The notes below the pieces were generated by a model that was not told the origin of the DNA, did not search any database, and saw nothing but the letters and a program-made list of their open reading frames with translations. Shown piece after piece: positions 1 through 64,000 of a stretch of DNA of 64,000 bases (positions are counted from its first letter, which is position 1; each line of letters opens with the position of its first letter). Position numbers and translations under genes: made by a program. Source of the DNA: Cellulosimicrobium protaetiae (GTDB taxonomy: Bacteria > Actinomycetota > Actinomycetes > Actinomycetales > Cellulomonadaceae); assembly GCF_009708005.2 (NCBI RefSeq), contig NZ_CP052757.1, positions 2,852,001-2,916,000 of the forward strand, read 5' to 3'.

Positions 1-848
1 CCCGACCCCGACTGCAGCTCGTCGCGCGTCGCCTCGAGCGAGGAGATCTGGTCCTCGAGCTCGCCGGAGCGCTGGGTGACGTCGTCGAGGAGGCGCACGA
101 GGTCGCTCTGACGCAGCGAGGACAGCTGGTCCTCCTGGGTCTGGCTGACCTGGACCACGAGAGCGAACCCGAGCAGGGCGCACAGGATGCCGACGACGAT
201 CTGGGAGCGTGACGCCCGGGGCCGCAGCGCCCTCCCGAGGCCACGCAAACCGCGAGGTTCCGACTGCGTGGGGGTGCCGTGGCGCCCCACGGTCCCGATC
301 GTGCCGGTGGTCGCGGCGGGTTCGGTGGTCGCGGGGGACTCGGTCGCCGGGCTCGCGGAGTCCCCGTCCTCCGGGGCGTCGTCGCGCTCGACGTGCGCGT
401 CGTCGTCCGGGTCGTCCGTGCCGTCGTCGGCGGGCTCGGGTCGTGCCGTCGGGCCCGCTTCGCCCGTGCCGTCGTCGCCCGTGCCGTCGTCGTCCGAGTC
501 GGAGACCGGGAGCGGGTCCTCGTCGTGTGCGGGCCGCAGGTCGTCACCGAGGTCGGTCGCTGCGGGGTCCGGAGCTGCCACGTCGTCGGTGCGGCCCGTC
601 GGCGGCATCGCCTCACCGTCGGCACCGCCCGGTCCGGGCTCGTCGGCGGCAGGTGCGGTGGGCTCGGGCTCGGCGATCCCGGGAACCTGGGTGTCGTCGT
701 CGGCGGGCTGGACGGCCGTCTCGGCGTCGGTGGCGCCCTGCTCGGCACCGTCCGGTGCGTCGACGGACTCTGGCTCGACGGCCTCGGGCGCGTCGGCGTC
801 GCCCGCGGGGGTGCCTGCGGGGCGCGGAGCGCTGGGGTCGCGGCTCAT
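1..848 (-). CDS. DUF881 family membrane protein, C-terminus missing (runs off left edge)
   Basis: An open frame begins at ATG 848 and reads 282 codons to the window edge without a stop. The first ~195 residues are a highly acidic, Pro/Ala/Asp/Thr-rich, apparently disordered tail with short DDGTG repeats. A membrane segment follows (SQIVVGILCALLGFALVV), then a heptad-like coiled coil (QEDQLSSLRQSDLVRLLDDV and onward), which is how DUF881 proteins start. The gene lies 2 bp downstream of sbp, and a second DUF881 gene lies upstream of sbp, an arrangement found in many actinobacteria. The family's function is unknown; envelope or division roles have been suggested from context. An internal Met about 80 residues in could be an alternative start. 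Confidence is in the family call; the length of the acidic tail is unusual. Confidence 0.8.
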   Translation of the reverse strand, partial: MSRDPSAPRPAGTPAGDADAPEAVEPESVDAPDGAEQGATDAETAVQPADDDTQVPGIAEPEPTAPAADEPGPGGADGEAMPPTGRTDDVAAPDPAATDLGDDLRPAHDEDPLPVSDSDDDGTGDDGTGEAGPTARPEPADDGTDDPDDDAHVERDDAPEDGDSASPATESPATTEPAATTGTIGTVGRHGTPTQSEPRGLRGLGRALRPRASRSQIVVGILCALLGFALVVQVSQTQEDQLSSLRQSDLVRLLDDVTQRSGELEDQISSLEATRDELQSGS

Positions 849-850
849 GC

Positions 851-1183
851 TCAGGCCTTGAAGATGTGGCGCCGGATCGCGGCGGCGTTGGAGAAGATGC
901 GGATGCCGAGGACGACGACGACGGCGGTGGAGAGCTGGCTCCCGACACCGAGCTGGTCGCCGAGGAAGACGATGAGCGCGGCGACCACGACGTTCGACAG
1001 GAAGGAGACGAGGAAGACCTTGTCGTCGAACAGGCCGTCGAGGCGCGCTCGCAGGCCGCCGAACAGGGCGTCGAGCGCGGCCACGACCGCGATGGGCAGG
1101 TAGGGCTGCAGCGACACCGGCACCGTAGGTTGCAGGACGAGGCCCGCGACGATGCCCACCACCAGTCCGACGACTGCGATCAT
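851..1183 (-). CDS. sbp: Small basic protein Sbp (DUF1290)
   Basis: A 110-residue membrane protein. It has an N-terminal hydrophobic segment (MIAVVGLVVGIVAGLVLQP), a second block (YLPIAVVAALDALFGGLRA) and a third (FLSNVVVAALIVFLGDQLGV), and ends FSNAAAIRRHIFKA. This is the size and pattern of the DUF1290/Sbp family, which in Firmicutes sits beside division genes. ATG 1183 overlaps the stop of the upstream DUF881 gene as ATGA, so the two are translationally coupled. Its molecular role is not established. The family call is secure. Confidence 0.88.
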   Translation of the reverse strand: MIAVVGLVVGIVAGLVLQPTVPVSLQPYLPIAVVAALDALFGGLRARLDGLFDDKVFLVSFLSNVVVAALIVFLGDQLGVGSQLSTAVVVVLGIRIFSNAAAIRRHIFKA

Positions 1184-2151
1184 TCGACGTTCTCCTGCCC
1201 TGTCTCGTGCGGTGCCGGGTCCGTCACGGACCCGTCGTTCTGGCCGTCCGTCGTGCCGTCGGTGCTCCCGGCGGGCGCGTCGGAGTCTACGGTCGCTGCC
1301 GGTGCTTGCGCGAAGAACAGCGTGGGCGCGGACCTGCCCGGCAGATCGATCCGGCTCTGGGTGGTGACGCTCGACCGGATGCCGTACTGGGTGCCCAGGA
1401 TCTGCAGGTAGTCGGACGTGCCGGACCGCAGGAGCGAGGTGCGCATCGCGTCGGGGTCTCCGACCGCCTCGACACGGTAGGGACCGACGAGGGGCTGCAG
1501 GTCGACCAGCACGGCGTCCCCTGCGCTGCGGATCGCGGAGAGGCCCGTGAGGCGCTGGTCGTTGATCGCGACCGCTTCCGCTCCCCCGGCCCAGAGGGCG
1601 TTGACGACGCGCTGCAGGTCGGAGTCGTGCACGAGCGAGTTCGCGTCCGCGTCGTCGGACGACAGCCCGCCGCTGGTGTCGTCGAGCGTCACGACCACGC
1701 CCTGCCCCTCGACCGCCTGCGTCCCGGTGAGCGCACCCTCCGCCTGCAGACCCTGGAGCACGTCGGTGCTCGCCCCGCTCAACGCCTCCCCCTGCAGCTG
1801 CTCGATCTCGCCGGACAGCTCCGCACCGCGCGCAGCCAGGTCCTCGGCGGCGGCCTGCCGGGACAGGATCTCCTGCTCGAGCGTCTCGCGCGCCGCGATC
1901 ACCCCGGGCTGCGGCGCGCGCAGCTCGACCGCAGCGGCCGTGGTGACGACGCCGAGCACGACGGCGAGGGCGACGAGGACCACGGTGCCGGTGCGGCCCC
2001 GGTGCGGCGACTGCCCGGTCGCGCGCCGCGCGGCGGCGTCCGCGTACCCGGGATCGAGCGGGCGGAACATGACCTCGTTGAGGAGCGTCATCGAGGCGTC
2101 GACGGGTGCCCGTCGGGCGGGTCGGGGGTCGGGTGGCGTCGTCTCGGTCAC
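1180..2151 (-). CDS. DUF881 family protein
   Basis: A 323-residue protein from GTG 2151, which overlaps the stop of the upstream phosphatidyltransferase gene as GTGA. A cytoplasmic N-terminus (~50 residues) precedes one membrane segment (TVVLVALAVVLGVVTTAA), a coiled-coil stretch (ETLEQEILSRQAAAEDLAAR) and the extracytoplasmic DUF881 core. Recognisable core pieces are GQGVVVTLDD, LVHDSDLQRVVNALWAGGAEAVAINDQRL in part, and GPYRVEAVGD. The C-terminal ~60 residues are low-complexity Ser/Thr/Asp. No enzymatic motif is visible. With sbp and the second DUF881 gene it forms a conserved actinobacterial envelope cluster of unknown function. Confidence 0.88.
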   Translation of the reverse strand: MTETTPPDPRPARRAPVDASMTLLNEVMFRPLDPGYADAAARRATGQSPHRGRTGTVVLVALAVVLGVVTTAAAVELRAPQPGVIAARETLEQEILSRQAAAEDLAARGAELSGEIEQLQGEALSGASTDVLQGLQAEGALTGTQAVEGQGVVVTLDDTSGGLSSDDADANSLVHDSDLQRVVNALWAGGAEAVAINDQRLTGLSAIRSAGDAVLVDLQPLVGPYRVEAVGDPDAMRTSLLRSGTSDYLQILGTQYGIRSSVTTQSRIDLPGRSAPTLFFAQAPAATVDSDAPAGSTDGTTDGQNDGSVTDPAPHETGQENVE

Positions 2152-2780
2152 GGGGCCTCCTGGGTCGTGGCGCCGGGGTCGTCGGCCTCGCGGGCCGCCG
2201 CCCGGTCCCGCAGCACCAGGGCACGGGTCTGCAGGACGTACTGGGCACCCGCCAGCCAGTACAGTCCCACACCCCACCAGGTGAAAGCCCACCCCGTCAC
2301 GGCCGCGAGGTCGCCCCACCAGCCGGGCGCCTCGGCGAGCAGCAGCAGCGGGAACGCGTACAGCAGCGCGAACGTCCCGGCCTTGCCGGCGAAGCTCACC
2401 GGCAGCGGCCCGTACCCGTGCCGGGCCAGCAGCGGCATGAGCCCGGCGAGGAGGAGGTCGCGCGCGACGATGACGACGACGAGCCACACGGGGACGACGT
2501 CGCGCCACGCGAGCCCGAGGAGGGTGACGAGGATGAAGAGCCGGTCGGCGGCCGGGTCGAGCATCTGCCCGAGGCGGCTCACCTGGTCGAGGCGGCGCGC
2601 GAGGACGCCGTCGAGCCAGTCCGACGCCCCCGACACCGCGAGGACGACCAGCGCCCACACGTCGTCGCCCCGCACGATGAGGACCGCGAACACCGGCACG
2701 AGGAGCAGCCGCAGGAGGCTGATGACGTTCGGGACGGTCAGGACGCGGGAGCTGACCTGCTGCCCTGCTGACACACCCAC
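2148..2780 (-). CDS. CDP-alcohol phosphatidyltransferase
   Basis: A 210-residue polytopic membrane enzyme that joins CDP-activated diacylglycerol to an alcohol (glycerol phosphate, inositol phosphate or a lipid head group). The family signature DGxxARx8GxxxDxxxD is complete: D57-G58, A61-R62, G71, D75, D79. Hydrophobic segments flank it on both sides, near residues 18-36 and 90-190. The length is close to PgsA (~200), but the alcohol specificity cannot be read from sequence, so pgsA is not asserted. The GTG start at 2780 is the first in-frame start; the gene leads the DUF881-sbp-DUF881 run with GTGA overlaps. Confidence 0.85.
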   Translation of the reverse strand: MGVSAGQQVSSRVLTVPNVISLLRLLLVPVFAVLIVRGDDVWALVVLAVSGASDWLDGVLARRLDQVSRLGQMLDPAADRLFILVTLLGLAWRDVVPVWLVVVIVARDLLLAGLMPLLARHGYGPLPVSFAGKAGTFALLYAFPLLLLAEAPGWWGDLAAVTGWAFTWWGVGLYWLAGAQYVLQTRALVLRDRAAAREADDPGATTQEAP

Positions 2781-3171
2781 CGCCCCGTGCTCACGTCGCG
2801 CCGTCGCGGCGACCTGCCGCGCGCGACCATCCTACGTACCGGGCCGCCGCGACCGGACCCCATTTCGCGGCGCAGCGACCGGACGGGGCGAAATCACCCG
2901 CTTCGTCCGCGTGCGCGACGAACGGGCGGCGTGACGGGTGAGGGAGGTCACCGGGCGCCGCCCCGCGGCCCGCGCCCACCCTCCGGTAGGATGGGCACAC
3001 CTCTGGAGTTCGTCGCTCGTCCCGCGTGTGTCCGTGAGAGCGGCCGTCCCCCCTGATCTTCCCTGATCGTCGTGGTGGCCGGCCTGGTGTGTTCGGGAGT
3101 GCGACCTGCGAGAACCGTCCCGGTGACCGCACGCCACTCCACACCCCGAAACGAACGGTCCTCACCTCTTC
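2781..3171. other. Divergent intergenic region with promoters and a long helicase leader
   Basis: No credible gene lies in these 391 bp. A TAGGAT -10-like hexamer faces left at 2829-2834 (for the phosphatidyltransferase cluster), and another faces right at 2987-2992 (for the DEAD-box helicase). Neither has a convincing -35. If the right-facing box is used, the helicase mRNA carries an untranslated leader of about 170 nt, as seen for several bacterial cold-shock RNA helicases. No riboswitch class is recognised in it. Confidence 0.45.
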
Positions 3172-5058
3172 ATGACTGCTGACGTCGTCGCGCCCTCGCA
3201 CGCCCTCGACCACTCCACCGACACCCCCACCCGCCCCGAGCCGACCGGCCCCGTGTTCGCCGACCTCGGCCTGCCCGCGCCGCTCGAGCGCGCCGTCGCC
3301 GACCTCGGGTTCGTCACACCGTCCGCGATCCAGGCCGAGGCCATCCCCGCGCTCCTCGCCGGCCGCGACATCACCGGCGTCGCCCAGACGGGCACCGGCA
3401 AGACCGCCGCGTTCGGCCTGCCGCTCCTCGCGGCGATCGACCCCGCCGAGCGCCGCGTGCAGGCCGTCGTCCTGACCCCGACGCGCGAGCTCGCGATGCA
3501 GGTCGCCGACGCCGTCGAGTCGTTCGCGGCCCACCTGCCCAAGGTCGACGTCGTCGCCGTGTACGGCGGCTCCCCGTACCAGCCGCAGCAGCGGGCGCTC
3601 GCGGCCGGCGCGCAGGTCGTCGTCGGCACGCCCGGGCGCGTCATCGACCACATCGAGCGCGGCACCCTCGTGCTCGACGACGTGCGCTTCCTCGTGCTCG
3701 ACGAGGCCGACGAGATGCTGCGCATGGGCTTCGCGGAGGACGTCGACACGATCTTCTCCCGCGCGCCGCGCGAGCGTCAGGTCGCCCTGTTCTCCGCGAC
3801 GATGCCCGCCCCGATCCGCCGGGTCGCGAACGAGCACCTCACCGACCCGGTCGAGATCGCCGTCGCCCGGCAGTCGTCCACGGTGACGAGCGTGCGCCAG
3901 ACGTACGCCGTCGTCCCGTTCCGGCACAAGACCGGCTCGCTCGTGCGCGTCCTCGCGACGTCCGACGCGGAGGCCGCGATCGTGTTCACCCGCACGCGCG
4001 GCGCGGCCGAGGAGGTCGGGTCCGCGCTCGTCGAGCGCGGCATCTCCGCCGCCACCATCTCGGGCGACGTCGCGCAGAAGGAGCGCGAGCGGATCGTCGA
4101 GCGCCTGCGCGCCGGCGCGCTCGACGTCCTCGTCGCGACCGACGTCGCCGCGCGCGGCCTCGACGTGGACCGCATCGGCCTCGTCGTGAACTTCGACCTG
4201 CCCGGGGAGCCCGAGGCGTACGTGCACCGCATCGGTCGCACCGGCCGCGCCGGGCGCACCGGCGAGGCCCTGAGCTTCGTCACCCCGCACGAGCGCGGCC
4301 GCCTGCGCGCGATCGAGCGCACCACCCGCACCCCGCTGCAGGAGGTGGAGATCCCCTCCCCCGCCGACGTGTCCGCGCACAAGGTCCGCGCCCTCCTCGG
4401 CCAGGTTCCCGCGCGCCTCGAGGCCGGCCGCCTGTCCATGTACGCCGACGTGGTGCGCACCTTCCTCGCCGAGCACGACGTCGACCCCGTCGACCTCGCC
4501 GCGGCCATGGCGGCGCTCGCGGTCGGCGACGACGGCCCGCGTGCTCGCGAGGAGCAGGAGCGGTTCGAGGCCGAGCGCGCCGCGGCGCGCGAGCAGGCGA
4601 AGGCGCGCCGCACCGAGCGCACGGGCGAGCGTCCGCGCGGCGAGCGCGCGTCGGGCCGTCGCGAGGGCGACGGCACGCGCGGCATCCGCCGTGACGCCGT
4701 CGGCACCCGCTACCGCCTGTCCGTGGGCCACAAGGACGGCGTGATGCCCGGCGGGATCGTCGGCGCGCTGACGAACGAGGCCGGCCTGGCCGGGTCGGAC
4801 GTCGGGAAGATCGACATCTTCCCGTCCTTCTCCCTCGTGGACATCACCGCCCCGCTGGACGCGGAGACGATGGACCGCATCTCCCGCGCCCGCGTCGCCG
4901 GCAAGGCGCTGCGCATCCGCCTGGATGAGGGCGCGCCCGCGTCGCGCGGGCCCCGCGGCGGGCACGGCCCGTCGGGCCGTCGCGACGAGCGCCGCGACCG
5001 CTTCGACCGGGCCGACGACCGGGGCGAGCGCAAGCCCCGTCACCGCGCCGCGTACTGA
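3172..5058 (+). CDS. deaD: DEAD-box ATP-dependent RNA helicase (DeaD/CsdA type)
   Basis: A 628-residue RNA helicase. The conserved motifs are all present: Walker A AQTGTGKT (71-78), PTRELA (~103), GTPGR (~152), DEAD (177-180), SAT (208-210), ARGLD and HRIGRTGR (near 330-360). A charged Arg/Glu-rich linker follows (~455-505), then a DbpA-type RNA-binding domain (GTRYRLSVGHKDGV onward) and a basic Arg/Asp tail, the DeaD/CsdA arrangement. It is predicted to remodel structured RNA in ribosome assembly and mRNA decay. ATG 3172 is monocistronic and followed by a strong hairpin. The paralog subclass is inferred. Confidence 0.93.
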   Translation: MTADVVAPSHALDHSTDTPTRPEPTGPVFADLGLPAPLERAVADLGFVTPSAIQAEAIPALLAGRDITGVAQTGTGKTAAFGLPLLAAIDPAERRVQAVVLTPTRELAMQVADAVESFAAHLPKVDVVAVYGGSPYQPQQRALAAGAQVVVGTPGRVIDHIERGTLVLDDVRFLVLDEADEMLRMGFAEDVDTIFSRAPRERQVALFSATMPAPIRRVANEHLTDPVEIAVARQSSTVTSVRQTYAVVPFRHKTGSLVRVLATSDAEAAIVFTRTRGAAEEVGSALVERGISAATISGDVAQKERERIVERLRAGALDVLVATDVAARGLDVDRIGLVVNFDLPGEPEAYVHRIGRTGRAGRTGEALSFVTPHERGRLRAIERTTRTPLQEVEIPSPADVSAHKVRALLGQVPARLEAGRLSMYADVVRTFLAEHDVDPVDLAAAMAALAVGDDGPRAREEQERFEAERAAAREQAKARRTERTGERPRGERASGRREGDGTRGIRRDAVGTRYRLSVGHKDGVMPGGIVGALTNEAGLAGSDVGKIDIFPSFSLVDITAPLDAETMDRISRARVAGKALRIRLDEGAPASRGPRGGHGPSGRRDERRDRFDRADDRGERKPRHRAAY

Positions 5059-5097
5059 CGCACCGGTGTCGCCGCACCGTGCGGCGACGCGAGCACG

Positions 5098-5134
5098 AGA
5101 ACGGCCCCCGGATCGCGGATCCGGGGGCCGTTCT
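5098..5134. terminator. Bidirectional intrinsic-type terminator hairpin
   Basis: A perfect 17-bp inverted repeat (arms 5098-5114 and 5118-5134, 3-nt loop) lies 39 bp after the helicase stop and 42 bp beyond the convergent PH-domain gene's stop. There is no long T-run, which is usual for terminators in high-GC actinobacteria. Confidence 0.75.
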
Positions 5135-5176
5135 GTCGTGTGCGGGGTGGACGGGCAGCCGGTGCCGGCGCACGGG

Positions 5177-5671
5177 TCAGGGCTGCGGCCCCTCGTGCGC
5201 CTCGCCGTGCGCCTGGACCAGAGCCGCGAGGCGACGCGCCTCGGCGTCCCCGCGGGCGCCGTCGGCCCGCTGGATCCCCATGACGGCGAGCGTCGACCCG
5301 TCCGCGAGGTCGAGGCGCACCCACGCGTCGCCGGAGCCGAACCGGACCGACACGACCTGCGCCCACGCGAGCTCGCGCGTGTAGATGACGTTGCGCACCC
5401 GCAGCCCCTCGCGCGACGGCACCGCGTGCACCCCGCCGAGGCGCCACAGCAGCCAGGCCGCGAACAGCGCGAACGCCGCCAGGGACAGCCGGTTCACCCA
5501 CGACGTGCCGAGCGGGCCCGTCGCCGACAGCCCCACGATGACGCACCCGCCGACCACCACGACGCCGGTCGCCCACGCCGACACCAGCCCGAACCGGGGC
5601 CGGAACGGCCGGTACGGGTCGTCGTGGCGCTCCCCCGGCAGGCCAGGATCAGGGAACGGGTCGGTGCTCAT
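5177..5671 (-). CDS. Membrane-anchored PH-domain protein
   Basis: A 164-residue protein from ATG 5671. After a ~28-residue cytoplasmic start it has two membrane segments (SAWATGVVVVGGCVIVGLSA; LSLAAFALFAAWLLWRLGG). A short soluble beta-rich domain follows (SREGLRVRNVIYTRELAWAQ, VRLDLADGSTLAVMGIQ), matching bacterial PH-domain proteins common in actinobacteria. Its role is unknown. It is the last gene of the rib-his run, 58 bp after hisG, so is probably co-transcribed. Confidence 0.75.
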   Translation of the reverse strand: MSTDPFPDPGLPGERHDDPYRPFRPRFGLVSAWATGVVVVGGCVIVGLSATGPLGTSWVNRLSLAAFALFAAWLLWRLGGVHAVPSREGLRVRNVIYTRELAWAQVVSVRFGSGDAWVRLDLADGSTLAVMGIQRADGARGDAEARRLAALVQAHGEAHEGPQP

Positions 5672-5729
5672 GCCGTCACCGTCTCACACCCGCACGCCGC
5701 TCACCGGCGCCGCCCGCAGGGGCGAGCGG

Positions 5730-6584
5730 TCAGAGGCGGGAGGCGTGGATCCGGGTGACGAGGATCGCGCGCGCCCCCACGTCGTACAGGGCGTCCATGA
5801 CCTGGTTCGTCTGGTCGCGGCGCACCATCGCCCGCACCGCCGCCCAGTCGCGGTCGTGCAGCGGGGACACCGTGGGCGACTCCAGGCCCGGGGTGATCGC
5901 GACCGCGCGCTCCACGAGCGACACCGGCACGTCGTAGTCCATGAGGACGTACTGGCGGGCCGTCAGCACGCCCTGCAGGCGCCGGCTCAGCACCTCCACC
6001 CCCGCCGGCACGTCCGCCTCCGCGACCGCGCGCGGACGGATCAGCACCGCCTCGGACACGAGGATCGGGTTCCCGAACACCTCCAGGCCCGCGCCCCGCA
6101 GCGTCGTACCCGTCGAGACCACGTCCGCGACGACGTCCGCCACCCCGAGCTGCACCGCCGACTCCACCGCACCGTCGAGGTGCACGACCGTCGCCTCCAC
6201 GCCGTGCGAACGCAGGTGACCCTCGACCAGCACCTCGTACGACGTCGCCACCCGCAGGCCCTGCACCTGCTCCAGCGACGTCACCGCGCCCGCCGGCGCC
6301 GCGTACCGGAACGTCGACCCCCCGAACCCGAGCTGCATGTGCTCCACCGCGTCCGCGCCCGAGTCCAGCAGCAGGTCCCGGCCCGTGATCCCCACGTCCA
6401 CCGTGCCCGACCCCACGTACACCGCGATGTCACGCGGACGCAGGAAGAAGAACTCGACGTCGTTGTCCGGGTCGGCCAGCACCAGCTCGCGTGAGTCACG
6501 ACGCTGGCGGTACCCCGCCTCGCGCAGCATCTCGACGGCGGGCTCGGACAGGGACCCCTTGTTGGGGACGGCGATACGCAGCAT
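5730..6584 (-). CDS. hisG: ATP phosphoribosyltransferase HisG (long form)
   Basis: A 284-residue enzyme that joins ATP and PRPP in the first step of histidine synthesis. [20 protein letters not shown] is the canonical start and fixes ATG 6584. The periplasmic-binding-like catalytic domain includes GxTGxD-type [10 protein letters not shown] and the PRPP-loop region [16 protein letters not shown]. The C-terminal ~75 residues ([20 protein letters not shown] onward) are the histidine-sensing regulatory domain of the long HisG form, so no HisZ is needed. It lies 102 bp after hisE in the same transcript. Confidence 0.95.
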
Positions 6585-6686
6585 GACAGGACCTTCGTTT
6601 CGGGGGAGGCGGTGCGGAGGGACGGGACGAGGAACGGGCGAGCGGCGCTCGCGGCCGGAGGGCGGGACGCTCACCGGCGCGGCCGC

Positions 6687-6950
6687 TCACAGATGCTCGT
6701 ACACGTCCTGCAGGCTCAGACCCTTCGCCAGCATGAGGACCTGCAGGTGGTAGAGGAGCTGGGAGATCTCCTCCGCCGTCTTCACGTCGCCCTCGTACTC
6801 GGCGGCCATCCACACCTCGGCGGCCTCCTCGACCACCTTCTTCCCGATCGCGTGCACGCCGGCGTCCAGCTCCGCGACCGTGCCGGAACCGGCAGGTCGC
6901 GTCGTGGCCTTCTCGGACAGCTCCGCGAACAGGGACTCGAACGTCTTCAC
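6687..6950 (-). CDS. hisE: Phosphoribosyl-ATP pyrophosphatase HisE
   Basis: An 87-residue MazG-fold enzyme for the second histidine step, hydrolysing phosphoribosyl-ATP to phosphoribosyl-AMP. The metal-binding helix signature [19 protein letters not shown] and the later [14 protein letters not shown] match the family, and the length is typical of free-standing HisE. It starts with GTG 6950 and sits 73 bp downstream of ribH, 5' of hisG, an order common in this group of actinobacteria. Confidence 0.94.
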
Positions 6951-7023
6951 GCGCCCCAGGGTATCCGCCGCCCGGGCGCGGCCGGGGCGCGGTCCGCCCA
7001 GCGGGCACGCCCCGGCCGCCCCG

Positions 7024-7491
7024 TCACAGGTCGCGCAGCGCCACCACCGTCGCGACCGCCGCCTCCGCGGCCTCCGCGCCCTTGTCCTCGCGCGACCCCT
7101 CCAGGCCCGCCCGGTCCAGCGCCTGCTGCTCGTCGTCGCACGTCAGCACACCGAAGCCCACCGGCACGCCCGTCCGCACGCTCACGTCCGTCAGACCCGA
7201 GGTCGCCGCCTGGCACACGTACTCGAAGTGCGGCGTCCCCCCACGGATCACCACCCCCAGCGCCACCACCGCGTCCGCGCCGTGCTCCACCGCCCGCGCG
7301 GCCGCGACCGGCAGCTCGAACGACCCCGGCACCCGCACCACGCTCACGTGCGACACGTTCGCCGCCGCCAACGCTCGGCGCGCCCCCGCCAGCAACCCGT
7401 CCATCACCTGCGTGTGCCAGCTCGCCGCGACCACCGTCACCCGCAGCCCCGACCCGTCCACGCTCAACCTCGGCGCACCTGCCCCGCTCAT
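7024..7491 (-). CDS. ribH: 6,7-dimethyl-8-ribityllumazine synthase
   Basis: A 155-residue lumazine synthase that condenses the ribityl-amino-uracil with dihydroxybutanone phosphate. Signature pieces are [22 protein letters not shown] (substrate loop) and [18 protein letters not shown] (catalytic His). ATG 7491 overlaps the ribBA stop as ATGA, so the start is set by translational coupling. It is the last gene of the riboflavin block. Confidence 0.96.
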
Positions 7492-8915
7492 CCCTCGTCC
7501 TCCTTCGTCTCGACACCCGGCTCGTCGCCAGGCTCCACCAGCACAGCCCCGTCCGGGACCGCCACCGTGTCCAGCAGATGACCCATCGCCACCTTCTTCG
7601 TCACCAGGTACGCCCGGTTGTGCTCCCCGTGACCCACCTCGATCCGCTCCGCCCCCACCACGTCGATGCCCGAGGCCACCAGGCCCGTCACCTTCGCCGG
7701 GTTGTTCGTCAGCAACCGCACCCGCGACAACCCCAGGTCCGCCAGGATCGCCGCCGCCGCCCCGTACTCCCGACGGTCCACCGGCCACCCCAGCTCCAGG
7801 TTCGCCTGCACCGTGTCCAGGCCCGCGTCCTGCAGCTCGTACGCCCCGATCTTCGCCAGCAGCCCGATGCCGCGCCCCTCGTGCCCCCGCAGGTACACCA
7901 CCGCGCCACCCTCCGCCGCGACCCGCTCCATCGCCGCCTGCAGCTGCGGACCGCAGTCGCAGCGCAACGACCCGAACGCGTCGCCCGTCAGGCACTCCGA
8001 GTGCACCCGCACCACCGGCACCACCCCCGGCCCGACGGCGCTCGCGGCCTCCGAGCCGGACTCGCCGTGGTCGGCGGTCCCCGACGGGGAGACCGCCGGG
8101 ACCAGCGCCACGTGCTCCGCCCCCGTGCGCAGGTCCCGGTACCCGACCACCCGGAACCGGCCGTGCGCCGTCGGGAGATCCGCCTCAGCGGTCCGGTGCA
8201 CCCGACGCGCCAGCGCCTCGCGGTCCGGCACCTCCACAGCCGCCGCCGGCGCCGGGTCGTGCACCCGCCGCCACGCCACCAGGTCCGCGATCGTGATCAG
8301 CACCAGCCCGTCACGCTCCGCCAGGGCTGCGGCGTCCCCCAGCCGCATCATCGTCCCGTCGTCGTGCACCAGCTCCGCGATCCCCCCGACCTCGCCCATC
8401 CCCGCCAGGCGCACCAGGTCCACCGCCGCCTCCGTGTGCCCCGCCCGGTGCAGCACACCCCCCGGCACCGCACGCAACGGCAGCACGTGCCCCGGCCGGA
8501 TCAGGTCCACCGGACCCGACGCCGGGTCCGCCAGCACCCGCAACGTGCGCGCCCGGTCCTCCGCCGAGATCCCCGTCGTCACCCCCGTCGCCGCGTCCAC
8601 CGTCACCGTGTACGCCGTGCGCCGCGGATCCTGGCTGTGCGGCACCATCAACGGCAGCTCCAGCGCGTCCGCCCGCGCCGCGGGCATCGGCGCGCACAGG
8701 TACCCCGACGAGTGCCGGATCGTCCACGCCACCCACTCCGCCGACACCCCCTGCGCCGCGAACACCACGTCCGCCTCGTTCTCCCGGTCCGGCGAGTCCG
8801 CCACCAGCACCGGCCGCCCCGCCCGGATCTCCGCCAGCGCCTCCTCGACCGACCCCAGACGCACGCCCCCCGACCCCTCCGGCACCGCGGCGCTCGCGGA
8901 CGGCGCGCCCGTCAC
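7488..8915 (-). CDS. ribBA: Bifunctional DHBP synthase / GTP cyclohydrolase II
   Basis: A 475-residue fusion supplying both precursors of riboflavin. The N-terminal domain (~20-225) is 3,4-dihydroxy-2-butanone-4-phosphate synthase, with the acidic loop DRENEAD (43-49) and metal histidine in [11 protein letters not shown]. The C-terminal domain (~235-465) is GTP cyclohydrolase II, with the zinc motif Cx10CxC ([16 protein letters not shown]), followed by [12 protein letters not shown]. The start is GTG 8915, overlapping ribE as GTGA. An insert of ~25 Ser/Gly/Ala residues before the zinc site is a small oddity. Confidence 0.95.
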
Positions 8916-9547
8916 GACGCGCTCCCGGGGACGACCCCTGCAGCAGAACCCGACAGCAGCAGGCGCTCGACGTACTTCGCGAGCACGTCCACCTCGAGGT
9001 TCACGCGGTCGCCCGGCACGAGCCCGCCGAGGATCGTCGCCTCGAGCGTCGTCGGGATGAGGGAGACACCGAACGTCTCGTCGTCCACGTGCGTCACCGT
9101 GAGCGAGACCCCGCTCACCGCGATCGAGCCCTTCTCCGCGACGTAGCGCGTCAACCCTGCCGGGGCGGAGAACACCAGGTCGTCCCAGCGCTCCCCCGGG
9201 GCCCGGCTCACGAGCGTCCCGACACCGTCCACGTGACCCTGCACCACGTGACCGCCCAACCGCGCGTCCGCCCGCACCGCGCGCTCCAGGTTCACCGGCG
9301 ACCCCGCGACGAGGTCACCCAGCGCCGTCCGGCGCAGCGACTCCGGCATGACGTCCGCCGTGAACGACCCGTCGCCGCCGAGGCTCGTGACCGTCAGGCA
9401 CACACCGTTGACGGCGATCGAGTCGCCGAGCCCCGCGTCCGACGTCGCGAGCGGCCCCTCGACCGTGAGCACCGCATCCTGCCCCGCGCCGCCCGGGAGC
9501 TCGATCCCCCGGACCCTCCCGATCTCCTCCACGATCCCCGTGAACAT
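8912..9547 (-). CDS. ribE: Riboflavin synthase alpha subunit
   Basis: A 211-residue enzyme that dismutates two lumazines into riboflavin. Two lumazine-binding halves are visible. The first begins MFTGIVEEIGRV with GDSIAVNGVCLTVT; the second has GHVVQGHVDGVG and GSIAVSGVSLTVT. The MFTGIVEE start fixes ATG 9547, which shares its A with the ribD stop (TGATG). Length is normal. Confidence 0.95.
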   Translation of the reverse strand: MFTGIVEEIGRVRGIELPGGAGQDAVLTVEGPLATSDAGLGDSIAVNGVCLTVTSLGGDGSFTADVMPESLRRTALGDLVAGSPVNLERAVRADARLGGHVVQGHVDGVGTLVSRAPGERWDDLVFSAPAGLTRYVAEKGSIAVSGVSLTVTHVDDETFGVSLIPTTLEATILGGLVPGDRVNLEVDVLAKYVERLLLSGSAAGVVPGSAS

Positions 9548-10671
9548 CAACCGACCCGTCCTTCCGTGCTCTTCCTGGACACCACCAGCGCGTCGTCCCC
9601 GACGCGCCTCACCTCGACCGTGCGGAACCGGTGCGCGTCGGCGATCGTCGCCACGCCCAGCCCGTCCACGGCCCGCCGACCGCTCCCCAGCAGCACCGGG
9701 GCCACGTACGCGTGCAGCTCGTCCACCGCGCCCGCCGCGAGGAACGCCGTCGCGAGCGTCGGACCACCCTCCACGAGCACGTGCCGCACCTCCCGCTCCG
9801 CGAGCCGCTCCAGCACCTGCCCGACGTCGCGCGTCAGCAGGTGCACCAGCTCGCCGCCCTCGCCGCGCACCCGCGCCGTCGGCGGGATCCCGCGCAGCCC
9901 GACGACGACCCGCAGCGGCTGGTGCTCCGCGAGCCGCTCGGCGCTCGCGGCGTCGTGCGCGCGCACCCGTGCGGTGAGCGCCGGGTCGTCGGTGAGGAGC
10001 GTGCCCGTGCCGACGACGATCGCGTCGACCTCGGCGCGCACCCGGTGGGCGTGCTCGCGCGCCGCCGGCCCGGTGATCCAGCGGCTCGTCCCGTCCTCGG
10101 CGGCGACGTAGCCGTCGAGCGTCGTCGCGGTCTTGAGCGTCACGTACGGCGTGCCGCGGCGCACGGACGTGAGCCACACCCGGAGGAGCTCCTCGCCCTC
10201 GGCAGCGCGCAGACCGCGCACGACCCGCACCCCGGCCGCGCGCAGGCGGTGGGCGCCGCCCGTCGCCACGGGGTTGGGGTCGGCCACGGCGTGCACGACC
10301 TCGGCGACCCCGGCGGCGACGAGCGCGTCCGCGCACGGCCCGGTGCGGCCCGTGTGGGCGCACGGTTCGAGCGTGACGACGGCGGTCGCGCCGGTGACGT
10401 CGACGCCTCGCGCCCGGGCGTCCGCGAGGGCCGCGGCCTCGGCGTGCGGGGTCCCCGCGCCCTGGTGGTACCCCTCGGCGAGGACGGGCCGCGGGTACGG
10501 GTCGAGGGAGTCGGGCGCGGCGCCGTCGGGCAGGGCTCGGCCCTGCGAGGCCGGTCCCAGGAGGACGCAGCCGACCCGAGGGTTGGGGCCGTACGCCGGG
10601 CCACGTTCCGCCAGCTCGAGCGCGCGCGCCATCGCGGCGTCGATCGTCAGGGTGCGGGGGTGCTCGCCCAT
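9547..10671 (-). CDS. ribD: Bifunctional pyrimidine deaminase/reductase RibD
   Basis: A 374-residue two-domain enzyme. The N-terminal cytidine-deaminase-like domain has the zinc ligands in TPHAEAAAL (HAE) and EPCAHTGRTGPC (PCx8PC). The C-terminal reductase domain includes TLKTATTLDGYVAAEDGTSRWITG and VLVEGGPTLATAFL. ATG 10671 is chosen over an in-frame GTG at 10689 because GGGAGGAGG sits a few bases before the ATG and would lie inside the longer reading. First full gene of the FMN-riboswitch-controlled transcript. Confidence 0.94.
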   Translation of the reverse strand: MGEHPRTLTIDAAMARALELAERGPAYGPNPRVGCVLLGPASQGRALPDGAAPDSLDPYPRPVLAEGYHQGAGTPHAEAAALADARARGVDVTGATAVVTLEPCAHTGRTGPCADALVAAGVAEVVHAVADPNPVATGGAHRLRAAGVRVVRGLRAAEGEELLRVWLTSVRRGTPYVTLKTATTLDGYVAAEDGTSRWITGPAAREHAHRVRAEVDAIVVGTGTLLTDDPALTARVRAHDAASAERLAEHQPLRVVVGLRGIPPTARVRGEGGELVHLLTRDVGQVLERLAEREVRHVLVEGGPTLATAFLAAGAVDELHAYVAPVLLGSGRRAVDGLGVATIADAHRFRTVEVRRVGDDALVVSRKSTEGRVG

Positions 10672-10720
10672 CGTCCTCCTCCCGGGCACGAGCGCTCCGG
10701 GGTGAGGGCGGGCGGCGGGG

Positions 10721-10834
10721 TCAGGCCTGGACCGGCCCGACGGCGTCGCTCACCACGACGAGGCCGACGCCGTCACGGACGGGTGCGCCGGCGGGTCGCC
10801 GGAGCACCACGCCCTGGGCGTGGCCGCGCCGCAC
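10721..10834 (-). CDS. Candidate 37-residue leader ORF embedded in the FMN riboswitch exit
   Basis: A small frame starts at GTG 10834 and stops at TGA 10721, 49 bp before ribD. The aptamer's own 3' end supplies GGGAGGA six bases before the GTG, and the G and T of the start codon are part of the P1 helix. Base composition by codon position (nearly all G/C at position 3, about 57% G/C at position 2) is like the real genes here. The peptide, RRGHAQGVVL at its start and VVSDAVGPVQA at its end, resembles nothing I recognise. It could be a regulatory leader peptide or chance. Confidence 0.4.
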   Translation of the reverse strand: MRRGHAQGVVLRRPAGAPVRDGVGLVVVSDAVGPVQA

Positions 10835-10954
10835 GTGCTTCCTCCCATCCGGACTGTCACCGTCGGTCCTGGAGTTCCACCAGGTCAACCGCGCGTGGGC
10901 GCGGGTCGCGGACTGTCACCGCCGGCTCGGAATTGCACCGACCCCGGAGCACGT
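10833..10954 (-). promoter_or_regulatory. FMN riboswitch (RFN element)
   Basis: Read on the minus strand this region holds the FMN-aptamer hallmarks in order: GGTGCAATTCCGAGCCGG, CGGTGACAGTCCGCGACC, GGTGGAACTCCAGGACCG and CGGTGACAGTCCGGATGGGA. A 7-bp P1 helix closes it (10948-10954 with 10833-10839). It precedes ribD-ribE-ribBA-ribH and should repress them when FMN is abundant. No terminator hairpin is obvious between it and ribD, which favours control of translation. Confidence 0.95.
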
Positions 10955-10982
10955 TCGTGCGTACTGCTGCTTCCAACCGAGC

Positions 10983-10988
10983 ATGCTA
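10983..10988 (-). promoter_or_regulatory. Possible -10 box of the rib operon
   Basis: TAGCAT on the minus strand lies about 28 bp upstream of the riboswitch 5' end, the right place for its transcription start. No good -35 is visible, so this is tentative. Confidence 0.3.
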
Positions 10989-11133
10989 CTCGCGCATTCC
11001 CTGGGTACGGCACGTCCACCTGCCGAGCCGACGTGACCCTGGTCGCCCCCTCTTGTCCGTGCTCTGTGGTGAGTTGTCTCGGGTGGTCGGGGTGGTTTCG
11101 CGCGCTTGGCACACTATTTTTTCCGGAACGAGA

Positions 11134-11160
11134 GAGGGAGCCCTCTGCTCGGGCTCCCTC
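11134..11160 (-). terminator. Hairpin terminator after rpe
   Basis: A perfect 10-bp inverted repeat (11134-11143 with 11151-11160, 7-nt loop) begins 13 bp beyond the rpe stop. It separates rpe from the rib leader transcribed in the same direction. Confidence 0.6.
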
Positions 11161-11172
11161 CCGGGTCGGGCG

Positions 11173-11841
11173 TCAGTGGGCGTGCGCCGACGCCTCCGCC
11201 AGCTCGCGCAACGCCTGGATCTCGCCCGGCACGCTCTCCGCCCCGTACACCGCCGACCCCGCGACGAAGACGTTCGCCCCCGCGTCGGCCGCCCGCTCGA
11301 TCGTCGAGCGCGACACTCCCCCGTCGACCTGGATCCACACGTCCAGACCCGACTCGCTCACGGCCTCACGAGCCCGCCGGATCTTCGGGAGCGTCCCGTC
11401 GATGAACGACTGCCCGCCGAAGCCGGGCTCGACCGTCATGACGAGGATCATGTCGACCTCCGCCAGGAGGTCCAGGAAAGGCTCCACAGGCGTCGCAGGA
11501 CGCAGCGCGACGCCCGCGCGGGACCCGAGGCGCCGGAGCTCGCGCGCGAGCCGCACAGGGGCAGCAGCGGCCTCGGCGTGGAACGTCACGGACGCCGCGC
11601 CCGCCTCCGCGTACGCCGGCGCCCAGCGGTCCGGGTCCTCGATCATGAGGTGCGCGTCGATCGGGACCGGTGACACCTGCGCCAGACGCTCGAAGACCGG
11701 CAGCCCGAGCGTGAGGTTCGGCACGAAGTGGTTGTCCATCACGTCGACGTGCGCGTAGTCCGCGGTCGAGATGGCGTGCAGGTCCCGCTCGAGGTTCGCG
11801 AAGTCGGCGGACAGGATGCTCGGTGCGATGAGGGCTGCCAT
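11173..11841 (-). CDS. rpe: Ribulose-phosphate 3-epimerase
   Basis: A 222-residue TIM-barrel enzyme interconverting ribulose-5-phosphate and xylulose-5-phosphate. Motifs: [13 protein letters not shown] start, [16 protein letters not shown] (metal His/Asp), [20 protein letters not shown] and [13 protein letters not shown] 11841 follows a TAGGCT box (11848-11853) by only 6 nt, so the mRNA may be leaderless. It is divergent from the GNAT gene, with 54 bp between starts. Confidence 0.96.
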
Positions 11842-11895
11842 GGCCCCAGCCTAGGGGTGCCGTCCTGCCGGGGTCGGCCCTCGTAGGATCCTCCC

Positions 11896-12486
11896 GTGAG
11901 CGCCCTCCCCTCCCCCGACGCGACGGCCCCGACGGCCGCGCGCGCGACGGACCGCCCGGACGTGCGGGTGCGGCCCGCGACTCCCGACGACCTCGCGCGC
12001 GTCGCCGAGATCTCCGCCCCGTTCGTGCGCGACACGTGCGTGACGTTCGAGGAGGAGGTCTGGGACGTCCCGGCGTGGCAGCGCAAGCTCGACGACGTCA
12101 CAGTGCGCGGTCTGCCGTTCCTCGTCGCGGAGCTCGACGGCCCGGCCCGGCCGGACGGCACGAGCGGCCCGGCGGTCGCGGGCTACGCCTACGCGTCCGC
12201 GTGGCGCCCGAAGCCCGCCTACCGGCACACCGCCGAGGACACGATCTACCTCGACCCCGACCACGCGGGCCGCGGGATCGGCACCGCCTTGCTGGGCGCG
12301 CTGCTCGACGCGTGCGCCACGGCGGGTGTGCGACAGGTCGTCTCGGTCGTCGCCGACGTGCCCGAGGCCGCCGGCTCGCTCCCCCTCCACCGCCGCTTCG
12401 GCTTCGTCGAGACGGGTCGCCTCACCGCGGTCGGCTTCAAGCACGGCCGCTGGGTCGACACGATCCTCCTCCAACGCTCCCTCTGA
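11896..12486 (+). CDS. GNAT N-acetyltransferase (phosphinothricin acetyltransferase-like)
   Basis: A 196-residue acetyl-CoA-dependent N-acetyltransferase. The N-terminal ~22 residues are extra; the fold starts at VRVRPATPDDLARVAEI. The acetyl-CoA pyrophosphate loop is HAGRGIGTALL, followed by PLHRRFGFVETG near the end. VAGYAYASAWRPKPAYRHT matches the Pat/Bar/MddA branch, which acetylates phosphinothricin or methionine sulfone/sulfoximine; the substrate here is inferred only. GTG 11896 follows TAGGAT (11884-11889) by 6 nt, suggesting a leaderless mRNA. Confidence 0.85.
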   Translation: MSALPSPDATAPTAARATDRPDVRVRPATPDDLARVAEISAPFVRDTCVTFEEEVWDVPAWQRKLDDVTVRGLPFLVAELDGPARPDGTSGPAVAGYAYASAWRPKPAYRHTAEDTIYLDPDHAGRGIGTALLGALLDACATAGVRQVVSVVADVPEAAGSLPLHRRFGFVETGRLTAVGFKHGRWVDTILLQRSL

Positions 12487-13177
12487 CCCGCGCCCAGCTC
12501 CCGCGACGCTCGTCCGGTCTCGAGGCCCGTGGGATCGGAGGTCTCGGGCCCGCGGGGTCGAGGCTTCAGGCCCGCGGGTCGGGTCCGCGATGGGGGTGGC
12601 CTCGGTGCTCGGGGCTGCGGCGCCGTCACCGTGGTCGTTCGGCCGTGGGTTCATGGAGCGCCGCTCTGACGCCCCTTCGCATCCGAGCCCACCCCCACCG
12701 CTCACCTGTCGGCCCGCCATGGCCAGACGACGGGTCGACCAGGCGATCCTGGCGGGTCGAGCAGGCGAACAGGGTTCGTCGGAGACCCTGGACGAGCCCA
12801 GACCACCTGCTCGGCGTGACGCCGCGACGGTGGTGTGATCCGCGACCTGCGGCCGCGGTGGCGCGCGGAGGCGGGTGCGGAGGGCCGGACGGCTCGCGGA
12901 TGCGGCGGCGCAAACCCGCCCGCGGACCGACGCCGCGGGCAGTCGCCCGAGCTGGGCGAAGACCCGGGTGAGACGACGCCGGTCGGGGTGGGTGGTGGTG
13001 CCGCGTCGTGGCGGGCCTGGCGGGAGCGACGCGAGGAACGAGCGGCGCGGATGGTAGACGCGGCACCACCACCCACCCCGACCACCCAAGGTGACCAGAC
13101 CGCCGTCGGGCAGGAAGCAACCACGGTTCTACCTCGGCCTCTCTCGGCGGGCCGGGGTTCGCTCTCGGCGACGAGGC
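12487..13177. other. 691-bp gene-free stretch between the GNAT and hipA genes
   Basis: I see no supportable gene; frames here lack homology-like features and family motifs. The left part has three degenerate copies of a GGCCCGYGGG-type unit (about 12520-12590) and two near-copies of GGGTCGANCAGGCGA (about 12734-12773). The right part holds a 27-bp perfect inverted repeat (listed separately). The stretch sits inside an otherwise conserved rpe-rsmB neighbourhood and looks like accessory or decayed DNA. Confidence 0.5.
12981..13083. repeat. 27-bp perfect inverted repeat with 49-nt loop
   Basis: Arms 12981-13007 and 13057-13083 are exact reverse complements; the match stops at both ends. The arms are G/T-rich on one side and C/A-rich on the other. 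A transcript across this would form a very stable long stem. It lies 94 bp beyond the hipA stop, so it could end hipBA transcription, or be a mobile-element remnant. Confidence 0.85.
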
Positions 13178-14464
13178 TCAGGCGACGAGGCCGCGGCGGA
13201 GGTTGGTGGTGCGCTGCTCGACCGTGCGCCAGGCGTGGCGGCTCACGCCCGGGTGGGCGTCGCGGTCGACGTCCGCGAGCGCCGCGAGGAGGTCGTCGAG
13301 GGTCTGCGCGACGGCGCGTTGGGCGCGGCGTCGGGGCAGTCCCCAGGTGGTTCCTTCGGTGACGAGGTCCTCGGCGGTGAGGCGGTCCATGTCGCGGCCA
13401 CCGGCGACGTCCATGGCGAAGACGCGGGAGGCGTGGTCGTGGTGGAGGTGCATGGAGACGTCGTAGGCGGGGGCGAGGCGGACGGTGCCGTCGGCGTGGC
13501 GCAGGACGGAGATGTTCTTGGCGTGGGCGTCGGTGTTGCCGATGGCGAGGTTGAAGGTGGTGAGGGCGAGGAGGGGGTCGGGGCGGGTGCCGTCGTCTCG
13601 GAGGGTGCGGGCGATGGCGGCGAGGGAGGGGAAGCGGCGTCCGTGCTGGAACTTGCGTTCGGGGTCGCGGGTGTTGATGCCGAGGGCTTGTGCGGTGTCC
13701 TCCTGGTGGAGGCGTGCGGTGCCGCCGGGGTGGGTGGGGTCGGGGATGCGGTCGTAGCGGGTGACGACGATGGCGCGTTCGCCGTCGAGCTCGGTGACGT
13801 GGGCGTCGACGGTGGTGAGGCCGGTGCGGCGGGCGAGGTCGAGGGCGGCGGCCTCGGTGTTGACGAGGTCGGCGGTGGGTGAGTCGGAGGGGCGGGCGAC
13901 CTTGAGGATGTGGGTGGTGGGTGCGGTCCCGTGGGGGCGGGCCCAACCGTGCTGGTCGTGGAGGAGGGTGATCTTGGGTTCCATGCCGGGCAGGGAGCTG
14001 GTGAGGTGGTCGGTGCGTCCTTCTCCCCCGCTGCGGGCGACGGCGGCGCGCAGGAGCCGTGCGACGGCGGCGTCGTCGAGGCGTTCGGGAGTGCCGGGGG
14101 CGGGGAGGGGGTGTCCGTCGGGGGCGAGGAGGACGGCGCCTGCGGTGTCGTGGCCGTAGTGGACGAGGAAGGCGAGGGTGTCGTCGGGGTCGATGCCGGC
14201 GTCGATGGCCATGGCGTCGCGGGTGCGGCCTTCGGGGAGGAGTCCGTCGAGCCAGGCGGCGACGCGGGCGGGGTGGGGTCCGGGTTCGTCGGGTGGGGTG
14301 ATGGGGAGCAGGTGGGACAGGACGCGGGCGTCGTGTCCCCAGCGGTCGAGGGCTTCGGTGGTCCAGGTGAGGGTGACGCGGGGGGTGCCGTCGGTGGTGC
14401 GGGTGCCGGTGGGGGCGAGGGTGGCGACGGGGGTGCCGTAGAGCCAGGCGGTGAGGGTGGTCAT
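13178..14464 (-). CDS. hipA: HipA-type serine/threonine kinase toxin
   Basis: A 428-residue HipA family kinase. The N-terminal couple_hipA region (~1-110) precedes the HipA_C kinase core. ATP-site Lys188 lies in THILKVARP. VVTRYDR (~234), LHQEDTAQALG (~252), catalytic NTDAHAKN (N310, D312, H314, K316, N317) and LAPAYDVSMHL (~330) are all intact, so the kinase should be active. Characterised relatives phosphorylate aminoacyl-tRNA synthetases and induce dormancy; the target here is unknown. ATG 14464 overlaps hipB as ATGA, so antitoxin and toxin are coupled. It interrupts conserved rpe-rsmB synteny, suggesting acquisition. Confidence 0.9.
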   Translation of the reverse strand: MTTLTAWLYGTPVATLAPTGTRTTDGTPRVTLTWTTEALDRWGHDARVLSHLLPITPPDEPGPHPARVAAWLDGLLPEGRTRDAMAIDAGIDPDDTLAFLVHYGHDTAGAVLLAPDGHPLPAPGTPERLDDAAVARLLRAAVARSGGEGRTDHLTSSLPGMEPKITLLHDQHGWARPHGTAPTTHILKVARPSDSPTADLVNTEAAALDLARRTGLTTVDAHVTELDGERAIVVTRYDRIPDPTHPGGTARLHQEDTAQALGINTRDPERKFQHGRRFPSLAAIARTLRDDGTRPDPLLALTTFNLAIGNTDAHAKNISVLRHADGTVRLAPAYDVSMHLHHDHASRVFAMDVAGGRDMDRLTAEDLVTEGTTWGLPRRRAQRAVAQTLDDLLAALADVDRDAHPGVSRHAWRTVEQRTTNLRRGLVA

Positions 14465-14688
14465 GGGCGCTCCTGGAGCCGCAGGTCGACGTCGAGGGTG
14501 TCGAGGAGCTCGAAGAGTCGTTGGACCCAGAGGTTCTCGACGCCGTTCTCGAGCTCGGAGAGGTATTGGCGGGTGATGCCGAGCTCGTCGGCGACCTGGG
14601 CCTGGGTGAGGCCGCGGGCGCGGCGTACTCGGCCGAGGTAGGCGCCGAGGTCGCGGGGGCTGCGGGGGGTGGTCCAGGTGTCGGCCAT
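14461..14688 (-). CDS. hipB: HipB-type XRE-family antitoxin/repressor
   Basis: A 75-residue DNA-binding protein, essentially one XRE helix-turn-helix: LGAYLGRVRRARGLTQAQVA, then DELGITRQYLSELENG. It is expected to bind and neutralise HipA and to repress the operon. ATG 14688 follows GGAGGACGC, a good ribosome-binding site. The C-terminal tail (FELLDTLDVDLRLQERP) is short, as in small HipB proteins. The palindromes just upstream are its likely operators. Confidence 0.9.
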   Translation of the reverse strand: MADTWTTPRSPRDLGAYLGRVRRARGLTQAQVADELGITRQYLSELENGVENLWVQRLFELLDTLDVDLRLQERP

Positions 14689-14711
14689 GCGTCCTCCAGC
14701 CGTCGGTTTTT

Positions 14712-14760
14712 CCTGTCACGGGTTCGTGCCAGGATTACCTGACACACGCCGATGTCAGGT
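14712..14760 (-). promoter_or_regulatory. hipBA operator/promoter with two palindromes
   Basis: An exact 8-bp inverted repeat ACCTGACA/TGTCAGGT (14737-14744, 14753-14760, 8-nt spacer) is followed toward hipB by an imperfect one (CCTGTCAC/GTGCCAGG, 14712-14733). On the minus strand CTGACA (14758-14753) and TAATCC (14737-14732) could serve as -35 and -10 with a short 15-nt spacer. A repressor bound to the palindromes would block them. Autoregulation by HipB is inferred from the family. Confidence 0.65.
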
Positions 14761-14810
14761 TAGCCCGACACGCCTCCGCTGTCGAGGCCCACCGACGCCG
14801 AGGATCGCGG

Positions 14811-16538
14811 TCAGCGCACCTGACGACGAAGGAGCATCAGGTGCATCGCGTCGGTGCCGTGGACGTGGGGCCAGAGCTGGACGTCCTGGCGGCCCCCGAG
14901 CGCGATCACGTCGCGCGCCTCGGGGCGCACGACGTCGCGCACGACCGCCGGGGCATCGAGGAGCTCGACGTCGTCGCGGCGCCGCAGCACGTCGGCGACG
15001 ACGACCTGGGTCTCGGCGAGGTGGGGCGAGCACGTGACGTACCCGACCACTCCCCCGGGCCGGACGGCGTCGAGCGCGGAGTCGAGGAGCTCGCGCTGCA
15101 GCCCGGTGAGGGTCGCGAGGTCGGCCGGGGTGCGGCGCCAGCGGGACTCGGGGCGGCGGCGCAGCGCGCCCAGGCCGGTGCAGGGCGCGTCGAGGAGCAC
15201 GCGGTCGTAGGCGCCGGGCTCGTCCTGCCCGACGGCGCGGCCGTCGCCCGTGCGGACGGCCTCCACGGCGTCGGCCGGGACGGCGGCGAGGGCCTTCTCC
15301 ACGAGTCGCGCGCGGTGCGGCTGGACCTCGTTGGCGACGAGGCGGGCGCCCCGCTCGGCCGCGAGCGCCGCGAGGAGCGCGGCCTTGCCACCGGGGCCGG
15401 CGCACAGGTCGAGCCAGCGGGCGTCGTCGGCCCCGGCGAGGGGTGCCGCGGCGAGGGCGAGGGCGACGAGCTGGCTGCCCTCGTCCTGGACGCCGGCACG
15501 TCCGTCGCGGACGGCGCCGAACGCGGCGGGGTCGCCGCCCTCGAGGCGCAGCGCGGTGGGGGCCCACCGGGAGGGGGTCACGCGGTCGTCGCCGTCGGAG
15601 AGCTCGTCCGGGTCGGCGAGGCCGGGGCGGGCGACGAGCGTGACGCGCGGGGCGTCGTTGTCGGCGGCGAGGAGCGCGTCGAGCTCGGCGACGGGGCGGC
15701 CGTTGCCCGCGAGGGCGTCGCGCAGGGCGCGGGCGATCCACACGGGGTGGCTCTGGGTGGCCGCGAGCGCCGCGAGGTCGTCGGGGGCGTCGTCGGCGAT
15801 CGTGGTGAGCCAGTCGTCGAGGGGGGTGCGGGCGACGCGGCGCAGGACGGCGTTGACGAGCTGGGCGCTGCCGGCGCCGGTGCGCTCGCGCGCGAGCCCG
15901 ACCGTCTCGGACACGGCGGCGTGCTGGGGCACGCGCATGCCGAGGAGCTGGTGGGCGCCGAGGCGCAGGACGTCGAGCACGGGCGGGTCGAGGCGGTCGA
16001 GGGGCCGGTCGAGGCACAGCGCGAGGACGGCGTCGTAGCGGCCGCGCAGGCGCAGGGTGCCGTAGGCGAGCTCGGTGGCGAACCCGGCGTCGCGGCCACG
16101 GATGCCGCGCTCGCGCAGGAGGGGCGGCAGGACGAGGTTGGCGTAGGCGTCGGAGCCGTCGACCTGGCGCAGGACGTCGAACGCGACGGCGCGCGCGGGG
16201 TCGGTGCCCTTGCGGCGCTGGGAGGGTGCGGACGTGCTGCGGGACGAATCGCCGCGCGAGCGGGCGGCACCGCGTTGCCGGCCGCGCGCGTCGCGACGCT
16301 CGTCGTCGCGCCGGGTCCGACCTCCCTCGGCATCGTTCGAACGGACGTTCGACCCGGCGCTCTCCGCCCCGCGCGCCCTCGACGATCCGCTCGAACGCAT
16401 GCTCGAGTCGCGCTCGGTCCGTGCCGGCCCGTCGGCCCGATCGCTCGAACGCGCGTTCGAACCGCCGCGCGCCTGGCCGGCGGAACGCCGGCGGGCGTCG
16501 TCGTCGCGGTCCCGGTGCGTCGGCGTGCCGCCGCTCAT
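14811..16538 (-). CDS. rsmB: 16S rRNA (cytosine-C5) methyltransferase RsmB
   Basis: A 575-residue enzyme. Residues 1-110 are a basic Ser/Arg/Asp-rich tail holding three 18-residue repeats (27-44, 45-62, 63-80). A NusB-like RNA-binding domain follows (~111-250), then the SAM methyltransferase domain, with [14 protein letters not shown] (377-390), catalytic Cys453 in DAPCTGLG and Cys503 in VTCSPH. It methylates C967 (E. coli numbering) of 16S rRNA. The ATG at 16538 overlaps the fmt stop (ATGA). The repeats arise from SOS-box-like palindromes in the DNA. A start after the tail is possible, but no strong site is seen. Confidence 0.92.
16337..16460. repeat. Three SOS-box-like palindromes at exact 54-bp spacing inside rsmB
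   Basis: Copies: 16337-16352 TCGAACGGACGTTCGA, 16391-16406 TCGAACGCATGCTCGA (one mismatch) and 16445-16460 TCGAACGCGCGTTCGA. Two match the actinobacterial LexA consensus TCGAAC-N4-GTTCGA perfectly. Starts are 54 bp (18 codons) apart; sequence between copies has diverged while the palindromes have not. Confidence 0.85.
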
Positions 16539-17488
16539 CGGGCGACCTCCGCCCCGAGCACGAGGTCCTCGGACAGCCGCGCCCCGCGCGCCCAGTCGGC
16601 CGCGGCCATGTGCTTCTTGCCCACGGGCGCGACGTCCCCGAGCCGGACGGCGTGCGTCGCGGTGCCGACCAGCACCTCCTTCTTCCCGGCACGCACCTGC
16701 CCGGGCGCGAGGTCCACGACGTCGGGGCGCGGGGTGACGGGGCCGAGCCCCAGGCGGGCGGGAGCACCGTCGGTGCCCGGGAGGGTCGTCCACGCCCCCG
16801 GGGCCGGGGTGCAACCCCGCACGAGGCGGTCGACCGCGAGCGCCGGGTGGTCCCACCGGACCTCCGCGTCGGCGGGCGTGAGCTTGGCGGCGTGGGAGAC
16901 GCCGTCGGCGGGCTGGGGCTGCGGGCGCAGGGTCCCGTCCTCGAGCGCGTCGAGCGTCGCGACGAGCAGGCCGGCCCCGGAGACCGCGAGGCGACCCAGG
17001 AGGTCGCCCGCCGTGTCGTGGGGGCGGATGGTCTCGGTCGTCGTGCCGAGCGTGGGCCCGGAGTCCAGGCCCTCCTCGATGAGGAACGTCGTGGCGCCGG
17101 TCACCTCGTCCCCGGCGATGATCGCGCGCTGCACGGGCGCGGCACCGCGCCAGGCGGGCAGGACGGAGAAGTGCAGGTTGACCCACCCGTGGCGCGGCAC
17201 GGCGAGCACGTCGGGGCGCAGGATCTCCCCGTACGCCACGACCGGGGCGGCGTCGACGTCGAGCTCGGCCAGGCGCGCGAGGAAGTCCTCGCCGCGGGGG
17301 TGGTCGGTGATCACGGGGATCCCTGCCTCCTCCGCGCGCACGCGCACGGGGCTGGGGGTCAGGCGCCGCCCCCGGCCCGACGGGGCGTCGGCGCGCGTGA
17401 GGACGGCGACGACGTCGTGTCGGGAGTCGAGGAGGGCGTCGAGGGACGGGACCGCGGTATCCGGGGTCCCCGCGAACAGCAGGCGCAT
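16535..17488 (-). CDS. fmt: Methionyl-tRNA formyltransferase
   Basis: A 317-residue enzyme that formylates initiator Met-tRNA using 10-formyl-tetrahydrofolate. It begins [16 protein letters not shown]. The catalytic Asn-His pair is in [21 protein letters not shown] by position, and the Asp is in LDSGP after [10 protein letters not shown]. The C-terminal OB-like tRNA-binding domain follows residue ~205. TAGAAT at 17496-17501 lies 7 nt before ATG 17488, so the transcript may be leaderless and may carry fmt-rsmB. Confidence 0.95.
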
Positions 17489-17549
17489 GGGCCCGATTCT
17501 AGGTGCCGTGCAGGTCCCGCCCCGGGCCGTCGCGGGCGGGGTCGCCGGG

Positions 17550-17921
17550 CTACCCGAGGTCGGGGGTCTGCTCGAGCCCCGGTCCGCGCACTCTCCGCTC
17601 ACCGAGCGGCGCGTCCAGCGGGACGTCGACGCGGCGCGCGATCGCGGCCTCAGGGCACACGGCCCCCTCCCGCGGGTCCTGTGCGACCACCCGTACCGTG
17701 ATCTCGACCGTGTCGTCGCTCTCGACCACGTCGACACCCCCGTACTCCTCGCACGACGCGCCGTGCTCGACCACGATCGGCAGCACGTCCCCCGCGAGGT
17801 CCGCGTCCGGAGCGACGTGCCACCGGGCGGTCGCGGTCGATCCGCCGTCGGAGCAGGCCGCGAGCGCCGCGACCAGGACCAGGACCGCCCCCGTAAGGGT
17901 CGGCCGCCTTCCCGGGACCAT
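17550..17921 (-). CDS. Small secreted lipoprotein, unknown function
   Basis: A 123-residue protein with a lipoprotein signal peptide: basic MVPGRRP, hydrophobic core [14 protein letters not shown] and lipobox LAAC at ~20-23. The mature part contains two further cysteines ([14 protein letters not shown]) that could form a disulfide, and a [13 protein letters not shown] strand. I do not recognise the family. It lies between fmt and the HAD gene on the same strand. Confidence 0.65.
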
Positions 17922-18032
17922 GGCTCCCCTCTCAGCAGGTCTCAGGACCCGCGGAGGGATCCGCTCCCGTCAGCCCACGCACCGGGTCGAGGCCCGCACG
18001 AGTCCGGCGCGAGACATGCCCCCGGACCGCGG

Positions 18033-18698
18033 TCACCGTCGCCCCGCGACCGGGACGCCGAGGTCCCGCAGCGCGGCGCGCAGGCCGGGCGTGCCGTCGA
18101 AGAGGTGCGTGCGCAGGCCGAGCCGGGCCGCCGCGTCGATGTTCGCGGCGCTGTCGTCGGTGAAGAGCGTGCGTGCTGGGTCGAGGCCGAACCGCTCGAC
18201 CGCGAGCGCGAAGATCGCGGGGTCCGGCTTGGCCAGGCCCTCGCGCCCGGAGACGAGCACGTCGTGCATGAGCGTCGTCGCGGGCGCGGCGGGCGCGGCG
18301 TGCGGGTAGAGCTCCGCGGACCAGTTGGTCAGGCCGTACAGGCGCAGGCCGAGGTCGCGCAGCTCGCGCACGAGCGCCTCCGAGCCCTCCACGGGGCCGG
18401 TGAGCGTCGCGGGGAACTCCGCGACGTACCGGTCCAGGAGCGCCACATGGTGCGGGTGGGTGGCCTCGACGGCGGCGCGCGCGTCCGCCCACGTGGCCCC
18501 GGCGTCGCGCTCGTGGTTGAGGACGCGGAAGTCGACGTCCGCGAAGAACGCGTCGACGACCGCGCGGTCCAGCCCGGCGTAGGCGCCGTACGGGTCCCAG
18601 CCCACCAGGACGTTGCCGAAGTCGTACAGGACGGCGTCGATCGCGCGAGCCGGGGCGTCCGCGGGGGTGCCGTCGGCCGTCGGGGGATGGTGCGTCAC
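18033..18698 (-). CDS. HAD-superfamily hydrolase (subfamily IA)
   Basis: A 221-residue phosphatase. Motif I is VLYDFGNVLVGW, with the nucleophile Asp but Gly at the usual second Asp, as in YihX-like sugar phosphatases. Motif II is YGLTNWS, motif III the Lys in EGLAKPDPAIF, and motif IV LFTDDSAANIDAA. An alpha-helical cap lies between motifs I and II. The substrate is unknown. GTG 18698 overlaps the priA stop (GTGA). Confidence 0.85.
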   Translation of the reverse strand: MTHHPPTADGTPADAPARAIDAVLYDFGNVLVGWDPYGAYAGLDRAVVDAFFADVDFRVLNHERDAGATWADARAAVEATHPHHVALLDRYVAEFPATLTGPVEGSEALVRELRDLGLRLYGLTNWSAELYPHAAPAAPATTLMHDVLVSGREGLAKPDPAIFALAVERFGLDPARTLFTDDSAANIDAAARLGLRTHLFDGTPGLRAALRDLGVPVAGRR

Positions 18699-21049
18699 AG
18701 GATCTCCTTCGGGTCGAGCTCCACCCGCACGCTACCCGGCTCGCGGCGCGCCGAGCGCACGGCGAGCGACGCCGCGAGCTCGCGCGCGAGGCGCCGACCG
18801 TCGCGCACAGGCACCCGCACGACGGCTCGCACCGGTGGGGCGTCCAGCAGCCCCGCCCCCGCGCCGTCGGCGGTACCCGGGCCCGTCCCGGTGCCTGTCC
18901 CCGTACCCGGCGCACGCCCGCGCGACGGGTGCGCGGGCACCTCCACGGGTCCGAGGACGGCGTCGGGGTGCGCCAGCTCGACCCGCCCCAGCAGCGCCGC
19001 GACCGCCGGGCGGTCCCCCGTCACCGCCGCCACCCGCACGGCGGGCGGCAGGGACAGCTCGGCCCGCTCGTCGAGCTCGCGGTCCGCGAGGAGCGCCGGG
19101 TCCCAGCGTACGAGGGCGTTCGTCGGTGCCGGGGCGGCGTCGCCGACGAGCAGCACCTGCCCGCCCGCCGTCGCCGGACGCACGAGCGCCGCCGCGGCGA
19201 GCCAGCGCGCGAGCGCGTCCTGCGCGACGTCCAGCCCGACGTGCGCGGTGCTCACCGCTGCGTCGAGCAGCAGCGCGGCCGCGTACCCGCCCTCGGCGAC
19301 AGGCTCCGCGCCCGGCGTCGCGACGACCAGCGCCGGGCGCGACGAGACCGCCCCGAGCACCCCGCCGGCCGCGGCCGCGCCCGAGACCTGGACGGGCACG
19401 CCCGCGAACGCGCGTCCGAGCTCCTCCGCCGTGCGCTGCGACCCCACGCGGACCGACCGCAGCCCCGTCCAGTGGCACTCCGCGCACGACCAGCCGCCCG
19501 CGAGCGCCCCGCACCACGCGCACTGCGGCGTGGCGCCGGCTCCCGACAGCGCGAGCGGGCCGTGGCACACCGTGCAGCGCGCCGGGGTGCGGCAGCGCCC
19601 GCACGCGACGACGGGCACGTACCCGGAGCGGGGCACCTGCACCAGCACCGGCCCCTGCTCGAGCGCGGAGCGTGCCGCGCGCCACGCCGCGGTCGGGATG
19701 CGGGCCGCGGCGCCCGGCCCCTCGGCCGCGAGCTCCACCGAGGTCAGGGCGCGCACGCGCGGTGCGCGCGCCCGCACGACGTCGCGAGGCGCGGCCAGGT
19801 CGTGCGCCCAGCCCCGCGCCACGAGCGCGTGCGCCGCGACCGTGCGGCCGTGCGACCCGAGGAGGAACGCCGCCCCCTCCTGGTCGCTGCGCAACGCGAG
19901 CACCTCGCGCGCGTGCGGGTACGGGGCGCGCGGCTCGGCGAGCGTGTCCTCGCCGTCGTTCCAGCACACCACGAGGCCGAGGTCCGCGACCGGGGCGAAC
20001 GCCGCCGCCCGGGTCCCCACGACGACGCGCGCCCGCCCGTGCAGCACCGCGAGGAACCCGCGGTACCGGGGGGCCGGCCCCTCGTCGGCGGTGAGGCGCA
20101 CCACCTCGCCCCCGGTCGCCGCGTCCCAGGCGGGCAGTCCCGCGGCGTCCAGCGCGGCGCAGACCTGGTCCACGTCCCGCGCGTCCGGCACGACGACGAG
20201 CGCCCCCCGGCCGCCCGAGAGGGCCGCACGCACCGCCTCCGCGACCGCGGCGGCCCAGTGCGTCACGGGCAGCGGGTCCGCGCCCCGGCGTGCCCGCCCG
20301 GTGCCGCGCCCGCGCTCGACGGACCCGGGGGCGGGCTCCGAGCCCGACGCCGGTGCGGCCGGCGGGGCGAGCCCCGGCAGCGCGGTCCACACGGCCCGGG
20401 GGGCGCCCCCGCCCGCGACGTGCGCGAGGAACGCCGCGCCGGCGCGGTACGGGGACCACACGGAGCCGACGGACGTCGCCCCGGACCCTGCGGCCGGAGA
20501 CGCCGCGAGGTGCGCCTCGCCGGTCCCGACCCCGCCCACGAGCGGCGTGCCGCCCGCGGCGTCCCCCCCAGGTGCCGCGGCGACGGCGGCCGCGAGCGCC
20601 TGCTCGGCGCGCGCGTGGCGGGGCGGGACGGCGAGGCGGAGCACGTCCGAGAGAGTGCCGGCGTAGTGGTCCGCGACGGAGCGCGCGAGCCGCGCGACGG
20701 CGGGCGAGAGCACGGGCTCGGGCGAGACGACGCGTCGCAGCGGCAGCAGTCGGCCGTCGTGGTCGGACCGCTCGGTCCGCTCCAGGACGTACCCGTCGAC
20801 GTCCCGGCCCGCGAACCGCACCTTGACCCGGACCCCCGGCTGCGCGGCGTCGGACATCGTGGCGGGCACGAGGTAGTCGAACGCGCGGTCCAGGTGCGGC
20901 GGAGCCAGGTCGAGCGCGAGCCGGGCGACCGGCAGGTGCGCCGCGATCTCGTGGGACGCCGGCGGGGCGGGTCCGCGCCGGGACGGGACGGGCGCGACGC
21001 CGGGCAGGGTGTCCTGCACCGCCTGCGACGTGTCCTCGGGCTCGCTCAC
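18695..21049 (-). CDS. priA: PriA-like primosomal protein N', ATPase motifs degenerate
   Basis: A 784-residue PriA homolog. The N-terminal DNA-binding domain (LPVARLALDLAPPHLDRAFDY, ~45) and the zinc region with paired CxxC motifs (CGRCRTPARCTVCHG, then CAWCG and CAEC) are clear. The Walker A loop is absent (the region reads LPVTHWAAAVAEAVRAALSG), and the DEEH box is replaced (CWNDGEDTLAEP before PYPHAREVLALRS). It probably keeps structural or restart roles but not helicase activity, as known for other actinobacterial PriA. GTG 21049 is the only plausible start. Confidence 0.9.
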   Translation of the reverse strand: MSEPEDTSQAVQDTLPGVAPVPSRRGPAPPASHEIAAHLPVARLALDLAPPHLDRAFDYLVPATMSDAAQPGVRVKVRFAGRDVDGYVLERTERSDHDGRLLPLRRVVSPEPVLSPAVARLARSVADHYAGTLSDVLRLAVPPRHARAEQALAAAVAAAPGGDAAGGTPLVGGVGTGEAHLAASPAAGSGATSVGSVWSPYRAGAAFLAHVAGGGAPRAVWTALPGLAPPAAPASGSEPAPGSVERGRGTGRARRGADPLPVTHWAAAVAEAVRAALSGGRGALVVVPDARDVDQVCAALDAAGLPAWDAATGGEVVRLTADEGPAPRYRGFLAVLHGRARVVVGTRAAAFAPVADLGLVVCWNDGEDTLAEPRAPYPHAREVLALRSDQEGAAFLLGSHGRTVAAHALVARGWAHDLAAPRDVVRARAPRVRALTSVELAAEGPGAAARIPTAAWRAARSALEQGPVLVQVPRSGYVPVVACGRCRTPARCTVCHGPLALSGAGATPQCAWCGALAGGWSCAECHWTGLRSVRVGSQRTAEELGRAFAGVPVQVSGAAAAGGVLGAVSSRPALVVATPGAEPVAEGGYAAALLLDAAVSTAHVGLDVAQDALARWLAAAALVRPATAGGQVLLVGDAAPAPTNALVRWDPALLADRELDERAELSLPPAVRVAAVTGDRPAVAALLGRVELAHPDAVLGPVEVPAHPSRGRAPGTGTGTGTGPGTADGAGAGLLDAPPVRAVVRVPVRDGRRLARELAASLAVRSARREPGSVRVELDPKEIL

Positions 21050-21104
21050 GACGTCATCGAACCACGCACCGCCGTCACGACCGGGCGAGGCCCCACCGGG
21101 CTCG

Positions 21105-22301
21105 TCACACCTGGGACTGCAGGTCCGCGACGCGGTCCGTGCGCTCCCACGTGAACTGCTCGAGCTCGCGCCCGAAGTGCCCGTACGCGGCGGTCGCGGC
21201 GTAGATGGGGCGCAGGAGGTCCAGGTCGCGGATGATCGCCGCGGGACGCAGGTCGAAGACCTCGCGGATCGCGGCGGTGATGCGCTCGACCGGCACCTTC
21301 TCCGTGCCGAACGTCTCGACGTACAGGCCCACGGGGTGGGCCTTGCCGATCGCGTACGCGACCTGCACCTCGCAGCGGCGCGCGAGGCCCGCCGCGACGA
21401 CGTTCTTCGCGACCCAGCGCGTCGCGTACGCGGCGGAGCGGTCCACCTTCGACGGGTCCTTGCCCGAGAACGCGCCGCCACCGTGGCGGGCCATGCCACC
21501 GTACGTGTCGACGATGATCTTGCGGCCCGTCAGGCCGGCGTCGCCCTGCGGCCCGCCGACGACGAACGTCCCCGTCGGGTTGACGAACAGTCGGGTCGCG
21601 CTCGAGTCCAGGTCCACGCCCGCGGCCTCCAGGACCGGCGCGACGACGTCGTCCGCGACGAGACGGTGCAGCACGTCCTGACGCACGTCCGGGTCGTGCT
21701 GCGTGGACAGGACGACCGTGTCGAGCGTGACCGCACGGTCGCCGTCGTACCCGATGGTGACCTGCGTCTTGCCGTCGGGGCGCAGCCCGGGCACCGTCCC
21801 GTCGCGGCGGACGAGCGCGAGGCGCTCCGCGAGGCGGTGCGCGAGCCACACGGGCAGCGGCATGAGGCTCGGGGTGTCGTCGCTCGCGTACCCGAACATC
21901 AGGCCCTGGTCGCCCGCGCCCTGCGCGTCGAGCGGGTCGTGGTCGCCCTGGTCGTCGCGCTCCTCGAGGCTCTTGTCGACGCCCTGCGCGATGTCGGGCG
22001 ACTGCTGCCCGATCGACACCGAGATGCCGCACGAGTCGGCGTCGAACCCGATGGACGAGGACGTGTACCCGATGCGGCGCACGACGTCGCGCACGATCTG
22101 CGGGATCTCGACGTACGCGTCGGTGGTCACCTCGCCCGCGACGTGCACGAGGCCCGTGGTGACCATGGTCTCGACCGCCACGCGGGACGTCGGGTCCTGC
22201 GCCAGGAGCGCGTCGAGGATGGAGTCGGAGATCTGGTCGCAGACCTTGTCCGGATGCCCCTCGGTGACGGACTCGGACGTGAACAGACGAAGATCTACCA
22301 T
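21105..22301 (-). CDS. metK: S-adenosylmethionine synthetase
   Basis: A 398-residue enzyme making SAM from methionine and ATP. Motifs: [43 protein letters not shown] (GYAxxET type), [18 protein letters not shown] and [17 protein letters not shown] 22301 is preceded at 7 nt by TAGGCT (22309-22314), pointing to a leaderless mRNA. No SAM riboswitch is visible. A short Asp/Gly stretch ([18 protein letters not shown]) near residue 120 is usual for actinobacterial MetK. Confidence 0.97.
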
Positions 22302-22359
22302 GCCGCACAGCCTACTGTCCCGAGGCGTGGGCGTCGGCATCCGGTAGGCGAGACGCGGC

Positions 22360-23643
22360 TCACTCGGCCGGCACGGCTCCGGCGTCCGCCCGGTCCGCCG
22401 CGAGACGCGCGACGACGTCCCACACCGCGTCCGCCACCGCGCGCTTGGAGCCGCTCGCCGTCACGACGACCTCGCCCGCGCCGTCGACCACCGTCACGTC
22501 GTTCGCGTCGACGCCGAAGCCGCGCCCCTCACCCACCGCGTTCACGACGAGCAGGTCGGCGCCCTTGCGGCGCGCCTTGGCCCGACCGTGGTCGAGCACC
22601 GAGCCGTCCGCGTCCCCCGTCTCCGCGGCGAACCCCACGACCACCTGGCCGGCGCGGAGCCGGTCGTGCGCGAGCTCGGCGAGCACGTCCGGGTTCTCGA
22701 CGAGCGCGATCGGCTCGGGCCCGCGGCCGGGCACCTTCTTGATCTTCGCCCCGGGCGCGTGCACCGGTCGGAAGTCCGCGACCGCCGCGGCCATCACGAC
22801 GACGTCCGCCGACGCCGCGGCGGCGCGCACCGCCTCGCGCAGCTGGGCAGTCGTCTCGACCGCGACGACCTCGCCCAGACCGGCACCCGGCACCTGAGCG
22901 GCGACGTCCGGGGCGAGGTTCGCGGCGACGAGCGTGACGTGCGCGCCCCGCGCCCGAGCCGCCCGGGCGAGCTCGACCCCCTGACGGCCGCTCGACCGGT
23001 TGCCGATGAAGCGCACCGGGTCGATCGGCTCGCGCGTGCCGCCCGCCGACACCACGACGCGTCGGCCCGCGAGGTCGCGCCCCGCGACGTCGTCCTCGAC
23101 GCGTGAACCGTCGCCGGAGCCCTCCGCGACGGCCAGCGCGACGCGCGCGATGTCGTCGGGCTCGGGCAGGCGGCCCGGGCCCGTGTCGGCGCCCGTCAGG
23201 CGGCCCGACGCCGGCTCGATCACGTGCACGCCGCGCTCTCGCAGCGTCGCCACGTTCGCGCGCGTGGCCGGGTGCTCCCACATCTCGGTGTGCATCGCGG
23301 GCGCCATCACGACCGGGCAGCGCGCGGTCAGCAGCGTCGAGGTGAGCAGGTCGTCCGCCCGACCCGACGCCGCCCGCGCGAGCAGGTCCGCGGTCGCGGG
23401 CGCCACGACGACGAGGTCCGCGCCCTGGCCCAGCGCGACGTGCGGCACGTGCTCGACGTCCTCGAACACCTGGTCCGTCGCGGGCTCTCCCGACAGCGCC
23501 TCCCACGTGGGCGCGCCCACGAACCGCAGCGCCGACGCCGTCGGCACCACGCGTACCCGATGGCCCTGCTCGCGCAGCAGCCGCAGCAGCAGCACGGCCT
23601 TGTACGCCGCGACCCCGCCGCTCACCCCGAGCACGATCCGCAT
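22360..23643 (-). CDS. coaBC: Bifunctional phosphopantothenoylcysteine decarboxylase/synthetase
   Basis: A 427-residue coenzyme A biosynthesis enzyme. The N-terminal CoaC flavoprotein has [13 protein letters not shown] and catalytic PAMHTEMW. The C-terminal CoaB has [25 protein letters not shown] and the lysine segment [17 protein letters not shown] lies just before ATG 23643. The neighbouring metK-coaBC-rpoZ-gmk-mihF run is widespread in actinobacteria. Confidence 0.95.
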
Positions 23644-23737
23644 GTCGCTCCTCCCGCCGGTCCGGCCTGGCACCGCGCCCACCGTCCGTGGACGCACGAA
23701 CGCCGCGCCCTCCGGGTGGAGGTGCGCGGCGTGCGGC

Positions 23738-24016
23738 TCAGGCCTCGGGCGCCTCGTCGGGCTCGGCCTCGATCGTCAGCAGGCCCGCGTTGATCTCGCG
23801 CATCGCGATGGACAGCGGCTTCTCCTGGTTGCGCGTCTCGAGCAGCGGCCCGACGTTCTCCAGCAGACCCTCGCTGAGCTGCGAGTAGTACGCGTTGATC
23901 TGGCGCGCGCGCTTGGCCGAGTAGATGACGAGCGCGTACTTCGAGTCGACGTGCTCCAGCAGGTCGTCGATCGGCGGGTCGGTGATGCCCTCGGGGGCGG
24001 CGACGGTTCCGGACAC
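23738..24016 (-). CDS. rpoZ: RNA polymerase omega subunit
   Basis: A 92-residue subunit that helps fold and assemble RNA polymerase. The sequence [20 protein letters not shown] and then [16 protein letters not shown] is the actinobacterial omega signature. The C-terminus ([18 protein letters not shown]) is complete. GTG 24016 gives the usual length. The 176 bp upstream, between it and gmk, shows no recognisable element. Confidence 0.95.
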
Positions 24017-24192
24017 AGTTCGCTCCGTGGGTTCAAGGGTCTGCAGCCGGGCTGCAGCTGGTCGATGGCGGTGGCGCGCCGACCGCTCCGTCCGGGGCCT
24101 GGGCGGGCACGGCCCCGAGCCGTCGCCGGGTCCGCGGACCGGGCCTGCGGCCCACCGGGGAGCGGGCCCGCGCGCGGGCACCGCAGGACAGT

Positions 24193-24843
24193 CTACTCGC
24201 TGTGGTGCTCGACGTGCCCGGCCGGCGCGGCACCGACGGCCTGCGCGGTGCCACCGGCCGTGTCGGGCACCGGCCGCGGCTCGAGACCCATGACGCGCAC
24301 CAGCTCGTCCGTCGCGCGGTGCACCTCGTCGTTGACGATGACGTGGTCGAACTCCGACTCGGCCGCGAGCTCGACCCGCGCCGTCGTCAGCCGACGCTCC
24401 CGCTCCTCGGCGTCCTCCGTGCCGCGGCCCACGAGCCGGCGCACCAGCTCGTCCCAGCTCGGCGGGGCGAGGAACACGAACCGCGCCTCCGGCATCGAGG
24501 CGCGCACCTGACGCGCCCCCTGGAGGTCGATCTCCAGGAGGGCCGGCACGCCCGCGGCGAGCTTCTCCTCGACCGCGCGCCGGGGCGTGCCATAGCTGTT
24601 GCGACCGTGCACCACCGCCCACTCGAGCAGCTCGCGCTCCGCGACCATGCGGGCGAACTCGTCCGAGCCGACGAACAGGTAGTGGACGCCGTCCACCTCA
24701 CCCGGCCGCGGGTCGCGCGTCGTCGCGGACACCGACAGCCACACCTCCGGGTACCGCGCCCGGATGTCCGCCGACACGGTCCCCTTCCCCACGGCGGTCG
24801 GGCCGGCCAGGACGGTCAGGCGGGCGGGGCTGGGTGAGACCAC
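24193..24843 (-). CDS. gmk: Guanylate kinase
   Basis: This enzyme phosphorylates GMP to GDP. The P-loop is [31 protein letters not shown] and [16 protein letters not shown] bind GMP, and [13 protein letters not shown] is the Walker B region. The start is uncertain. GTG 24843 gives a normal 216-residue protein; in-frame TTG 24912 (touching the mihF stop) and GTG 24960 (inside mihF) would add low-complexity residues. The C-terminal ~35 residues are a Pro/Ala/Gly tail. Confidence 0.93.
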
Positions 24844-24904
24844 CGGCGCCGACGTCCCCTCGGTGGGGGCGTGCGGCGTCGGGTCGGACGGGTGCGCGGA
24901 AATG

Positions 24905-25216
24905 TCAGCCAAACCTCTCGATGAGGGCCGCGGACTGGTGGGGGCCGAGGCCGCGGACACGACGTGTCTCGGCGATCCCGATCTCCTCCATGATCGCCCG
25001 AGCCTTCACCTTACCCACGCCGGGCAGGGACTCCAGCAACGAGACCACCTTGAGCTTGCCGATCATGTCGTCCGTCTGCCCGCGCTCGATGACCTCCTTC
25101 AGGGAGCCCTGGGAGTACTTCAGCCTGTTCTTCACCTCGGCGCGCACGCGTCGGGCCTCTGCGGCCTTCTCGAGCGCCGCCGCGCGCTGTTCTGGGGTCA
25201 GGGGTGGAAGTGCCAC
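24905..25216 (-). CDS. mihF: Actinobacterial integration host factor MihF
   Basis: A 103-residue nucleoid-associated protein unrelated to enteric IHF. It has a long N-terminal helix ([20 protein letters not shown]), then the DNA-binding helix-two-turn-helix [20 protein letters not shown] and ends [19 protein letters not shown] 25216 is chosen because AGGTGA lies 6 nt upstream; an earlier in-frame GTG at 25225 overlaps that site. A good promoter lies about 120 bp upstream. Confidence 0.95.
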
Positions 25217-25290
25217 GCAAGTCACCTACTCGTCGTCAGGCGGATGGGCCCACTCAGTCGTCCCGACCAACCTCGACGAGGAGCCCTAAT

Positions 25291-25369
25291 CGGGTGAATC
25301 ACCCGGGCGACCTGCGCCGACGCACGGAGCCGACCCCTCGAAAGTAGCGATCCTCGACCGATCGGGCAA
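25291..25369 (-). promoter_or_regulatory. mihF promoter and leader palindrome
   Basis: On the minus strand TTGCCC (25369-25364), a 17-bp spacer and TACTTT (25346-25341) make a good sigma-70-type promoter with a start near 25334. Its leader carries CGGGTGA/TCACCCG (25291-25305), a 7-bp palindrome with a single central base that could be an operator or hairpin. Confidence 0.6.
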
Positions 25370-25413
25370 CGACTGGACAGGGCGCGTCGCGCGCCGTCGG
25401 CCCCCCGAGGAGA

Positions 25414-25432
25414 CCTCGACGAGAGGTCGAGG
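25414..25432 (-). terminator. Weak hairpin after the tyrosine phosphatase gene
   Basis: CCTCGAC/GTCGAGG with a 5-nt loop lies 64 bp beyond the phosphatase stop and upstream of the mihF promoter, in the right place to separate the two transcripts. Confidence 0.35.
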
Positions 25433-25496
25433 AGGAGGAGAGGGACCGTGGGCGGGACGTCGCGGGCAGCGGCGGAGGTCACCTCGGGAGCGAGGA

Positions 25497-26393
25497 TCAG
25501 GACGCCACGAGGCGTGCCACGAGCGCGTCACGCACGGCGGCCGTCACCCCGCACGCGACGAGATAGCCGTCGACGCTCCCGTGCTCGGCGGCGGCGAGCG
25601 CCCACGCGGCCTCCAGGTACTCCGGCTCCACCGTGAGCACCGGGGCCAGGGCATCCGGGGACAAACCGGGGATCGGGGGGACGAGCGCCGCGAGGCCGCC
25701 CACGGCCGAACGGCTCGCGAGGTACTCGGCGAGGCGGTCCTCCTCGGCGACGCCCGCCACGTACTGGGCGAGGGCGACCACCCACCCCGTGCGGTCCTTG
25801 CCCGCCGAGCAGTGCACGACCGCGGTCCCCTCGGACGACGCGACCTCGCCGAGCACACGCCCGACCGTCGCACGGATGCCGGGGTCCTGGACGAACGTCG
25901 CGTAGACGCCGTGCATCATGCGGCGTGCGACGGCAGCCGGGTCGTCCGCCGACAGCAGGCCCGCGACCAGTGCCGCGGGGTCTGCCGACGCTCCCCCGGT
26001 ACCGCCACCGGCCCCCAGACCCTGCGCGGGGTCCATGCCGCGGCGCAGCACCCGGACGCCGCCCGGCACCGCGTCCGCGCCGTCGCGCTCGACCTCGTCG
26101 TCCCCGCGCAGATCGAGCACCGTCGTCACCCCGAGGTCGCCGAGCGCCGCCTGGCCCGCCGGGGTCAGGCGCGACAGGCTCGCCGTCCGCAGGAGCACGC
26201 CCGTGCGCAGGGGCTCCGCGCTCCCCGCCGGGACCGCCCGGCCTCCGACGTCGCGCGCGTTCCACGTGCCCGGGACGTCGAGCGCCCCCGGCACCGCGCC
26301 CCCCTCCGGTACGGGCACGGCTCGGGTCGCGTCGCCCTGCTCGGGCCCGTCGGAGGCGCTCGGGACGTCGCGAGAGGTGTCGTGGGAGCTCAT
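25497..26393 (-). CDS. Tyrosine-protein phosphatase (Y_phosphatase3/PtpB-like)
   Basis: A 298-residue phosphatase. WNARDVGGRAVP (~44) and LRTASLSRLT (~68) are the conserved N-terminal strands. VLDLRGDDEVERDG (~92) follows, and the P-loop HCSAGKDRTG (C195, R201) is the HCx5R active site. This is the family of mycobacterial PtpB and lipid/tyrosine phosphatases; the substrate is unknown. ATG 26393 is preferred over upstream in-frame starts. The first ~38 residues are low-complexity. Confidence 0.87.
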   Translation of the reverse strand: MSSHDTSRDVPSASDGPEQGDATRAVPVPEGGAVPGALDVPGTWNARDVGGRAVPAGSAEPLRTGVLLRTASLSRLTPAGQAALGDLGVTTVLDLRGDDEVERDGADAVPGGVRVLRRGMDPAQGLGAGGGTGGASADPAALVAGLLSADDPAAVARRMMHGVYATFVQDPGIRATVGRVLGEVASSEGTAVVHCSAGKDRTGWVVALAQYVAGVAEEDRLAEYLASRSAVGGLAALVPPIPGLSPDALAPVLTVEPEYLEAAWALAAAEHGSVDGYLVACGVTAAVRDALVARLVAS

Positions 26394-26559
26394 GGGCGCA
26401 GTCTCGCACGGGCACGTCCGTGAGCGGTCGCCCGGGCGCACGAACGCCGCGCCCCGCGTCAGGGAGAACGCCACGACGGCACGGACGGGGGCGCGGCGCC
26501 GCCCCGACGTCGGGGCCGGCACCCGCAGGTGCCGGCCCCGACGTCCGGGTCGCGGGTGC

Positions 26560-27425
26560 TCAGCCGCGCAGGGCCTGCGCCGCCTCGTCGGTGGCCGCCC
26601 GGGCCGCCGCACGCAGCGCGTCGACGTCCGGGCCGGCGCGCAGGACGCCGCGCGAGGACGACGCGAGCACCTGGCGGCGGGCGTCGCCGAACACGGCCGC
26701 GAGCTCGGCGGCGCCCGCGCCCTGCGCCCCCACGCCGGGAGCCAGGAGCGGGCCACGCACCGCGGCGAGGTCCGTGCCCGTGCGGGCCGCGGCGTCCGCG
26801 ATCGTGGCTCCGACGACGAGGCCGACCGGGCCGAGCGCGTCGCCCGCCTCGACGACCGGCGCGTTCACGTCCGCGGCCGCGCGCGCGACGTGCGCCGCGA
26901 CCGACTCCACGCCCGCGCCCGCGCCGCGGCGCGCGTGCTGCACCTCGGCACCCTCCGGGTTCGACGTCAGGCACAGCACGAACAGGCCCCGCCCGGTCTC
27001 CAGCGCGGCGTCCACCGCGGGCTGGAGCGAACCGAAGCCGAGGTACGGGGAGACCGTGAGCGCGTCCGCCGCGAGCGGCGACCCGTCGCGCAGGTACGCG
27101 TCGGCGTAGGCGGCCATGGTCGAGCCGATGTCGCCGCGCTTCGCGTCCATGATCGCGAGCGTGCCCGCCGCACGGGCCGCCGCGAGGACCTCCTCGAGCG
27201 CCGCGACGCCGCGCGACCCGTGCCGCTCGAAGAACGCCGACTGCGGCTTCACCGCGGCCACGCGCCCCCCGACCGCCTCGACGACCCGCAGGCCGAGCTC
27301 GCGCAGCCCCGCGGCGTCGTCGGTCAGGCCCCAGTCCGCGAGCAGGCCCGGGTGCGGGTCGATGCCCACGCACAGCGGCCCGTGGTCGTCCAGCGCAGCC
27401 GCGAGGCGCGCCCCGAAGCCCGCGC

Positions 27426-27429
<4 letters not shown>
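26560..27429 (-). CDS. pyrF: Orotidine-5'-phosphate decarboxylase (type 2)
   Basis: A 289-residue TIM-barrel enzyme for the last UMP step. [31 protein letters not shown] and catalytic [13 protein letters not shown] (Asp/Lys/Asp) identify the long PyrF type found in actinobacteria. [11 protein letters not shown] contacts phosphate. GTG 27429 overlaps the carB stop (GTGA); it is the last gene of the pyrimidine operon. Confidence 0.96.
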
Positions 27430-30797
<3,368 letters not shown>

Positions 30798-30799
30798 GG

Positions 30800-32062
30800 T
30801 CAGCTCTCCTTGGTGTTCTGGTCGGCGGCCTCGGAGCCCTGGGCGGCGCGTCGGGACGCCATGAGCTCGACGAAGCGGTCGAAGAGGTACGCGGCGTCGT
30901 GGGGGCCGGCCGCGGCCTCGGGGTGGTACTGGACGGAGAAGGCGGGCAGGTCGAGGCACTCGAGCCCCTCGACCACCTGGTCGTTGAGCCCGACGTGGGA
31001 CACGACGACGCGCCCGTAGCGGCCGCCGTCGTGCGGGGCGACGGACTCGCCGTCGAGCGGCGCGTCCACGGCGAACCCGTGGTTGTGCGCGGTCACCTCG
31101 ACCTTGCCGGTGCGGCGGTCCATGACGGGCTGGTTGATGCCGCGGTGGCCGTACGCGAGCTTGTACGTGCCGTAGCCGAGGGCGCGCCCGAGGATCTGGT
31201 TGCCGAAGCAGATGCCGAAGAACGGGGTGCCGCGGTCCAGGACGGCGCGCAGCAGCTCGACCTCGTGCGTCGCCGCCCCGGGGTCGCCGGGGCCGTTGGA
31301 GAAGAACACGCCGTCGGGCGCGTAGGCCTCGACGTCCTCGATCGTCGAGGCGGCCGGGACCACGTGCACGCGCACGCCGCGCTGGGCGAGGCGCTGCGGC
31401 GTCATGGACTTGATGCCGAGGTCGACGGCGACGACCGTCGCGACGGGCTCGCCGTCCGGCGTCGTGCCCTCGAAGGGCTCGACGACGTACGCCTCGTCGG
31501 TGCTCACCTCGCGCGCGAGGTCGGCGCCGGCCATCGCGGGCGCGGCCTGCACCTCGGCGACGAGGTCCTCGACGGTGCGGGGGTAGCCGTCGCGCACGAG
31601 CGCGTCGCCCGAGAAGATGCCGGCACGCATCACGCCGAGCTCGCGCAGGTGGCGCGTCAGGGCGCGCGTGTCGACGTCGCTGATGCCGACGATCCCCTGC
31701 GCGGCGAGCTCGTCGTCGAGGGTGCGCTGCGCGCGCCAGTTCGACGCGCGCCGCGCGGCGTCGCGCACGACGTACCCGGCGACCCAGATCTTGCCCGACT
31801 CGGGGTCCTCGTCGTTGACCCCCGTGTTCCCGATGTGGGGGGCCGTCATGACGACGATCTGGCGGTGGTAGGACGGGTCGGTGAGCGTCTCCTGGTAGCC
31901 GGTCATGCCGGTGTTGAAGACGATCTCGCCGACCGTCGTGCCACGCGCGCCGTAGGCGCGCCCGGTCTGCACGGTGCCGTCCTCGAGGACGATCAGGGCC
32001 CGGTCGGCGGGCGGTGCGGTGGCGGAGACCTGGGTGGTCGCTGTGTTCACTGAGGCGGTCAC
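30800..32062 (-). CDS. carA: Carbamoyl-phosphate synthase small subunit (glutaminase)
   Basis: A 420-residue glutamine amidotransferase that delivers ammonia to CarB. The N-terminal domain has [17 protein letters not shown]. The class I amidotransferase domain has SNGPGDP, nucleophile Cys in [12 protein letters not shown] and the His-Glu of [11 protein letters not shown] 32062 overlaps the upstream PH-like gene stop by 4 bp. The first ~20 residues are a low-complexity extension. Confidence 0.96.
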
Positions 32063-32760
32063 GGTGCTTCCTCGTCGTTCTCGTCGGTGCCGGGTGTCGC
32101 GCTCTCGCGCGTCGGCGCCGGGTCTGCGGGGTCTGCGGGGGCGGCGCTCGGCGCCCCGGGTCGTCGCTCGTGCGAGTCGTCGGCGGCGTCTCGGTCGCGG
32201 TCGTCGTCGGCTCGTCCGGCGAGACCTTGGACAGCCTCCAGGAGGCGTGCCACGTCGTGGTCGTGACGGGGCAGGAGCCCGGTGTCGAGCCGGACCTCAG
32301 CGTTCGCCGGAGCCTCGGGCGCGTCGGCAGGGACGGGCTCCGCAGGCACGGTCCACGTCACGACGACGATGGCCTCCTTGCCGACGAACTTGCCGGCCAT
32401 GCCGGGCGTGAGGGCCGCGCCCCCGACCGCCGCGGCGGGCACCCACAGGTCTGGGGCGCCGTTGCGCGCGACGTGCAGGCCGCCGTCGTGCACGGTGACC
32501 TGGGCCTGGGACCGGTCGCCGAGACCGTGGGCGCCGATGCGGGCGAGCCAGTCACCCGCGAGCGTGCTCGACACGTAGAGGGCGTCGAGCGGCCCGAGCA
32601 CCACGCCGCCCCGTACGGCCTCCGCAGGCACCGCGGGAGGGGTCGGGACGACGCCGGTCGACCGCCGCACGAGGCGACCGCGACCGAGGAGGACGAGGGT
32701 GAGCAGGATGACGCCGAGCACGATCCAGATGCCGGCGGCGACGGGCTGGGGCAGGTTCAC
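32059..32760 (-). CDS. Single-pass membrane protein with PH-like domain
   Basis: A 233-residue protein. One N-terminal membrane segment ([18 protein letters not shown]) precedes a ~110-residue soluble domain ([40 protein letters not shown]). This is the PH-like protein regularly found between pyrC and carA in actinobacteria. An Asp/Arg/Pro-rich tail of ~50 residues ends it. The function is unknown; conserved position in the pyr operon with 4-bp overlaps on both sides implies co-expression only. Confidence 0.75.
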
Positions 32761-34117
32761 GCGCGGACCCCCCGCGCGTCGGCGCCCGCCGGGACGGGTG
32801 CGCCGTCGAGCACCGTAGCCCGACCGCGCAGGAACGTCGCGACGACGGCGCCGGGCAGCTCGCGGCCCTGGAAGGGGGTGTTGGTGCTCGCGGTGGCCTG
32901 CCCCGCGCCGTCGACGACGCGGCGCGCGGCCGGGTCGACGAGCGTGACGTTCGCAGGCTCGCCGACCTCGAGCGGGCGACCCTGGGCGTGCTCGCCGGCG
33001 TCGATGCGGCCGATGCGCGCGGGCGCGCTCGACAGCACGCGCGCGACGTCGGCCCACGTGAGGCGGCCGGTGTCGACCATGGTCTGCTGGACGACGCTCA
33101 GCGCCGTCTCCAGGCCGGTCATGCCGAACGCGGCCGCGGCCCACTCGCAGTCCTTGTCCTCGCGGGCGTGCGGCGCGTGGTCGGTCGCGACGATGTCGAT
33201 CGTCCCGTCCGCGAGCCCCTCGCGCACGGCCTCGACGTCCTCGGCCGTCCGCAGCGGCGGGTTGACCTTGAACGTCGGGTCGTAGCCCCGGGCGAGGTCG
33301 TCGGTGAGGACCAGGTGGTGGGGCGTGACCTCGGCGGTGACGTCGATGCCGCGCCCCTTGGCCCAGCGCACGATCTCGACCGAGCCGGCCGTGGAGAGGT
33401 GGCACACGTGCAGGCGCGAGCCCACGTGCTCCGCGAGGAGCACGTCGCGCGCGATGATCGCCTCCTCGGCGACCGCCGGCCACCCCGCGAGGCCCAGCTC
33501 GGCCGAGACGACGCCCTCGTTCATCTGGGCGCCCTCGGTGAGGCGCGGCTCCTGCGCGTGCTGGGCGACGACGCCGTCGAACGCCTTGACGTACTCGAGC
33601 GCGCGGCGCATGAGGATCGGGTCGTCGACGCACTTGCCGTCGTCGGAGAACACGCGCACGCGCGCGGCCGAGTCCGCCATGGCGCCGAGCTCGGCGAGCT
33701 GCTGACCGGCGAGCCCGACGGAGACGGCGCCGACCGGGTGCACGTCGACCCAGCCCGCGTCGCGCCCGAGGCGCCACACCTGCTCGACGACCCCCGCCGT
33801 GTCCGCGACGGGCGTCGTGTTGGCCATGGCGTGCACGGCGGTGAACCCGCCCGCCGCGGCGGCACGCGTGCCGGACCCGATCGTCTCGGCGTCCTCGCGG
33901 CCCGGCTCGCGCAGGTGGGTGTGCAGGTCGACCAGGCCGGGGAGCGCCACGAGGCCGGTCGCGTCGACGACGACGGTCCCGTCGCCCTCGGAACCGGCGC
34001 GCGCGGCACCGACGGGCGCGATCTCGGCGATCACGCCGCCGGAGAGCACGAGGTCGACGGGCTCGCCGCCGAGCGGGCGCGCGCCGCGCAGGACGTACGT
34101 GGTGGTTGCGGCGCTGC

Positions 34118-34121
<4 letters not shown>
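32757..34121 (-). CDS. pyrC: Dihydroorotase
   Basis: A 454-residue class I zinc amidohydrolase closing carbamoyl aspartate to dihydroorotate. Metal ligands: [12 protein letters not shown] (HxH), AQHAQEP (His), [13 protein letters not shown] (His) and VATDHAPHA (Asp). [10 protein letters not shown] and [11 protein letters not shown] are also family features. GTG 34121 overlaps the pyrB stop. Length fits class I. Confidence 0.96.
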
Positions 34122-36045
<1,924 letters not shown>

Positions 36046-36465
36046 TCAGGCCGTGATCGTCGGCTTCATCTCGACGATGCGTGCGAGCAGCCCGTTGACG
36101 AACGACGGCGAGTCGTCGGTCGACAGGGACCGCGCGAGGTCGACGGCCTCGTCGATCGCGACGACGTCCGGGACGTCGTCGTTGAAGAGGATCTCCCAGC
36201 CGCCGATGCGCAGCAGGGCGCGGTCGACGGCCGGCATGCGCTCGAGCGTCCACCCGTGGGAGTACGTCTCGATCAGCTCGTCGATGCGGTCGCGGTGCGC
36301 GAGCACGCCCTCGACGATGTCGACCGCGTACTGCGGCAGGGCGGTCTGCGCCGTGCCGGGGTCGGCGACGCGCTCCGCGAGGAGGGTCGTCGGGTCCACC
36401 TGACGCTGCTCCGCCTCGAAGAGGACGTCGAGCGCGCGCTTGCGCGCCTTGGTGCGTGCGGCCAT
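36046..36465 (-). CDS. nusB: Transcription antitermination factor NusB
   Basis: A 139-residue all-helical protein that with NusE (S10) binds boxA RNA for rRNA antitermination. TKARKRALDVLFEAEQR is the Arg-rich RNA-binding start; the ILFNDDVPDVVAIDEAVDLA and SFVNGLLARI segments are characteristic. It follows efp by 57 bp, an order conserved in actinobacteria. Confidence 0.95.
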   Translation of the reverse strand: MAARTKARKRALDVLFEAEQRQVDPTTLLAERVADPGTAQTALPQYAVDIVEGVLAHRDRIDELIETYSHGWTLERMPAVDRALLRIGGWEILFNDDVPDVVAIDEAVDLARSLSTDDSPSFVNGLLARIVEMKPTITA

Positions 36466-36522
36466 GGTGATCGGCTGTCCCTCGTTGCTCTCAGCGGCTC
36501 TGGGTGGTTCTCGGGGCCCTGG

Positions 36523-37086
36523 TCAGTCGTTCACGCGGCCGAGGTACGAGCCGTCGCGCGTGTCGACCTTGACCTTGGTGCCCTGCTCGAGGAACAGCGG
36601 GACCTGGATCTGCGCGCCCGTCTCGAGCGTGGCCGGCTTGGTGCCGCCGGTCGAGCGGTCGCCCTGGAGGCCCGGCTCGGTGTAGGTGATCTCGAGGACG
36701 ACCGAGGCGGGGAGCTCGATGTAGAGCGGCTGGCCGTCGTTGGACGCCACGAGCACGTTCTGGTTCTCGAGCATGTAGTCCTTGGCGTCGCCCACGATCT
36801 CGGGCGAGATCGTGATCTGGTCGTACGTCGACGTGTCCATGAACACGTAGTCCGCGCCGTCCTGGTACAGGTACTGGAAGTCGCGGCGGTCGACGTTGGC
36901 CGTCTCGATCTTGAGGCCGGCGTTGAACGTCTTGTCGATCGTCTTGCCCGTCATGACGTTCTTGATCTTGGTGCGGACGAACGCGCCACCCTTGCCGGGC
37001 TTGACGTGCTGGAACTCGATCACGGTCCACAGCTGGCCGTCGAGTCGCAGCACGGTGCCGTTCTTGATGTCGTTGGTGGTCGCCAC
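36523..37086 (-). CDS. efp: Translation elongation factor P
   Basis: A 187-residue factor that relieves stalling at polyproline. Three beta-barrel domains are present, starting [20 protein letters not shown]. The tip loop is KPGKGGAF, with an invariant Lys and the Pro-Gly-Lys-Gly-Gly-Ala type loop that works unmodified in actinobacteria. The C-terminus [12 protein letters not shown] is complete. Confidence 0.96.
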
Positions 37087-37198
37087 GTTCGTCTTCCTGT
37101 CGGAGGGTCTACGGGCTCCGCGGCGCCGGACGACGCGAGTCGACCGGGCACACCGGGGCGGAGCGGGAAATGGGCCTTGACGATCTTACCGGAGCGAC

Positions 37199-37681
37199 CT
37201 ACCCCAGCGCGACGAGGACCGCGTTCGCCGCGACGCCGACGGTCGCCGCCCAGCACATCGAGGCGAGGGTCCCGATGACGAACCGCTCGGACGCGACGGG
37301 GTGCTCGCGCAGCTCCGGGTAGCGCCCGAGGCCCTTGATCGCGACGACGAAGGCGATCCCGCCGGGCTCGCCGGCGAGCAGGCAGCCCGTGATCGCGAAC
37401 CGTTCGAGGATCCCGATCCACGTGCCGCCCCGCAGTGCCTTGACGGCCTCCGTGCCGATGGGCCCCGTCGCCGGCGGCGGAGGCGGCGGCACGGGGACGG
37501 TCGCAGGGTCCACGGCGCCGGCCGTGGTGCGCGGGCGCCCGGCACGACCGCGCCCCGGGTCGCCGGAGCGCGCCGCGGTACGCAGCACCCACTGCGTCAC
37601 CGGCCCTCCGCCGAGCACGCTCGCCGCGAGCGCGACGACCCACACCACGACCACCAGCACGACCGTCACCGGGTCCGTCAT
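37199..37681 (-). CDS. Membrane protein paired with the SatD-like regulator
   Basis: A 160-residue protein with a first membrane segment (VTVVLVVVVWVVALAASVLGG), a Pro-rich cytoplasmic linker, and two or three further segments (ILERFAITGCLLAGEPGGIA; IGTLASMCWAATVGVAANAV). ERFAITGCLLAGEPGGIAFV resembles membrane partners encoded after SatD proteins. ATG 37681 overlaps the satD-like stop as ATGA. The function is unknown. Confidence 0.7.
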   Translation of the reverse strand: MTDPVTVVLVVVVWVVALAASVLGGGPVTQWVLRTAARSGDPGRGRAGRPRTTAGAVDPATVPVPPPPPPATGPIGTEAVKALRGGTWIGILERFAITGCLLAGEPGGIAFVVAIKGLGRYPELREHPVASERFVIGTLASMCWAATVGVAANAVLVALG

Positions 37682-38328
37682 TCCCTGCCCTCTCGCAGAT
37701 CCTCCGGCGGCTCGTCCCGACGGCGAGCCGCGAGCTCGCCCAGGAGCCTCGCCACGACGGGCCGCACCGCCGCCTCCTCCGGCCACAGCGCGACGCGCAG
37801 CCGCTGGCTGACCGCCTGCTCGGACACCCCGAGCGCCCGGGCCACATCCTTCTGGGTGCCGCCCACACGCGCGAGCGTGTCGACCGCCTCCCACCCCGGC
37901 GCGGTGCGCCGGTCCACGACCGCGGCCAGGAGGCGCAGGAGCGCCTCGACCTCGGCCGCGCGTTCCAGCGGCTCGCCGCGCACGGCGACGGGGGCCGTGG
38001 CCGCGCGCGACTTGGCCTGCTCGACCGCCTCGCGCGCCCGCACGAAGGCCTCCCCCGACGCCTCGCGCGAGACGGCGGGCAGCGGCTCGTCGACGTCGCC
38101 CGCGCCGACGCCGACGCTCCAGCCGCCGTCGCGCAGCAGGTCGAGCACCACGTCGACCACCGTCACCGGGTCGTCGAGCACGCCCTGCACCTCGTCGCCC
38201 ACCGTCCGGTCGAACGGGACCACGAGCCCGGGCCGCACGCGCAGGAGCGCCTCGAGGCGCGCGAGCACCTCGGGGACGCGGTCGCGGTGACCGGTGCTCC
38301 CCCGCTGGTCGACGGTGAGGACGAACAT
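37678..38328 (-). CDS. SatD-family protein with C-terminal helix-turn-helix
   Basis: A 216-residue protein. The N-terminal SatD domain has VLTVDQRGSTGHRDRVPEVL and PFDRTVGDEVQGVLDDP, resembling a degenerate cyclase-like ferredoxin fold. A C-terminal helix-turn-helix (VGGTQKDVARALGVSEQAVS, ~160) suggests DNA binding. ATG 38328 is set by a promoter ending 7 nt upstream (-35 TTGATC 38364-38359, 17-bp spacer, -10 TAGCCT 38341-38336), so the mRNA is probably leaderless; the frame's earlier ATG at 38364 lies inside that promoter. The biochemical role of SatD is unproven. Confidence 0.8.
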   Translation of the reverse strand: MFVLTVDQRGSTGHRDRVPEVLARLEALLRVRPGLVVPFDRTVGDEVQGVLDDPVTVVDVVLDLLRDGGWSVGVGAGDVDEPLPAVSREASGEAFVRAREAVEQAKSRAATAPVAVRGEPLERAAEVEALLRLLAAVVDRRTAPGWEAVDTLARVGGTQKDVARALGVSEQAVSQRLRVALWPEEAAVRPVVARLLGELAARRRDEPPEDLREGRE

Positions 38329-38345
38329 GCGATCCAGGCTATCCC

Positions 38346-38393
38346 CTTGATACCGCAGGATCAAGCATCCTGACTTGATGGCGAGCGGTCAAG
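38346..38393 (-). promoter_or_regulatory. Paired palindromes over the satD-like promoter
   Basis: CTTGAT-N8-ATCAAG (38346-38365) and CTTGATGGCGAGCGGTCAAG (38374-38393; CTTGA/TCAAG arms) are spaced 28 bp start to start. The first overlaps the -35 TTGATC. Half-site CTTGA is shared by all four arms. The encoded HTH protein is the obvious candidate ligand (inference). Confidence 0.65.
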
Positions 38394-38427
38394 GGTCGCG
38401 GGACGGATCGGAGCGAGGGCGGCGTCG

Positions 38428-38874
38428 TCAGCCGCGCAGGCGGGCCGCGAGCGCCTCGAGCGCGAGCCGGTAGGAGTCGAACCCGAAGCCCGCGATCGTG
38501 CCGGTCGCGACCGCGCCGACGACGGAGTGCGAACGGAACGCCTCGCGCGCCGCGGGGTTGCTCAGGTGGACCTCGACGAGCAGGAGCCCCGACGTCGTGA
38601 CCTGTGCCGCGGCGTCACGCACGGCGTAGGAGTAGTGGGTGAACGCGGCCGGGTTGAGCACGACGTGCGCCCGCGCGTCGACGGCCTCATGGAGCCAGCC
38701 CACGAGCTCGGACTCGTCGTCGGTCTGGCGCACGTCGACCGTCAGGTCGAGCGCGCCGCCCCACGCGAGGGCGGACTCCTGGAGGTCGGCCATCGAGGCG
38801 GAGCCGTAGATCTCCGGCTCGCGCACACCGAGCCGACCGAGGTTGGGTCCGTTGAGGACCAGCACGCGTTCCAT
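38428..38874 (-). CDS. aroQ: 3-dehydroquinate dehydratase, type II
   Basis: A 148-residue enzyme of the shikimate pathway. VLNGPNLGRLGVREPEIYG carries the catalytic Tyr and Arg loop, LNPAAFTHYSYAVRDA the Asn and the dehydrating His, and VEVHLSNPAAREAFRSHS the substrate loop. ATG 38874 has TAGGCT (38883-38888) 8 nt upstream. It stands apart from aroB/aroK/aroC because two plus-strand genes intervene. Confidence 0.95.
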   Translation of the reverse strand: MERVLVLNGPNLGRLGVREPEIYGSASMADLQESALAWGGALDLTVDVRQTDDESELVGWLHEAVDARAHVVLNPAAFTHYSYAVRDAAAQVTTSGLLLVEVHLSNPAAREAFRSHSVVGAVATGTIAGFGFDSYRLALEALAARLRG

Positions 38875-38994
38875 GGCGCCCGAGCCTAGCCGCGCCGTGG
38901 TCGCCCGCGCGGCGCGTGCTCGCCCGTGCCCGTCGCGAGACCCGGGTGGGTCTCTCGACGCGCGGCCCGCCGCGCCGTCGGGCACGCTGACGGG

Positions 38995-40017
38995 GTGAGC
39001 CTCGCCACCGTCCCCCGCACCCGCTGGGAGCCCGACGCGCTGGTCGAGGGATGGGAGACGCTCGAGCTCCCGGCACCGCGGCTGCCGGGCGTCGCCACCC
39101 CGGGCAGCGCGCGCGAGGCGGTCTCGCCGGTCCTGACGCTGGTGCGCCGCGCGCACCGACCGGCTCGCCCCGTCGGGAGCGTCGTCCTCGTCCACGGCTA
39201 CAACGACTACGTCTTCCAGGACCACGTGGTCGAGTCGTTCGCCGAGGCGGGGTGGGACGCGCTGGGCGTGGACCTGCGCCGTGCGGGGCGGTCGCTGCGC
39301 GCGGGCCAGGTGCCGCACTACGTCGACGACCTGCGCGAGACGGCGGCGGACCTCGGCGTGGCCGTCGCGGCCGCACGACGGTCGCCGGGCCCGGTGGTGG
39401 TGCACGCGCACTCGACCGGTGGTCTCGTCGCGGCGCTCTGGGCGCACGCCCACCGCGGCGCGGGCGGCTGCGACGCGCTCGTGCTCGACAGCCCGTTCCT
39501 CGACCTGCGCGCGTCGTGGGTCGAGCGGACGGTGGGGACGCGGGTGATCGACGCCGTCGGTCCGTGGAGCCCGCTGACGGTGGTCAGCTCGGGGCCGTCC
39601 GCGTACACGGGACACCTGCTCGCGGAGCGCGGCGGGCGGTGGACGTTCGACACGTCGCTCAAGCGCCCGGAGGGCGTCCCGGTCCGTGCCGGGTGGCTGC
39701 GGGCGGTGCGCCAGGGGCACGCTCGGGTGGCTCGCGGGCTGGACGTCGCGTGCCCGGTGCTGGTCGCCCGGGCCGACCGCTCGGGGGCGGAGGATCCGAC
39801 AGGCCCGGACCGGGAGGTGGACCTGGAGACGACCGACACCGTGCTCGACGTCGCACAGATCGCGCGGCTCGCGCCGCGGCTGGGTCGCGACGTGACGGAG
39901 CTCGTCGTTCCCGGAGCGGTGCACGACCTCACGCTGTCCGACGACGGCCCGCGCGCGACCTACCTGTCGGCCGTCCTCGGCTGGCTCGACGAGCACGTCC
40001 GCCGGGAGGCGGCGTGA
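38995..40017 (+). CDS. Alpha/beta hydrolase (lysophospholipase-like)
   Basis: A 340-residue hydrolase. VVLVHGYNDYVFQDH is the oxyanion region, VVVHAHSTGGLVAALWA the nucleophile elbow (Ser in HSTGG), and VVPGAVHDLTLS supplies the likely His. DALGVDLRRAGRSLRAGQ matches monoglyceride lipase-type serine hydrolases. GTG 38995 fits better than an upstream frame beginning in low-complexity sequence. Its stop overlaps the GDPD start, suggesting a lipid-breakdown pair. Confidence 0.83.
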   Translation: MSLATVPRTRWEPDALVEGWETLELPAPRLPGVATPGSAREAVSPVLTLVRRAHRPARPVGSVVLVHGYNDYVFQDHVVESFAEAGWDALGVDLRRAGRSLRAGQVPHYVDDLRETAADLGVAVAAARRSPGPVVVHAHSTGGLVAALWAHAHRGAGGCDALVLDSPFLDLRASWVERTVGTRVIDAVGPWSPLTVVSSGPSAYTGHLLAERGGRWTFDTSLKRPEGVPVRAGWLRAVRQGHARVARGLDVACPVLVARADRSGAEDPTGPDREVDLETTDTVLDVAQIARLAPRLGRDVTELVVPGAVHDLTLSDDGPRATYLSAVLGWLDEHVRREAA

Positions 40018-40799
40018 GAGCGCGCGCGGACCGAGCCGGCGGGAGCTACCTCGACGCCCCGTTCGCCGCGCTCGCGCACCGCGGCTTCTCGCGCGACGGG
40101 CTGGAGAACTCGATGACGGCCTTCGCCGCGGCCCGCGACCTCGGGCTGCGGTACGTGGAGACGGACGCCCACGCGACGGCCGACGGCGTGGCCGTCGCGC
40201 TCCACGACGCGTCGCTCGACCGCACGACGGACGCGCGCGGGCTCGTCGCAGACCTCCCGTGGCGCACCGTGCGCGCGGCGCGGATCGGCGGGACGGAGCC
40301 CGTGCCCTCGTTGGAGGACGTGCTGGGCACGTGGCCGGACCTGCGCGTGAACGTCGACGTGAAGTCGGCGGCCGCGGCCGAGCCGGTCGCCCGGGCGATC
40401 GAGCGCACGCGCGCCCACGACCGCGTGTGCGTCGCGTCGTTCGCGGCGTCGCGCCGGGAGGCGACCGTGGCGCGGCTGTCGCGTCCGGTCGCGGTCTCCG
40501 GCGGGCGCGGCGCGGTGGTCGGCATGCTCCTCGCCGGTCGTGCGAGGGCCGACGCGCTGGCCCGCCGCGCGGCCCGGTCGGTCGACTGCCTGCAGGTGCC
40601 CGTGCGCGGGGGCTGGGTGCGCGTCGTCGACTCGGGGTTCGTGCGGGCGGCGCACCGGGCGGGCGTCGCCGTGCACGCGTGGACCGTGAACGACCGCGCG
40701 ACGATGCACCGGCTGCTCGACCTCGGGGTCGACGGGATCGTCACCGACCGCGCGGACCTGCTCCGCGACGTGCTCCGCGCACGGGGGATGTGGGCTTGA
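40014..40799 (+). CDS. Glycerophosphodiester phosphodiesterase
   Basis: A 261-residue TIM-barrel enzyme that splits glycerophosphodiesters to glycerol-3-phosphate and an alcohol. ALAHRGFSRDGLENS (catalytic His-Arg and metal Glu), YVETDAHATADGVAVALHD (Glu, Asp, second His) and LDRTTDARG are all present. The later VHAWTVNDRATMHRLLDLGV and IVTDRADLL complete the family pattern. GTG 40014 overlaps the hydrolase stop (GTGA) after GGGAGG. Confidence 0.92.
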   Translation: MRARADRAGGSYLDAPFAALAHRGFSRDGLENSMTAFAAARDLGLRYVETDAHATADGVAVALHDASLDRTTDARGLVADLPWRTVRAARIGGTEPVPSLEDVLGTWPDLRVNVDVKSAAAAEPVARAIERTRAHDRVCVASFAASRREATVARLSRPVAVSGGRGAVVGMLLAGRARADALARRAARSVDCLQVPVRGGWVRVVDSGFVRAAHRAGVAVHAWTVNDRATMHRLLDLGVDGIVTDRADLLRDVLRARGMWA

Positions 40800-40851
40800 G
40801 CGCCACGGTCCGCTGCCCGGACGCCCGGGCGCGGTCGCCGTCCGCCGCGCG

Positions 40852-42033
40852 TCAGAGCGCGACGGGGCCGCGTCCTACCGGCGCGTCGGCCGCGATCTCG
40901 GCGTAGGCCGCGGCGAGGAGCGTCGGGTCCGGGCCCTCGAGGCGCGTGGGCCGCGCGACGTCGTCGAGCACGACGAACCGCAGGAGGTCGCCGCGCGACT
41001 TCTTGTCGCGGCGCATCGCGGACAGGAGCTGCTCCCAGCGGTCGCCGCGGTACGTGAGCGGCAGGCCGAGCGAGCCGAGGATCGCGCGGTGCCGCTCCAC
41101 GACGGCGTCGTCGAGCTTCCCCGCGAGGCGTGACAGCTCGGCCGCGAACACCATGCCGACGGACACCGCGGCGCCGTGGCGCCACTGGTAGCGCTCCGTG
41201 AGCTCGACGGCGTGCCCCAGCGTGTGCCCGTAGTTGAGGATCTCGCGCAGGCCGGCCTCCTTGAGGTCCTCCCCCACGACGCGCGCCTTGACCGCGATCG
41301 AGCGCTCGACGAGCTCCGCGACGACGGCCCACGTCTCGTCCGTGGTCGGGCGCGTGCCCCACGCGGCGAGCGCGTCGGCGTGCTCCTCGACGAGCTCGAG
41401 GATGCGCTCGTCGGCGATGAAGCCGGTCTTGACGACCTCCGCCAGGCCGGCGACGAAGTCCCAGCGCCCGAGCGACTCGAGCGCCGCGAGGTCGCACAGC
41501 ACGCCCGCGGGCGGGTGGAACGACCCGACGAGGTTCTTGCCCTCGGCCGTGTTGATGCCGGTCTTGCCCCCGACGGCCGCGTCGACCATCGCGAGCAGCG
41601 TCGTCGGCACGTGCACCACGCGGATGCCGCGCAGCCACGTCGCGGCGACGAACCCGCCGAGGTCGGTCGTCGCGCCGCCACCGACGGTGACGACAGCGTC
41701 CGTGCGCGTGAAGTCCAGCTGCCCGAGCACGCCCCACAGGAACGCCGCGACCTGGGCGGTCTTCGCCTCCTCGGCGTCCGGGACCTCCGCGACGTACGCC
41801 TCGTAGCCCGACGCCTTGAGGTCCTCGTGGACCACCTCGGCGGTCGCGGCGAGCGCCGCGGGGTGCACGACGAGCACCCGGCGCACCTTCTGGCCGAGCA
41901 TCGCGGGCAGCTCGCCGAGCAGGTGCTTGCCCACGACGACGTCGTACGGCTGGTCCCCCGCGACCCGCACGCGCGTCGGCGCGTCGGACCCGGTGGCGGC
42001 CTGGGTGTCGGGGTCGGGGGTCGAGTCGCTCAC
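40852..42033 (-). CDS. aroB: 3-dehydroquinate synthase
   Basis: A 393-residue NAD- and metal-dependent enzyme forming the shikimate ring. [51 protein letters not shown] and [12 protein letters not shown] (metal His residues) are intact. GTG 42033 overlaps the aroK stop. The first ~20 residues are an extension. It converges with the GDPD gene 52 bp away. Confidence 0.96.
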
Positions 42034-42623
42034 GCGTCCTCCTGTCGGGCCGGGGTGTCGGCGGTGCGGGTCGGCGCGGCGTCGGCCCGCGCGAGGTGGG
42101 TGCGGATCTCCTCGGCCACCTGGGCGGGCGTGCGCGCGTCGGTGACGACGTGCAGCGTCGCGACCCGCTCGTAGACGGGGCGCCGCTCCTCCATGAGGGC
42201 GGCCCACCGCGCGCGGGGGTTGCCCAGCAGGAGCGGGCGCGACTGGTTGAAGCCGACGCGCGGCGCGGCGTGCGCGAGGCTCACGTCGAGGAAGACGACG
42301 GCACCGCCCGCCGCGGCGTACGCCGCGAGGGCCGCCTGCGTGTGCTCGTCGAGCACGGCACCCCCGCCGAGGGCGAGCACGCCGTCGTGCGTGGCGAGCG
42401 CCGTCGTCACGGCCTCGCGCTCGAGCTCGCGGAAGTGCGGCTCGCCGTGGTCGACGAAGATGTCGGCGACGGGCTTGCCGGCCACCGTCTCGACGTCGGT
42501 GTCGGTGTCGCGCTGCGCGAGGCCGAGGACCTCGGCCAGGTGGCGGGAGACGGTCGACTTGCCGCTCCCGGGCGGGCCGACGAGGACGACGACCGGGCGC
42601 GTGCCCGGGGCGACGGGGGTCAT
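42030..42623 (-). CDS. aroK: Shikimate kinase
   Basis: A 197-residue P-loop kinase. Walker A is [20 protein letters not shown]; the shikimate-binding [14 protein letters not shown] and [10 protein letters not shown]-type loop ([15 protein letters not shown]) follow, with [20 protein letters not shown] as the lid. The C-terminal ~20 residues are extra. It starts at ATG 42623 sharing a base with the aroC stop (TGATG). Confidence 0.95.
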
Positions 42624-43840
42624 CAGCGCTGCAGCTCCGGGATCGCCGCGAGGTAGGCCTCGGCGTTGCGACGGACCTCCGCGACGGAGTCGCCGCCGAA
42701 CTTCTCGAGCGCCTGCTCGGCGAGCACGAGCGCGACCATCGCCTCGGCCACGACGGCCGCCGGCGGGACGGCGCACACGTCCGAGCGCTGGTGCTGAGCC
42801 TTGGCGACCTCGCCCGTGACGACGTCGACCGTCGCGAGCGCGCGCGGCACCGTCGAGATGGGCTTCATCGCCGCGCGCACGCGCACGACCTCGCCGTTCG
42901 ACATGCCGCCCTCGACACCGCCCGCGCGGTTGCTCAGGCGGTGGATGCGGCCGTCGGCGCCGCGCTCGATCTCGTCGTGCGCGGCGGACCCGCGGCGGCG
43001 CGCGGTGCGGAAGCCGTCGCCGACCTCGACGCCCTTGATCGCCTGGATGCCCATGAGCACCGCGGCGAGCCGCGCGTCCAGGCGGCGGTCGCTCTGCGCG
43101 TAGGTGCCGAGCCCGGACGGGACACCGTAGGCGAGCACCTCGACGACGCCGCCGAGCGTGTCGCCCGCCTTCTGGCACTCGTCGATCTCGGCGACCATCG
43201 CGGCGGACGTGGCGGCGTCGAAGCAGCGCACGGGGTCGGCGTCGAGCGTGGCGACGTCGTCGGGCCCGGGCACGGCGGCGTCCTCGGGAACCTCGACGGG
43301 GCCGATGCCCACGACGTGCGACACGAGCCGGACGCCCAGCGCCTGCTCGAGGAACTTCGCGGCTGCCGCGCCGAGGGCGACGCGCGTCGCCGTCTCGCGC
43401 GCCGACGCACGCTCCAGCACGGGCCGCGCGTCGTCGAAGCCGTACTTGCGCATGCCCACGAGATCGGCGTGGCCGGGGCGCGGGCGCGTGAGGGGCCGGT
43501 TGCGCGCGATCTCCCGCACGTCGCCCGTGCCCGCGTCGACCTGGAGCGCCTCGGGCGGCACCGGGTCGGACGACATGACGTCGACCCACTTGGGCCACTC
43601 GGAGTTCGCGATCTCCAGCGCGAGCGGGCCCCCCTGGGTCACTCCGTGGCGCAGGCCGCCCAGGACGCGCAGCACGTCCTGCTCGAACTTCTGACGCGAA
43701 CCGCGCCCGTACCCGAGGCGACGGCGCGCGAGCGCGGCCTTCACGTCGTCCGTCGTGAGCTCGACGCCCGCGGGCAGCCCGTCGAGGATCCCGACCAGCG
43801 CCTCACCGTGCGACTCACCCGAAGTCAACCAACGCAGCAT
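42623..43840 (-). CDS. aroC: Chorismate synthase
   Basis: A 405-residue FMN-dependent enzyme. It begins [20 protein letters not shown] and contains [40 protein letters not shown] and [15 protein letters not shown] 43840 matches family starts; MAI three codons earlier (43849) is possible. First gene of the aroC-aroK-aroB block. Confidence 0.96.
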
Positions 43841-44020
43841 GATCGCCATCCTCCCACGTCGCCGCGCGCGCCCCGGCGGGCGCCCGCAGTGCGGACCGAG
43901 GACCGGACGGGCCTCGTCCACCCCGCGCGACGGGCACGGTCCGCGCCGTCGCGGAGCCGGTCTCGGCGCCCTGTGGACGACGCCGACGCCTGGCGAGCGG
44001 GGCGCGCTACGGTGCCGCGC

Positions 44021-44716
44021 ATGGTCGAGCAGGGGGACGGGACGACGACCGACGACGCGCCACTGCGCAGCGCCGCACCCGTACCGGGCGCTCCGGGCGT
44101 GGCCGACGACGAGCGGTCGTGGGCGCGGCGCCGGGGCGACCTCGTGGCCCGGGAGCTCCGACTCGCCGGACCGGTCGGGGTCGTCCTCGCGGTGCTCGCC
44201 GCGGCCGGCACGGCGCGGTGGTCGGGTCCGTCGTGGGCGACGCCCGCTCTCGCGCTCGTCGCGGCGGCGGGCGCGGTCGTGGCGGTGGTCGACGCACGGA
44301 CGCACCGGCTGCCCGACGTGATCGTCCTGCCGACGTGGCTCGGCGCCGTCCTCCTGCTCGTCGTCGCCGCGGCCGTCGGCGACGACGGCGCCGCTCTCGT
44401 CCGCGCGCTCGCCGGCGGCGTCGTCGGCTTCGGCGCCTACGCCGCCCTGCGGATCGCGTACCCGCCGGGCCTGGGCTTCGGCGACGTGAAGCTCGCGGGG
44501 ATGCTCGGCACCCCGCTCGCCTGGTTCGGGTGGGGCGAGCTCGTCGCCGGGCTGGTCCTGCCGTTCCTGCTCGGCGGGGCATGGGCGCTCGGGCTCGTCG
44601 TCCTGCGGCGGGCGCGCCGCGACACCGCCGTCCCCTTCGGCCCCTTCATGGTCGCCGGGTCGGGGCTCGCCGCCGTGCTCGGCGACGCGGCGCTCCGGGC
44701 GTACGCGGGCGCCTGA
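44021..44716 (+). CDS. Prepilin peptidase (A24 aspartic protease)
   Basis: A 231-residue polytopic membrane protease of the type IV prepilin/Flp family. The two catalytic Asp residues lie in [11 protein letters not shown] (~92) and [11 protein letters not shown] (~153). Membrane segments flank both. There is no N-terminal methylation domain. No pilin or secretion gene is in the window. ATG 44021 follows TACGGT (44008-44013) by 7 nt, suggesting a leaderless mRNA. A prepilin peptidase next to aro genes is also known in mycobacteria; here it is inverted relative to them. Confidence 0.88.
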
Positions 44717-44729
44717 CACGGCGGAACCC

Positions 44730-44750
44730 CGTCACCGGCACACGGTGACG
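44730..44750. terminator. Hairpin between convergent prepilin peptidase and aroE
   Basis: An 8-bp perfect stem CGTCACCG/CGGTGACG with a 5-nt loop, 13 bp past the peptidase stop and 21 bp past the aroE stop, can serve both directions. Confidence 0.5.
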
Positions 44751-44771
44751 TCCGCCCGCGGGCGGCGGCAG

Positions 44772-45650
44772 TCAGGCCGGGACGCCCAGGGCCGCCTCGA
44801 GCGCACGGTCCATGGCCTCCAGCGGGGCCACCTTGCCAGTCATGAGCCGGACCTGCTCGGCCGCCTGGTGCAGGAGCATGCGCTCACCGCCGACGACGGT
44901 GCCTCCCGCCGCGCCCCACGCCGCGGAGAGCGCCGTGGGCCGGGGGTCGTAGACGACGTCGAGCAGCACGCCCGTCACCTGCGCGCCCGCCTGGGTCAGC
45001 GCCTCGGCCACGGGGTCGGCCGCGCGCGACGGAAGGGTCGCGACGACCGCGTCGACCTGCCCGAGGCGGGGGACGAGCGCGGGCGACGAGGGGTCGAGGA
45101 TATCGAAGCGCGGCTCGACGCCCATGCGGTGCGCCGCGCGCTGGAGCGTGCCCGTGCGGCCGAGCGAGCGCACCAGCACGGTCGGCGTGGTGCAGCCGAG
45201 CTCGGCGAGGGCCGCCAGCGTCGAGGCGGCGGTCGCCCCGGCGCCCAGAACGACGGCGGTCCGGGCGGACCGCTCCCCCAGCCCCTCGCGGAGCGCGGCG
45301 ACGAGGCCGTGCACGTCCGTGTTCGTCCCGACGAACGTGGGCCGCCTGCCGCCCGTGGGCTGGACGACGAGCGTGTTCACCGCACCGACCACGTTCGCGA
45401 GCGGGTCGACGTGGTCGATCAGCGGGATCACCGCGTGCTTGAGGGGCATCGTCAGGCTCAGCCCGGCCCACGACGCGTCGAGCCCGTTGACCAGCGCCGA
45501 GAGCTGCTCCTCCGTCGTGTCGATCGCCTCGTACGTCCACCCGTCGAGGCCGAGCGCGTCGTACGCAGCGCGGTGCAGGACCGGGGACAGCGAGTGCGCG
45601 ACGGGGTGGCCCAGGACGGCCGCCCGGCGTGGTGCGCGCGCGACGCTCAC
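44772..45650 (-). CDS. aroE: Shikimate dehydrogenase
   Basis: A 292-residue NADP-dependent reductase. The substrate domain has VLGHPVAHSLSPVLHRAAY, LSLTMPLKHAV (catalytic Lys) and VGAVNTLV. The Rossmann part is VVLGAGATAASTLAAL. DVVYDPRPTAL and ERMLLHQAAEQ close the fold. GTG 45650 overlaps the mltG stop. Confidence 0.94.
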   Translation of the reverse strand: MSVARAPRRAAVLGHPVAHSLSPVLHRAAYDALGLDGWTYEAIDTTEEQLSALVNGLDASWAGLSLTMPLKHAVIPLIDHVDPLANVVGAVNTLVVQPTGGRRPTFVGTNTDVHGLVAALREGLGERSARTAVVLGAGATAASTLAALAELGCTTPTVLVRSLGRTGTLQRAAHRMGVEPRFDILDPSSPALVPRLGQVDAVVATLPSRAADPVAEALTQAGAQVTGVLLDVVYDPRPTALSAAWGAAGGTVVGGERMLLHQAAEQVRLMTGKVAPLEAMDRALEAALGVPA

Positions 45651-46801
45651 CCGCCGTTCTCCGCGAGCCACTGCCGGTACTCCTGCTTGAACTGCTCGAA
45701 CTCCGCGTAGTTGTCGGTGAACTTCGTCTCGCCGGTGTCCAGGTTGACGGTCACGTACCAGAGCCACGGACCGGCAGGGGCGTTGAGCACCGCCTCCACG
45801 CTCTCGCGGCTCGGGCTCCCGATCGGGGTCGGAGGCAGCCCCTTGTGGACCCGCGAGGCGTACGGCAGATCCGGGTTCTGGAACTCCTCCGTGGTGATCT
45901 CACTCGCCTTCTTGCCGAGGCCGTACACGTCGATGGCGTCCATGCCGAGCGGCATGCCGTCGTCGAGCCGGTTGTAGATCACGCGCGCGACCATCCCGCG
46001 CTGCTCCGCCGTCTTGCCCTCCCACTCGACGATCGACGCGATCGTCAGGACCTCCTGGAAGCGCTCGGCGGGGATACCCAGCTCGGCGAGCTCGCCCGTC
46101 GTCTGCGCCACCATCCGCTGCACGATCCCCGTGGCGTTCACGTCGCCCGGTTCGAGGACGTACGTCGTCGGGTAGAGCCACCCCTCGTAGTTGCCGTTCG
46201 CCTCGGCCGGGAGCCCGGTCGCCGCGGTGTCCGCCATCGCGGCCTCGAAGTCGGTAACGGGGATCCCGGTGACGGCGGAGGACTTCTCGAGGATCTGCTT
46301 GACGGTGCTGCCCTCGGGGATGGTGATCTTCGTCTCGACGCGCGAGTCGTTCGCCACGAGGCGCGCGACCGCGTCCTTGGCGGACATGCCGAGCAGGAGG
46401 CGGTGGGTGCCCGGCTGGATCTTGCCGGCGTTCGGGTTCGCCTCGAACGCGTTCGCGAACGCCGCCGAGCTGGCCACGACGCCCGCCTCGGTGAGCGTGG
46501 CGCCCATGTCCTTCCCGGTGGAGCCGGGCTCGATGACCACGTCGACGGGGTCCGTACCCGGGCCCTCGAAGTCCTTGGCCTCGAGCGGGTTCGCGAAGCC
46601 GAAGAGGTCGGACGCGTTGTTGAGCAGGAGGTACCCGGCACCACCCACGACGAGGAGGGAGACGAGGAGCACCACGAGGGCGCGGCGACGTCGGCGCTGG
46701 CGTCGCTTCTTCGCGGCCCGGCGGGCGCGCTGGTCCGCACGCGACGAGCGCGTGGGCTGCTGCTCGCCCTGGACGGCGGGCCGATCGAACAGGTCGGTCA
46801 C
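45647..46801 (-). CDS. mltG: Endolytic murein transglycosylase MltG (YceG)
   Basis: A 384-residue inner-membrane enzyme cutting nascent glycan strands. A very basic cytoplasmic tail (~20-40) precedes one membrane segment (ALVVLLVSLLVVGGAGYLLL, ~41-60). A LysM-like region follows, then the YceG catalytic domain with LTIASIVEWEG (catalytic Glu) and ARVIYNRLDDGMPLGMD, and HKGLPPTPIGSPS near the end. GTG 46801 overlaps the ruvX stop. Confidence 0.95.
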   Translation of the reverse strand: MTDLFDRPAVQGEQQPTRSSRADQRARRAAKKRRQRRRRRALVVLLVSLLVVGGAGYLLLNNASDLFGFANPLEAKDFEGPGTDPVDVVIEPGSTGKDMGATLTEAGVVASSAAFANAFEANPNAGKIQPGTHRLLLGMSAKDAVARLVANDSRVETKITIPEGSTVKQILEKSSAVTGIPVTDFEAAMADTAATGLPAEANGNYEGWLYPTTYVLEPGDVNATGIVQRMVAQTTGELAELGIPAERFQEVLTIASIVEWEGKTAEQRGMVARVIYNRLDDGMPLGMDAIDVYGLGKKASEITTEEFQNPDLPYASRVHKGLPPTPIGSPSRESVEAVLNAPAGPWLWYVTVNLDTGETKFTDNYAEFEQFKQEYRQWLAENGG

Positions 46802-47319
46802 GGTCGGTGGTCTCCTGTCGGGTCTGCAGGCTCTCCGGCGCGCGCCCCCGCGCCCCGCTCGGCGTCGAGAGCGGATTGCAGAATGATAACGGCCGCCGCC
46901 TGGTCGACGACGCTCCGGTGCTTGCGCCCGGCGCGCCCCGAGGCGTGCAGCGCCTGGTGGGCGCTCACGGTCGTCATCCGCTCGTCGACGAGATGCACCG
47001 GCACCGGCGCGACGACGCGTGCGACCAGTCCAGCGTACGCCCGCGCCCCCTGGGCCGCGGCGCCCTCTCCCCCGGACAGGTGGCGCGGCAGGCCCACGTA
47101 GACCACCTGCGCGCCGCGCTCCTCGACCTCGACGGCGATCCGAGCGACGTCCGCCGGGACCGCGGCCCCGGGCTTCGTGTCGCGGGCGAGCGTCTCGACC
47201 GGGGTCGCGACGAGCCCGTCGGGGTCGCTCGCCGCGAGCCCGACGCGCACGCTACCCACGTCGACGCCGAGGCGCGCCCCCCGCGGGAGGGGGGCGCGCC
47301 CGCCGTCACCGGCCGTCAC
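46798..47319 (-). CDS. ruvX: RuvX/YqgF Holliday junction resolvase-like nuclease
   Basis: A 173-residue RNase H-fold protein. [18 protein letters not shown] holds the first Asp, [19 protein letters not shown] the GLP loop, [10 protein letters not shown] the DER motif and [16 protein letters not shown] the last Asp. It acts in pre-16S rRNA processing or recombination in other bacteria. GTG 47319 overlaps the alaS stop (GTGA). Confidence 0.93.
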
Positions 47320-50003
47320 GCGGGCGCCGCGGCGCCGTCGCGCACGCCCTGGAGCGCGGCCGGCAGCGCGGACACGTCCGTTCCGCCGCCCTGGGCCATG
47401 TCGTCCTTGCCGCCGCCACCGCCGCCGAGCGTCTGCGCGGCGGCCTTGGCGAGCGCGCCGGCGCGCAGCCCGGCCGCGCGCGCCGAGGCGTTCGTCACGA
47501 CGACCACCTGCGGGCGGTCCTTCGCGACACCGCCGACGGCCACGACCGTGGGCTCCGCCTCGCCGAGGCGACCGCGCACGTCGAGCGCGAGCGCGCGCAG
47601 GTCGTCCGCGGAGGCGACCTCACCGGCGTCGTGCACGACGACGCGCGTACCGCCCGCGAGCTCGGCGCCCGCCGCGAGCGTGCCCGCGACCGCGAGGAGC
47701 TGGGACTGTCGGAGCTGCGCGAGCTCCTTCTCCGCGTCGCGCAGGCGCGAGACGAGCGCGCCCACGCGGTCCGGCAGCTCCTCGGTCCGCACGTTGAGCA
47801 GGCCGGTGAGCTGGCCGACGAGCGCGTGCTCCTTGGCCTGGAAGCCGTACGCACCGTCACCGACGAGCGCGTCGACGCGGCGCACGCCCGAGCCGATCGA
47901 CGACTCGCCGAGCAGCGTGACGAGCCCGAGCTGGCCGGTCCGCTGCACGTGCGTGCCGGCGCACAGCTCGCGCGACCAGTCGCCGCCGATCGACACCACG
48001 CGCACGACGTCGCCGTACTTCTCGCCGAACAGCGCCATGGCGCCGAGCGCCCGCGCCTCGGTGATCGGCATGAGCTGGTCCGTGACCTCGAGGTTCTCCT
48101 GGAGCTGGACGTTGACCCGCTCCTCGATCTCCGACAGCGCACCCGCGGGCACGGCCGACGAGCGGCGGAAGTCGAAGCGGATGCGGCTCGGCGCGTTCTC
48201 CGACCCGGCCTGGGTCGCGTCCTTGCCGAGCGACTCCTGCAGGGCCTTGTGGATCATGTGCGTCGCCGAGTGGGCGCGGCTGATCGCCTTGCGGCGGTCG
48301 CGGTCGATCGTCGCGGTGCCGGGGTCTCCGAGCGCCGCGGTCCCCTCGACGAGGCGGCCGCGGTGCACGGACAGGCCCTTGATCGGGCGCTGGACGTCGT
48401 CGACCTCGATGGTCGCGCCGCCGTCGAGCACGATCGTGCCGTGGTCGGCGAGCTGGCCGCCGGCCTCCGCGTAGAACGGCGTCCGGTCGAGCACGATCTC
48501 GACGTCGGCGGGCGCGGTCGCGGCGGGCGCGGGCACGCCGTCGACGAGCAGGCCCGCGACACGCACGGCGGCCGAGGACTCGGTGTACCCGAGGAACTCG
48601 ACCGGGGCGGAGAGCTCGCCCGCGAGCGACTCGTAGGCGGCGGTGTCCACGCCGCCCGAGCGCTTGGCGAGCGCGTCGGCGCGGGCGCGCTGGCGCTGCT
48701 CGGTCATGAGCGCGCGGAACGCCTTCTCGTCGACCTGGACGCCCTGCTCGGCGGCCATCTCGAGCGTGAGGTCGATCGGGAAGCCGTACGTGTCGTGCAG
48801 GGCGAACGCCTGGTCGCCGCCGAGCAGCGGCACCCCGCCCGTCCCCGCGGCGGCCTTGGCCTTGGACACGGCCGTGTCGAGGATCGTCGTCCCCGAGGTG
48901 AGGGTGCGACGGAACGCGTCCTCCTCCGTGTAGGCGACGTTCGAGATGCGCTCGAAGTCGGTTGCGACCTCCGGGTACGACGGCGCCATCGCGTCACGGC
49001 TCACCGGGAGCAGCGCGGGCATCGCGCGGTCCTCGACGCCCAGCAGGCGCATGGCACGCACGGAGCGGCGCAGGAGGCGGCGCAGCACGTAGCCGCGGCC
49101 CTCGTTGGAGGGGCGCACGCCGTCGCTCATGATCATGAGCGCCGAGCGGACGTGGTCGGCCACGACGCGCATGCGCACGTCGTCCTCCTGGTTCGCGCCG
49201 TAGCGCCTGCCCGAGAGCGCCTCGGCCGCCGCGATGACGGGGAACACCTCGTCGATCTCGTAGAGGTTGTCCTTGCCCTGGAGCAGGTACGCGACGCGCT
49301 CCAGGCCCATGCCCGTGTCGATGTTCTTGCGCGCGAGCTCCGAGACGATCCGGAACTCCTCCTTCGACCTCACGTCGTCGATCGCGTACTGCATGAACAC
49401 GAGGTTCCAGATCTCGAGGTAGCGGTCCTCGTCGACGACGGGGCCACCCTCCTGACCGAACTCCGGGCCGCGGTCGATGTAGATCTCCGAGCACGGCCCG
49501 GCGGGACCGGGCTGACCCGTCGACCAGTAGTTGTCCTTCTTTCCCCGGGCCTGGATGCGCTCGTCGGGCAGGCCCGCGATGCGCTTCCAGAGCTGCCGCG
49601 CCTCGTCGTCGTCGTGGTAGACGGTCACCCAGACGGTCTCCGGGTCGAACCCGTACTTGCCCTCCTCGCGCGAGCCCGTGACGAGGTCCCACGCGTAGGT
49701 GATCGCGCCTTCCTTGAAGTAGTCCCCGAACGAGAAGTTGCCGTTCATCTGGAAGAACGTGCCGTGGCGGGTCGTCTTGCCGACCTCGTCGATGTCGAGC
49801 GTGCGCACGCACTTCTGGACGCTCGTCGCACGGTCCCACGGCGGGGTCTGCTCGCCCGTCATGTACGGGATGAACGGGACCATGCCCGCGATGGTGAACA
49901 GCGTGGACGGGTCCGGGGAGACGAGCGACGCCGAGGGCACGACGGTGTGGTCGCGGTCGGCGAAGTAGTCGAGCCAGCGCTTGCGGATCTCGGCGGTGCG
50001 CAT
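47316..50003 (-). CDS. alaS: Alanyl-tRNA synthetase
   Basis: An 895-residue class II synthetase. The aminoacylation core includes [35 protein letters not shown] and [13 protein letters not shown]. The editing domain has zinc motifs AHSATHMIH and ELCAGTHV. The C-terminal DHHA1 domain ends with a Gly-rich [24 protein letters not shown] precedes ATG 50003. Full family length. Confidence 0.97.
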
Positions 50004-50075
50004 GATGTCCTTCGGGGGCAGTCGGTGGGTCGTGCGGGCGTGCGTGCGGTGGGGGCGGCGGCCTGGCCGCGCGTC

Positions 50076-50435
50076 CTAGAAGGAGTAACCGAGGAGGTCC
50101 TCGACGTCGTCCGTGTCGTCGAAGGGGTTCGTGTCTCCCGCGGCCGGTCGCGCGTGGCGCCCGGCCGCGCGGCGCGCTCGGACGACGTCCGGGTCCTCCT
50201 GGCCCTCGGCGAGGAGCGCCGCCATGAGCTCCTGCTCGCGCGCGTCGCGCGCGAGCGTGAACTCGGTGCGGAAGTCGCGCGCGATCTCCACGACCTTCTC
50301 GCCCAGGCCGTTGACCTGCTCGGTCGCCTGGTCCACGAGCGACGCGGGCGCGTACCGCGCGAGGATCTTCTTGCCGCGGACGACGACCACGACCGTGATC
50401 GCGACCCCGACGCCGATCCAGAAGACGCGGCGCAT
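50076..50435 (-). CDS. DUF6167-type small membrane protein
   Basis: A 119-residue protein with an N-terminal membrane segment (VFWIGVGVAITVVVVVRG), then an amphipathic charged region (LVDQATEQVNGLGEKVVEIA) and an acidic end (FDDTDDVEDLLGYSF). Its position beside the DUF948 gene upstream of alaS is conserved in Micrococcales. It shares TGATG with that gene's stop. The function is unknown. Confidence 0.75.
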   Translation of the reverse strand: MRRVFWIGVGVAITVVVVVRGKKILARYAPASLVDQATEQVNGLGEKVVEIARDFRTEFTLARDAREQELMAALLAEGQEDPDVVRARRAAGRHARPAAGDTNPFDDTDDVEDLLGYSF

Positions 50436-50830
50436 CAGCGCGACCCCCCGGCACGTCCGGCGTCGTCCGCCGAGCGGCGACGGCCGAACGAGCGGGCGGC
50501 GGCCTGGCGCACGCCGTAGGTGAACGCCGCGACCTTGACCAGCGGGGCGCCGAACGTCGCGGCGTACAGCCCCGTGAGCGCGGACACGTTCTCGCTCACC
50601 TGGGCGGCCGACGTCGTGATCGTGTCGACCTTGACGAGCTGGCTGTTCGTCGTGGCGACGGTCGTCGCGGCCTCGTCGAGGATCGGGACGGAGTGGTCCG
50701 TGACCTCCTTGATGCTCGCGCGCGCCTCGTCGAGCACGCGGCCGAGCTTGAGGAGCGGCACCGCGAGCAGGCCGACGAGCAGCACGAACGCGATGGCTGC
50801 GATGAGGCCGGCCACGTCTCCCAGGGACAT
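50435..50830 (-). CDS. DUF948 domain-containing protein
   Basis: A 131-residue protein. The N-terminal membrane segment VAGLIAAIAFVLLVGLLAVP is followed by a coiled-coil-like stretch (DEARASIKEVTDHSVPILDE) and an Arg-rich C-terminus. This matches DUF948. GGAGGAGAAGA precedes ATG 50830. The function is unknown; pairing with the DUF6167 gene suggests a joint envelope role. Confidence 0.82.
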   Translation of the reverse strand: MSLGDVAGLIAAIAFVLLVGLLAVPLLKLGRVLDEARASIKEVTDHSVPILDEAATTVATTNSQLVKVDTITTSAAQVSENVSALTGLYAATFGAPLVKVAAFTYGVRQAAARSFGRRRSADDAGRAGGSR

Positions 50831-50965
50831 TCTTCTCCTCCAGTGCCAGTCACGGTGCCGCGTCCACGGCTCCGCGAAACACTACCCGCACCAGGGCGGG
50901 GACCGTCGTCGGGCGCGACACGGCGACGGGTCGCCGCGGCGGGCGCACCCGGTCCGGACGCACGA

Positions 50966-51001
50966 ACGCCTCGCTCGCCGACGAAGCGGTGAGCGAGGCG
51001 T
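50966..51001 (-). terminator. Terminator hairpin after rpsD
   Basis: An 11-bp perfect stem (50966-50976 with 50991-51001, 14-nt loop) begins 13 bp beyond the rpsD stop. Confidence 0.6.
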
Positions 51002-51013
51002 CCGGAGCGGGGG

Positions 51014-51640
51014 TCAGCGAGCGTAGTACTCGACGACGAGCTGGACCTCGCACTGCACGGGGACCTCGGCGCGCTTCGGGCGACGCGTAAGGATCGCGCT
51101 CAGCTTCTCGAGCTGGACGTCCAGGTAGCCCGGGACGGCCGGGAGGACGTCGCGGTGCGCGCCCGCGGCGGCGACCTGGAACGGCGTCGTCGCCTGGCTC
51201 TTCGGCTTGACCTGGAGGGTCTGGCCGGGCTTCACGCGGAACGAGGGGCGGTCCACGATCTTGCCGTCGACGAGGATGTGGCGGTGCGTGACCGCCTGGC
51301 GCGCCTGCAGGATGGTGCGGGCGAAGCCGGCGCGCAGCACGAGCGCGTCGAGACGGGTCTCGAGGTTCTCGACGAGCGCCTCACCGGTCAGACCCTTGTC
51401 CTTGCGGGCCTCCTCGTACGCACGCGCGAGCTGCTTCTCGCGGAGCATGTACTGGGCGCGCAGACGCTGCTTCTCGCGGAGGCGGACCGCGTAGTCCGAC
51501 TCGGTGCGGCGGCGGGCGCGGCCGTGCTCACCCGGGGGGTACGGGCGCTTCTCGAAGTGCTTGACGGCCTTCGGGGTGAGGGCGATGCCCAGGGCGCGGC
51601 TCAGGCGGACCTGGCGGCGCGAGCGCTTGACAGACGTCAC
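51014..51640 (-). CDS. rpsD: 30S ribosomal protein S4
   Basis: A 208-residue primary 16S rRNA-binding protein. It starts [20 protein letters not shown], has [20 protein letters not shown] and the S4 RNA-binding fold [20 protein letters not shown] with [15 protein letters not shown]. No zinc cysteines are present (zinc-free form). It is a stand-alone gene near alaS rather than in the alpha operon. GTG 51640 gives the family start. Confidence 0.96.
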
Positions 51641-51681
51641 AGCGGTATCTCATTCCTGTCGTGTGGGTACTGACGTCACAC

Positions 51682-51717
51682 CTGGTCCCGAGGAGCCGGG
51701 TCCGGGTGCGGGACCAG
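51682..51717 (-). promoter_or_regulatory. Structured rpsD leader hairpin
   Basis: CTGGTCCCG/CGGGACCAG (51682-51690, 51709-51717) forms a 9-bp stem 42 bp before the rpsD start. A TAGACT -10-like box faces rpsD near 51801-51806, giving a ~155-nt leader. S4 autoregulates its own mRNA in other bacteria; that this hairpin is the site is inference. Confidence 0.4.
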
Positions 51718-51834
51718 CCGATGGACCACGCGCTCCTCCGAGGAAGAGGCGCAGGTCGGGGCCGAGGTCCCAGGTGGTCGCCGTGAAGGCAACCTGAGAA
51801 GTCTACCGCACCCTGGGGCGGCGGTTCCCCGCCG

Positions 51835-53355
51835 TCAGCGGGCGGGGTCGTCCTGGGCGAGGATGTCCCGGATGCGGCCGAGGCGGTCGGAGACCTGGCG
51901 CTCGTAGCCCCGGTCGGTCGGCGTGTAGTAGCGCGACCCGACGAGCGTGTCGGGGAGGTACTGCTGCGCGGCGACGCCGTGCGGGGCGTCGTGCGCGTAC
52001 CGGTACCCGGTGCCGTGGCCGAGCTGCTTCGCGCCCGGGTAGTGCGCGTCGCGCAGGTGCGACGGGACGGACCCGGCCTTCCCGGCCCGGACGTCCGCGA
52101 GCGCCGCGTCGATCCCGAGGTAGGCGGCGTTGGACTTGGGGGCGGTCGCGAGGTGCACGACGGCCTCCGCGAGGACGATCCGCCCCTCGGGCATGCCGAT
52201 GAGCTGGACGGCCTGGGCGGCGGCGACGGCGGTCTGCAGGGCGGACGGGTCCGCCATCCCGACGTCCTCCGCGGCGGCGATGACGATGCGCCGGGCGATG
52301 AAGCGCGGGTCCTCACCCGCCGCGATCATGCGCGCGAGGTAGTGCAGCGAGGCGTCGACGTCCGAGCCGCGCATCGACTTGATGAACGCGGACACGACGT
52401 CGTAGTGCTGGTCGCCGTCGCGGTCGTAGCGCACCGCGGCGACGTCGACGGCGCGTTCGACGGACTCGAGGTCGACCGGCACGGGCCCCGGGACCGCCCC
52501 GGTCGTACCGCGCGCCCCGTCACTGCGGAGGTCCGCGTCGCCGTCGGTATCGCGGTCGGTATCGCGGTCGCCGTCCGTGCCCGCATCCTCGGACGCGGTC
52601 ACGGGAAGAGGGACCGGGGCGTCGGAGAGCGCGGCACCGGCCGCGGCCTCGAGGACGGTGAGGGCCTTGCGCGCGTCGCCGCCGGCGAGCCGCACGAGGT
52701 GCTCCTCCGCCTCGCCGGTCAGGACGACGAGCCCGCCCAGGCCCCGGTCGTCGGCGACGGCGCGGCGCACGAGGGCGCGGACGTCGTCGTCCCCGAGGGG
52801 CTGGAGCGTGAGCAGGAGCGAGCGCGAGAGCAGGGGCGAGTTGACGGAGAAGCTCGGGTTCTCCGTCGTCGCCGCGACGAGCGTGACCCAGCGGTTCTCG
52901 ACGCTCGGCAGGAGCGCGTCCTGCTGGGACTTGGAGAAGCGGTGCACCTCGTCGATGAACAGGACGGTCTCCTCGCCGCCGGTCGCGAGGCGGCGACGGG
53001 CGTCCTCGACGACGGTGCGCACGTCCTTGACGCCCGCGGTGACGGCCGAGAGCTCGACGAAGCGGCGGCCGGACGCCGTCGCGATGAGGTAGGCGAGCGT
53101 CGTCTTGCCGGTGCCGGGCGGGCCCCAGAGGATGACGGATCCCGGCGCGGCGCGGCCGCCGGACGCGTCGGTCTCGATGAGGCGCCGCAGGGGCGAGCCC
53201 GGGACGAGCAGGTGCGCCTGGCCCGCGACCTCGTCGAGGGCGGCGGGGCGCATGCGTACGGCGAGCGGGGCTCCTGGTCCGGGTCGTGGCGTTCCCTGCG
53301 CGCCGGAGGTGGCGGCCCCGAAGAGGTCGTCGCCGAACAGGTCACCGGTGGGCAT
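51835..53355 (-). CDS. rarA: Replication-associated recombination protein RarA (MgsA)
   Basis: A 506-residue AAA+ ATPase linked to stalled replication forks. Walker [15 protein letters not shown], Walker [20 protein letters not shown], sensor [20 protein letters not shown] and the C-terminal [19 protein letters not shown] tetramerisation region are present. An Asp-rich insert of [11 protein letters not shown]-type repeats lies near 290. ATG 53355 has TAGGCT (53363-53368) 7 nt upstream, so the mRNA may be leaderless. Confidence 0.94.
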
Positions 53356-53470
53356 GGGCCCGAGCCTACGCACCGCCGCCCACGCGGCTCGCCACGAGCC
53401 GACCGGGGAGGTCGGGTGAAGGTCGTCCCCGAGGGCGCGGGGGATCTGACACACGGCTGGGCCGGATGGG

Positions 53471-55729
53471 ATGCTGGCGCTCGTGTTCTCGAGCCTCGGC
53501 CGTCGCGTCGCCCGCCATCCGCGCCTCACCGTCGTCGTGTGGGTCCTCCTCACGGGCCTCGGGTTCGCGCTCGCGCTGTTCGGCGTGCACGGGGAGAGCG
53601 TGTTCGACCGGGTGACGACGGGAGCCCCGACGATCCCCGGCTCGGACAGCGAGCGCGCGACCGAGGTCCTCGCCGAGAACGACGAGGGCGGCCCCGAGAT
53701 CACGCTCCTGGTGAGCGCGGTCGACCCGGCGGACGCGCAGGTCGTGGAGGCCATGACCGAGGTGAACGCGGACCTCGTGGCGGTCGAGGGCGTGGACACC
53801 GTCATCAACCCGTACGTCATCCCCGGCGGGGTCGAGGACCCGGCCGCGCAGTCGCTCGTGGCGAGCGACGGCGAGGGTTTCCTCACCGTGGTGACGCTGC
53901 GCACCGACCTCGACGCCGAGCGCACCGACGCCGTGGCTGAGCAGGTCGTCGAGCAGCTCGAGGCGGTGCCGGGCGTCCTCGCGGAGGCCGCGCCGGACGC
54001 GGCCGGGGACGCGACGGGCCTCGTGGGCTCGAACGCGCTCATCGTCGACGCGATCACCGGGCAGGTCGAGGAGGACCTCACGACGGGCGAGACGGTCGCC
54101 CTGCCGGTCGCGCTGCTCATCATGGTGCTCGTCTTCGGCGGGTTCCTCGCCGCCGCGATGCCGATGGCGGGGGCGGTCGCGTCCATCGGGACGGGCCTCG
54201 GCGTGCTCCTGGGGCTCACGTACGTGCTCGACGTCGACGCGTCCGTGGTCAACGTCGTCACCCTGCTCGGGCTCGGCCTCTCGATCGACTACGGGCTGCT
54301 CGTCGTGTCGCGGTTCCGGGAGGAGCTGCACCGGCTGATCGAGGCCGGCGACGACCCGGCGCTGCGGCGACGGCGCGGGGACGGCGTGGTGCACGCCGCG
54401 CTGATCCGGACGATGGAGACGGCGGGCCGCACGGTCGCGTTCTCGGCGCTCACGGTCGCGATCTCGATCGCCGGTCTCATGGTGTTCCGCCCCGACATCC
54501 TGCGGTCGGTCGGCGCGGGCGGCCTCGGTGTGGTCCTCGTCGCGGTCGCGACGGCCCTCACGCTCGTCCCGGCGCTGCTCGCGTTCTCGGGTCGCCGGCT
54601 CGCGAGGCCCGGGATCCTCGGCCGGGTACCCGGCCTGCGCCGCGTGCTCGCGCGGACCGCGGACGTGCAGTCCGACGAGGGCGCGTTCTCCCGCCTCGCG
54701 GCCCGGGTGCAGCGGCACCCCGTGTGGGTGCTGCTGACGACCGTCGTCGTGCTCGTGGTCCTCGCCCTGCCCATGCTCGGGCTGCACATGCGCAACTCGG
54801 GCATCGAGCTGCTCCCGCAGGGGTCGCCGCAGCGCGAGTTCGTCGACGAGCTGGCCGCGCAGTACCCGTCGAGCGAGAGCGCCCAGGTGGTCGCGGTGGT
54901 CGACGCGAGCGTCGCGGACGCGCAGGCCTGGGCCGACGAGGTGGCCGGGCTCGAGGGCGTCGAGAGCGTCGACCCGGCCGCGGCGCTCGGGCCCTACGCC
55001 GTGGTGGGCGTGCACGTCGGCACGGACGACGCGGGTGGCCCCGAGGCGGTGTCGGTCGTCCGCGAGGTGCGGGCCACCGAGCCCGGGTTCGACGTGTGGG
55101 TCACGGGGCAGGCGGCCGGGCAGGTCGACTTCCTCGACGCGCTCGGCGAGCGGGTGTGGTGGGCCGTCGGGATCGTCGTCGGCGCGACGCTCGTGCTCCT
55201 CTTCCTCATGACGGGCTCCGTCGTCGTGCCGGTCAAGGCGCTGCTGACGAACGCGCTCTCGCTCGCGGCGTCGCTCGGCGTGCTCGTGTGGGTGTTCCAG
55301 GACGGGCACCTGGAGGGCCTGCTCGACTTCTCGTCCGTCGGGGGGATCGAGACGTACGTGGTCGCACTCGTCGTCGCGTTCGCGTTCGGGCTCGCCATGG
55401 ACTACGAGGTGTTCCTGCTCGCGCGCGTCAAGGAGCTCTACGACGCGGGGCACCCCAACGACGAGGCGGTGCGCCTGGGGCTCCAGCGCTCCGGCCGGAT
55501 CATCACGTCGGCGGCGGCGATCATCATCGTCGTGTTCGCGGGCTTCGTCTTCGGCGACCTCCTCGTCATCAAGGAGGTCGGGTTCGCGCTCGCCGTCGCC
55601 GTGCTCATCGACGCGACGATCGTCCGCCTCCTCCTCGTCCCGGCGACGATGACGCTGCTCGGACGCTTCAACTGGTGGGCGCCGCGACCGCTGCGCTGGG
55701 TGCACCGCAAGCTCGCGATCACGCACTGA
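53471..55729 (+). CDS. MMPL-family RND transporter
   Basis: A 752-residue protein of two homologous halves. Each has one membrane segment, an external domain and a five-helix bundle. The conserved segments are [20 protein letters not shown] (~270) and [20 protein letters not shown] (~635), with the Asp-Tyr pairs used for proton coupling in this family. The cargo is unknown; relatives move lipids or drugs. It is followed by a strong hairpin. The length is standard for non-mycobacterial MMPLs. Confidence 0.93.
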
Positions 55730-55800
55730 TCACGGCAGACCCCGCGGACGGCACGGCGCAGGACACGCGCCGGTCGGCGCCCACGCCGACGCCGGACGTA

Positions 55801-55838
55801 CGAGGGGCGCTCCACCCGCGCGGGTGGAGCGCCCCTCG
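55801..55838. terminator. Bidirectional terminator between MMPL gene and aspS
   Basis: A perfect 18-bp inverted repeat (55801-55818 with 55821-55838) is centred between convergent stops at 55729 and 55860. Confidence 0.75.
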
Positions 55839-55859
55839 TGCGTGCGGGCCGGGTGAGCG

Positions 55860-57653
55860 CTACGCCGCGCCCGCGCCCGTCTCGTCCTTCGGCGCGGCGG
55901 GCTTCGCGTCGACACCCGCCTCCTTGCGCTGCTCGGGCGTGATCGGCGCGGGGGCCTGCGTGAGCGGGTCGAACCCGCCGCCCGACTTCGGGAACGCGAT
56001 GACGTCGCGGATCGAGTCCGACTTCGTCAGCAGCGCGACGATGCGGTCCCAGCCGAACGCGATGCCGCCGTGCGGGGGCGCCCCGAACTTGAACGCGTCG
56101 AGGAGGAAGCCGAACTTCTCCTGCGCCTCCTCGGGCCCGATGCCCATGACGTCGAAGACTCGCTCCTGCACGTCGCGGCGGTGGATACGGATCGAGCCGC
56201 CACCGATCTCGTTGCCGTTGCACACGATGTCGTAGGCGTAGGCCAGCGCCTCGCCGGGGTTCTGCTCGAACGTGTCGACCCAGTCCGGTGTCGGCGACGT
56301 GAACGCGTGGTGGACCGCGGTCCAGGCCGAGTGGCCCAGGTCGACGTCGTCGTCCTCACCGGTCGGCTTGAACAGCGGGGCGTCGACGACCCAGACGAAC
56401 GCCCACGCGTCCTCGTCGATGGCACCCGTGCGCTTCGCGATCTCCTGACGCGCGGCGCCGAGCAGGGCGCGCGAGTCCGACGTCTTGCCCGCGGCGAAGA
56501 ACACGGCGTCACCCGGCTGCGCGCCGGTCGCGTCGCGCAGACCCTCGCGCTCGGCGTCGGACAGGTTCTTGGCGACCGGGCCGGCGAGCGTCCCGTCCTC
56601 CTGGAACGTCACGTACGCGAGGCCGCGAGCGCCGCGCTGCTTGGCCCACTCCTGCCACGCGTCGAACTGGCGGCGCGGCTGCGACGCTCCGCCCGCCATG
56701 ACGACGGCGCCGACGTACTCAGCCTGGAACACGCGGAACGGCGTGTCCTTGAAGTAGTCGGTGAGCTCGACGAGCGGGTTGCCGAAGCGCAGGTCCGGCT
56801 TGTCCGACCCGTAGAGACGCATCGCGTCGTGGAACGTCATGCGCGGGATCGGCGTCGGGATCGTGTACCCGACGAGCTCCCACAGGGCGACGAGGATCTT
56901 CTCCGCGAGCGCGATGACGTCGTCCTGCTCGACGAAGCTCATCTCGACGTCGAGCTGCGTGAACTCGGGCTGCCGGTCGGCGCGGAAGTCCTCGTCGCGG
57001 TAGCAGCGCGCGATCTGGTAGTACCGCTCCATGCCGCCCACCATGAGCAGCTGCTTGAAGAGCTGCGGCGACTGCGGCAGCGCGTACCAGGAGCCGGGCG
57101 CGAGGCGCGCGGGCACGAGGAAGTCGCGCGCGCCCTCGGGCGTCGAGCGCGTGAGCGTGGGGGTCTCGATCTCGACGAACTCCTCGGCGTCGAGCACGCG
57201 GCGCGCAGCCTGGTTGACCTTGGCGCGCAGGCGCAGCGCGTGCGCGGGCGCGGGCCGGCGCAGGTCGAGGTAGCGGTGCTTGAGGCGCGCCTCCTCGCCG
57301 ATCGTCTCGGTGTCCGCGAGCGCCGTGGAGACCTGGAACGGCAGCGCCTCGGCCGTGTTGAGCACGACGACGTCGCTCGCGACGACCTCGATCTCGCCCG
57401 TCGGCAGGGACGGGTTCTCGTTGCCGTCGGGGCGGCGCGAGACCTCGCCGGTGACCTGGAGGACGAACTCGTTGCGCAGCGGGTGCGCGACGGCCTCGTC
57501 GCGGATGACGACCTGGGCGATCCCGGAGGCGTCCCGCAGATCGATGAAGGCGACGCCGCCGTGATCGCGCCGACGGTCGACCCAGCCCGTGAGGGTGACG
57601 GTCTGACCGGTGTGCTCGGCCCGCAGTGAGCCGGCCGTTCGGGTGCGCAGCAC
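55860..57653 (-). CDS. aspS: Aspartyl-tRNA synthetase
   Basis: A 597-residue bacterial-type class II synthetase. The anticodon-binding OB domain starts [20 protein letters not shown]. The core has [20 protein letters not shown] and [20 protein letters not shown]. The bacterial GAD insert and motif 3 ([14 protein letters not shown]) are present. GTG 57653 follows GGAAGGAA. TAGAAT at 57718-57723 is a good -10. A ~35-residue Pro/Ala/Lys tail ends the protein. Confidence 0.96.
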
Positions 57654-57717
57654 GGAGGGTTCCTTCCAGGTGGGCGGTGGGGGTCGCGCTCCCGGGGGGC
57701 GGGCGCGCGTCCGGACG

Positions 57718-57723
57718 ATTCTA
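57718..57723 (-). promoter_or_regulatory. aspS -10 box
   Basis: TAGAAT on the minus strand, 65 bp before the aspS start, in the 207-bp divergent region. The -35 is weak. Confidence 0.45.
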
Positions 57724-57860
57724 GTGCGGGCGCGCGCGGGGCTCGACCGGATACGGTGGCGGTGCCGCCGCACGACCCGTGCGCCACCCGTGTCGCAGCA
57801 CCGGGGCCGGCGGCACCGGCGTGCGCCGACCGGCCCGCCGCCCGCAGGAGAGGACGACCC

Positions 57861-58328
57861 GTGGCCCGCACCATCGCGACGAACCGGCGCGTCGAGCGCG
57901 ACGAGCTCGAGCGGTTCCTGCGCTCCCGGCACGACGGCGTGCTCGTCACGACCCGTGCCGACGGCCGGCCTCAGCTCAGCCCGGTCACGTACGGGGTCGA
58001 CGACGGGGGCCGGGTCGTCGTGTCGACGTACCCGGAGCGTGCGAAGGCGGCCAACGTCCGCCGCGACCCGCGCGCGTCGCTGCTCTCCCTCGGCGAGCGG
58101 TTCTCCGACCCGTGGGTGCAGGTCGACGGCGAGGCCGAGGTGATCGACCTGCCCGAGTCGGTCGAGCCGCTCGTCGACTACTACCGGTCGATCAGCGGCG
58201 AGCACCCGGACTGGGACGAGTACCGCGCCGCGATGGTGACGCAGGGCAAGTCGCTCGTGCGGTTGACGATCACGCGCTGGGGCCCGGTCGCGACAGGCGG
58301 CTTCCCGGCGCGCCTTGCCGAGGACTGA
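57861..58328 (+). CDS. PPOX-class F420-dependent oxidoreductase
   Basis: A 155-residue split-barrel flavin/F420-binding protein. [40 protein letters not shown] and [19 protein letters not shown] are the family signature. GTG 57861 is chosen because AGGAGAGG lies 7-8 nt upstream; the frame's longer reading is Pro/Ala-rich. The substrate is unknown. Confidence 0.85.
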
Positions 58329-58347
58329 GCGCTGCGAGCCGCGGCGC

Positions 58348-58417
58348 GGCGGAACGTTCCGCCCTGCCGGTCACCGGACCGTTCCCGCTCCTGAGCCGCC
58401 CCCCGGGCGCGCCCGGG
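58348..58417. terminator. Two 16-bp perfect palindromes between convergent genes
   Basis: GGCGGAACGTTCCGCC (58348-58363) and CCCGGGCGCGCCCGGG (58402-58417) lie between the oxidoreductase and radical SAM stops. They may act as terminators or protein sites. Confidence 0.45.
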
Positions 58418-58473
58418 CCTCGGCCAGTGCGCCGCCCGGCTGGGCGCCGCCGGGTCCGAGGTGCGTCACCGGG

Positions 58474-60138
58474 TCAGAACAGGACCTGGTCGACGCCACC
58501 GCCGACGACGTCGAGACCCCCGCCGTCGACGGGCATGCCCGCGAGCGCCCCGTCGTGCCCGCTGCGCGTGCCCTGCTGCGACGCGACGCCCGCCAGGCTG
58601 CCGACCGGGTACGCACCGTCGGTCGGCGGGGCCGTGCCGCGGTGCGTGTCGCCGAGCCCGCCGAGCTCGCCCCGGCGGTAGCGTCCCTCGACACCGGCGG
58701 GCCCGCGGTGCCCGGACACGGCGAAGCCGCGCACCTCGAGCATCGGGCGCACGCGGTCCCAGAGCCACGACCGGTAGGCCTTCGACGCGTAGGCGCCGCG
58801 CGCGTAGACGCGCTCGTAGCCCGGGACGAGCCGGGGATGCTCGCGCGCGAGCCAGGACATGTACCACTCCCGGGTGCCCGGCTTGAGGTGCAGGGGAAGC
58901 ACCGTCACGCCCGTCGCGCCCGCGTCCTTCACCGCGTCGAGCAGGTCGGTCAGGGCACGCGTGGAGTCGGTGAGCCAGGGCAGCACGGGCGCGACCATGA
59001 CGCCGCACGGCAAGCCGGCGTCGCGGACCGCGCGGATCAGGTCGAGGCGCGCGCGGGGCGACGGCGTGCCGGGCTCGACGCTCGCCTGGAGCGCGGGGTC
59101 GAGCAGCGCGAGCGAGACGCCGATCCCGACCTCGACACGGGACGCGGCGCCCGCGAGCAGAGGGAGATCGCGGCGCAGGAGCGTGCCCTTGGTGAGGACC
59201 GACAGCGGCGTGCCCGAGCCCGCGAGCGCGTCGATGATGCCCGGCATGAGGCGGTAACGGCCCTCGGCCCGCTGGTACGGGTCGGTGTTGGTCCCGAGCG
59301 CGACCGGCTCGCGGCCCCACGAGCGACGCGCGAGCTCGGCGCGCAGCACCTCGTCGACGTTGACCTTCACCACGACCTCGCGGTCGAAGTCCTCGCCCGC
59401 GTCGAGGTCCAGGTACTGGTGCGTGGGCCGGGCGAAGCAGTTGTGACTGACGACCCCCGCGGCGACGAAGTCGCGCGTACCCGTCGTGATGTCGACGAGC
59501 TCGCTCTCCTCCCCCGGCCCGTCCAGGGCCTCGAGAGAGTCGACGCGCAGCGCGTCGCCGCCGGTCACGTCGCGGCCCTCGAGGGCGACGCCGCCGTCCG
59601 CGAGCGCCGCGGCGCCCGGGCCGACGAGGACGTCCCCGAGCGCGAGGTGGGCACGCCGCCCCGGACCCCCGACGACGTGCCGCCAGCCCCGCTCGGTGAG
59701 GAACCGGTGGTCGCCGCTCGCGACGAGGCGCGTGCCGTCCGCGAGGGTCACGCGATAGGCGCGCTTGCGGGTGGTCCAGCGGTCGAGCACGCGCGTGCGC
59801 ACGTAGCGACGATAGGCCCCGTGCGGCGCGGTGCCCACGATCTCGTCGCCGACGCGCAGCGCGCCGATCGGGCGCTGCGTGCCGTCGGCGAGCAGCACCG
59901 GGGTCGAGGGCGCGAGGCAGTAGGAGCAGGCGTGGCTGCACCCGCGGTACGGGTTGACCGTCCAGCGGAAGGGCATGCGCGACATCGCCGGGACCTTGGA
60001 CAGCGCGCTCTTGGCCGTCACCTCGTGGAACGTGATGCCCGCGAACTCGGGCGTGCGCACGCTGCGCACGAGGCCGGCGCGCTCCAGCCCCGGGAGCGCG
60101 CCGTCGTCCGCGCCGATCGCCTGTCCGTCCCACCGCAC
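58474..60138 (-). CDS. Intein-containing Rv2578c-family radical SAM protein
   Basis: A 554-residue precursor. N-extein 1-73 ends YRGCSHACSY; a 160-residue intein (74-233) follows; the C-extein starts at Cys234 CFARPTHQYLDLDAG. Joined, the exteins give the radical SAM cluster motif CSHACSYC (Cx3CxxC), whose third Cys is the intein's +1 nucleophile, so the enzyme cannot bind its 4Fe-4S cluster until spliced. EPVALGTNTDPYQRAEGRYRL follows. The family member Rv2578c belongs to the mycobacterial LexA regulon (recalled, not checked). GTG 60138 sits right at a leaderless SOS-box promoter. The substrate is unknown. Confidence 0.92.
   Translation of the reverse strand: MRWDGQAIGADDGALPGLERAGLVRSVRTPEFAGITFHEVTAKSALSKVPAMSRMPFRWTVNPYRGCSHACSYCLAPSTPVLLADGTQRPIGALRVGDEIVGTAPHGAYRRYVRTRVLDRWTTRKRAYRVTLADGTRLVASGDHRFLTERGWRHVVGGPGRRAHLALGDVLVGPGAAALADGGVALEGRDVTGGDALRVDSLEALDGPGEESELVDITTGTRDFVAAGVVSHNCFARPTHQYLDLDAGEDFDREVVVKVNVDEVLRAELARRSWGREPVALGTNTDPYQRAEGRYRLMPGIIDALAGSGTPLSVLTKGTLLRRDLPLLAGAASRVEVGIGVSLALLDPALQASVEPGTPSPRARLDLIRAVRDAGLPCGVMVAPVLPWLTDSTRALTDLLDAVKDAGATGVTVLPLHLKPGTREWYMSWLAREHPRLVPGYERVYARGAYASKAYRSWLWDRVRPMLEVRGFAVSGHRGPAGVEGRYRRGELGGLGDTHRGTAPPTDGAYPVGSLAGVASQQGTRSGHDGALAGMPVDGGGLDVVGGGVDQVLF
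59440..59919 (-). other. Mini-intein (Hint domain, no homing endonuclease)
   Basis: 160 codons. Block A CLAPSTPVLLADG (Cys1), block B LVASGDHRFLTERGW (His), block F ELVDITTGTRDFVAAG and block G VVSHN followed by Cys+1. No LAGLIDADG or HNH endonuclease is present. All splicing residues are intact, so it should splice. Confidence 0.92.
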
Positions 60139-60142
60139 GGCA

Positions 60143-60173
60143 GCATTCGAACAGGTGTTCGAATGCGTGTCAA
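60143..60173 (-). promoter_or_regulatory. SOS box within a leaderless promoter
   Basis: TCGAACAGGTGTTCGA (60147-60162) matches TCGAAC-N4-GTTCGA, within a 10-bp-arm perfect palindrome (60143-60166). On the minus strand -35 TTGACA (60173-60168), a 17-bp spacer and -10 TCGAAT (60150-60145) place transcription start at the GTG 60138. The palindrome covers the spacer and -10, ideal for LexA repression. Confidence 0.88.
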
Positions 60174-60210
60174 GGTGCGCCCGGGCGAGCTGCCTGCCGG
60201 GCCCGTGGCG

Positions 60211-60651
60211 TCACGGCACGTCCTGCGCGGCCCACGCCTTGAGCAGGCTCAGGTTCGCCAACGGGACGTAGTGCCCGATCCGGGGATAGTCGAGCGTCAC
60301 GGCCACGACGCCGGCCTCCCCGAGCGACGCGACGTAGTCGATCGCGGCCGGCATCGGCACCACCAGCAGAGACGCGGGGTCGCCCTCGACGACGAGACCC
60401 AGCGTGACCGCGGCCTCGTGCGCGCGGGTCGCGCTGCTGTACAGGCAGACCATCGGCCCCTGCTCGGCCGCCACGGCGTACGGGTGGGGCCGGTCGTCGG
60501 GGCCGCGCGCGACGAAGAACCAGGTGTCGAGGCGGGTGACCTGCCGCCACAGGGCGACCTGCGCCGTCGTGTCTCCCGCCGGTGCCGTCCGGACGTCGTC
60601 GGCGAGGCGGTCCAGCTCTGCCACGGCCAGGGGGTCGTTGTCACTCGTCAT
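60211..60651 (-). CDS. Hypothetical protein, possibly SseB-like
   Basis: A 146-residue soluble protein. The region LWRQVTRLDTWFFVARGPDD, then VCLYSSATRAHEAAV and LLVVPMPAAIDYVASLGEAG, loosely recalls SseB N-terminal domains, but I cannot confirm the family. No membrane segment or signal peptide is seen. ATG 60651 is the natural start. It stands 72 bp upstream of the radical SAM gene on the same strand, so the SOS promoter lies between them. Confidence 0.6.
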   Translation of the reverse strand: MTSDNDPLAVAELDRLADDVRTAPAGDTTAQVALWRQVTRLDTWFFVARGPDDRPHPYAVAAEQGPMVCLYSSATRAHEAAVTLGLVVEGDPASLLVVPMPAAIDYVASLGEAGVVAVTLDYPRIGHYVPLANLSLLKAWAAQDVP

Positions 60652-60703
60652 GGCGACACGCTCTCATGCCGCGCACGCCGTCCCGATGGGTGAGACGCCG
60701 GGA

Positions 60704-60732
60704 TTGTCCTGGCGCGCGGGAGACCCTAGGGT
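60704..60732 (+). promoter_or_regulatory. Promoter of the thiamine transporter operon
   Basis: TTGTCC (60704-60709), exactly 17 bp, TAGGGT (60727-60732). Transcription would start near 60739, just before the TPP riboswitch. Confidence 0.7.
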
Positions 60733-60744
60733 CGGGCCGAACGC

Positions 60745-60841
60745 CCCCGGGGAGCGCACGAGCGCTGAGAGTGCAGGCCGGACACCCGTCCCACCCGCAG
60801 ACCCGTGGAACCTGATCTGGTTCGTACCAGCGAAGGGAGCA
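60745..60841 (+). promoter_or_regulatory. TPP riboswitch (THI element)
   Basis: Contains GGGGAGCGCACGAGCGCTGA, the CTGAGAGTGC motif, GACCCGTGGAACCTGATCTG and GTACCAGCGAAGGGAGC in order, the conserved THI-box core. A ~130-nt spacer separates it from the first gene; no clear terminator hairpin was picked out there. The ligand (thiamine pyrophosphate) indicates the operon's substrate. Confidence 0.94.
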
Positions 60842-60970
60842 GGGCCGACGTCACCGTCCCCTGCGCGCTCGTGCCAGCGCGCCCTGCGCGCCCGGCCGGC
60901 CGCGCGGGGCCAGGCGGGGGCGCGCCGTCGTGCACCCGTCGACCCGGGGGCCCTGACGGAGGGAACCCGC

Positions 60971-61660
60971 ATGACCGAGCCCCGCACCGCCCCGCAGCAG
61001 GCGACGGAACCCCGCACCACCGAGCCACCTGCCGCGCCCCCCGGCCTCGCCGGTCCCGGCGCGGGCACGTCCCCGCGCGCCTCACGACGCCGCGGGCTGA
61101 CCCTGCACGAGACGGTGCTGATCGCCGTCCTCGGCGTCGTGTTCGGGTTCGTCTACTGGGCGTTCGTCCAGCTCTGGGCCCCCCTCCAGCTCGCCATGGG
61201 ACCGCTCGCCGACCTCGCGTCGAACGTGCTCGCCGGCGCGTGGATCGTCGTCGGCCCGCTCGCGACGTACATCGTCCGCAAGCCCGGTGTCGGCATCCTC
61301 ACCGAGACCCTGGCCGCGCTCGTCGAGGTCGTCTTCCTCGCGTCCCCCGCCGGGCCGCTCCTGCTCCTCGTCGGCCTGGTCCAGGGCGTCGGCGCCGAGC
61401 TGCCGTTCGCGCTCACGCGGTACCGGCGCTACGGCTGGTGGGTGTTCGTCGCGTCCGGCGTGAGCGCGGCGCTGGTCACGTTCGCGTTCAACGCCGTCCG
61501 GTTCGGTTGGCTCGGTCAGGACTACGCGATGCTCCGGCTCGGGATCCAGGTCGTCTCGTGCGTCGTGCTGTGCGGCCTCGCGGCCCGCCTCCTCGGCGAC
61601 GCGCTCGCCCGCACCGGGGCGCTCGACGCCTTCGCGATCGGCGCGGCCCGCCGTGCCTGA
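60971..61660 (+). CDS. ykoE: ECF transporter substrate-binding S component (YkoE-like)
   Basis: A 229-residue membrane protein. After a Pro/Thr-rich ~45-residue tail, about six hydrophobic segments follow, starting LHETVLIAVLGVVFGFVYWA. GPLADLASNVLAGAWIVVGP and LLVGLVQGVGAELPFALTRY match YkoE. With the TPP riboswitch upstream it should bind thiamine or its pyrimidine precursor HMP. GGAGGG precedes ATG 60971. Confidence 0.88.
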   Translation: MTEPRTAPQQATEPRTTEPPAAPPGLAGPGAGTSPRASRRRGLTLHETVLIAVLGVVFGFVYWAFVQLWAPLQLAMGPLADLASNVLAGAWIVVGPLATYIVRKPGVGILTETLAALVEVVFLASPAGPLLLLVGLVQGVGAELPFALTRYRRYGWWVFVASGVSAALVTFAFNAVRFGWLGQDYAMLRLGIQVVSCVVLCGLAARLLGDALARTGALDAFAIGAARRA

Positions 61661-63509
61661 GCCGAGCTCGCCCGTGCCCGACGCCGTCACGGCCGCCGCC
61701 CTGACCGTCACCGTCGGGCACCACGGGGCCCGCGTGCTCGACGACGTCCGCGTCCACGTCCCCGCGGGCACGAGCCTGCTCGTCCTCGGCCCGTCCGGGT
61801 GCGGGAAGTCGACGTTGCTGCGGGCCCTCGTCGGCGTCGTCCCGCACACCCTGCCGGGCACCGTGTCAGGCACGCTCCGCGTGGCCGGCGACGACCCGCG
61901 CGAGGTGCCGCCGCCCGTGCTCGCCGCACGCGTCGGGCTGGTCCAGCAACGCCCCGGCGACCAGCTCTGCCTGGCCCGCGTGGACGAGGAGCTGCGGTTC
62001 GCGCTCGAGAACCGGGGTGCCGACCCGCGCACCATGGACGCGCGGGCGGACGTGGCGCTCGCCGCCGTCGGCGCCGCGCACCTGCACGACCGGGCGACCC
62101 ACACGCTGTCCGGCGGCGAGGCGCAACGCGTGGCGCTCGCCGCCGCTCTCGTCGCCGACCCGGAGCTCGTCGTGCTCGACGAGCCCACCGCGCTCCTCGA
62201 CCCCGCGTCCGCCCACGACGTCGGGACGCTCGTGGCAGGGCTCGCCCGCGGTCCCGGTCCCGGCCCCGACGGCGACCGCGACGGGGCCCCCGTCTCGCCC
62301 CCGCACCGCTCCGTGGTGCTCGTCGAGCACCGGCTCGACGACCTCGGAGCGCTGCCGGAGGCGACGCTGGTGCTGGGGCGCGACGGACGCGTCGTCGCGC
62401 ACGGTCCCACGGACCGGGTCCTGCGTGAGCACGCCCGCGACCTCGCCGACCTGGGGTGCTGGCTGCCGCTCGACGTCCGGCTGGAGCAGGCGGGTGCCCC
62501 GGGACCGCTCGGCTCCTCGGAGACCGACGAGTGGCTCGTCGGCCTCGTCCGGTCCCCCACCGCCCTGCAGAGATCCGCGACCCGCCCACCCGCCGAGACG
62601 TCGGTCGGCACGTCGACCGGCACGTCGACCGGCACGTCGACCGGCACGTCGACCGGCACGTCGCGCCCGGTCGCGCTCCGGGCACGCGGCCTGCACGTCC
62701 ACCGCGGCGGGATGCACCTGGGACGCAGGCGTCGCGCCGACGCACCCGTCGTGCGCGACGTCGACCTCGACGTCCGTGCGGGCGAGGTGCTCGCCGTCGT
62801 CGGGCCGAACGGCGGCGGGAAGTCGACGCTCCTGCGCGGTCTGGCCGGGCTCGAGCGCACCGCGGGCGAGGTCACGACGGCGACCGGCGCCCCGGTCGCG
62901 ATGGTGTTCCAGGACCCCGAGCACCAGCTCCTCGCGCGCACCGTGCGCGACGAGGTCGCCTGGTCCGCACGGCTCGCACGCCTCGACGACGTCGACGGTC
63001 GCGTCGCGCGGACGCTCGACGCCTTCGGCCTCACGCACCTCGCCGACGCGAACCCGTACCGCCTCTCCGGCGGCGAGCAGCGCCGCCTGTCCCTGGCCAC
63101 GGCCACCGTGCTCGACCCGCCCGTCCTCCTCGCCGACGAGCCCACGTTCGGGCTCGACCGCGCCCAGGCCGCCGCCGCCGGCCGGGCCCTGCGAGCGCGC
63201 GCCGACGCGGGCGGCGCGGTCGTCGTCGTCTCGCACGACCTCTCCCTCGTCGCGGCGCTCGCCGACCGGGTCGCCGTCGTGGTGGACGGGCGGCTCGTCG
63301 CCCTCGAAGCTCCCTCGGAGGTGCTCGGGGACGACACGCAGTGCGCGGTCGCCGGCCTGCGCCGCCCGCCGCTGCTCGAGTGGTGGGCTCGCGTGGGTCG
63401 CCATCACGGCGTCGACCCGGGCGCGCTCGTGCGCGCGCTCGACGCGGTCCACGGTGGACCCGACGTCATGGACCGGCCCGCCGCCGACCTGGCCGAGGTC
63501 GCCCCGTGA
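61653..63509 (+). CDS. ykoD: Fused double ECF ATPase (YkoD-like)
   Basis: A 618-residue fusion of two ABC ATPases energising the ECF transporter. The first has Walker A GPSGCGKST (46-54), LSGGEAQR and VLDEPTALLDP; the second has GPNGGGKST (~384), LSGGEQRR and ADEPTFGLD. A (GTST)n linker from a 12-bp tandem repeat joins them. GTG 61653 overlaps the ykoE stop by 8 bp. Confidence 0.92.
   Translation: MPEPSSPVPDAVTAAALTVTVGHHGARVLDDVRVHVPAGTSLLVLGPSGCGKSTLLRALVGVVPHTLPGTVSGTLRVAGDDPREVPPPVLAARVGLVQQRPGDQLCLARVDEELRFALENRGADPRTMDARADVALAAVGAAHLHDRATHTLSGGEAQRVALAAALVADPELVVLDEPTALLDPASAHDVGTLVAGLARGPGPGPDGDRDGAPVSPPHRSVVLVEHRLDDLGALPEATLVLGRDGRVVAHGPTDRVLREHARDLADLGCWLPLDVRLEQAGAPGPLGSSETDEWLVGLVRSPTALQRSATRPPAETSVGTSTGTSTGTSTGTSTGTSRPVALRARGLHVHRGGMHLGRRRRADAPVVRDVDLDVRAGEVLAVVGPNGGGKSTLLRGLAGLERTAGEVTTATGAPVAMVFQDPEHQLLARTVRDEVAWSARLARLDDVDGRVARTLDAFGLTHLADANPYRLSGGEQRRLSLATATVLDPPVLLADEPTFGLDRAQAAAAGRALRARADAGGAVVVVSHDLSLVAALADRVAVVVDGRLVALEAPSEVLGDDTQCAVAGLRRPPLLEWWARVGRHHGVDPGALVRALDAVHGGPDVMDRPAADLAEVAP
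62607..62663 (+). repeat. 12-bp tandem repeat in the ATPase linker
   Basis: Four perfect copies of GGCACGTCGACC plus a partial fifth. Each adds Gly-Thr-Ser-Thr to the inter-domain linker; copy number can change without a frameshift. Confidence 0.9.
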
Positions 63510-64000
63510 CCGCCCCGCACCCGACCCTCCTCGAGCGGTGGAACCCCACGGTCAAGCTCGCGACCGTGCTCGTCCTGTCGACGGCCGTGCTGCTCGTCAC
63601 CGACCCGGTGACCCCCGCGATCGGCTGGGTGCTCACCGTCACCGCGCTCCTGGTGCTCGGCCGCGTCCCCGCCCGGACGCTCGTGCTCGCCCACGTCCCG
63701 TTCGTGGTCTTCGCGACGAGCCTGCTCGTCGTCAACGTCGTGACCCGGCCCGGGGGCGACCCGGTGTCTCTGGGGCCGTTCACCGTGGGTGCCGACGGTC
63801 TGACGATCGGCATCGCGCTCGCGCTGCGCACGCTCTTCGTCGGCACGCTCTCGCTCACGCTCGTCCTCACCACCGACCCCGTGCGCCTCATGACGAGCCT
63901 GCACCAGCACGCCCGCCTGCCCGCGACGTGGACCTTCGCCGTGCTCGCGGCACACCGGCTGCTCGTCGAGCTCCCCGACGCGTGGCACACGATCCGCTGC
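63506..64000 (+). CDS. ykoC: ECF transporter T component (YkoC-like), cut by right edge
   Basis: 165 residues of a membrane protein that couples the ATPases to the S component. LLERWNPTVKLATVLVLSTA is the T-component (CbiQ-like) start, followed by several membrane segments. The coupling helices lie beyond the window. GTG 63506 overlaps the ATPase stop (GTGA). Confidence 0.88.
   Translation, partial: MTAPHPTLLERWNPTVKLATVLVLSTAVLLVTDPVTPAIGWVLTVTALLVLGRVPARTLVLAHVPFVVFATSLLVVNVVTRPGGDPVSLGPFTVGADGLTIGIALALRTLFVGTLSLTLVLTTDPVRLMTSLHQHARLPATWTFAVLAAHRLLVELPDAWHTIRC

Follow-up and report, generated by a model that had tools for sequence, protein, structure and literature searches.

What purpose could be served by three evenly spaced SOS boxes within the first codons of a gene for a ribosomal RNA methyltransferase? 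SOS boxes are usually read as switches placed before repair genes, and LexA is a transcriptional repressor. The window considered here, the whole stretch of 64,000 nucleotides of Cellulosimicrobium protaetiae DNA that was analyzed, carries on its minus strand the gene rsmB (14811..16538), encoding a 16S rRNA (cytosine-967-C5)-methyltransferase. The Pfam domains NusB and Methyltr_RsmB-F score above cut-off in its product, starting at residue 114, and matches to the NCBIfam rsmB models fall below their cut-offs. The gene immediately upstream, also on the minus strand, is fmt, for methionyl-tRNA formyltransferase (16535..17488; TIGR00460 above cut-off), the stop codon of which overlaps the rsmB ATG at 16538 in the sequence ATGA. 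The RsmB protein opens with a low-complexity N-terminal extension of about 79 codons (16302..16538, minus strand), and it is this extension that carries the array, all boxes being located within the first 70 codons and upstream of the Pfam domains. Directly downstream of rsmB, at 13178-14688 on the minus strand, are a gene for a HipB-like helix-turn-helix protein and a HipA-like gene.

Relative to the consensus TCGAAC-N4-GTTCGA, the box closest to the rsmB start, at 16445..16460 on the minus strand, is perfect (TCGAACGCGCGTTCGA) and codes for SNARS. The second, at 16391..16406 on the same strand, has one mismatch (TCGAACGCATGCTCGA; TCGAGCATGCGTTCGA on the coding strand) and codes for SSMRS, and the third, at 16337..16352, again on the minus strand, is perfect (TCGAACGGACGTTCGA; TCGAACGTCCGTTCGA on the coding strand) and codes for SNVRS. 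Start-to-start distances are 54 and 54 bp, and all three boxes occupy the same frame of rsmB, read as TCG AAC nnn CGT TCG A, with AGC in place of AAC in box 2. The preliminary description had reported exactly this, two perfect palindromes and one with a single mismatch, spaced by 54 bp at the start of the rsmB coding sequence, and its positions are confirmed. The array thus agrees with the actinobacterial SOS-box consensus in two copies fully and in one copy with one mismatch.

Such perfect sites are rare in this organism. A scan of its own genome (4.78 Mb) found eight, including the two in the array, and none for a reversed-pattern control; the idea that the palindromes belong to a dispersed genomic repeat was rejected on this count. 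Sites with up to two mismatches number 18 in the window, compared with a shuffle mean of 2.75 and with none of 100 shuffles reaching 18. Genome-wide there are 679 of them and 173 matches to the reversed control, and loose matches therefore carry no weight in what follows. One of the remaining perfect boxes is in the window itself (60147-60162), just upstream of an intein-containing radical SAM gene of the Rv2578c family, and another perfect site adjoins what appears, by eye, to be a Y-family polymerase gene.

By their motif, the boxes are putative LexA sites. The lexA family model TIGR00498 has one match in each of five genomes, and upstream of lexA in the window's own genome there are three matches to the motif, with one to two mismatches and none perfect. 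The ChIP-seq motif of Streptomyces LexA is tCGAAC-N4-GNNCGa (PMC9380542). Because of the matches upstream of lexA and the agreement with the Streptomyces motif, binding of LexA to the array is likely.

The array is a property of the genus rather than of one strain, with exceptions. Protein identities of 90-91% to the nearest named records place that genus as Cellulosimicrobium. It was found in 14 of 17 Cellulosimicrobium genomes, 12 of them by a strict two-box pattern and two, G000 (the genome of the window) and G121, by reading the locus; in G000 the middle box is broken, and G121 has a pair of boxes at 45-bp spacing, one of them carrying a mismatch. It is absent from rsmB in G110 and G125, and in G122, counted among the 17 and not among the carriers, rsmB is truncated by a contig end. 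Absence in close relatives had been named beforehand as an outcome that would tell against a role for the array, and this outcome did not materialize: 14 of 17 genus members carry it, although two genomes are without it. The 14 carriers contribute 14 distinct rsmB sequences, in which the pitch is 54 + 45 bp in 12, 54 + 54 bp in the window and 45 bp in the sequence with two boxes. The earlier view that the boxes are locked at 54 bp thus holds for this strain and not for the genus. The remainder of the extension varies in length and sequence across the genus. It is short or unrelated in G110, in G125 and in the fetched records of Isoptericola, Krasilnikoviella, Paraoerskovia and Cellulomonas, and no array was found in the short extensions of those four genera. 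Sequence QAPD01000125.1 is titled Sphaerisporangium cinnabarinum; its rsmB groups inside Cellulosimicrobium in the rsmB tree, and the record is probably mislabelled.

Within the extension, it is the palindromes that have been retained. In the 12 species with 54 + 45 bp spacing, identity is 98.6% in the half-sites, 47.2% in the linkers and 86.5% over the 900 nt with which the conserved part of rsmB begins, the boxes in this comparison having been chosen by their match, which biases it toward such a result. The comparison was repeated on eight three-box species fetched through the RsmB protein, where the pitch set the box positions and any number of mismatches was allowed; it gave 98.6% for half-sites and 48.2% for linkers. 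Other spacings fit far worse: when nine alternative pitch pairs were tried on eight genus members, even the best triple accumulated 6-18 mismatches in total, compared with 0-1 for 54 + 45 bp.

Codon usage provides a separate view of the same sequences. Copies of the motif were selected by the peptide S-x-x-R-S and not by DNA, giving 41 copies in 14 extensions. Arg is encoded by CGT in 38 of these (AGA, CGG and CGC occur once each), and both Ser residues by TCG in all 41. Among the 716 Arg codons elsewhere in rsmB, 6.1% are CGT, and among the 130 Ser codons, 14.6% are TCG; the parts of the extension not covered by perfect boxes give 7.9% (214 Arg codons) and 29.5% (78 Ser codons). Across the 14 rsmB sequences there are 55 invariant Arg columns, 18 of which keep a single codon, and in only one of those is that codon CGT. 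The counts come from related sequences and are hence not independent; kinship notwithstanding, sufficient time has elapsed for change, since the linkers have diverged. The codon choice points to selection on DNA, and the proposal that selection acts here on DNA rather than on protein gains support from it and from the divergence of the linkers. All 36 perfect boxes in rsmB of the genus are in one frame, with C invariably as the fourth spacer letter. In that frame, T at this position would give Cys (TGT), and C may therefore satisfy both the coding and the binding constraint.

A second genus, g15, carries a comparable array at a different locus. The family was scanned (221 genomes, 25 genera) for two boxes 36-66 bp apart, start to start, and in a relaxed scan 30-74 bp apart. 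This pattern requires two unbroken adjacent boxes and misses the arrays of the window (no match in G000), G121, G167 and G169. Matches were obtained in 17 of 221 genomes, 12 of Cellulosimicrobium and five of the seven of g15, with one array locus each, and the relaxed scan returned the same 17; within these pattern limits, neither scan detected an array in the other 23 genera. Draws from the order and from the phylum, which include G000 and some family members, gave 0 of 396 genomes each with the array pattern. When the g15 locus was read directly, all seven genomes had three boxes, at 44/44 bp in six and 45/44 bp in one; two boxes of G167 and one of G169 contain single mismatches. Of the 21 g15 boxes, 19 carry T as the fourth letter of the spacer. 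A GMC oxidoreductase gene and an endonuclease/exonuclease/phosphatase gene converge here, and the array fills the space separating their 3' ends; a threonylcarbamoyl-AMP synthase gene adjoins the locus. Half-sites are 97.9% identical and linkers 35.2%, where 29.2% is expected for random letters of that composition. The linker sequence is near random and yet its length is constant; the pitch itself is therefore kept. The retained pitches of 44, 45 and 54 bp correspond to 4.2, 4.3 and 5.1 turns, and the earlier suggestion that bound dimers would share one helical face is weak. In the rsmB tree, g15 groups with Paraoerskovia (98/93, Paraoerskovia being a long branch), and both group more weakly with Cellulosimicrobium (89/81).

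What the two loci share beyond the trio and its kept pitch is their position relative to dif. Spaced 15-kb samples of G000 and G117 gave a GC skew too noisy for locating the terminus, and dif was therefore called by sequence, with a pattern adapted from a predicted Frankia site (PMC3025954). Each of five complete genomes has exactly one match, with one mismatch. For 11 draft genomes, the search covered one or two pieces of 20 kb each, located some 20-42 kb from the array; only such distances could be found there, and the complete genomes therefore constitute the open test of distance. It was present in 10 of the drafts, the exception being G166 (no site in the two pieces fetched), and overall in 15 of the 16 genomes tried out of 21 with an array; G112, G114, G118, G123 and G167 were left out. 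With the sign taken relative to dif orientation, the array lies at +30.1, 29.9, 29.8, 27.7, 29.9, 29.8, 29.4, 29.7, 28.9 and 28.1 kb in ten Cellulosimicrobium genomes and at -27.4, -29.9, -28.8, -31.9 and -27.4 kb in five of g15, the two genera having it on opposite sides. Nearness to dif, as would befit a terminus site, is thus seen in all 15 genomes (27-32 kb), with differences of up to 4.5 kb between them. By hand arithmetic, the array is also 8-62 kb from the antipode of dnaA in G000, G113, G168 and G170. It is not so placed in G117, where the distance to dif holds nonetheless; there, through rearrangement or assembly error, about 0.77 Mb separates dnaA from dif, whereas the two lie opposite each other in the other four complete genomes.

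G000, G170 and G168 share the gene order around dif, in which the two array loci occupy distinct positions. In G170 and G168, rsmB is at +25.4 and +27.9 kb from dif and has no repeats, and in G000 the threonylcarbamoyl-AMP synthase homologue is at about -31 kb and has no array. This synteny, with counterpart loci lacking the array, implies two placements and not one. Two independent random placements both within 30 kb of dif in 4.6 Mb would have a chance of (60/4600)^2, roughly 2 in 10,000, an estimate that is post hoc and concerns two events. In G110 and G125, a dif-like site is present and fmt-rsmB is 27-28 kb from it, with no array in rsmB and none elsewhere in the fetched 120 kb; the array is therefore dispensable. 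The fetched stretches of G000, G170, G168, G110 and G125 yielded no degenerate second array (up to three mismatches, pitches of about 44, 45 and 54 bp), and a search of the same stretches for arrays of other same-arm palindromes gave pairs only. Nor are there multiple sites spread over or flanking the terminus, G000, G168 and G170 having one array each within 120-138 kb around dif.

Neither array occupies the promoter of an SOS gene, one being inside rsmB and the other between convergent 3' ends. A promoter array was rejected: there is no sigma-70-type promoter-like site in 16200-16700 and no TAnnnT hexamer in either array region, the latter being weak evidence in DNA almost without TA. An operator function for the neighboring genes therefore appears poorly supported by the sequence. 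We favor, tentatively and with a slight leaning toward doubt, the reading that the array is a terminus-linked group of LexA operators, preserved for its DNA within coding sequence and not as the operator of its host gene. It is favored because the two arrays have in common the trio, the kept pitch and the place near dif. The element would belong to the chromosome terminus and not to rsmB, which would be a mere landing place, its low-complexity N-terminal extension tolerating the boxes. As long as the DNA is undamaged, LexA dimers bound to the array would form a nucleoprotein complex near dif; upon damage, RecA filaments would induce cleavage of LexA, and the complex would disassemble. Damage might thereby alter a process at the terminus, be it the structure of the terminus domain, the timing of segregation, access of FtsK/XerCD to dif or the passage of polymerase. 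A bolder version, in which LexA doubles as a terminus-binding protein and the pitched trio ~30 kb from dif is an SOS-responsive landmark dismantled by RecA-driven cleavage, strikes us as somewhat unlikely. In recB mutants of Escherichia coli, terminus DNA near dif breaks at cell division (PMC5638614), and a damage-sensitive landmark near dif would be plausible for this reason. The link to the terminus is limited by the number of placements, two only, by its having been noticed after the fact and by the inexact distance. Against it may also be set the window copy, with its one mismatch and altered pitch, and the absence of the array, by the pattern used, from G110, G125 and 23 other genera. Idle sites would hardly keep pitch and codons like these.

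The most serious competitor, which we nevertheless judge unlikely, is local transcription control, with LexA acting as a roadblock or repressing an unseen promoter and so lowering expression of rsmB and downstream genes until the SOS response; in g15, the array would by the same token limit transcription into or out of the convergent gene pair. LexA does repress transcription, the array follows closely on the junction of fmt and rsmB, which form an operon-like pair, and intragenic LexA sites near start sites are described for Streptomyces in PMC9380542. The failure to find a promoter counts against this explanation, albeit weakly in DNA with so little TA and for a search directed at sigma-70-type promoters. 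The near-random linkers of g15 and the unrelated genes at the two loci also speak against it, and the shared distance to dif would not be predicted. The particular form proposed earlier, control of read-through from fmt into rsmB, may apply and yet leaves unexplained both the g15 array between two other genes and the ~30 kb from dif of both arrays. A different protein might bind the arrays instead, for example a factor that recognizes the terminus through the same palindrome or a borrowed one, and such a binder would suit a terminus location and a non-promoter context that are unusual for LexA. The fourth spacer letter, which is C throughout the 36 perfect rsmB boxes but T in most of those of g15, could be read in its favor, although coding can explain the difference. 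However, the motif matches sites upstream of lexA in the same genomes, and each of the five genomes examined has a single lexA-family match; a binder other than LexA is quite improbable.

Titration, also raised in the preliminary description, would have three strong sites absorbing free LexA and so tuning the threshold of the SOS response, and the array does hold two of the eight perfect sites of the genome. LexA dimers in the cell, however, far exceed in number what three sites could absorb, and storage of this kind would require neither a kept pitch nor a terminus position; it is very improbable. Scarcely credible, finally, is that the repeat has no function as DNA and reflects selection on the SNxRS peptide or on RNA hairpins. 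The single frame of the 36 perfect genus boxes is what a peptide repeat would produce, and the two arms of each palindrome could form a stem of 6 bp. A protein repeat was rejected on the codon choice of the motif and on the g15 array, which is intergenic and has a 44-bp pitch, and RNA hairpins on the imperfect boxes, which are altered in a single arm (e.g. TAGAAC..GTTCGA), the other arm showing no compensating change.

Among known systems, MatP-matS and Tus-Ter of E. coli likewise rely on short protein-binding sites near dif, with host genes that seem incidental. The terminus-linked LexA cluster envisaged here would resemble them in both respects, and would differ in being one cluster of three palindromes, without polarity, whose presumed protein is the SOS repressor. 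To our knowledge, LexA has no described precedent as a terminus landmark. Searches of the open-access literature for LexA together with the terminus or dif, for LexA with Cellulosimicrobium and for tandem SOS boxes turned up no account of such an array; the hits that were checked concern promoters or built constructs. The array has in common with the actinobacterial SOS box its palindrome, the matches with one or two mismatches upstream of lexA and the Streptomyces ChIP-seq consensus (PMC9380542). It departs from that box in its three copies, its kept pitch of 44-54 bp, its placement in coding DNA or between convergent 3' ends with no recognizable promoter, and its position ~30 kb from a dif-like site. 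Three SOS boxes are also found at the recN promoter of E. coli (PMC10714372); that trio serves the promoter of an SOS gene, whereas here no SOS gene follows. For Streptomyces venezuelae, PMC9380542 lists 208 LexA sites within genes, and dnaE2 was the sole gene associated with them to respond to damage, so that binding need not mean function. Those sites, too, are LexA-type sites inside genes; here, by comparison, there is a pitched trio, maintained genus-wide by codon choice and mirrored at a second locus.

Were the terminus-linked reading true, LexA would mark a place on the chromosome and not merely a set of genes, and DNA damage signalling would be tied in a sequence-specific manner to chromosome termination or segregation. 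The reading is easily tested, since the boxes can be removed without changing the protein.

A few further observations concern palindromes and elements outside the array. A WYL-domain gene contains a perfect SOS palindrome at G000:C1:2819568, spelled by the codons for an ERMFERD stretch; it may be a protein-driven coincidence. The sequence TCGAGCGGATGTTCGA occurs near dif in G170, G110 and G125, perhaps at the same place as this WYL-gene palindrome of G000. The window also contains FMN and TPP riboswitches, at 10832-10955 and 60738-60857. Among viral contigs, 30 have two perfect SOS boxes 20-50 bp apart, and one contig (L203) has two such pairs.
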